35,818 nt of DNA from an uncultured Eubacteriales bacterium (GTDB lineage: Bacteria; Bacillota; Clostridia; Lachnospirales; Lachnospiraceae), in NCBI GenBank assembly GCA_900315425.1, contig OMZA01000016.1, forward strand, positions 1 through 35,818. The letters run 5' to 3'. Below, in pieces: positions 1 to 35,818 of the stretch. The notes beneath the pieces are model-generated. The model ran no database searches. It was not told the origin of the DNA and worked only from the letters and a program-made list of their open reading frames with translations. The stretch's first letter is position 1; every line of letters begins with the position of its first letter. Position numbers and translations under genes: made by a program.

Positions 1-54
1 TTAAGTCCTATTCAATACCGAATAAAACTTGGGCTTATTGCAACATAATCAGTA

Positions 55-93
55 GCGGACATTAAAGGATAATTGGTCCAAAAAAATGTCCGC
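55..93. repeat. 9-bp perfect inverted repeat
   Basis: GCGGACATT at 55-63 is exactly mirrored by AATGTCCGC at 85-93, with a 21-base loop, followed directly by a run of six C. It could be a hairpin or an end of a mobile element; no T-tract follows, so it is not an ordinary terminator. Confidence 0.5.
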
Positions 94-231
94 ACCCCCC
101 TTTATAAAAGAAAACAGGAAAGGGATATGAATATCCAAGGAATGGCAGTCTGCTATATCTGTATGAATCGGTAGAAGGAAGTGCGCACCAAGCCTGGAAA
201 TCTTTAGCCGGAATATAAGGCGAAGCAAAGC

Positions 232-364
232 TATTCATTAGCTGTTTGGCTGTGAAGAATCATGCGTTGTATGCCCTGTCAAGGGCTACAGTCGCTACGC
301 GATGCTTCGCACACTTGACAGGACATATACGCATGATAAAAAGTAATTAAGCAGCTAATGAATA
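232..364. repeat. Large imperfect palindrome (~133 bp hairpin element)
   Basis: Three nested pairings line up around one centre: TATTCATTAGCTG (232-244) with 352-364 (13 bp, perfect), ATCATGCGT (259-267) with 329-337 (9 bp, perfect), and CCTGTCAAG (275-283) with 314-322 (9 bp, perfect). The last two are joined by a G-T-tolerant pairing of 269-273 with 324-328. The 30-base loop holds a small GCGA/TCGC hairpin (299-310). It has no coding potential. Its shape resembles a MITE or REP-like element, or a hairpin from a mobile element; copy number in the genome is unknown. Confidence 0.65.
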
Positions 365-510
365 AAACTGCCCGTAGTGGCATTTAAACACAAGATTTTT
401 TATGTGATAGGAATTGCGCCAACGATTACTTGACAGAAACAATCCTAAAAAAATTAATGATTTTTCTTTTTATTTATGATATTATATGCTTTAGCGATAA
501 TAATCAAACG

Positions 511-640
511 AAAACCCCTTCCATCAACTAACACCAAAGACGGTGCGAACCGGCTTTTTGATTAGATATGGCCGGGGTTATATTTTTGATGAATCAGTTT
601 TACTGCACAGAATCAGATAGCTGATTTGGAATAGGAGGCA
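511..640 (+). promoter_or_regulatory. Structured 5' leader of the V-ATPase operon, possible riboswitch
   Basis: Two pairings compete. AACCCC (513-518) can pair with GGGGTT (574-579), enclosing a CACC/GGTG hairpin (532-535 with 542-545). Alternatively CCGGC (550-554) pairs with GCCGG (571-575), which uses the same Gs. The right arm is followed by TTATATTTTT. A further hairpin AATCAG/CTGATT (611-616 with 621-626) sits just before the AGGAGG (633-638) of the first gene. Mutually exclusive stems upstream of an ion-pump operon suggest an ion-sensing switch. Na+-I (DUF1646-motif) riboswitches are known to control genes that use Na+ gradients for ATP production, but I could not match the consensus by eye. 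Confidence 0.4.
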
Positions 641-643
641 AAT

Positions 644-979
644 ATGGATTTGCAAATTAATCAGATTATTACAGAATTGGCCAAAATCGATAGTGCTACA
701 AACTCCATCATCGCTTCTGTGGATGATGAAAAGAAATCGTATTCAGATAGAAAAGCAAAGGAACTTGCTGAATATGATAAATCTTTAGATATTCGTATGG
801 AAAATGAACTTAAGGATTTTAAAAATGCTTTCAGTAAGGAATCTACAGAAAGATTGGAACATATGAGAATGACCACCGAGTCTGAGATAAATTCTCTTTC
901 TCAAGCATTTGAAAAAAATCATACTAAATTAGCTCAAGACATTTTTAAGCAGCTGATAGTAAATGAAGAATCGAGGTAA
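644..979 (+). CDS. V-type ATPase subunit G/H-like peripheral stalk protein
   Basis: First gene of the ATPase operon, 111 residues, with a strong AGGAGG 5 bases before ATG. The whole chain is charged and helical, rich in Glu, Lys and Ser without any membrane segment, as expected of the coiled-coil partner that pairs with subunit E to form the peripheral stalk holding the catalytic head to subunit I. Bacterial V/A-ATPase operons commonly begin with such a small G (or H) subunit. The assignment rests on length, coiled-coil character and operon position rather than a sharp motif. The next gene starts one base after its stop, implying coupled translation. Confidence 0.75.
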   Translation: MDLQINQIITELAKIDSATNSIIASVDDEKKSYSDRKAKELAEYDKSLDIRMENELKDFKNAFSKESTERLEHMRMTTESEINSLSQAFEKNHTKLAQDIFKQLIVNEESR

Positions 980-980
980 T

Positions 981-2027
981 ATGATAAATGTTTTAACGTA
1001 TAGTGGTCTCAGCACAAAAGTGCGAGGCATGGAAAAACATTTATTACATCAAGAACAGTATTCTACCATTAAGAATTGTTCAAATGTCACCGAAGTAGTT
1101 AATTATTTGACAGGTCTTCCAACATATAATGACATTTTCAAGGATGTTGATATATCTGCTCTTCATAGAGGAGAGTTCGAGAAATATCTATCCTTGTCAA
1201 CATACAAGGACTTTGCCAAATTATATAACTTTGCTTCAGCAAATCAAAGAAATTTCTTTAAGATTTTCTTTATGAGATTTGAGACCACTATTTTAAAAGA
1301 GGTTATCCGAGAAATTTATGATAAGAAAGTTGTTTATACCAATCTGTATATTTACAAACCATACTTTGAAAAATTCTCAGATATAGACTTAACCAAATTA
1401 CAGGATGTTACCACAGTAGACAACTACATTGACATTCTTAGAAATACAAAATATTTCATTCTTCTAAATCACGTGGCAAACCTTGAGAATCACACATTAT
1501 TTGATTTTGAACTGTCTTTGGATTTGCTTTATTTTAAATCCATGTGGCATGAAAAAAATAAATATCTTAAGGGTGATGACTTAGCCATAATGGAAGAAAG
1601 TTACGGTTGCATGGCAGACCTCCTTAATATACTTTGGATTTCAAGATGCAAACGTTCGTACAATGTTTCTAGTGAACAGATTCGTGGAATGATGGTACCT
1701 GTTACATATAAACTTAAAAAGAATCAACTAACATCTATGATAGAAGCAGATTCTCTAGACTCTCTCTGGGATGTTTTTATGGGAACATATTATGGAAAAC
1801 ACTCGGCCATTACTGAAGATTTAAAGCATGCATATGAGTACATTTATACATATTTCATGGATAAAATTCATAATGCAAATTTTAAAAACCATCCTTATTC
1901 TCTGGCCTGTGTTGACACTTATCTTTATAAGAAAGATGAGGAAGTGAAAAAAATAATTATGCTTACGGAATGCGTGAGGTATTCCTTAAGCCAAAGTGAT
2001 ATTGATAAAATAGTAAAATGTAATTAG
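981..2027 (+). CDS. ntpC: V-type ATPase subunit C
   Basis: Subunit C (AC39/d family), 348 residues, the funnel-like socket that connects the central stalk to the membrane rotor ring. The sequence opens with the family-like YSGLSTKVRGMEKHLL and is helical, with no membrane segments. I start at ATG 981 because GAGG lies just before it, although spacing is short. An in-frame ATG at 963 would overlap the previous gene and has no ribosome-binding site. It sits between the G/H-like and I subunit genes, the usual place in clostridial operons. Confidence 0.88.
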   Translation: MINVLTYSGLSTKVRGMEKHLLHQEQYSTIKNCSNVTEVVNYLTGLPTYNDIFKDVDISALHRGEFEKYLSLSTYKDFAKLYNFASANQRNFFKIFFMRFETTILKEVIREIYDKKVVYTNLYIYKPYFEKFSDIDLTKLQDVTTVDNYIDILRNTKYFILLNHVANLENHTLFDFELSLDLLYFKSMWHEKNKYLKGDDLAIMEESYGCMADLLNILWISRCKRSYNVSSEQIRGMMVPVTYKLKKNQLTSMIEADSLDSLWDVFMGTYYGKHSAITEDLKHAYEYIYTYFMDKIHNANFKNHPYSLACVDTYLYKKDEEVKKIIMLTECVRYSLSQSDIDKIVKCN

Positions 2028-2044
2028 TAATGGAGGTGAAGTTT

Positions 2045-3982
2045 TTGATTGAAAAATTAAAATATGTCACTGTCTCAGGACCTAATAATGATATAGACCG
2101 AGTTATTGACTGTTATCTTTCAAAATATGAAATCCACCTGGAAAATTCCATGCAGGAGCTTTCCGCATCTTTATCGGATTTATCAGCCTTTCAGGAAGTT
2201 AATCCATATAAGGATGTACTTGCAAAGGGTAAAAAATATCTAGAATATATTGATACAAAAAAAATAAAAGCTAATCCTGATATGGATCTTGACGATGCTC
2301 TTTCCTTTATGGAAGAAGAGATTTTCCAGATAGATGATCTTAACACCAGAATAAACAATCTAAAAAAATCTCTTGAAGAGACAAGGGAAAAGTATAATGC
2401 TATACATCCTTTTGTGAACATTGATTACGATACAGATGCCATTTTGGCTCTTGATCATATTAAGTTTCGCTTTGGACGTATTCCGCTTATACACTATCCA
2501 AAACTTCAAGATTATGTAGAAAATAATGAAAGTTCTATTTTCATAAAATGTGATACCGACGAGGATTTTGTGTGGGGCGTATATTTCGTTCCAGAATCTG
2601 AGGCTAGAAAAATTGATGTTACTTATGCTTCTTTAAGATTTGAAAGAACATTTATTCCTGGTTACTTAGGCGGTACTCCTGATGAGGCTTGTGAAAAGCT
2701 TGAAGAAAAAATTAAAAACTTAGAAAAGCATATAGCCAATCAGGAACATGAAATTGAAAAGAACATAATTGAACATAAAACAGAGATTTATTCATCTTAC
2801 CTTAGAATAAAAAGAGCCAGTGACAACTTTGATGTTAGAAAGATGGCTACACATACAGTCTATAACACAGAAAACTACTATATTATATGTGGTTGGATTA
2901 ATTCTAAGGATGCAGACAAGTTAAAAGAGGAAACCAGCAATGACAAAAATGTAATCCTTATCCTTGAAGATACTAATGGAATGGATGATCAAACCCCTCC
3001 AACCAAACTTAAAAATCCAAAACTTTTCAAGCCTTTTGAAATGTTTACAAAAATGTATGGCTTACCGGCCTATGGAGAAATGGATCCAACTATTTTCATT
3101 GGAATAAGTTATTCATTTATATTTGGTGCCATGTTTGGAGATGTTGGACAAGGTCTTGTTCTTGTTCTTTTAGGCTTCCTTTTATATTTTACCAAGAAAA
3201 TGAATCTGGGATATATAATCGGTTGTTGCGGTATATTTTCTACAATCTTTGGTTTTATGTATGGAAGCTTTTTTGGATTTGAAGACATTATTAACCCCCT
3301 GTGGTTAAGCCCTACTCAAGCCAAAACCAAGATTCCAATTATTGGAGAACTTAACACAGTATTTGGCGTAGCAGTTATATTTGGTATGTTCTTAATTCTT
3401 TTAGCAATGATTTTCCATATTATAAATGCTGTAAGAAATAAGGATATCCTTAATACATTTTTTGATACAAATGCTTTATCCGGATTTATATTTTATGGTT
3501 CGTTAACTGCAATTGTTATACTTGCATGTACCCATAATCCAATCCCTGCAGGTTTTATCTTAGCAATAATGTTTGGTGTTCCCCTTTTATTAATTGCATT
3601 AAAGGAACCAATTACCGGACTTATTACTAAAGAAAAACCTCATGAAAAAACCAGTGTTGGAATGTTTATTACACAAACATTTTTTGAATTATTTGAAGTT
3701 GTCTTAAGTTATTTTTCCAACACATTATCCTTCATAAGAATTGGTGCCTTTGCACTAAGCCACGCTTCTATGATGGCCGTTGTTCTTATGTTAAGTAATG
3801 CTGAAAACAGCTTGGCTCACGCCAACTGGTTCATAATTATTCTTGGAAATATTTTTGTAATGGGACTTGAAGGTCTTGTGGTAGGAATTCAGGTGTTACG
3901 TCTTGAGTACTACGAAATGTTCAGCCGCTTCTACAAAGGTTCCGGAAGAGAGTTCATTGCCTTTAATAAAGGCGACAAATAA
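2045..3982 (+). CDS. ntpI: V-type ATPase subunit I (membrane stator)
   Basis: Subunit I (a-type stator), about 645 residues. The N-terminal half is soluble and coiled-coil rich. The C-terminal half (from about residue 345) carries some seven to eight hydrophobic segments, including SYSFIFGAMFGDVGQG and SFIRIGAFALSHA, which are characteristic of this family. It forms the ion half-channels against the K ring and anchors the stalks. Start choice: GGAGGTGA at 2032-2039 is ideally placed for TTG at 2045, giving MIEKLKYVTVSGP, the usual family beginning. The upstream ATG at 2030 overlaps that Shine-Dalgarno sequence and is probably not used. A TTG start may lower its output relative to the K ring subunit. 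Confidence 0.93.
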   Translation: MIEKLKYVTVSGPNNDIDRVIDCYLSKYEIHLENSMQELSASLSDLSAFQEVNPYKDVLAKGKKYLEYIDTKKIKANPDMDLDDALSFMEEEIFQIDDLNTRINNLKKSLEETREKYNAIHPFVNIDYDTDAILALDHIKFRFGRIPLIHYPKLQDYVENNESSIFIKCDTDEDFVWGVYFVPESEARKIDVTYASLRFERTFIPGYLGGTPDEACEKLEEKIKNLEKHIANQEHEIEKNIIEHKTEIYSSYLRIKRASDNFDVRKMATHTVYNTENYYIICGWINSKDADKLKEETSNDKNVILILEDTNGMDDQTPPTKLKNPKLFKPFEMFTKMYGLPAYGEMDPTIFIGISYSFIFGAMFGDVGQGLVLVLLGFLLYFTKKMNLGYIIGCCGIFSTIFGFMYGSFFGFEDIINPLWLSPTQAKTKIPIIGELNTVFGVAVIFGMFLILLAMIFHIINAVRNKDILNTFFDTNALSGFIFYGSLTAIVILACTHNPIPAGFILAIMFGVPLLLIALKEPITGLITKEKPHEKTSVGMFITQTFFELFEVVLSYFSNTLSFIRIGAFALSHASMMAVVLMLSNAENSLAHANWFIIILGNIFVMGLEGLVVGIQVLRLEYYEMFSRFYKGSGREFIAFNKGDK

Positions 3983-4019
3983 ATTGCTGGGAATCCCAGT
4001 CATCTAGGAGGTAATTATT

Positions 4020-4436
4020 ATGTCATTAACAATTTCAATTTTATTAGGAGTAGCCCTTACTCTTACAATCATCGTTCCATTTGCTGTATATGCAGCTGGA
4101 GAAAAAAATAAGGGTCGTTACAAAAAGGCATTAGCAGTTAATCTTTCATCCTTTGTGGTTGCCATGATTATTTCTCAGGGTTACGCATTTACTGCAACTG
4201 CTCAGGCTGCAAGCTCTTCTGCATCTAACGGTCTTGGTTACATTGGTGCAGCTCTTGCTGTAGGTTTTTCATGTATCGGTGGTGGTATTGCCGTTGCCAG
4301 TGCAGCCAGTGCAGCTTTAGGAGCTATTTCCGAAGACGATTCAATCCTTGGTAAATCCCTTATCTTTGTTGGACTTGCTGAAGGTATCGCTCTTTATGGA
4401 CTTATTATTGCATTTATGATTTTAAGTAAAATCTAA
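4020..4436 (+). CDS. ntpK: V-type ATPase subunit K (rotor ring proteolipid)
   Basis: Proteolipid of the membrane rotor ring, 138 residues with four hydrophobic helices (about 3-25, 38-60, 72-101, 113-136). The ion-binding carboxylate is Glu121 in GLAEGIALYG of the last helix. The first hairpin has no acidic residue mid-membrane, so one ion site per four-helix subunit is expected, as in Enterococcus hirae NtpK. Helix 3 (GGGIAVASAASAAL) lacks the glutamine that helps bind Na+ in E. hirae, so Na+ versus H+ specificity is open. A good AGGAGG precedes the ATG. A palindromic hairpin overlaps the stop codon. Confidence 0.95.
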   Translation: MSLTISILLGVALTLTIIVPFAVYAAGEKNKGRYKKALAVNLSSFVVAMIISQGYAFTATAQAASSSASNGLGYIGAALAVGFSCIGGGIAVASAASAALGAISEDDSILGKSLIFVGLAEGIALYGLIIAFMILSKI

Positions 4437-4451
4437 AAACCACGTGGTTTT
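4436..4451. promoter_or_regulatory. Perfect 16-bp palindrome after subunit K gene
   Basis: AAAACCACGTGGTTTT at 4436-4451 is a perfect palindrome starting at the last base of the K stop codon. In RNA it can fold as a six-bp stem with a four-base loop, ending in TTTTCT. It may stabilise the upstream mRNA or weakly terminate, helping to make more K than the downstream subunits. The central CACGTG resembles parS only in its core and the flanks do not match. Confidence 0.5.
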
Positions 4452-4491
4452 CTAAATATTAACCACGCATAAAGGAGATATGAGGTGTCCT

Positions 4492-4800
4492 ATGAAAATG
4501 TTTTTAATTAGCGATAACGTTGACACTCAGACAGGTTTAAGATTAGCCGGAATCGAAGGTGTTGTTTGCCACAGCAAGGACGAACTTAAACAAGCCTTTG
4601 ATGACGTACTTGATGACAAGGAAATTGGTATTATTCTCATTACTGAAAAATTAGAAAATCAATTTCCTGATATAATCGATGACATCAAACTTAAGCGTAC
4701 ACAACCACTTCTAGTTACAATTCCTGACCGACACGGTACTGGAAGACGAAGCGATTTTATAACTGCTTACGTAAATGAAGCCATTGGTTTAAAACTATAA
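4492..4800 (+). CDS. ntpF: V-type ATPase subunit F
   Basis: Subunit F, 102 residues, a small Rossmann-like protein of the central stalk that binds subunit D in the rotor. The opening MKMFLISDN...TGLRLAGIEGVV is typical of the family. I start at ATG 4492, which has AGGTG four bases before it and gives the usual family N-terminus. The in-frame ATG at 4480 also follows an AAAGGAG but at very short spacing, adding four atypical residues. It lies between K and E in the operon. Confidence 0.9.
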   Translation: MKMFLISDNVDTQTGLRLAGIEGVVCHSKDELKQAFDDVLDDKEIGIILITEKLENQFPDIIDDIKLKRTQPLLVTIPDRHGTGRRSDFITAYVNEAIGLKL

Positions 4801-4814
4801 GGCAGGTGTGACTT

Positions 4815-5393
4815 ATGAATATTAATGATAAATTGCAACACTTTCGTGAGGTTTCCATGGATAACGCCTCAATGAAAAAGGAAGCTTTACTAAAAGATTT
4901 CAAACAGGGTGTTGATTTTCAATGTGAAACTCACAAAAAAGAAGCCGACTGTAAATTTGAATTAAATAAAAAATCAAATATAGAACGTATAAAACGTGAA
5001 GCAAGAAGAGATTTTTCCTTAGAGCAACAGGCTATTCGTAGAGAACTTACTTTTAAAATTAATGATCTTACATCTCAGTTATTTAATGAAGTTGATGAAT
5101 TATTGGCTGAGTATTTTAAAAGTGAAGAATATGAAAAATCTCTTGAACAGGATATATTAAATGCTATTTCTTTAGCAGATGGTGAAGATCTTATTATCTA
5201 CATAGATCCTGCTGATAAGGATAAAAAAGAGTCTTTAGAAAAAAATACAAATTTTAAAATTTCTATTAGTGACTATTCTTTTGGACGAGGAATGAGAGCT
5301 GTAATTTCATCAAAAAATATTTTGGTGGATAATTCATTTGACTACAAGAAAAATGCAATTAAAGAAAATTATGTTTTGAATCCTTATATTTGA
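4815..5393 (+). CDS. ntpE: V-type ATPase subunit E (peripheral stalk)
   Basis: Subunit E, 192 residues. The first ~100 residues are a long charged helix (many KKEA and RRE-type stretches). The C-terminal ~90 residues form the globular part (LIIYIDPADKDKKE..., GRGMRAVISSKNILVDNSF) that contacts the catalytic head. It pairs with the G/H-like product of the first gene to make the stator stalk. AGGTG precedes the ATG. It is placed between F and A as expected. Confidence 0.88.
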   Translation: MNINDKLQHFREVSMDNASMKKEALLKDFKQGVDFQCETHKKEADCKFELNKKSNIERIKREARRDFSLEQQAIRRELTFKINDLTSQLFNEVDELLAEYFKSEEYEKSLEQDILNAISLADGEDLIIYIDPADKDKKESLEKNTNFKISISDYSFGRGMRAVISSKNILVDNSFDYKKNAIKENYVLNPYI

Positions 5394-5426
5394 TTTTAGG
5401 ATTCTCTATATTTTATGGAGGCATTT

Positions 5427-7199
5427 ATGGCTGAAGAAATTAAAGGAACACTTTATGGAATAAATGGTCCTATCGTTTATATAAAAGGTCGAACATCTTT
5501 TAAGATGGGTGAAATGGTATACGTTGGTGATGAGAAATTAGTTGGTGAAGTTATCGCCCTTACTTCCGAAAAAACAACTATCCAGGTCTATGAGGAAACT
5601 TCAGGACTTAAGCCTGGCGCAGTTGTTTATTCCACCGGAAGCGCCATGTTCGTTACCTTAGCCCCTGGTATTTTAAATAACATTTTTGATGGTATCGAAA
5701 GACCGTTAAAAAGCATCGCCGATAAGTCTGGAATATATATTTCACGAGGTATCTCCGTAGATTCCCTTGATACCCAGAAAAAATGGCCTACTCATATGAC
5801 TATTAAAGTTGGCGATATATTATCAGCTGGAGATATAATTGCAGAAGTTCCAGAAACCGATTCCATTGTTCATAAATGTATGGTTAGTTATGGTTTACAC
5901 GGAATCGTTAAATCTGTTGCACCAGACGGTGAATATACAATTAATGACACTTTAGCTGTCATTGAAGATTTTAATGGTAATCTTACAAATCTTACAATGA
6001 CTCAAAAATGGCCTATCAGAGAGCCACGACCAGTTACTCTTAGAACTGCTGCTTCAAAACCCCTCATAACAGGACAGCGAATTATGGATTCAATGTTTCC
6101 TATCGCTAAAGGTGGCACTGCTGCTATTCCTGGAGGTTTTGGTACCGGTAAGACTATGAATCAGCACCAGATTGCTAAATGGGCTGACGCAGATATTATT
6201 ATTTATATAGGTTGCGGTGAACGTGGAAATGAAATGACACAGGTTCTTGAAGATTTTTCAAAACTTGTGGATCCAAAGTCCGGTAACTCTCTTATGGATA
6301 GAACAACTCTTATTGCAAATACATCTAACATGCCTGTAGCAGCCAGAGAAGCCAGTATCTACACTGGAATCACTCTTGCAGAATACTACAGAGACATGGG
6401 TTACCACTGCGCAATTATGGCTGACTCAACTTCCCGTTGGGCTGAAGCCCTAAGAGAATTATCAGGACGTCTTGAAGAAATGCCTGCTGAAGAAGGTTTC
6501 CCAGCTTATCTTGCCAGCCGTCTGGCCGGTTTCTATGAAAGAGCTGGCTACGTTGAAAACCTTAATCACACTGAAGGTTCAGTAACCATCATTGGCGCTG
6601 TATCACCTCAGGGCGGTGATTTCTCAGAGCCTGTAACACAAAGTACTAAAAGATTCGTCAGATGTTTCTGGGCATTGGACAAATCCCTTGCCTATGCAAG
6701 ACATTTCCCAGCGATTAACTGGTTAGACAGTTACTCTGAATATCTTTTAGATTTAACACCATGGTATCAAAAAAATGTAGCACCAGATTTTATTTCTAAC
6801 AGAAATGAAATCCTGGCTATTTTAAATAGTGAAAGTTCTCTTATGGAAATTGTCAAACTCATTGGTAGCGACGTTCTTCCAGATGATCAGAAACTTATAC
6901 TTGAAATTGCAAGAGTTATACGACTTGGTTTCTTACAACAAAATGCATTCCATAAAGAAGATACCTGCGTTCCTCTTAAGAAACAGAATCTTATGATGAG
7001 CACAATTCTCTATCTTTATGCAAAATGTAAGGCATTGATTTCCTTAGGAATGCCTATGCGTATTCTAAAGGAAAATTCCATTTTTGAAAAAATCATCTCT
7101 ATAAAGTACGATGTTCCAAATGACAAACTTGAGATGTTTGACGATTATAAGAATGCAATTGATGCCTTCTATGAAGATGTTATCAAACGTAATGGCTGA
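5427..7199 (+). CDS. ntpA: V-type ATPase catalytic subunit A
   Basis: Catalytic A subunit, 590 residues. It hydrolyses or makes ATP in the A3B3 head. The P-loop GGFGTGKT is at about residues 236-243, followed by IGCGERGNEM with the catalytic-type glutamate. The long non-homologous insertion seen in A but not B subunits precedes the P-loop. Start choice: GGAGG at 5417-5421 is ideally spaced from ATG 5427, giving MAEEIKGTLYGINGP. The earlier ATG at 5415 overlaps this Shine-Dalgarno sequence. It is followed after 20 bases by subunit B. Confidence 0.97.
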   Translation: MAEEIKGTLYGINGPIVYIKGRTSFKMGEMVYVGDEKLVGEVIALTSEKTTIQVYEETSGLKPGAVVYSTGSAMFVTLAPGILNNIFDGIERPLKSIADKSGIYISRGISVDSLDTQKKWPTHMTIKVGDILSAGDIIAEVPETDSIVHKCMVSYGLHGIVKSVAPDGEYTINDTLAVIEDFNGNLTNLTMTQKWPIREPRPVTLRTAASKPLITGQRIMDSMFPIAKGGTAAIPGGFGTGKTMNQHQIAKWADADIIIYIGCGERGNEMTQVLEDFSKLVDPKSGNSLMDRTTLIANTSNMPVAAREASIYTGITLAEYYRDMGYHCAIMADSTSRWAEALRELSGRLEEMPAEEGFPAYLASRLAGFYERAGYVENLNHTEGSVTIIGAVSPQGGDFSEPVTQSTKRFVRCFWALDKSLAYARHFPAINWLDSYSEYLLDLTPWYQKNVAPDFISNRNEILAILNSESSLMEIVKLIGSDVLPDDQKLILEIARVIRLGFLQQNAFHKEDTCVPLKKQNLMMSTILYLYAKCKALISLGMPMRILKENSIFEKIISIKYDVPNDKLEMFDDYKNAIDAFYEDVIKRNG

Positions 7200-7219
7200 T
7201 ACCAGAAAGGGATGATTAA

Positions 7220-8623
7220 ATGGCTATAGAATATTTAGGTTTAAGTGGCATTAAAGGTCCTCTTGTTGTTTTAGAGAATGTTAAAAATGCCTCTTATGAT
7301 GAAATCGTAGAATTTACTTTGGACAACGATCCTAAGAAAAAACTTGGAAGAATCATTGAACTTTATGAAGATAAAGCAGTTATCCAGGTATTCGAAGGTT
7401 CGGAAAATATGTCCTTACTTAATACTCATACAAAACTTACAGGTAAGCCAATGTCTATTAATCTTTCCTTGGATATTTTAGGAAGAACTTTTAACGCCAT
7501 TGGTAAGCCTATTGATGGTCTTGGTCCTATAACTAGCGAGGTTACAAAAGATGTTAACGGTATGCCCCTTAATCCTGTAAAGCGCGAGTATCCACGTAAT
7601 TACATTAGAACAGGTATCTCTGCAATTGATGGACTCACAACTTTAATAAGAGGTCAAAAGCTTCCTATATTCTCAGGAAATGGTATGCCTCACAATGAAC
7701 TTGCAGCACAGATTGTAAAACAGGCTTCTCTGGGAAATGAGGAAGATGACAAAGATCTTGTAATTGTATTCGGAGCCATGGGTGTTAACCATGATGTGGC
7801 AGATTTCTTTAGAAAAACTTTCGAAGAAAGCGGTGTTCTAGATCATGTTGTTATGTTCCTTAACCTTGCAAATGATCCGGTTGTAGAAAGACTTATTACT
7901 CCTAGAGTTGCACTTACTACCGCAGAATACCTGGCTTTTGAAAAAAATAAACAAGTTCTGTGTATCCTTACTGATATGACTTCTTTTTGTGAAGCTCTCC
8001 GTGAAGTATCTTCTTCCAAGGGTGAGATTCCTTCTAGAAAGGGTTATCCTGGATATTTGTATTCAGAACTTGCTACCATTTACGAAAGAGCCGGCATTGC
8101 AGATGGAAGCACAGGTTCAGTTACACAGCTTCCAATTCTCACCATGCCTAATGATGACATCACTCACCCAATCCCTGACCTTACAGGATATATTACAGAA
8201 GGTCAGATTGTATTGGACCGAGTTCTCAATGGTCAATCCATTTATCCACCAATCAATGTATTACCATCTCTTTCCCGTCTTATGAAGGATGGTATCGGTG
8301 CCGGATTTACCAGAGAAGATCATCAAGACGTTGCCAATCAGTTATTTGCAGCATACGCAAAGGTTGGAGACGCCAGAGCTCTTGCTTCAGTTATTGGTGA
8401 AGATGAACTTTCACCTACAGATAAGCAATATTTACAATTTGGTAAAGCCTTTGAAAAATATTTTATTGGCCAAGGTCTTGAAGAAAACAGAACTATTGAA
8501 GAGACCTTAGATTTGGGATGGAAACTTCTTCATATTCTTTCTAAATCTGAGTTAGATAGAATTGACACAGCCATCCTTAACAAATATTATGATAAGTATA
8601 AGGCAGATTTTGATTTGAGGTGA
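7220..8623 (+). CDS. ntpB: V-type ATPase subunit B (regulatory)
   Basis: Non-catalytic B subunit, 467 residues, alternating with A in the hexameric head. It has the family features [19 protein letters not shown] and [14 protein letters not shown] in place of a P-loop, and the later segment [19 protein letters not shown]. The length is normal. It is translated directly after A and ends five bases before D begins. Confidence 0.97.
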
Positions 8624-8627
8624 TTTT

Positions 8628-9245
8628 ATGGATTTTAAGATGATTCCTACCAAAGGAAATCTCATGATTGCCAAGAATTCTCTAGCCCTGGCAAAGCAAG
8701 GCTATGAGCTTATGGATAAAAAACGTAATATTCTTATTAGAGAACTTATGGACTTAATAAGTCAGGCGGAATCTATACAGAAAGAAATTGATTCTACATT
8801 TACAAAGGCCTATAAAATGCTTCAAATTGCCAACATTGAAATGGGTATCAGTACTGTAAGTGCTTTTGCCGGTGCTGTTCCCATTGAAAATTCTCTTAAA
8901 ATAAAATCCAGAAGTATCATGGGCACAGAGATTCCCCTGGTAGAATATGATAAATCAGGAAAAGATGTTCCTGTTTATGGTTTTGTAAATACCAGAGCGT
9001 CTCTTGATTTAGCCAGAATGGAATTTGAAAAGGTTAAAGACCTGACTATACGCCTTTCAATGATTGAAAACGCAGCCTACAGGCTTGCCTATAACATTAA
9101 AAAAACACAGAAGCGTGCAAATTCTTTGCAAAATATAACCATTCCGGGTTATGATAGTCTTACAAGAAATATTTCAAATGCTTTGGAAGAAAAGGAAAGA
9201 GAAGAATTTACAAGATTAAAAGTTATAAAGGAAAGAATAAGTTAA
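8628..9245 (+). CDS. ntpD: V-type ATPase subunit D (central shaft)
   Basis: Subunit D, 205 residues, forms with F the rotating shaft that couples the A3B3 head to the C/K rotor. It starts with the family-typical PTKGNLMIAKNSLALAKQGYELMDKKRNIL (described only in part here) and has long N- and C-terminal helices that would form the coiled coil. GAGGTGA precedes the ATG. It is the last ATPase gene; the following carboxypeptidase gene begins one base after its stop. Confidence 0.95.
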   Translation: MDFKMIPTKGNLMIAKNSLALAKQGYELMDKKRNILIRELMDLISQAESIQKEIDSTFTKAYKMLQIANIEMGISTVSAFAGAVPIENSLKIKSRSIMGTEIPLVEYDKSGKDVPVYGFVNTRASLDLARMEFEKVKDLTIRLSMIENAAYRLAYNIKKTQKRANSLQNITIPGYDSLTRNISNALEEKEREEFTRLKVIKERIS

Positions 9246-9246
9246 A

Positions 9247-10914
9247 ATGTGCGGTTACAACACACTATTAAGTAAATATAAACGAATCTTTAGATTCACT
9301 TTGTGCATTTTATTGAGTGTAGTTTTATGTTCATCGATTCTATGCACCCAGGTCTTAGCTGAGGATTCTCCTAAGACTATTGACACTACCAACTGGCCAG
9401 CTTACCCAGACATTTATGCAGAGTGCGGAGTGCTGTTAAATGCTGAGACTGGCGAAATCATTTACGATAAAAATTGTCATAAGCAAATGTACCCAGCCAG
9501 CATCACTAAAATTCTTACTACCCTTTGTTGTTTGGAGCTTTCCAATCCAGAGGATATGGTTACTTACTATCACTATGATATATATACCTTAGAAGTTGGA
9601 GATGCACACATCGGAAGACAGGAAGGGGAACAACTTTCTATGTTGGATTCTCTTTATGCTGTTATGTTGGCTTCTGCTAACGAATGTGCTTATGCCGTAG
9701 CTGAATACATTGGAAGAGGCACTGAAGAATATTCTAATAAAATACAGGAACTAAAGAATTCCGGAATAGAAATCACCGGGGAATTAGAATCCACAACTGC
9801 CATAGCAGTTTTTGCTGATATTATGAATGAAAGAGCAAAACAGGCCGGTGCCACTGATTCACATTTTATTAATCCCAACGGATTATTTAACGAAGATCAC
9901 TACACAACCTGCTATGACATGGCTATGATTACAAAGGATGCCATTGCTAATGACCAATTTTTGGAAATCGAATCTAATCTTACCTGGCAAATTCCTGCAA
10001 CAGCTATGCAGCCAGAGACTCAATACATCGCCAATCGTCACAAGATGCTCTACCCTGATAACAGCAATTATTATGAAGGAGTGTTTGGTGGTAAAACAGG
10101 ATATGTATTTCAGTCAGGTAACACTTTAGTTACCTTTGCAAAACAAGGAGATGTTACCTTAATTGCGGTGGTAATGAACTCCAATGCATCCAATGTCTAC
10201 AATGATACAAAACTACTATTTGATTATGGTTTTAAAAATTTTAGTTTATCTAAAATTGATACTTCATTTATGGATATGTCAAAGGATTCCCAAACTCCTT
10301 CCATTACCGGAAGCAACTTTGGATTGTTTTCTATAGATACCAACAAATCTGTAATTTTACCAAATAATGTTTCATTTTCAGACTGTAGCTATAAAGTAAA
10401 TATCTTAGATGAATCCCCTGATGATGATATTGTTGGAAAAGTTACTTTTTTCTATGGAAATAATCAAGTTGGATCAACGGATTTACTACTTACAAATACC
10501 AAAGATTCCAACTATACTTTCCAGAAAACATCTATTTCAAAATCATCGCCAGGATTTATTTCTGAAGATTTTATTCACATTAATTTGACATTTTGGATAA
10601 TAATCTCTATAATATTAATAATTATCATATTTATTTTGTTATTTATCTTTTTAAACTTTTCAAAAAAGAGAGGATTATTATCTGAATCTTCTGATTTATC
10701 TGATAAAACAGATGTATCAGACGTGAAAGAGGAAATAATTAAAAAAGATATAAAGTCTAATGAGAATATAGATGAGAGTTTTAATGACAAATCATTAGAC
10801 AAAGACGTGAAAAATATGATAAACGACATTCTTAATTATAGCAACAATGAAGACACGTATCCTTCAGAATCCCAAGAGATTCAAGAATCCATTAACGATA
10901 ATAATAATAATTAG
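9247..10914 (+). CDS. D-alanyl-D-alanine carboxypeptidase (low-molecular-weight penicillin-binding protein)
   Basis: A serine-type D,D-carboxypeptidase (peptidase S11, DacA/DacF-like), 555 residues, trimming pentapeptides of peptidoglycan outside the membrane. The signal peptide (about 1-38) has Lys/Arg near the start, a hydrophobic core and a possible cut after VLA. Active-site motifs are S85-I-T-K88, S143-A-N145 and K283-T-G285. An extra loop (about 158-186) lies after the second motif. A C-terminal membrane helix (near residues 440-465) is followed by an acidic, Asp/Asn/Ser-rich cytoplasmic tail of about 90 residues, unusual in length. No clear Shine-Dalgarno sequence precedes the ATG, so translation is probably coupled to subunit D. 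Confidence 0.92.
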   Translation: MCGYNTLLSKYKRIFRFTLCILLSVVLCSSILCTQVLAEDSPKTIDTTNWPAYPDIYAECGVLLNAETGEIIYDKNCHKQMYPASITKILTTLCCLELSNPEDMVTYYHYDIYTLEVGDAHIGRQEGEQLSMLDSLYAVMLASANECAYAVAEYIGRGTEEYSNKIQELKNSGIEITGELESTTAIAVFADIMNERAKQAGATDSHFINPNGLFNEDHYTTCYDMAMITKDAIANDQFLEIESNLTWQIPATAMQPETQYIANRHKMLYPDNSNYYEGVFGGKTGYVFQSGNTLVTFAKQGDVTLIAVVMNSNASNVYNDTKLLFDYGFKNFSLSKIDTSFMDMSKDSQTPSITGSNFGLFSIDTNKSVILPNNVSFSDCSYKVNILDESPDDDIVGKVTFFYGNNQVGSTDLLLTNTKDSNYTFQKTSISKSSPGFISEDFIHINLTFWIIISIILIIIIFILLFIFLNFSKKRGLLSESSDLSDKTDVSDVKEEIIKKDIKSNENIDESFNDKSLDKDVKNMINDILNYSNNEDTYPSESQEIQESINDNNNN

Positions 10915-10928
10915 AAAGGGGATATTTT

Positions 10929-11696
10929 ATGGGATGGGTTGCACCTATTAAAGACAAAAATACTTTAAATGCATTTAAAAAAGCTCTTATGGATAATGAT
11001 GTCAAATATTATATAATGTTTGAAATCGGAATTGGAACAGGTATGATGCTCCAAGATATTCTTAAGTTAAAAAAGAAGGATGTATATAACAAAGATACAA
11101 TCGAGTCAGTAATTGGTTCTAGAAAAATTGTTACTACTTACAATGTTCCTGAAGACTTTAAGGTTATTCTTAATAATTATCTTAAGGACATTGACGACGA
11201 TGATTATATTGTAAGCGGTAGAAACAATACTCCATTATCAAGAGAACAAGCTTATAGAGTTTTCAAACAAGTTGGCTCTACTGTTGGTCTTTCTCCTATT
11301 GGAGCACAGACTATGCGTAAGACTTTCGCATGGAACTACTATGAATCTACAGGAGATATTACTTATCTCCAAACATTACTTAATCATGCTTCACCTTCTA
11401 TCACATATAGATATATTGGTGAAAAGCCTAACATTCAGTTGATTCTTAGAAAAGCTTCTACTGAAGAAAATCAGCGTTCTAGATATCTTTTATATTTAGA
11501 TGATTCCGGTGTAAAGAGAATTGATGCAGCTATTGATCAGCTTGTAGATATAAAGAAACACTTTGAAGATCCAAGAACTAATGATTCATACTATGGTTGT
11601 GTTGATTCCTTCTTAGCAGAATTAGAAACATTACTTGCTACTTTCGAGCAGGAAAAAGAAATAATAGAACAAGAACAAAAGCGATTAGGATTTTAA
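10929..11696 (+). CDS. Tyrosine-recombinase-like protein lacking the first catalytic arginine
   Basis: 255 residues resembling only the catalytic half of a tyrosine recombinase (phage integrase/Xer family). Arg130 in MRKTF, His153 in LNHAS and Tyr162, nine residues after that His as in Xer proteins, are present. The arginine expected after TG is Met40 (IGTGMMLQDIL) and the histidine expected three residues before Arg130 is Gln127. There is no N-terminal core-binding domain. Instead the last ~90 residues are charged and partly coiled-coil (FEQEKEIIEQEQ). It is probably inactive as a recombinase and may be a DNA-binding or structural protein. It follows the carboxypeptidase gene by 14 bases with an AAAGGGG ribosome-binding site, and ends at a strong terminator. 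Confidence 0.75.
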   Translation: MGWVAPIKDKNTLNAFKKALMDNDVKYYIMFEIGIGTGMMLQDILKLKKKDVYNKDTIESVIGSRKIVTTYNVPEDFKVILNNYLKDIDDDDYIVSGRNNTPLSREQAYRVFKQVGSTVGLSPIGAQTMRKTFAWNYYESTGDITYLQTLLNHASPSITYRYIGEKPNIQLILRKASTEENQRSRYLLYLDDSGVKRIDAAIDQLVDIKKHFEDPRTNDSYYGCVDSFLAELETLLATFEQEKEIIEQEQKRLGF

Positions 11697-11700
11697 CAAA

Positions 11701-11730
11701 TAAACCCTTGCCAACTGGCAAGGGTTTATT
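11701..11730. terminator. Bidirectional intrinsic terminator
   Basis: A perfect 12-bp stem (11701-11712 with 11717-11728) with loop AACT, flanked by A-rich and T-rich ends on both strands. It sits between two convergent genes, so it closes both the ATPase-operon tail (+) and the exonuclease gene (-). Confidence 0.92.
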
Positions 11731-12670
11731 AATTCTGTTTATTTTTTCTTTTATTTACAATATTCTTTTTTCTATCAATTATATAGTTAAGTCTTTCTTC
11801 ATCAATTACCTGTGTTCTTTTAATTCCATACATAAAGCCATATTTCTTTTTCTTAAAGATTATGTGACCCTCTATATAACCATGTTCATTACAGATTGCA
11901 ACACAACTATGTTTTGTACCATCAGAAAACCACTGTATCTTCTTTCTGCATTTTGATTTACATATTGGACATAGTATCATTCTATTTTTTGCTTCACTTA
12001 TTATTTCATCTCTATCCTTGAATAAGCACGAAAGAGCCTCTATATGTGTTCCAAGATCTACAGATTGATATTTACTTAAACTCTCAGGAATACAGTAATG
12101 ATCTAGGGATATATATTTATCCAAAGATTCTTCTTTTAAGTACTTCAAAATTTCTGAGGTATAAAGTGCATCTCCTAAAGCTCTATGGTAAACATTTCCC
12201 TGTTTCAATTTAAAATATTCCACCGCTTTTTCCAGTGCAATCTGAGCACCACTGTCCGGATAGTCGATTCCTAAAACCCTTTGAATATCTATATATTTAA
12301 ACGGATACTTCCAAGGTATTTCTATATTATGATACTCCATGTTTCTCTGCAACTCTGTAAGATCCTGACTTCCATAAGTACAAAAGATGTAATCATCTCC
12401 GCACCACTTTAAAAATTGCTTTATAACATATGGAAATTTCTTTTCGTATTTCAAATCCGACATATGAATCTTTGTCATATTTGTAACGATAGGTGCTATT
12501 TTCCTATACTTCACTGGTTGTATCAACTTCTGATATGTGCCCTTTTTTCTAAGATTAGAATCTAATTTTACCGCTCCGATTTCAATAATCTCAAATGGCA
12601 TTATTTCATCATTCTTATCGTTTGAAACAGATTGATTCCATTCCAAATCAATAATTATATAATTGCTCAT
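11729..12670 (-). CDS. DEDDh 3'-5' exonuclease with C-terminal zinc ribbon
   Basis: 313 residues. The N-terminal ~175 residues form a DnaQ/RNase T-like exonuclease of the DEDDh type. The acidic residues are Asp8 and Glu10 (IIDLEWN), Asp103 (YGSQDLTE), His162 and Asp167 (YHRALGDAL). The fold matches KapD/Snipper-like nucleases that act on RNA or DNA 3' ends. Behind it lies a Cys cluster (C234-x2-C237, C241, C256, C260) that looks like a zinc ribbon, and a Lys-rich tail, both suited to nucleic-acid binding. The substrate cannot be told. It is downstream of tRNA-Arg on the same strand, separated by two hairpins. Confidence 0.85.
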   Translation of the reverse strand: MSNYIIIDLEWNQSVSNDKNDEIMPFEIIEIGAVKLDSNLRKKGTYQKLIQPVKYRKIAPIVTNMTKIHMSDLKYEKKFPYVIKQFLKWCGDDYIFCTYGSQDLTELQRNMEYHNIEIPWKYPFKYIDIQRVLGIDYPDSGAQIALEKAVEYFKLKQGNVYHRALGDALYTSEILKYLKEESLDKYISLDHYCIPESLSKYQSVDLGTHIEALSCLFKDRDEIISEAKNRMILCPICKSKCRKKIQWFSDGTKHSCVAICNEHGYIEGHIIFKKKKYGFMYGIKRTQVIDEERLNYIIDRKKNIVNKRKNKQN

Positions 12671-12690
12671 ATTATCAAATCCCTACATTA

Positions 12691-12736
12691 CGCATATCTT
12701 ATATGCGAAAAATATGGGAATTGCGATGCAATCCCC
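12691..12736 (-). terminator. Terminator of tRNA-Arg plus second hairpin
   Basis: On the minus strand a 9-bp stem (12728-12736 with 12716-12724, one G-U pair, 3-base loop) is followed by ATATTTTT, a good terminator for the tRNA. A second perfect 7-bp hairpin (CGCATAT with ATATGCG, 12691-12697 and 12701-12707) follows at once, in the leader of the exonuclease gene. Confidence 0.7.
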
Positions 12737-12744
12737 AACTTAAA

Positions 12745-12818
12745 CGTTCCAGACTGGAATCGAACCAGCGACGTTCCGCTTAGGAGGCGGACCCTCTATC
12801 CTACTGAGGTACTGGAAC
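12745..12818 (-). tRNA. tRNA-Arg (anticodon CCU)
   Basis: A complete cloverleaf can be drawn on the minus strand: acceptor GTTCCAG with CTGGAAC, D stem CCTC/GAGG, anticodon stem TCCGC/GCGGA with loop CTCCTAA (anticodon CCT at 12784-12782), and T arm GCTGG-TTCGATT-CCAGT with one G-U pair. It reads AGG arginine codons. No CCA is encoded. Promoter and terminator are its own. Confidence 0.96.
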
Positions 12819-12829
12819 ACGCAAACTTG

Positions 12830-12859
12830 ATTTTAACACACTTGATATATGACCGTCAA
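12830..12859 (-). promoter_or_regulatory. Promoter of tRNA-Arg
   Basis: On the minus strand TTGACG (12859-12854) and TAAAAT (12835-12830) are 18 bases apart, 11 bases before the tRNA 5' end. Confidence 0.65.
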
Positions 12860-12871
12860 GGTAATAACCAA

Positions 12872-13621
12872 TTATATATTAACTACATGGGTATTTCCTT
12901 GTAGCCATATTTCTCCAGCAAATCTTCTTCCTACTTCTGGTACTCCCTGGAGATTTTTTTCATTTATTACAACATTTATTCTAATATCTTTACATTTAAT
13001 AGTAAAGTAATAGACGTTTTCTAAGGTTATTTTATTCTGGCATAATTCACATTCCTCGATAATACCGAGTACAGAATATCTGCCGCTTTGTATACCTTCG
13101 GGGAATATCGACGTCTCCACAATACTAAGAATATCATCAGATCTCTCAATTTCCTCATCTTCTTTTGGATTATAAGGAACAACAGGCATAAGAATCTCTC
13201 CCTGTTTTGCCATTCCAACCAAACCTACCATTTTCTTTCCAATATTCTTTCGTTCTTTAACATAATCCAAAGAATTTTCTACAAAAAATGTAAGTTCAGT
13301 ATTCATCTTTCCAAATGTGGCCCTTATAAAGAAAGAATCCATTTGTACTGCATTTTCTTCCTTTGCATTTATATAAGAATAATAGTTTTTTGATCTTACA
13401 AAAGGAATTATATAATCTACATAGAAATCTTCTTCATCTATACATTCACCATGAATCATAACTCCAAAATGTTCATGACATTCTATTTCAATCTCCACTA
13501 TTCTTGATGGTTGTTTATCTTGATTATTCATATAGTCAGCTATTGATTTATTAACTGCCTTTTCTAATATCCTTCTTGTTGAAATATCCAAAAAACCTAT
13601 TGTTCTAAAATATTTATTCAT
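12872..13621 (-). CDS. DUF3881 family protein
   Basis: 249 residues, no signal peptide or membrane segment, so probably cytoplasmic. The start (MNKYFRTIGFLDIS) and the end (VINEKNLQGVPEVGRRF, then GEIWLQG) match what I know of DUF3881, a family described mainly from Lachnospiraceae. The function is unknown. A shorter acidic linker than in relatives I recall lies near residue 155 (NPKEDEEIERSDD). AAGGA precedes the ATG. It is the last gene of the parAB-linked block, 22 bases after the DUF4446 gene. Confidence 0.75.
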   Translation of the reverse strand: MNKYFRTIGFLDISTRRILEKAVNKSIADYMNNQDKQPSRIVEIEIECHEHFGVMIHGECIDEEDFYVDYIIPFVRSKNYYSYINAKEENAVQMDSFFIRATFGKMNTELTFFVENSLDYVKERKNIGKKMVGLVGMAKQGEILMPVVPYNPKEDEEIERSDDILSIVETSIFPEGIQSGRYSVLGIIEECELCQNKITLENVYYFTIKCKDIRINVVINEKNLQGVPEVGRRFAGEIWLQGNTHVVNI

Positions 13622-13643
13622 GCCTGTTCCTTATCTTTGTATT

Positions 13644-14168
13644 TTATTCCATATAGTTGTCACTATTAATTGCTTTATCCAATGCTTCCTTTTCTTCATC
13701 GCCAAGTATAATTGCTGATTTTCCTCCAATTATCTCTTTGATATACATATAGCATCCTTCTCTGCTGTGCATAGCATTTAAAACAAATCCAGTATTTTCT
13801 TTATTTAAAAGTGCTATTGCAAAACTTAACTTTCCGCCCATTTCATTAAAGGCATCGTATTTAACAATTCCCATTTTTTGAAATGCCATCAAGAAATCTT
13901 CATTTATCTTCTTGATTTTCTTATTTGTCTCTTTATCATATATAAGAAGGTCATCTACCTGAGTAAATCTTTTATTTATTGCTTTCTCAAGGGATTTACC
14001 ATCTTTTCCAGTCATGAATTTTCTTATTTTTCCATTGAGTCTGTCAATTTTCTTGTTTGTTCTCGCACAATATACAATAAGAAGAACACAAACTAGTATT
14101 AAAAATATTATTATGTAAATTGGATCAATATAATTGATTCCTATCTTCTGTAAAATTCTACTTTCCAT
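13644..14168 (-). CDS. DUF4446 family membrane protein
   Basis: 174 residues with one N-terminal membrane helix (about residues 14-34, IYIIIFLILVCVLLIVY), then a charged helical stretch and a compact C-terminal domain (MGGKLSFAIALL..., NAMHSREGCYMYIKEI) typical of DUF4446. These proteins lie next to parB in many Firmicutes; the function is unknown. I start at ATG 14168 because GAGGTAAC precedes it; the ATG at 14189 lies upstream of that site and adds seven residues without a ribosome-binding site. Neighbours are parB upstream and DUF3881 downstream. Confidence 0.85.
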   Translation of the reverse strand: MESRILQKIGINYIDPIYIIIFLILVCVLLIVYCARTNKKIDRLNGKIRKFMTGKDGKSLEKAINKRFTQVDDLLIYDKETNKKIKKINEDFLMAFQKMGIVKYDAFNEMGGKLSFAIALLNKENTGFVLNAMHSREGCYMYIKEIIGGKSAIILGDEEKEALDKAINSDNYME

Positions 14169-14209
14169 TGTTACCTCTGTGTTTCTCATGGATTATATCC
14201 ATTTAATTA

Positions 14210-15091
14210 TTATTTCATTTTTTCGAAAAGGTCTATTAATCTTTCTAAATCTTCTGTTGAATAGTATTCAATTTCAATCTTACCTTTTCCACCTGGTTTA
14301 TTGTTGATTTTAACCTTTGTTCCAACAATATCCTTTATCTTTCCTTCAATATCTCTATATACGAAATCATTTTCAGGAACAGCCTTCTTTACTTTTTTCT
14401 TTGGTTCTAACAAAGCTTTTACAAGCTTCTCTGTTTCTCTAACACTTAATTTGTTTTTGATAATTTCCAAAGCTAAAGTATATTGCTTCTTCGCATCTTC
14501 CACAGGAATCAATGCTCTTGCATGACCACTACTTAATTCTCCACTTATAACAAGCTTCTGTACTTTAGAACTCAGTTTTAAAAGACGCATTGAATTTGTG
14601 ATGGAAGTTCTGCTTTTTGAAAGTCTTTCTGCCATCTCTTCCTGCTTAAGATTATACTCATCAATAAGTCGCTTGTATGCTTCTGCTTCCTCTATAGGAT
14701 TTAAGTCCTCTCTTTGAATATTTTCAATAAGAGCAATCTCAACTATTTCCTGTTCAGAGAAATTCTTAATAACTACCGGGATTTTCTTTAACTTTGCTAT
14801 CTTTGCAGCTCTCCATCTACGTTCACCAGCAATTATTTCATAGTAATCATCTATTTTCTGTACAACAATTGGTTGAATTACTCCATACTGCTTAATAGAA
14901 TCTGCTAATTCATTTAAAGCATCCTGGTCAAAATTCTTACGAGGCTGATTTTTATTTGGTTCAACCTGATTAATATCTAATTCAACAACTCCATTGTTAC
15001 TCTTAGAGGATGATTTTTTTACAGCTTCACCCTTTGGAATCAAAGAATCCAAGCCTTTTCCTAAACCTCTTTTAGTATTTTTAGCTGCCAT
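14210..15091 (-). CDS. parB: Chromosome partitioning protein ParB (Spo0J)
   Basis: 293 residues. It has a basic start (KRGLGKGLDSLIP), a ParB/Srx N-domain with the CTP-binding box GERRWRA (about 89-95), ENIQREDLNPIEEA, a helix-turn-helix (QEEMAERLSKSRTSITNSMRLL region) that reads parS, and a C-terminal dimerisation segment. It loads at parS as a CTP-dependent sliding clamp and guides origin segregation with ParA. TGGAGG precedes the ATG. It is 30 bases downstream of parA, with two matching parS sites nearby. Confidence 0.97.
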   Translation of the reverse strand: MAAKNTKRGLGKGLDSLIPKGEAVKKSSSKSNNGVVELDINQVEPNKNQPRKNFDQDALNELADSIKQYGVIQPIVVQKIDDYYEIIAGERRWRAAKIAKLKKIPVVIKNFSEQEIVEIALIENIQREDLNPIEEAEAYKRLIDEYNLKQEEMAERLSKSRTSITNSMRLLKLSSKVQKLVISGELSSGHARALIPVEDAKKQYTLALEIIKNKLSVRETEKLVKALLEPKKKVKKAVPENDFVYRDIEGKIKDIVGTKVKINNKPGGKGKIEIEYYSTEDLERLIDLFEKMK

Positions 15092-15121
15092 ATTTCCTCC
15101 ACTCTACATATTATATGGTTA

Positions 15122-15979
15122 TTATTTCTTTTTTCTTTTAAGTAAACCTTTTTTCTTTTGAGGTTTCTTTTTATCAAATTGGCTTAAATCAAAGGAATTA
15201 ACATCGAATTCCTTACCCATTTCATTATAAATAACTTCCTGTGCCAATAATCTATAACTTTCTGCGCCAATTGACTTAGAATCATATAGATTTATTGGGA
15301 GTCCGTAGCTAGGAGCCTCAGCAAGTCTTATATTTCTTGGGATAATTGTTTTATAAACTGTCTGTCTGAGATTAGCTTTAACATTTTCTACAACTTCCAA
15401 TGAAAGATTTGTTCTGGCATCATACATTGTAAACACTACACCCTCAATGTCTAATTCAGGATTTAATCTTTCCTGAACCAGATTAATTGTATGAATAAGC
15501 TGAGATAAACCTTCCAGTGCATAATATTCACATTGAATAGGAACTAAAACCGAATCTGCAGTTGTCATTGCATTAACAGTTAGAATATTTAAGGATGGTG
15601 GACAGTCAATTATTATAAAATCATATTCATCTCTAATAGAATCAATCTCATTCTTTAAAATATATTCTCTATCATCTACACCTATTAAATCTATTTCTGC
15701 ACCAGAGAGATTAACATTTGAAGGCAGAACCCATAGATTACTAACCTGAGATTCAACTATACAATCTTCTAAGGTACAATTACCAATAAATAATTCGTAT
15801 GATGTATTTTCCAATTGATTCTTGTCTACACCAACTCCACTTGTGGCATTACCCTGAGGGTCAATATCAACAAGTAATATTTTTTTACCTACTTCTGCAA
15901 GACATGATGTTAAGTTAATAGCCGTGGTGGTTTTACCAACACCACCTTTTTGGTTTGCAATAGCTATAATCTTACCCAT
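15122..15979 (-). CDS. parA: Chromosome partitioning ATPase ParA (Soj)
   Basis: 285 residues. The deviant Walker A KGGVGKTT is near residue 10, LLVDIDPQGNATSGVG follows, and IIDCPPSLNILT is Walker B-like. It is a DNA-binding ATPase that works with ParB-parS in origin segregation and, in Bacillus, modulates DnaA. The C-terminal tail of ~15 residues is unusually Lys-rich (KKKPQKKKGLLKRKKK), which may help bind DNA. A clear AAGGAG precedes the ATG. The gene lies just downstream of a 42-bp palindrome that holds parS. Confidence 0.97.
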   Translation of the reverse strand: MGKIIAIANQKGGVGKTTTAINLTSCLAEVGKKILLVDIDPQGNATSGVGVDKNQLENTSYELFIGNCTLEDCIVESQVSNLWVLPSNVNLSGAEIDLIGVDDREYILKNEIDSIRDEYDFIIIDCPPSLNILTVNAMTTADSVLVPIQCEYYALEGLSQLIHTINLVQERLNPELDIEGVVFTMYDARTNLSLEVVENVKANLRQTVYKTIIPRNIRLAEAPSYGLPINLYDSKSIGAESYRLLAQEVIYNEMGKEFDVNSFDLSQFDKKKPQKKKGLLKRKKK

Positions 15980-16035
15980 AATTATCTCCTTATAAATTTC
16001 TAAATAATTATAGCATGAACTTTACTGATATTCTA

Positions 16036-16077
16036 CTAATAAAAAAAATGTTTCACGTGAAACATTTTTTTTATTAG
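16036..16077. repeat. Perfect 42-bp palindrome centred on parS
   Basis: The dyad centre lies between 16056 and 16057, and every base from 16036 to 16077 pairs with its mirror. The core is a parS site; the arms add eight A (left), eight T (right) and CTAAT/ATTAG ends. In RNA it would make a long hairpin and could act as a terminator after the upstream HATPase gene as well as a ParB site. Confidence 0.9.
16049..16064. promoter_or_regulatory. parS: parS site 1
   Basis: TGTTTCACGTGAAACA is a perfect copy of the Bacillus-type parS consensus, bound by ParB. It is intergenic, 70 bases upstream of the parA start. Confidence 0.96.
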
Positions 16078-16085
16078 GTATTTAA

Positions 16086-17216
16086 TTAAAATTCGTATAC
16101 TAGCGTAACTACAGTTCCTAAGCCAACTGTTGATTCTATATTAAACTTAGCGTTTATCAGTTTTGATCTATATTTCATCATTTGAATGCCATACATATTA
16201 TTTTCTATTAATATATTATCTTTTTGTTTAACAAAACCTTCTCCATTATCAGATATCTTTACATTAACTCTGAATTTATTAATATCCTGGACAATAAAAT
16301 TTAATTCTCTCATTTCCGCTGTTGAATCATTATTGTTCTCATCATTAACTTGATTTTCTGCAATGAGATTATCAATTTCTACAGAAACATTTATTTTTGA
16401 ACATCCTGCATGCGTATTTGCATTTTCGATAGCTTCTTTAATAATTCTAATGATATTTACAACTCTATTTCCGGAATCACTAATTTTGAAACCATTGTAA
16501 CTATATTCAATCTTATTATCTAGTTTCTGATTATAAACATCTATAAAATCTTTAATCTGCTTATAAATACCAACACTTCCATCAAAATGTTTCACGTGAA
16601 ACATTTTTGTGTTAAATTTTCTATTTAAGGCATTTATATTTTCTTCCAACTTTAATAATTCTACCTTTGTTCTTTCCTGATCTACATTTACAAAACTATT
16701 ACATAAAGAAATCTTATCTGATAACTTGGATATTTCTTTTTCGATGTCATTACTAAAGTATTTATCACATTTATTAATTTCATATTCTAAAATATTTATA
16801 AATTCGTTATAGTTTTCTTCCTTTGTCTTTTTAACTTCTTTAGATACAGTTTTCTTAGTTCCCTTTATACTTTCAGCTAACTGTAGTTCTGTATTCTCCA
16901 CATCTTCAAAGGCTTCATCTATCTTAACAATTTTATTTTCTAAATTTTCCACTCTTTTTTCTAATTCCTGAATTCTGTTAAGATATTCCTTTTTCTTAGC
17001 ATTTAACTTTTCAATTTCAATTTCATTTTTATCCTTATCATACACATTAGGAGTAAAAACTGAAAAAGTATTATCTATGTTATTACTAATTTCTTCTTTT
17101 AGTTTTTCAATTTCTTCTATTTTAAAGTGACACTGGGAAATTTTATCATTGAATTTATTTATATTTTCTTCTGTTCTTCTTTTTTCTCCATTGAGAAATG
17201 ATACTATATTTTCCAA
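16086..17216 (-). CDS. Soluble coiled-coil HATPase (histidine-kinase-like) protein carrying parS in its gene
   Basis: 376 residues, not a recognised named protein. Residues 1 to about 200 are charged heptad-like coiled coil. The C-terminal ~130 residues have the GHKL ATPase boxes of DegS/NarX-type sensor kinases: an N box EAIENANTHA, then SDNGEGF, and MYGIQMMKYR...GLGTVV. No membrane helix is seen, and no H-box with a phospho-accepting His is evident at the junction; that place reads KMFHVKHFDG, which is the parS sequence translated. So it may bind ATP without being a kinase. The start is TTG 17216, with GGAGGTG well placed upstream. It sits between rsmG and parA on the same strand. Confidence 0.72.
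   Translation of the reverse strand: MENIVSFLNGEKRRTEENINKFNDKISQCHFKIEEIEKLKEEISNNIDNTFSVFTPNVYDKDKNEIEIEKLNAKKKEYLNRIQELEKRVENLENKIVKIDEAFEDVENTELQLAESIKGTKKTVSKEVKKTKEENYNEFINILEYEINKCDKYFSNDIEKEISKLSDKISLCNSFVNVDQERTKVELLKLEENINALNRKFNTKMFHVKHFDGSVGIYKQIKDFIDVYNQKLDNKIEYSYNGFKISDSGNRVVNIIRIIKEAIENANTHAGCSKINVSVEIDNLIAENQVNDENNNDSTAEMRELNFIVQDINKFRVNVKISDNGEGFVKQKDNILIENNMYGIQMMKYRSKLINAKFNIESTVGLGTVVTLVYEF
16588..16603. promoter_or_regulatory. parS: parS site 2 (inside the HATPase gene)
   Basis: A second perfect TGTTTCACGTGAAACA, with AAAA and TTTT extending the palindrome. It lies within a reading frame and is translated as part of MFHVKHF. It is 539 bases from site 1. Confidence 0.96.
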
Positions 17217-17237
17217 GTATACACCTCCGTTCTGATT

Positions 17238-18005
17238 TTATAATGGATTCTTACTAGGGGTTCCGGCTTTTCTAGGATATGCCTTCGGTGTATTATTATT
17301 TTTCTTAATAAATACGAATTTACGAATAACTTCTTCTGTATTACCATTTTGAGAATTATAATCTTCTAATTTAATTTCAATTATTTTTTCTATTTTACAA
17401 TTTAATGTCTTTATAGCATTTTTAGAAGAATCAATTTCCTCTTCAGAATTACCCGCTTTATAAGATATAAAGCAGCCTCCTTTTTTAACAAATGGTGTAC
17501 AGTATTCAGATAAAGTAGCAAGATTAGCCACTGCTCTGGACACACTATAATCAAAGGACTCTCTTAGATTCGAATTTCTTGCTGCTTCTTCTGCTCTGCC
17601 ATGAATGCATTCTACATTTTCTAATTCAAGGCATTCCACAACATTTTTCAAAAAATTAATTCTTTTATTTAATGAATCTAACAATACCAACTTTATGTTA
17701 GGACATAATATTTTCAAAGGAATTCCTGGAAATCCTCCACCTGTACCAACATCTATAACTGAAACAGCTTTTTTATTAAAGATATCGTTTTTTTCTTTTA
17801 ATATAAGGCAGGAATCCACAAAATGTTTAATTACAACATCTTTAAATTCTACTATTCTTGTGAGATTAACTACTTTGTTTGTTTCTACAAGCATTTCATA
17901 ATATTTCAGGAATTGATTAACCTGCTTATCTGTTAAATCAATTCCAATATTATTAAAGGATTTTCTTAAAAAATCTACCTGTGCTTCTTCAAATGTATAT
18001 TCCAT
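17238..18005 (-). CDS. rsmG: 16S rRNA (guanine-N7)-methyltransferase RsmG (GidB)
   Basis: 255 residues. It methylates N7 of G527 (E. coli numbering) in the 530 loop of 16S rRNA with S-adenosylmethionine. The SAM-binding motif VIDVGTGGGFPGIPLKI lies near residue 85, followed by LLDSLNKRINFLKNV and SRAVANLATL, all typical. The C-terminal ~20 residues (KAYPRKAGTPSKNPL) also match the family. It stands 26 bases downstream of mnmG as in many Firmicutes origins. Loss of rsmG elsewhere gives low-level streptomycin resistance (known of the family). Confidence 0.97.
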   Translation of the reverse strand: MEYTFEEAQVDFLRKSFNNIGIDLTDKQVNQFLKYYEMLVETNKVVNLTRIVEFKDVVIKHFVDSCLILKEKNDIFNKKAVSVIDVGTGGGFPGIPLKILCPNIKLVLLDSLNKRINFLKNVVECLELENVECIHGRAEEAARNSNLRESFDYSVSRAVANLATLSEYCTPFVKKGGCFISYKAGNSEEEIDSSKNAIKTLNCKIEKIIEIKLEDYNSQNGNTEEVIRKFVFIKKNNNTPKAYPRKAGTPSKNPL

Positions 18006-18031
18006 ATAAAACTCTCTTTTAAAATTTTAAC

Positions 18032-19915
18032 TTAGTTATTCTTCTTTAAAGTACTTAAATATACCAGCAAACATGAGATATCCGCTGGGTTTACTCCTGG
18101 AATTCTACTAGCTTGTCCTACAGAAATAGGTTTGCATAATTCTAGCTTTTGTCTGGCTTCTATTCTAAGACTTGGAACTATCTTATAATCTATATTTTCA
18201 GGTATTTTCTTATTTTCCATTTTCTTAAACTGTTCTACCTGTTTAATTTGTCTGGAAATATATCCTTCATATTTAATATTTATATTAACCTGTTCAATTA
18301 CAGATTCAGGTAATTCTTTCCTATCAGGATCTAAATCAGCTAGCATTTCATAATTAAGTTCTGGTCTTCTTACTAATTCTGCTAAAGTAGAACCTGTATT
18401 TAAAGGTGAACTATCATGAGTCTTTAAAAATTTCTGAGTTTTTTCGTTAGCACCTATAACTACAGAATTAAGACGAGCTACTTCCTGTTCCACCATTTTA
18501 TATTTTTCAACAACCTTATTATAAGTTTCATCACTGACTAAGCCTACTCTGTGACCAATCTCACTAAGTCTCTGGTCTGCATTATCCTGGCGAAGTAAAA
18601 GTCTATATTCAGCTCTAGAGGTCATCATTCTATAAGGTTCTTTATTTTCTTTTGTTACCAGATCATCAATTAAAACACCAATATAGGCCTGGGATCTATC
18701 AAGAACTACCTGTTCTTCATTTTTAACATACATAGCTGCATTGATTCCAGCTATAATTCCCTGAGCTGCAGCTTCTTCGTATCCAGAACTTCCATTAAAT
18801 TGACCACCACTGAATAATCCGGATATTTTCTTGAATTCCAATGTTGGTTTTAACTGATTTGGATTAATACAATCATATTCAATGGCATATGCATTCTTTA
18901 CAATTCTTACATTTTCCAAACCTTTGACTGAACGATACATTCTATACTGAACATCCTCTGGTAAAGAACTTGACATTCCACCAAGATACATCTCATTGGT
19001 ATAACGTCCTTCCGGTTCAATAAATACCTGATGTCTCTTCTTATCTGCAAATTTTACCACCTTATCTTCAATTGACGGGCAATATCTTGGTCCTGTACCC
19101 TCTATCATTCCTGAAAATAATGGTGATCTGTCTATATTCTCCATAATAATTTTGTGAGTTTCTTCATTTGTATATGTTAACCAACATGAATCCTGTTCAA
19201 TTTGAACATCCTCTGGATTAGTTGAAAATGAAAATGGAACTACGTTCTTATCTCCAAACTGTTCCTCTAACTCGTCAAAATTAATTGATCTTTTATCTAC
19301 TCTTGCCGGTGTTCCAGTTTTATATCTAAACATTTCAATACCATTTGCCTTTAAAGAATCTGTAAGGTAATTAGCAGCCTGTAATCCATTAGGACCTGTG
19401 TAATTACTTACATCTCCATATATACATCTGGCTTTGAGATAGGTTCCGGTGCATAATACAACAGCCTTTGCCATATAAGTAGCCCCTGAAAATGTTTTTA
19501 CACCTTTTATAACTCCGTCTTCCACAATAATTTCTGAGACTTCCGCCTGTCTTACTGTAAGATTATCCTGGTTTTCTAAAGTTTTTCTCATCTCTGATGT
19601 ATATGCATGTTTATCGGCCTGAGCTCTTAAAGAATGAACTGCAGGACCCTTTGAAGCATTGAGCATCTTTGATTGTATAAATGTTTTATCTATATTTTTA
19701 CCCATTTCTCCACCTAAGGCATCAAGTTCTCTTACCAAATGTCCTTTTGAACTTCCACCTATATTTGGATTACATGGCATTAATGCTATTGAACCTACAT
19801 GAACTGTAAATACAATAGTATCCAAACCTAATCTGGCACAGGCAAGAGCTGCCTCACATCCGGCATGGCCTGCACCTACTACTACAACATCATAATTTTC
19901 ACAAAGATTATTCAT
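18032..19915 (-). CDS. mnmG: tRNA uridine 5-carboxymethylaminomethyl modification enzyme MnmG (GidA)
   Basis: 627 residues, the FAD-dependent partner of MnmE in making cmnm5U34 in tRNAs that read split codon boxes. The FAD-binding [17 protein letters not shown] is at the N-terminus. [13 protein letters not shown] and [22 protein letters not shown] are family signatures. The length is normal. It is encoded downstream of mnmE with a 59-base gap, which holds only a weak AATTAC/GTAATT dyad. Confidence 0.97.
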
Positions 19916-19974
19916 TACTTCACTCTTTCTTCATTGCGTAATATAAATTACTCAATTCGTAATTTATTATAAAT

Positions 19975-21354
19975 TTATTTTCCCATACAGAATTTAGAAA
20001 ATATTTCATTTACAAGATCATCTGACACTTCTTCGCCAATGATATAACCTAACTCTTCATAGGCACCCATTAAATCAATTGAAAAGAAATCTTCAGGCAT
20101 CTCATCATCTATACTAACAAGAACTAATTCCAAACTTTTCTTAGCATTTACCAAAGCTTCTTTATGTCTTGCATTTGTTATAAATATTTCATGATTATAA
20201 GATACCATTCCATCATAAAACATTTCCTTAATTCTATTTTTTATATCGTCAATTCCAATATTTTCTTTTGCGGATATTTCTATAGGTTCTGTATTAATAA
20301 TTTCCTTAATATCATCCTTTGATACTATACTCTCCAAATCCGTTTTATTCAATAAAACTATAGACTTTTTATCTGAAATAAGCTTAATAATTTCTTTGTC
20401 ATTTTCATCTAAAGGAACAGATGAGTCCACAACGTAGATTACCAAATCTGCAGATTTTGCAGCTTCCTTTGAACGCTCTACCCCAATCTTTTCTACAACA
20501 TCTTCTGTTTCTCTTATTCCTGCTGTATCCACAATATCAAGATGCATCTCTGATAAAGTCATGGATTCCTCTAAAGTATCTCTAGTAGTTCCTGCAATAT
20601 CAGTAACAATAGCTCTTTGGGTTCCTAACAAAGTATTCATAAGGGAAGATTTACCAGCATTTGGTTTTCCAAGAATTACTGTTTTTATTCCCTGAGAGAT
20701 AATTCTTCCATCATCAGAAGTCTTAACTAAATCATTTATAACTATAAGATAATCATTAACATCCACCCTTAGTTCTTCACCATAATTATTTAAAGTATAA
20801 TGTTCCGGGTCATCAAGTGCAGCTTCTATAAATGCAATGTGGTGAATGATTTTTTGGCGTAAATCCTTAATTGTTTTACTTATGCTACCTTCCATCTGAG
20901 AAATGGATGCACTTAAAGCCATATTATTTCTGGCATTAATAATATCCATTACAGCCTCTGCCTGGGAAAGATCTATTCTTCCATTTAAAAATGCACGCTT
21001 GGTAAACTCTCCTGGTTCTGCTGTTCTTGCGCCATTTTTTAAAATCAAGTCTAATATTTTTTTTGTTACAGTTATTCCACCATGACAATTAATTTCAACT
21101 ACGTCTTCTTTCGTATATGTATTAGGAGCTTTCATAACTGAAACTAAAACTTCATCTACATCTTTATCACCATCTTTGATAATTCCATAGTGAATTGTAT
21201 GAGATTTTACATCTTTTAATTTTTTATTATTACGCTTTGCGTAAAATATTTTATCAGCAACTTCTATTGCTTCATCTCCACTAATTCTTATAATGCTAAT
21301 ACCAGAATTACTTACAGCAGTAGATATAGCAGTTATAGTATCTGTCTTAAACAT
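19975..21354 (-). CDS. mnmE: tRNA modification GTPase MnmE (TrmE)
   Basis: 459 residues. The N-terminal tetrahydrofolate-binding domain has the usual DTITAISTAVSNSGISIIRISG start, a helical domain follows, and the embedded GTPase domain shows GKPNAGKSS, DIAGTTRDT, DTAGIRET and NKTD. The C-terminus ends in CMGK, the conserved CxGK that holds the modification-site cysteine. With MnmG it modifies U34. AGGAGG precedes the ATG. A terminator lies upstream, between jag and this gene. Confidence 0.97.
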   Translation of the reverse strand: MFKTDTITAISTAVSNSGISIIRISGDEAIEVADKIFYAKRNNKKLKDVKSHTIHYGIIKDGDKDVDEVLVSVMKAPNTYTKEDVVEINCHGGITVTKKILDLILKNGARTAEPGEFTKRAFLNGRIDLSQAEAVMDIINARNNMALSASISQMEGSISKTIKDLRQKIIHHIAFIEAALDDPEHYTLNNYGEELRVDVNDYLIVINDLVKTSDDGRIISQGIKTVILGKPNAGKSSLMNTLLGTQRAIVTDIAGTTRDTLEESMTLSEMHLDIVDTAGIRETEDVVEKIGVERSKEAAKSADLVIYVVDSSVPLDENDKEIIKLISDKKSIVLLNKTDLESIVSKDDIKEIINTEPIEISAKENIGIDDIKNRIKEMFYDGMVSYNHEIFITNARHKEALVNAKKSLELVLVSIDDEMPEDFFSIDLMGAYEELGYIIGEEVSDDLVNEIFSKFCMGK

Positions 21355-21391
21355 GGCAATCCTCCTAATTTAATCACTCTTACCATAATAT

Positions 21392-21429
21392 AAAAAAAGT
21401 TCTTTGTATGCAAGCACACAAAGAACTTT
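21392..21429 (-). terminator. Intrinsic terminator after jag
   Basis: A perfect 12-bp stem (21396-21407 with 21418-21429, 10-base loop) is followed on the minus strand by seven T. It splits rpmH-jag from mnmE onward, although only 38 bases remain before mnmE, so partial read-through or a very short promoter must feed mnmE. Confidence 0.85.
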
Positions 21430-21444
21430 AATAATGATTCTTTA

Positions 21445-22194
21445 TTATTTTTTAAGTAATACAATAATATGTCTGTAAGGTTCTTCACCTTCACTCTTTG
21501 TAGTAACATATTTATCATTCTGAAGAGCTGAATGAATAATTCTTCTCTCATATGGATTCATTGGTTCAAGAGATACACTTCTTCTTGTTCTCTTTACTTT
21601 AAACGCAATATTCTTTGCAAGTTCTTCAAGAGTTTTCTTTCTTCTAGCTCTATAGTTTTCTGTATCAATTTTTACTCTTGTATAATCAGCTCTGTCTTTG
21701 TTAATTACAAGACTTACCAAATACTGTAATGAATCAATTGTCTGACCTCTTTTACCAATAAGGGTTCCCATGTTGTCGCCCTCCATATTGATTTCTAAAG
21801 TCTTATCTGTTTCATTCATTTTGATATCAAGCTTAACTTCCATATCCATTGCTTTGAAAACTTTGTTTAAGAATTCTTTTGCTGTCTCTTCAATATTATC
21901 ATTTGAAGCTGCAACATTTTCCTTAACAACATCTTTAGCTACTTCAGTTTTTGCTACTTCATTTACTTCTTCTTTAGTTGTTTCTTCAACCTTTTCTTCA
22001 GAGTTTTCAACTTTAGGAGCTTCTCCTAAATATACTTTAATCTTAGCAGGCTTTTTTCCAAGACCTAATATACCAGCACTACCCTCTTCAATTACTTCAT
22101 AATTAAGTTCATCACTTGTTTTTGAAAGACTTATACATGCTTCACTAATTGCTTCTGACACAGATTTGCCTGTAAACTCTTTGAATTCTTCCAT
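21445..22194 (-). CDS. jag: RNA-binding protein Jag / KhpB (SpoIIIJ-associated)
   Basis: 249 residues. An N-terminal Jag domain (MEEFKEFTGKSVSEAISEAC, then EVIEEGSAGILGLGKKPAKI) is followed by an acidic Glu/Val/Lys linker (about 65-105), a KH domain with GTLIGKRGQTIDSLQYLV, and an R3H domain (LEPMNPYERRIIHSALQ). It is an RNA-binding regulator linked to cell-wall growth and division in Gram-positives and is coded next to yidC. I start at ATG 22194, with GGGTGG upstream, instead of a GTG three codons earlier. Confidence 0.95.
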   Translation of the reverse strand: MEEFKEFTGKSVSEAISEACISLSKTSDELNYEVIEEGSAGILGLGKKPAKIKVYLGEAPKVENSEEKVEETTKEEVNEVAKTEVAKDVVKENVAASNDNIEETAKEFLNKVFKAMDMEVKLDIKMNETDKTLEINMEGDNMGTLIGKRGQTIDSLQYLVSLVINKDRADYTRVKIDTENYRARRKKTLEELAKNIAFKVKRTRRSVSLEPMNPYERRIIHSALQNDKYVTTKSEGEEPYRHIIVLLKK

Positions 22195-22223
22195 TTTAAC
22201 CACCCTTCTAAAACAAAAAATTA

Positions 22224-23645
22224 TTATTTCTTATTTTTATTATTGGCTTCATTAATAGACTTAACAAGATTAGCTTTTTCAGCCATACTTCCTGATTTAT
22301 ATTTCTTATTACTATCAACAACATTTTTTGTACTAATATTTGCTTTACTCTTTAAACTCCTTGTTGATGTTGTTGCAGCTGAAGTAACTTTATCAGAATC
22401 TATATTTTTCTTAGCTTTTTTCTTCTTAACCTTTTCCATGTTCTTATCAATAATATCCTGCACATCAACATTCTTAAAGTAATTAATAAGAATCAACTGA
22501 GTTACAGCCTGTATAATTCCTGTAAGAGCCCAGTACAAACCAAGACCTGCAGGAACTGACAATGCGATGAAACCAGACATTAAAGGCATAACATACATTG
22601 TAACCTTCATTGAATTAGCCATCTGATTATTCTGCATAGCTGAGTCATCTTGATTTCTCATTGATATAAACACACTAAAGAACTGAGCAAGACATGATAT
22701 TAATGGTATTAAAAGAGCTAATCCCATTGCACTTGATGGTGACTCACCTAAATTAATAGGACCAAATGTATATACCTTGTTGATATTACTCTTGGCTGTA
22801 TCTACATTTTCTTTATTACATTCTAATGTAACTTCGCCATCCTCTATATCTGTTAAAAATTCTTCTCTTGCATCATCATCTTTAATAATTTTCTTCCACT
22901 GACTTTCAGTGATTTCTGCATTATTTATATCTTTTACAAATGAAGCAGAATTTTCATAACACTTACTTAAATCAGACCATTGTTCATCAGAATATTTTGC
23001 AATAATATCATTTACTTTTTCGCTATCATCCTGACCATCTATAGTCTTAAGCATTCTATCTACATACTTATAGTCTTTGCCTTTTACATATTTATCGTAT
23101 GCGGTATTTAAGATATAGAATTTATCATAATCAGTAAAATCGTCGTAATCTGCTTTCTTATAATCGTTTTCATCTAAATTGCTGTCTACAACATAATTAC
23201 TTACCGGTTCAAAATAATTATGAACTGCTGGTACGTATGCCGGAATACTAGCGATAATGTAATACAAAGAAAACAGAATTGGTAACTGAATTAACATCTG
23301 TAAACAGCTACCCGTTGGAGATGTTCCGTACTTTTCATATACGGCTTTTGTCTCCTCATTCATAGCAACTACTGAATCTTGATCTCTTTTGTTTTGATAT
23401 TTTTTCTGTATTGCCTGCAATTCTGGTGTCATTACAGAATTAAGCTTAGTAAACTTTTGCTGCTTAACTTGTAACGGAAATAAAACAAGCTTAACAATTA
23501 CTGTAAATACAATAATACAAATACCTATATTTTCGATGCCGAATTTATCAAACATGTTATAGATTAAGCTCATCAACATACCCAATATATCAGCAAACCA
23601 ACTTATAACAGGTGTTGTACTTCTTACTAAAATCATACCTAACAA
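22224..23645 (-). CDS. yidC: Membrane protein insertase YidC/Oxa1 with a large loop insertion
   Basis: 473 residues, much longer than the usual 250-290 of Gram-positive YidC. The conserved core is there: helix IIVFTVIVKLVLFPLQVKQQK (Lys52 where the groove arginine normally is), then LQMLIQLPILFSLYYII, and three later helices from about residue 305 to 390. An acidic, soluble insertion of ~150 residues (about 145-300) lies in the extracytoplasmic loop after the second conserved helix, and a basic tail of ~80 residues ends the protein, as expected for ribosome contact. The start is TTG 23645, seven bases after a perfect AAAGGAGG, which overlaps the yidD stop. Confidence 0.93.
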   Translation of the reverse strand: MLGMILVRSTTPVISWFADILGMLMSLIYNMFDKFGIENIGICIIVFTVIVKLVLFPLQVKQQKFTKLNSVMTPELQAIQKKYQNKRDQDSVVAMNEETKAVYEKYGTSPTGSCLQMLIQLPILFSLYYIIASIPAYVPAVHNYFEPVSNYVVDSNLDENDYKKADYDDFTDYDKFYILNTAYDKYVKGKDYKYVDRMLKTIDGQDDSEKVNDIIAKYSDEQWSDLSKCYENSASFVKDINNAEITESQWKKIIKDDDAREEFLTDIEDGEVTLECNKENVDTAKSNINKVYTFGPINLGESPSSAMGLALLIPLISCLAQFFSVFISMRNQDDSAMQNNQMANSMKVTMYVMPLMSGFIALSVPAGLGLYWALTGIIQAVTQLILINYFKNVDVQDIIDKNMEKVKKKKAKKNIDSDKVTSAATTSTRSLKSKANISTKNVVDSNKKYKSGSMAEKANLVKSINEANNKNKK

Positions 23646-23658
23646 AGGTTTTCCTCCT

Positions 23659-23946
23659 TTATGGTACTGGATCTAATCCTCCTTTTGAAAATGGATTACA
23701 TCTCAATATTCTCTTAATGCTTAAATAAGCACCTTTGAAGGGACCGTATTTTTCAATTGCTTCTAATGCATATTGTGAACATGTTGGGATATATCTGCAA
23801 TGATTATTTCCCTTAATTGGTGAAATAAATCTTCTATAAAAAATAATACTTCCAATTAAAAATTTCTTTAGTACAAATGAAATTCCTTTTAAAATGCCTG
23901 ATATTCCTTTTAACATTGTTCTAAAAATACCACACTCACACTTCAA
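23659..23946 (-). CDS. yidD: Membrane protein insertion efficiency factor YidD
   Basis: Up to 95 residues. It contains [29 protein letters not shown] and then [17 protein letters not shown], the YidD hallmark with its three cysteines. It helps YidC insert membrane proteins and sits between rnpA and yidC as usual. The start is uncertain: TTG 23946 gives an N-terminal extension ([10 protein letters not shown]), and ATG 23916 (MLKGISG) also fits the family. Neither has a strong ribosome-binding site. Confidence 0.9.
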
Positions 23947-23972
23947 ATATTATCATCTCTGTTCTTATAAAA

Positions 23973-24320
23973 TTATAATAGCCCTTGTCTTTTACAAAGA
24001 CCTAAAAAAGATTTTTCAATTTCGTGAAAATCAGATTGTGCTGCACCTTTTCTTACTATTACAACAATATCTGCATCATATTTAAAATCTTCTTTATTTA
24101 ATCTGAAACACTCTCTAACCAATCTGGTTAGTCTATGTCTCACAACACTGTTACCGACTTTCTTACTGATTGATATTCCAATTCTACTTATTTTTTCTTC
24201 ATTATTAGTATCATCCTTATTAAGGACATACATAACCAGTAACCCGTCTGACTTGGATCTACCTTTTTTGTAGACCTTTCTAAAATCATCATTTTTCTTG
24301 ATAGAATTAAATCTTTTCAA
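23973..24320 (-). CDS. rnpA: Ribonuclease P protein component
   Basis: 115 residues, basic. It is the protein cofactor of RNase P, which trims 5' ends of tRNAs. Typical features are FNSIKKNDDFRKVYKKG at the start and RIGISISKKVGNSVVRHRLTRLVRE, a variant of the RNR motif (His and Thr replace the usual Asn and Lys). I start at TTG 24320: GGAG is six bases upstream and the product begins MKRFNSIKKN as in relatives. A longer frame from 24365 would translate through a terminator-like hairpin and is not credible. Confidence 0.93.
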   Translation of the reverse strand: MKRFNSIKKNDDFRKVYKKGRSKSDGLLVMYVLNKDDTNNEEKISRIGISISKKVGNSVVRHRLTRLVRECFRLNKEDFKYDADIVVIVRKGAAQSDFHEIEKSFLGLCKRQGLL

Positions 24321-24330
24321 TTTTGTCTCC

Positions 24331-24364
24331 AAAAAATTTTGTCTGTATGCAAAGCATACAGACA
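24331..24364 (-). terminator. Terminator-like hairpin between rpmH and rnpA
   Basis: An 11-bp perfect stem (24354-24364 with 24340-24350, 3-base loop), followed on the minus strand by AAAATTTTTT. It is the second of two hairpins after rpmH and probably lowers rnpA transcription relative to rpmH. Confidence 0.7.
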
Positions 24365-24392
24365 TCTAATCTTATCTTACTTTAAACCTAAG

Positions 24393-24422
24393 CAAAAAGA
24401 AAGACCACATTACTGCGGTCTT
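24393..24422 (-). terminator. Terminator overlapping the rpmH stop
   Basis: On the minus strand AAGACC (24422-24417) pairs with GGTCTTT (24406-24400), with one more C-G pair inside an A-C mismatch, and is followed by TCTTTTTG. The stem includes part of the rpmH stop codon. Probably partial, since rnpA lies downstream. Confidence 0.75.
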
Positions 24423-24555
24423 AAGCTGATAATTTCTTTCTTCCTTTTAATCTTCTAGCTGCTAAAACTTTTCTTCCGCTTGCTGTACTCATTCTTTTTC
24501 TAAATCCATGAACTTTTGCTCTTGATCTTTTCTTTGGCTGAAATGTCATCTTCAT
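24421..24555 (-). CDS. rpmH: Ribosomal protein L34
   Basis: 44 residues, beginning [20 protein letters not shown] and ending GRKKLSA, nearly all Lys/Arg/Gly, the invariant form of L34 in the large ribosomal subunit. GGAGGTG is nine bases before the ATG. It is too short to stand out by length alone but unmistakable. First gene left of oriC, followed by two hairpins and rnpA. Confidence 0.98.
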
Positions 24556-24601
24556 TATTAAACACCTCCATTTCTATATAAAACTGGAAAATATCGTTAA
24601 A

Positions 24602-24630
24602 ATTATATTGTAAAACCCTATATAAGTCAA
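24602..24630 (-). promoter_or_regulatory. rpmH promoter
   Basis: On the minus strand TTGACT (24630-24625) and TATAAT (24607-24602) with exactly 17 bases between, 46 bases before the L34 start. A strong vegetative promoter. Confidence 0.9.
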
Positions 24631-24660
24631 GTTATTTATTATTTCAAAATAGAAATAATA

Positions 24661-24980
24661 TAAACTTTACATAATTTTTTATTTAGTTTACGTAAAGATA
24701 TCCACATTTTGTGGACTAATTGTGGATTAAATTTTATTATCAACAATTTGTCTTAAATTTTGCCCGTAAATAAAGAACTTTTTAATTTTGAAAAAGTTTA
24801 TAATATACACACATAAAATTCTGGATTTTTCTCTTTTTTAAAATTATGTAAATTATATTTTTCTTTATCAACAATTTTCATTTTTTGTGGATATAAATTT
24901 TTTAACATTATTTTTCTTTATATATACTATATTTTAAAGATTTAATCCACATTATCCACAAAGTTATCCACAAATTTCAT
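24661..24980. other. oriC: oriC, left part: DnaA-box cluster upstream of dnaA
   Basis: Nine DnaA-box-like nonamers lie in a very AT-rich, gene-free stretch. Plus strand: 24698 (ATATCCACA), 24737 and 24865 (TTATCAACA), 24943 (TAATCCACA), 24952 and 24964 (both perfect TTATCCACA). Minus strand: 24710 (TAGTCCACA), 24721 (TAATCCACA), 24886 (ATATCCACA). The last three plus-strand boxes are in tandem, 9 and 12 bases apart. Positions are left ends. A 9-bp hairpin (24637-24660) lies between this cluster and the rpmH promoter. Together with the dnaA-dnaN gap it forms a two-part origin as in Bacillus. Confidence 0.93.
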
Positions 24981-25041
24981 TATTAGTAATAAAATATTTT
25001 TCTTCCTATATATATGTTTTTATTTTATAAACTGTATTTCA

Positions 25042-25070
25042 TTGATAATTTGACATTTTTGGAGTAAAAT
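25042..25070 (+). promoter_or_regulatory. Likely dnaA promoter
   Basis: TTGATA (25042-25047) and TAAAAT (25065-25070) are 17 bases apart, about 114 bases before the dnaA ATG. The leader 25080-25183 shows no further clear element. Confidence 0.6.
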
Positions 25071-25183
25071 AGACATATCTGAGTTTTTGACCTTATTTAT
25101 AAATTTGAGCCAAATTTAGCCTTATTTTAAAGTTTTCACCTTATATAAGGTCTTTGCCAGATATTATTATGAGAGGTAATAAC

Positions 25184-26560
25184 ATGTTAGATTTAATTAA
25201 AAGTAAATGGACAGATATTCTTAACTACATAAAAACAGAATATGAAATTTCAGACGTATCCTTCGATACCTGGCTTAAACCATTAAATGTTTACGCAGTA
25301 GATAATGGCGTAGTCACAATAGTAGTTGATGATGCCAACGGTGTCAACTACATCAATAAAAGATTCTATAAATGCTTCAGAGTGGCTATTGATGAATTAT
25401 TTGGTGAAGATTTAGATGTTCAGTTTATTGCACCTGAAGATACAAAGCATTATTCTCCGGAATCCCCTGAGATGGAAAATAACGAGGTTTATTCCTCAGA
25501 GAGTGAATTAAATAAAAGACTATTAGAAGCTAACCTTAATCCTAAGTATACCTTCGATACCTTCGTAGTAGGAGGTTCTAATAACTTTGCGCATGCATAT
25601 GCATTAAAAGTAGCAGAAGCACCTGCAGAGATTTGTAATCCTCTTTTCTTATATGGAGGCGTAGGATTAGGAAAGACTCATTTAATGCAGTCAATAGCTC
25701 ATTACATAATAGAACACAATGCAAAATCAAAGGTTTTATATGTTACTTCTGAAACTTTTATTAATGAGCTTATTTCTTCAATTAGAAATGGTAATCAGCA
25801 GGAAGTAAATAACTTCCGTGATAAATATAGAAACATTGATGTTCTTCTTATTGATGACATCCAATTCATAATAGGAAAGGACAGAGGTCAGGAAGAGTTC
25901 TTCCATACCTTTAATGCCCTATATGAATCCAATAAACAAATTGTCATTTCTTCAGATAAACCACCTAAAGAAATGACAACCTTAGAGGAACGACTTAGAT
26001 CCAGATTTGGTTTAGGATTATCCGTTGATATTTCTTCTCCTGAATATGAAACTCGTATGGCTATTCTTCAAAAAAGAGCCGAAAATGAAGGATATAATAT
26101 TGATGATGATATTCTTAAATATATTGCTACAAATATTGTATCAAATATCAGAGAACTTGAAGGAGCTCTTACAAAAGTAGTAGCTTATTCAAAGATTTCT
26201 CCTGTTAAATTGGATCTTGAATTAGCTAAAGAAATTCTTAAGGATTCTATATCTCCAGATTCTCATAGAGAAATAACAAGTAAACTTATAATACAGGTTG
26301 TTACAGATTACTTTAATATTTCCATAACAGATATAGCATCTAAAAAGAAGAGTCAGGATATAGTTATTCCAAGACAGATTTGCATGTACCTTTGCAGATC
26401 TATGACTGATGATACTTTATATCACATTGGTGAGCTGCTTGGAAATCTTCATCATACAACTATTATGCATGGTTACGATAAGATAGATGATGCTATTAAC
26501 ACCAATGAGAAATTAAGAGATGATATTGAAAAAATTAAAAAGAGAATTAAACAAGGTTAA
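25184..26560 (+). CDS. dnaA: Chromosomal replication initiator DnaA
   Basis: 458 residues. Domain I covers the first ~80 (SKWTDILNYIK, FDTWLKPL), followed by an acidic linker (domain II, ~85-110), the AAA+ domain with Walker A GGVGLGKT (158-165), Walker B LLIDDI (221-226) and ERLRSRFGLG, and the DNA-binding domain IV with VIPRQICMYLCR. The recognition helix reads GNLHHTTIMHG (420-430), where most DnaA have GGRDHTTV, so the base-contacting Asp is His423 here. I start at ATG 25184 because GAGAGG is upstream; a TTG at 25154 is not supported. It opens the genes to the right of oriC. Confidence 0.97.
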   Translation: MLDLIKSKWTDILNYIKTEYEISDVSFDTWLKPLNVYAVDNGVVTIVVDDANGVNYINKRFYKCFRVAIDELFGEDLDVQFIAPEDTKHYSPESPEMENNEVYSSESELNKRLLEANLNPKYTFDTFVVGGSNNFAHAYALKVAEAPAEICNPLFLYGGVGLGKTHLMQSIAHYIIEHNAKSKVLYVTSETFINELISSIRNGNQQEVNNFRDKYRNIDVLLIDDIQFIIGKDRGQEEFFHTFNALYESNKQIVISSDKPPKEMTTLEERLRSRFGLGLSVDISSPEYETRMAILQKRAENEGYNIDDDILKYIATNIVSNIRELEGALTKVVAYSKISPVKLDLELAKEILKDSISPDSHREITSKLIIQVVTDYFNISITDIASKKKSQDIVIPRQICMYLCRSMTDDTLYHIGELLGNLHHTTIMHGYDKIDDAINTNEKLRDDIEKIKKRIKQG

Positions 26561-26830
26561 CCACATTTTATCCACATTATCATAAATATAACAGCTAATA
26601 AATTGTGGTTTGTATGTTAATGTATGTTTATAAATTAAATTATTACTAAATGCGTAATTTTAAAAATGTTGATAAATAACCCTTTTATTAACACAAATAT
26701 ACATGACTTAAACAAATATTTTAGTATAACTTTTTCAGTATTTATAAGGGCTCAAAGTACTTTTCAACAAATTCACGGCCCCTAATATTACTACTACTAT
26801 AATATTTATTATATATTTTATTTATTTTTT
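26557..26830. other. oriC: oriC, right part: dnaA-dnaN gap with boxes and unwinding region
   Basis: Boxes are TTAACCACA (26557-26565), a perfect TTATCCACA (26568-26576), a minus-strand TTATCAACA (26667-26675) and a weak TTTTCAACA (26761-26769). The gap then has GGCCCC (26777-26782), a run TTA-CTA-CTA-CTA (26788-26799) and a pure A/T tract to 26830. A possible dnaN promoter is ATGACT (26703-26708) with TATAAC (26725-26730), 16 bases apart. No gene fits in the gap. Confidence 0.85.
26777..26799 (+). promoter_or_regulatory. DnaA-trio-like unwinding element
   Basis: A GC-rich block followed by four 3-base repeats (TTA, CTA, CTA, CTA), whose complement reads 3'-AAT-GAT-GAT-GAT-5', as in the basal unwinding system of Bacillus subtilis, and directly by AT-rich DNA. 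Order box, GC block, trios, AT tract is as expected; the adjacent box is weak. Confidence 0.7.
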
Positions 26831-26864
26831 ATTGTGTATTACACAGCTGAAAGGAGTTCTTGTA

Positions 26865-28004
26865 ATGAAGTTAATTTTTAAAAAGAGTGATCTTAACGAA
26901 GCAGTAAGTATTGTTTCAAAGGCAATTCCAACTAGAACAACAATGTCTATCTTAGAATGTATATTTATTGATGCTACTACAGATAGAATTACTTTTACAG
27001 CAAATGACATGGAATTAGGTATTGAGACGCAAGTTGAAGGTGAGATTATTGAAAGAGGTCAGATTGCTATTAATTCAAAAATATTTTCTGAAATAGTAAG
27101 AAAGCTTCCAGAAAATGAAGTAATTATTTCTACTGACGAAAATTATTATATGAATATTGTTAGTGAAAATGCAAAATTTAATATTGCCGGTAAATCCGGA
27201 GATGACTTTACAAGACTTCCTGCAGTTGAAAAGGAAAAATTCATTTATTTATCTCAGTTAACTTTAAAAGAAATTATAAGACAGACTATTTTCTCAATTT
27301 CTCTTAATGATGAAAGTAGTACTGGTAAGTTAATGTCAGGTGAGTTATTTGAAATAAATAATAATAAATTAAAGGTTACATCCCTTGATACTCACAGAAT
27401 TTCCATAAGAAAAGTTGAACTTAAGGAATCCTTTGAAAATGTAAGCGTCATTGTTCCTGGTAAAACTCTTAACGAAGTAATTAAAGTTTTAAATGGTGGA
27501 AATGATGATGAAGTTAGAATCTTCTTTACAAGAAACAGTGAGTTCTCGGGAAATGGATACAGTCACATTGTATTTGAGTTTGGAAGTACTGTTGTAGTTT
27601 CTAGACTTATTGAAGGTAAATATTTTAATGTAAGTCAGATGATATCTAGTGACTACGACGTTAAGTTAAACGTTAACAGAAGAGAACTTTTAGAATGTAT
27701 TGATAGAGCTACTTTAATGGCTAATGAAAGTGATAAGAAACCAATTATTGTTTCTGTTACAGATGGCAATGTTGAGATTCAGATTAAATCAAATCTTGGA
27801 TCAATGGATGAAAATATTGAAGCTACAAAAGAGGGTAAAGATATCATGATTGGATTTAATCCAAAATTTGTTATGGATGCCCTTAAAGCAATTGATGATG
27901 AAGATGTAGATATTTATATGTTAAATGCTAAATCTCCATGTTTTATTAAAGACAAGGATGAAAATTATGTTTATATAATACTTCCTGTTAACTTTAATGT
28001 TTAA
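26865..28004 (+). CDS. dnaN: DNA polymerase III beta subunit (sliding clamp)
   Basis: 379 residues. It opens MKLIFKKSDLNEAVSIVSKAI and shows the three-domain clamp layout with TRTTMSILECI, KLMSGELFEINNNKL..SLDTHRIS and a C-terminus ending YIILPVNFNV; typical clamp ends are ILPM/VR-like. It forms the ring that tethers polymerase III to DNA. I use ATG 26865 since AAGGAG lies nine bases upstream; an upstream ATG at 26832 is in the oriC tract. It is 32 bases from yaaA. Confidence 0.96.
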   Translation: MKLIFKKSDLNEAVSIVSKAIPTRTTMSILECIFIDATTDRITFTANDMELGIETQVEGEIIERGQIAINSKIFSEIVRKLPENEVIISTDENYYMNIVSENAKFNIAGKSGDDFTRLPAVEKEKFIYLSQLTLKEIIRQTIFSISLNDESSTGKLMSGELFEINNNKLKVTSLDTHRISIRKVELKESFENVSVIVPGKTLNEVIKVLNGGNDDEVRIFFTRNSEFSGNGYSHIVFEFGSTVVVSRLIEGKYFNVSQMISSDYDVKLNVNRRELLECIDRATLMANESDKKPIIVSVTDGNVEIQIKSNLGSMDENIEATKEGKDIMIGFNPKFVMDALKAIDDEDVDIYMLNAKSPCFIKDKDENYVYIILPVNFNV

Positions 28005-28036
28005 TAACATTAAAAAAATTATAAAGGAGTATTGTT

Positions 28037-28250
28037 ATGCAAAGTATTACTTTAAGAGATGAATATATAAAGTTAGGACAAGCTCTCAAAGCTGCTGGAC
28101 TTGTTAGTTCAGGAGTTGAAGCTAAATGTGTAATACAAGATGGTCTTGTATCTGTTAATGGTGAAGTGGATACAAGAAGAGGTAGAAAATTAAGAGAGAA
28201 TGACGTTATAAGCTACGACGGAGAAGAAGTAATTATTAAAGGTAATTCAA

Positions 28251-28261
<11 letters not shown>
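28037..28261 (+). CDS. yaaA: S4-domain protein YaaA (RlbA-like)
   Basis: 74 residues, a single S4 RNA-binding fold: IKLGQALKAAGLVSSGVEAKCVIQDGLV region, then NGEVDTRRGRKLRENDVI. It is the small protein always found between dnaN and recF in Firmicutes, thought to bind RNA or ribosomes. AAAGGAG precedes the ATG. Its last 11 bases overlap the start of recF (ATGATAATTGA). Confidence 0.93.
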
Positions 28262-31291
<3,030 letters not shown>

Positions 31292-31319
31292 AATATAAGA
31301 TTTAGGAAAGGTAAATAAA

Positions 31320-33845
31320 ATGGACGAAAACGTATTTGATAAAATTCATGAAGTTGATTTAAAAAAGACCATGGAAAAATCTTATATCGATTACGCAATG
31401 AGTGTTATTGCGGCAAGAGCACTTCCTGATGTAAGAGATGGATTAAAACCGGTACAAAGACGAGTTTTATATTCCATGATTGAATTAAATAATGGACCTG
31501 ATAAGCCACATAGAAAATGTGCCCGTATCGTCGGTGATACCATGGGTAAATATCACCCACATGGTGACAGTTCTATATACGGTGCCCTTGTTAATATGGC
31601 CCAGGAATGGTCTACAAGATATCCTTTAGTAGATGGACATGGAAACTTTGGTTCAGTGGATGGAGACGGAGCTGCGGCAATGCGATACACTGAGGCAAGA
31701 CTTAGTAAGATATCCATGGAAATGTTGTCAGATATCAATAAAGACACTGTAGAATTTGCTCCTAACTTTGATGAAACAGAAAAAGAACCAACGGTTCTTC
31801 CTTCAAGATATCCAAACATTTTAGTAAATGGAGCAAGTGGTATCGCTGTTGGTATGGCTACCAACATACCTCCTCATAACTTAAGAGAAGTTATAGCAGG
31901 TGTTATAAAACTTATTGATGACAGAATTGAAGGAAATGAAACAAGTATTGATGACCTTTTAGATATAATAAAGGGACCTGATTTTCCAACAGGAGCAACA
32001 ATCCTTGGAAAATCAGGAATTGAATCTGCATACAGAACTGGTAAAGGTAAAGTAAAAGTAAGAGCTGTAACAAATATTGAACCAATGGAAAATGGTAAAA
32101 ATAGAATTATTGTTACAGAGCTTCCATATCTTGTAAATAAAGCCAGGCTAGTTGAAAAAATTGCAGAGTTAGTTAGAGATAAAAGAATAGATGGAATAAC
32201 AGATCTTAGAGATGAGTCAGACAAAACTGGTATGAGAGTTGTTATAGAACTTAGAAGAGATGTTAATCCAAATATTGTTTTAAAACATTTATATAAACAT
32301 ACACAGCTTCAGGATACATTTGGAGCAATAATGTTAGCTCTTGTGGATAATCAGCCAAAGGTTCTTAATCTTTACGAAATTCTTAATTATTATTTAAAGC
32401 ACCAGGAAGATGTAGTTACAAGAAGAACTAAATTCGATTTAAATAAAGCTGAGGAAAGAGCACACATTTTACAGGGATTATTAGTAGCTTTAGATAATAT
32501 TGATGAAGTTATTAGAATAATAAGATCTTCAAGAACAACAGCTATCGCAAAAGAAGGCTTAATTGAAAGATTCAGTCTTAGCGATGCTCAGGCTCAAGCT
32601 ATTGTAGACATGCGTCTTAAAACTCTTACAGGCTTGGAAAGAGAAAAGATTGAAAATGAATTAAAAGAACTTGAGGTAAAAATTGCAGAGTTAAAAGCTA
32701 TCCTTGCAGATGTAAATGTTCTTTTAAGAGTTATCAAAGATGAATTAATAATCATTTCAGATAAATATGGTGACGATAGAAGAACATCTATTGGATACGA
32801 TGATGATGAAATTACAGATGAAGATTTAATTCCAAATGAAAACTGCGTAATTGCAAGAACAAATCTTGGATATATAAAGAGAATGACCATTGATAACTTT
32901 AAGAGCCAGAACCGTGGTGGTAAAGGTATCAAAGGAATGCAGACAATAGATGATGATTACATTACAGATCTTTTAATGACATCAACACATCATCATATAA
33001 TGTTTATAACAAATATGGGTAGAGCCTATATATTAAAGGCATACGAAATTCCAGAAGCAGGAAGAACTGCCAGAGGAACAGCTGTAATTAATCTTATTCA
33101 GTTACAGCCAGAAGAAAAAGTTCAGGCAATCATTCCGGTTAAAGAATTTGTTGAAGACAAGTATTTATTCATGGTTACAAAACATGGTATTGTTAAAAAG
33201 ACGCCTTTAATTGAATTTGGACACATGAGAAAATCAGGACTTCAGGCAATTACCCTTAAGGAAAATGATACAGTAATTGAAGTAAAAACAGTTAAAGATA
33301 CAAGAGATTTATTCCTTGTTACAAGGAAGGGTATGTGTATAAGATTCAAGGCATCAGATGTTCGTAAAACAGGAAGAACATCAATGGGTGTAATCGGTAT
33401 GGATCTAAAAGATGGTGATGAAATCATCGGAATGCAGATGAATACTCAGGGAGAATCTTTACTTTTAGTTACTGAAAACGGAATGGGCAAGAGAACACCT
33501 ATCGAAGACTTTAAGGTACAAAAACGTGCAGGTAAGGGTGTTAAGTGTTACAAGATAAGCGATAAAACAGGTGAATTGATAGGCGTTAAGGCTGTAAATG
33601 ATGACAACGAAGTAATGCTTGTAACAAATGATGGAATTATTATACAGTTCAAGGTTGACGAAGTATCTAAGATAGGTCGTGATACTTCTGGTGTTAAGCT
33701 TATGAACACAGGTAAAGACCAGGATGTAAAAGTAGCAAAGATAGCTAAAGTAAGAGAAAATCTAGAACCTGCTTCTGATATTAATGAAGAAGTTGAGAAT
33801 AAAGAACCTGAAACAAATTCAGAAACGGATTCAGATAATAAATAA
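31320..33845 (+). CDS. gyrA: DNA gyrase subunit A
   Basis: 841 residues, the DNA-cutting subunit of gyrase. The catalytic tyrosine is Tyr123 ([11 protein letters not shown]). The quinolone region reads [17 protein letters not shown], with Ser84 at the E. coli Ser83 position and Gly88 at the Asp87 position. The C-terminal beta-pinwheel has a GyrA box QNRGGKG, followed by blade repeats and an acidic tail rich in Glu/Asp/Asn. The spacing to gyrB is 28 bases, with AGGAAAGG upstream; the fumarase alpha gene starts 24 bases after its stop. Confidence 0.98.
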
Positions 33846-33869
33846 TAAAAGATAATAAAGAGGCATATT

Positions 33870-34712
33870 ATGCGAGAAATAGATGTAAAAATGATAAGTG
33901 ATAATGTTGCCGAGATGTGTATTGAAGCAAATTATTATCTTTCAGAGGATATGAAATCTTGTTTAAATAATGCAGTAGAAAGTGAAACAGGAGAGTTAGG
34001 TAAAAAAGTGCTTAACTCTCTTAAAGAAAACCTGGATATTGCAGCAAACGATATGATACCAATATGCCAGGATACAGGAATGGCAGTGGTATTCATAAAA
34101 GTAGGACAGGATGTACATTTAACAGGTGGAAACATAGAAGAAGCTATAAATAACGGCGTTCACAAGGGATATGTAGATGGATATTTAAGAAAATCAGTTG
34201 TAAAAGATCCAATATATAGAGAAAATACAAAGGATAACACTCCGGCCATAATACACTATAGTATTGTACAGGGAGACAAGGTAGAGATAACATTGGCACC
34301 AAAGGGATTTGGCAGTGAAAATATGAGTAAAGTCTACATGTTAAAACCAGCTGATGGAATAGAAGGTGTAAAAAACGCCATATTATCAGCAGTAAAGGAT
34401 GCAGGTCCTAATGCATGTCCTCCAATGGTAATAGGTGTTGGAATAGGTGGAGACTTTGAAAAGGCTGCCATAATGTCAAAACAAGCATTAACAAGAAATG
34501 TAAATGAACACTCAGATAAAGAATATGTAAGAGAATTAGAAAAAGAAATGCTGGAAAAAATAAATAGTCTTGGAATAGGTCCAGGCGGACTGGGAGGAAA
34601 AAATACAGCATTTGCAGTAAATATAAATACATATCCTACACATATAGCCGGACTTCCAGTTGCAGTAAATATTTGTTGTCATGTAAATAGACACGTTACA
34701 AGAGTTCTGTAA
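33870..34712 (+). CDS. Class I fumarate hydratase, alpha subunit
   Basis: 280 residues, the N-terminal half of a two-subunit, iron-sulfur (class I) fumarase/tartrate dehydratase, which interconverts fumarate and malate. Likely [4Fe-4S] ligands are Cys66 (ICQDTG), Cys183 (NACPPM) and Cys269 or Cys270 (NICCHVNRH). GPGGLGG is a family motif. The L-tartrate dehydratase branch cannot be fully excluded from sequence alone. It directly follows gyrA with an AAGAGG ribosome-binding site, so it is probably part of the gyrase transcript. Confidence 0.93.
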   Translation: MREIDVKMISDNVAEMCIEANYYLSEDMKSCLNNAVESETGELGKKVLNSLKENLDIAANDMIPICQDTGMAVVFIKVGQDVHLTGGNIEEAINNGVHKGYVDGYLRKSVVKDPIYRENTKDNTPAIIHYSIVQGDKVEITLAPKGFGSENMSKVYMLKPADGIEGVKNAILSAVKDAGPNACPPMVIGVGIGGDFEKAAIMSKQALTRNVNEHSDKEYVRELEKEMLEKINSLGIGPGGLGGKNTAFAVNINTYPTHIAGLPVAVNICCHVNRHVTRVL

Positions 34713-34782
34713 TCCACATTTACAAAGAAAAATGTGAAAATAATATAGAAATAATGCAAAAAATTTAAATAATTGTGGATAA
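34710..34782. promoter_or_regulatory. Two DnaA boxes between the fumarase genes
   Basis: TAATCCACA at 34710-34718 (plus strand, overlapping the alpha stop) and a perfect TTATCCACA on the minus strand at 34782-34774. A 7-bp hairpin (34715-34721 with 34730-34736) lies between. Such boxes outside the origin could bind DnaA to titrate it or to control the beta gene. Confidence 0.6.
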
Positions 34783-34810
34783 CTAAGCAGTTATAGAAAT
34801 GGAGATAGAA

Positions 34811-35353
34811 GTGGATATTAAAATAGATGCTCCAATAAAGCAGGAACAATTAGATAATTTAAAAGCAGGTGACTACGTATATATTACAGGAACAATATAT
34901 ACAGCAAGGGATGCCGCACACAAAAGAATGTATGAGGCAATTCAGAATAATGAAGAATTACCTATGGAAATGGAAGGAAATATTATTTATTATATGGGAC
35001 CTTCTCCGGCAAGAGAAGGTAGAGCAATAGGATCTGCAGGACCAACAACTGCCAGTAGAATGGATAAATATGCACCAACATTACTAGATCTTGGATTAAA
35101 AGGAATGATTGGAAAAGGTAAGAGAAGTAAAGAAGTATTAGATGCAGTAGTTAGAAATAAATCTATATATTTCGCAGCAGTTGGAGGAGCAGGTGCTTTA
35201 CTTTCAAAGTGTATAAAAGAAAGTGAAGTAATAGCATATGATGACCTGGGAACAGAAGCTATCAGAAAACTAAAAGTAGAAGATTTACCAGCAATAGTAG
35301 TCATAGATACTAAGGGAAATAATCTATACGAAATGGTTTTAGAAAATAATTAA
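34811..35353 (+). CDS. Class I fumarate hydratase, beta subunit
   Basis: About 180 residues, the C-terminal half of class I fumarase. TGTIYTARDAAHKRM, YYMGPSPAREG, GSAGPTTASRMDKYAP and KGMIGKGKRS are family hallmarks of the substrate-binding part. I prefer GTG 34811: GGAG at 34801-34804 is six bases upstream and the product starts DIKIDAPI. The ATG at 34799 overlaps that ribosome-binding site. The 98-base gap from the alpha gene is longer than other gaps here and holds the DnaA boxes. No clear terminator follows. Confidence 0.92.
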   Translation: MDIKIDAPIKQEQLDNLKAGDYVYITGTIYTARDAAHKRMYEAIQNNEELPMEMEGNIIYYMGPSPAREGRAIGSAGPTTASRMDKYAPTLLDLGLKGMIGKGKRSKEVLDAVVRNKSIYFAAVGGAGALLSKCIKESEVIAYDDLGTEAIRKLKVEDLPAIVVIDTKGNNLYEMVLENN

Positions 35354-35435
35354 ACACAATATATTGGAAAAAAATTGAAATAAAATCAACATATAATATG
35401 AAATAAAAAATTATGAAAAAACATGGGAATTCTGA

Positions 35436-35464
35436 TTGACAAAGGGATTTCAGTAATATATAAT
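35436..35464 (+). promoter_or_regulatory. tRNA-Ser promoter
   Basis: TTGACA (35436-35441) and TATAAT (35459-35464) separated by 17 bases: a consensus vegetative promoter, about 65 bases before the tRNA. Confidence 0.93.
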
Positions 35465-35529
35465 ATTCTTTGCGTCACGAAAAATGACTACATAATAATT
35501 GTGTTTATACACACTTGGTAATCAGGCGA

Positions 35530-35617
35530 GGAGAAATACTCAAGAGGCTGAAGAGGCGCCCCTGCTAAGGGTGTAGGTCGCTCACGCGGCGCGAGGGTTC
35601 AAATCCCTCTTTCTCCG
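35530..35617 (+). tRNA. tRNA-Ser (anticodon GCU)
   Basis: Class II tRNA, 88 bases. Acceptor GGAGAAA (35530-35536) pairs with TTTCTCC (35610-35616), discriminator G. The anticodon stem encloses loop CTGCTAA with anticodon GCT at 35564-35566. A long variable arm follows, as in all tRNA-Ser. T arm GAGGG-TTCAAAT-CCCTC. It reads AGC/AGU. No CCA is encoded. Confidence 0.97.
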
Positions 35618-35658
35618 CTCACTATTTTAATATATTTAAAAAAAATATAAAAAAATAG

Positions 35659-35687
35659 TTGACAAAGCTATATTGATATGATATAGT
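35659..35687 (+). promoter_or_regulatory. Probable rRNA-operon promoter
   Basis: TTGACA (35659-35664) and TATAGT (35682-35687), 17 bases apart. The -35 box abuts an AT-rich imperfect dyad (35621-35628 with 35652-35659) that follows tRNA-Ser and might act as a weak terminator or UP-like tract. Confidence 0.85.
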
Positions 35688-35689
35688 TA

Positions 35690-35818
35690 ACGAGTTGCCG
35701 CTGAAAAGCGGAAATAAATAAAAATGAACATTGATAACTAAACAGTAATTAACTAACCATCCCTGAAAATTCTAAATAAATTTTCAGCGAACATCGTTTT
35801 TGAAAACGATTTCCAAAA
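35690..35818 (+). ncRNA. Leader of a probable rRNA operon (partial, runs off the window)
   Basis: No gene. Three hairpins: CCGCT/AGCGG with GAAA loop (35698-35711), CTGAAAATT/AATTTTCAG (35763-35771 with 35779-35787), and ATCGTTTT/AAAACGAT (35793-35800 with 35803-35810). The segment GAACATTGATAACTAAACAGT (about 35727-35747) resembles the leader found before 16S rRNA in related Clostridia, as I recall it. 16S rRNA itself is not in the window. Confidence 0.55.

Follow-up and report, generated by a model that had tools for sequence, protein, structure and literature searches.

A gene lying between rsmG and parA in an uncultured member of the Lachnospiraceae very probably descends locally from degS, that is, from a cytosolic NarL/DesK-type sensor kinase that in this order once had its place near parAB alongside a degU-like regulator. 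The phospho-accepting histidine and the regulator at the locus have both been lost in the genus of this bacterium, a parS site inside the coding sequence and the residues of the ATP site are conserved there, and loss of the H-box at this slot recurs in parallel across the family. From these observations we infer ATP binding, dimerisation, a partner and a function for the protein. The explanation that we consider best overall, with a probability of roughly 40%, is that this descendant of DegS serves as a non-phosphorylating scaffold, perhaps touching SMC-ScpAB. What stands out is that DegS-type kinases beside parAB have lost phosphotransfer again and again, mostly with retention of the coil and the hairpin.

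The window (the whole stretch of 35,818 nucleotides that was analysed) holds a 376-aa open reading frame at 16086-17216 on the minus strand, with a TTG start codon at 17214-17216 that is preceded by GGAGGT. The frame starts 21 bp past rsmG (17238-18005, minus strand), with which it perhaps shares a transcription unit, and stops 106 bp ahead of parA (15122-15979, minus strand); parB follows at 14210-15091 (minus strand). The frame and its neighbours agree with an earlier, sequence-only reading of this DNA, which had placed the gene between rsmG and parA, and no partner response regulator was found at the window locus, as that reading had also stated. The window also contains tRNA-Arg (CCT) at 12744-12819 and tRNA-Ser (GCT) at 35530-35618. 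Apart from passages on DegS and SMC, no literature on such a parAB-side locus or its proteins was found among open-licence papers.

The encoded protein begins with an antiparallel coiled coil (16779-17207, minus strand), the loop motif of which, F-[ST]-P (here FTP), is common to intact kinases and to most of the coil-only relatives described below. This coil is followed by a DHp-like helical hairpin (16605-16778, minus strand) with the turn motif LC(x)4VNVDxxRxKxEL and by a Bergerat/GHKL ATPase domain (16092-16577, minus strand) that was recognised from motifs, AlphaFold and Foldseek. The AlphaFold model (numbered without the start residue; 11 sequences; mean pLDDT 78.6 but pTM only 0.41) places helices at 3-46, 57-174 and 179-203, then an alpha/beta ATPase, and the stretch 205-210 (FHVKHF) is of low confidence. 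The top Foldseek match was the ATP-binding domain of VraS (E 4e-10), and VraS and DesK were the nearest solved structures both by sequence and by fold. The HATPase_c match had an E value of 2.7e-4 and 21.8 bits, below the gathering score of 26.4. The ATPase motifs are kept, namely N265 and H269 of the N-box, the G1 box D323-N-G-x-G-F, glycine 343 of G2 and G367-T368, and an acidic ATP-lid insert occupies approximately residues 287-311. The protein is likely to bind ATP, a prediction made because no genus member departs from the Asn and His of the N-box, the Asp and glycines of G1, the glycine of G2 or the GT pair. The coiled coil and GHKL ATPase of the sequence-only reading were borne out by the AlphaFold model and the VraS match. 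Its claim that a phospho-histidine is missing also held, as Ser155 (codon at 16752-16754, minus strand) aligns with the phospho-accepting histidine and HisKA_3 gave no match at E<=1; the DegS sensor domain PF05384 likewise gave no match at E<=1. At the histidine position the eight genus proteins have S, N, S, K, S, S, G, S, whereas two aligned intact kinases have H, and the loss of this residue predicts that the window protein does not autophosphorylate.

The gene is present in seven of the eight other genomes of the genus. The eighth (G007, a bin 83% complete) yielded neither the gene nor parA, so that the missing gene says nothing there. The seven relatives encode proteins 31-44% identical to the window protein and share with it the position, the lack of an H-box and the lack of an adjacent regulator, which extends what had been read from the window to its orthologs. 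The length differences within the genus come mostly from the acidic, Asn-rich ATP-lid insert. As a test for a pseudogene, we found the reading frame open in all eight members, and dN was lower than dS in the tested pairs, in which dS is near saturation, except in the lid insert, which was near parity (dN/dS 0.82/1.05 and 0.81/1.12). In the closest genus pair, dN/dS (NG86) was 0.34/1.22 for the gene, 0.13/1.91 for its hairpin part and 0.04/1.28 for parA. By these sequence comparisons, the gene is under loose purifying selection, which is strongest on the hairpin.

The parS sequence TGTTTCACGTGAAACA is found without mismatch at two places in the window, 539 bp apart. The first site (16588-16603) lies in the gene, at the centre of a 24-bp perfect palindrome; the second (16049-16064), absent from the earlier reading, lies between the gene and parA. 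Site no. 1 is read as the codons ATG TTT CAC GTG AAA CAT, giving MFHVKH (residues 205-210), or MFHVKHF with the next residue. Its position is that of IFDIRPM/IYDLRPM of intact kinases, in the DHp-ATPase linker about 50 residues past the H-box. The perfect in-gene parS claimed from the sequence is thus present, and its place is corrected to the former IYDLRPM linker. An overwriting of the H-box by parS was considered and rejected, as the alignment sets parS some 50 residues later. MFHVKH nearly keeps the linker pattern F-x-[IVL]-[RK], so that the origin of parS at this point may have disturbed the fold little.

All seven genus relatives carry the in-gene parS without mismatch at the same codons, as well as at least one additional parS between the gene and parA. 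A codon alignment of the eight members (358 ungapped columns) contained 42 identical amino acids and 17 identical codons, and nowhere outside the six parS codons were two or more successive codons shared by all eight. The chance of the four free parS codons is 0.014 per sequence under the codon usage of the window and 2e-15 over eight, a figure that serves as a guide only, given that the eight sequences share descent. Shuffled windows gave a mean of 0.21 parS matches at up to three mismatches. The genome (2.05 Mb, 96% complete) held no parS beyond these two at up to two mismatches, and a backward-read control had zero matches at the same tolerance. A chance origin of the site was rejected on the basis of the shuffles, the genome-wide count and the codon conservation.

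Around site no. 2, a 42-bp perfect palindrome (16036-16077) forms a terminator-like hairpin past the gene end (RNA fold -19.5 kcal/mol, z -7.6); it has A/T tracts and is a possible bidirectional intrinsic terminator. Among the 276 perfect parS sites of the fetched family loci, 33 lie within perfect palindromes of at least 30 bp, up to 52 bp (L022). The median position of these 276 sites is about 210 bp before parA, and parS with up to one mismatch occurs in 173 of 200 family genomes, mostly as two or three sites, so that a pair of sites beside parA is close to what is usual in the family. One locus (L049) has seven sites within one mismatch of parS, spaced 121-123 bp apart and 1.1-1.8 kb before parA. 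A parS within coding DNA is ordinary in itself: in the passages available from two papers on Pseudomonas aeruginosa, nine of ten parS sites lie in coding sequences (PMC4368675), and the neighbours of intragenic parS are not repressed at the native ParB level (PMC5521831).

Descent from DegS is indicated by what other relatives hold in the same slot, namely an H-box kinase (the H-box reading, for example, RQRIARDLHD) with a NarL-type regulator after it. A profile comparison of the eight genus proteins with six order-level DegS proteins of the same locus extended over 340 columns (E 4e-20) and set MFHVKH over IYDLRP. In the order (40 of the 48 places outside the family were fetched, several of these loci being cut short), an H-box kinase and a regulator gene stand near parA in 10 of 40 loci, and all ten kinases have the H-box. 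The six order-level kinases that were tested all match PF05384 (E 4e-53 to 6e-10), HisKA_3 and HATPase_c; the order alignment took in six of the ten. From these pairs and DegS matches, an intact DegS with its regulator is likely to be the old state, with the proviso that the coil model, being derived from family proteins, might overlook remnants in the wider order. PF05384 gave no match in four scanned family-level intact kinases, and the match of family kinases to the order DegS profile covers only the H-box onward. Six order loci (L189, L193, L209, L210, L213 and L223) have a second ParB-like gene of 261-282 aa, perhaps Noc, after rsmG; none was seen in that slot in the family loci inspected for it.

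The family locus regulator had six weak matches in the window genome, the best of which reached 24% identity over a 124-aa frame (E 1.4e-11), and the four listed of these six covered little beyond the receiver. The other genus genomes contained distant NarL-type regulators, at no more than 37% identity among the matches listed; for comparison, the locus regulators of four other relatives showed 55-65% identity. A move of the regulator to another place was therefore rejected, the best matches in G000 and G002 having E values of 1.4e-11 and 1.8e-9 and those listed being approximately receiver-only. The sequence-only reading had proposed a candidate for an undescribed factor. This is refuted in part, because a clear H-box and a cognate regulator occupy the slot in 29 of 141 family loci and 10 of 40 order loci, which makes the window protein a decayed two-component sensor of known descent.

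The family was represented by 141 classed loci, consisting of the window and 140 loci fetched around parA (7 from the genus and 133 from other relatives). The 133 were taken from the places listed, by ParA similarity and with some contig-end loci passed over, and are thus a non-random sample. At E<=1e-100, parA was found in 170 of 200 family genomes, of which 135 were classed (including G004 and the window); the six remaining genus loci came from the gene search in the genus and not from the 170 parA genomes. H-box kinases were found at 29 of the 141 loci, with a regulator in 29/29, and genes without an H-box at 33, with a regulator in three (L044, L055 and L150). The association between H-box and regulator has a Fisher p of 1.2e-14, for rows that share descent and with 8 of the 33 H-box-less loci belonging to one genus. 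The H-box-less genes comprise 10 with a recognisable ATPase (the eight of the genus, L104 and L181; regulator in 0/10) and 23 that are coil-only (regulator in 3/23). At 75 further loci no such gene was found within 4 kb before parA, and 20 of these were also without rsmG in the fetched stretch. Restricting the count to the 112 classed loci with rsmG upstream leaves 27 with an H-box, 9 H-box-less with ATPase, 21 coil-only and 55 with none. It should be noted that some classes were set by hand: L183 as an H-box kinase (missed by the pattern), L055 and L075 as coil-only, and L104 as H-box-less with HATPase. Locus L064 was counted as being without the gene despite a kinase gene farther upstream, and four loci with less than 1.5 kb before parA (L029, L033, L065 and L107) were left unclassed, L033 holding a coil-only gene.

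A FastTree phylogeny of ParA, ParB and RsmG (141 rows) required 13 switches between presence and absence of the H-box among the carriers, counted, like the other tree changes, without direction. The coil-only label required 15 changes, 11 of them forced by well-supported branches, and the label for H-box-less genes with ATPase required 3. By this sequence-based tree, the H-box losses in the family are repeated and parallel. Since the gene was not found in 75 of the 141 loci, it is hardly a core segregation factor; a part in segregation, as proposed in the earlier reading, is possible. A reverse loss was also observed, in which H-box kinases with a regulator have no N-terminal coil (L036, L056, L059, L060, L063, L084, L153 and L183). 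These 8 of 29 H-box kinases count against a simple account in which the coil is what matters.

The coil-only proteins are mostly short (18/23 with 129-236 aa; the longer ones are L030, L055, L075, L108 and L158). They were aligned as 17 of the 23 rows plus L033, leaving aside L030, L055, L075, L108, L150 and L158 and with later starts assigned to L074, L096 and L145. The [FL]-[ST]-P loop motif was present in 15 of these 18 proteins, and 16 of the 18 reach a hairpin turn, approximately K-x-E-x-x-x-x-L-x-x-x-D-x-x-R-x-K-x-E-L, near the C-terminus. Compared as profiles, the 18 coil-only proteins and 16 of the 29 intact family kinases matched across coil and hairpin (E 1.2e-22). Among 1198 family-locus genes, the coil model matched 44 before parA (between rsmG and parA or in the last 4 kb) and one elsewhere, an intact kinase beyond the interval rule. 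Generic coiled-coil matching was consequently rejected, the model being specific for the slot before parA. No family was found for the three coil-only proteins scanned with Pfam or the two scanned with NCBIfam. A coil-only trio, from three species of another genus in which the gene was found in 5 of 11 genomes, had dN of 0.21-0.27 and dS of 1.8-2.1 in two pairs, the third not being computable. A further genus had matches in 4 of 8 genomes, one being a long H-box-less form and three being short forms, and in two of the short forms a parS at the 3' end codes VSRET.

The median distance from gene end to parA is 997 bp at H-box loci, where it includes the regulator, and 195 bp where the gene is coil-only, so that a gene that has lost its regulator tends to come into the zone of clustered parS. 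None of the 29 H-box genes has a perfect in-gene parS; such sites are present in the genus, in L055, in L093 and in the pair L233/L234, and most carriers have no perfect parS inside the gene. A link between regulator loss and in-gene parS is suggestive, with only three or four independent events, and the in-gene sites of the genus lie 624-3574 bp before parA, farther than the family median. Genes L233, L234 and L093 are coil-only genes that end on parS in another frame (VSRET[FL]). Locus L055 has at 3760-4563 (along parA) a DegU-like gene with the receiver acidic residues replaced (VEPYY, ITELC) and an intact LuxR-type HTH; this pseudo-receiver adjoins a degenerate kinase gene carrying parS read as MFHVKH. 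The L145 frame starts on a near-parS only through its first possible ATG.

ParB loads SMC at parS. In B. subtilis, SMC-ScpA-ScpB is reported to bind to the sensing domain of DegS and so to inhibit the kinase (PMC3033389, PMC2245950). In the genus of the window, the regulator was very probably lost, the histidine replaced (mostly by Ser) and parS created at the linker between hairpin and ATPase, while the ATP-site motifs, the coil and the hairpin motif were kept. We tentatively propose that the protein would form a coiled-coil dimer in which ATP, without any phosphotransfer, would switch the conformation of the ATPase domains, and the coil would retain the binding role of the former sensor domain. 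Its likeliest partner would be SMC-ScpA-ScpB, with ParB or ParA as alternatives; the coil would bind the SMC machinery where this is loaded, and the former readout would now be a structural or ATP-gated partner. Because the coil-only relatives have no ATPase, the function common to these proteins cannot be an ATP switch. Moreover, the coil is unmatched by PF05384 and the family-to-order match begins only at the H-box, so that the surface that binds SMC may have been lost.

Among the other explanations, an allosteric pseudokinase that steers another kinase or regulator, with two-component signalling rather than segregation as its output, is unlikely, although the ATP site and the DHp hairpin are retained and DivL is described, in the part of the source available, as a repurposed histidine kinase (PMC4211667). 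The genome has no close relative of the locus regulator among the matches listed, and the coil-only relatives, which have neither ATPase nor H-box, argue against regulator docking as the common denominator. It is somewhat less probable still that these genes are the remnants of an unneeded two-component pair, caught at various stages of decay and without a notable role. Such decay would fit the 75 loci in which the gene was not found, the many stages seen (in one genus, three short forms and a long one that has no H-box) and the fast evolution (dN of 0.34 against 0.04 for parA in one pair), but not the open frames of 8/8 genus members at 31-44% identity with invariant ATP-site residues, the clear excess of dS over dN everywhere but in the lid insert, or the two motifs kept alike by coil-only forms in separate lineages.

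The gene could also be kept for its DNA, with MFHVKHF as a by-product of parS no. 1. The uniquely long run of identical codons in the genus, the parS sites inside other remnants (L055, L093, L233 and L234) and two loci (L021 and L022) in which gene and parS stay although inserted genes now separate them from parA are all in keeping with this. However, 25 of the 42 invariant residues, those of the ATP site included, have varying codons, and most carriers hold no perfect in-gene parS, so we judge a role of the DNA by itself improbable. That the protein has kept kinase activity by way of a new acceptor, for example His207 or His210 of MFHVKH, is scarcely credible: both histidines (206 and 209 without the start residue) are invariant in 8/8 and adjoin the ATPase domain, but parS explains this invariance, they lie just past the second hairpin helix rather than at the acceptor position, and no close regulator is encoded in the genome among the matches listed.

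Returning to the non-phosphorylating scaffold, a broader form of it would be that degS beside parAB repeatedly became a non-kinase coil protein working with ParB, parS and SMC, and hence a new class of segregation accessory. We regard this generalisation as doubtful. If true, an accessory class would have come out of a two-component sensor as phosphotransfer was lost in parallel, laying bare a chromosome-linked role already present in DegS; should the remnants still bind SMC or ParB, this chromosome link would be the older or more lasting part. The short coil-only proteins would be simple tools for probing it, and the set of loci offers a natural series of steps from kinase to non-enzyme. The gene is also a clear case of one stretch of DNA that is both centromere site and protein code.

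Among known systems, DegS (PF05384, HisKA_3 and HATPase_c; DegS-DegU in B. subtilis) shares the coil, the DHp hairpin and the Bergerat ATPase, and the window protein matches order-level DegS of the same locus over most of its length as a profile. Unlike DegS, it has no phospho-accepting histidine and no regulator at the locus, its linker is rewritten as parS, and its sensor domain is not recognised by PF05384. VraS and DesK provide the closest solved structures, whereas DesK, VraS and LiaS keep the histidine and the regulator and are membrane-linked. DivL of Caulobacter belongs to another kinase class and another phylum, and in it Tyr replaces His. The likeness to DivL lies in the repurposing of a histidine kinase, as described in the available part of PMC4211667. 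KfrA, in the passages available from PMC7783346, is an alpha-helical protein that is encoded near a parAB system and binds ParA and ParB homologues. It differs from the window protein in binding DNA by its own HTH. We know of no DHp or ATPase ancestry for KfrA, which resembles the window protein by analogy, as a coil beside parAB.
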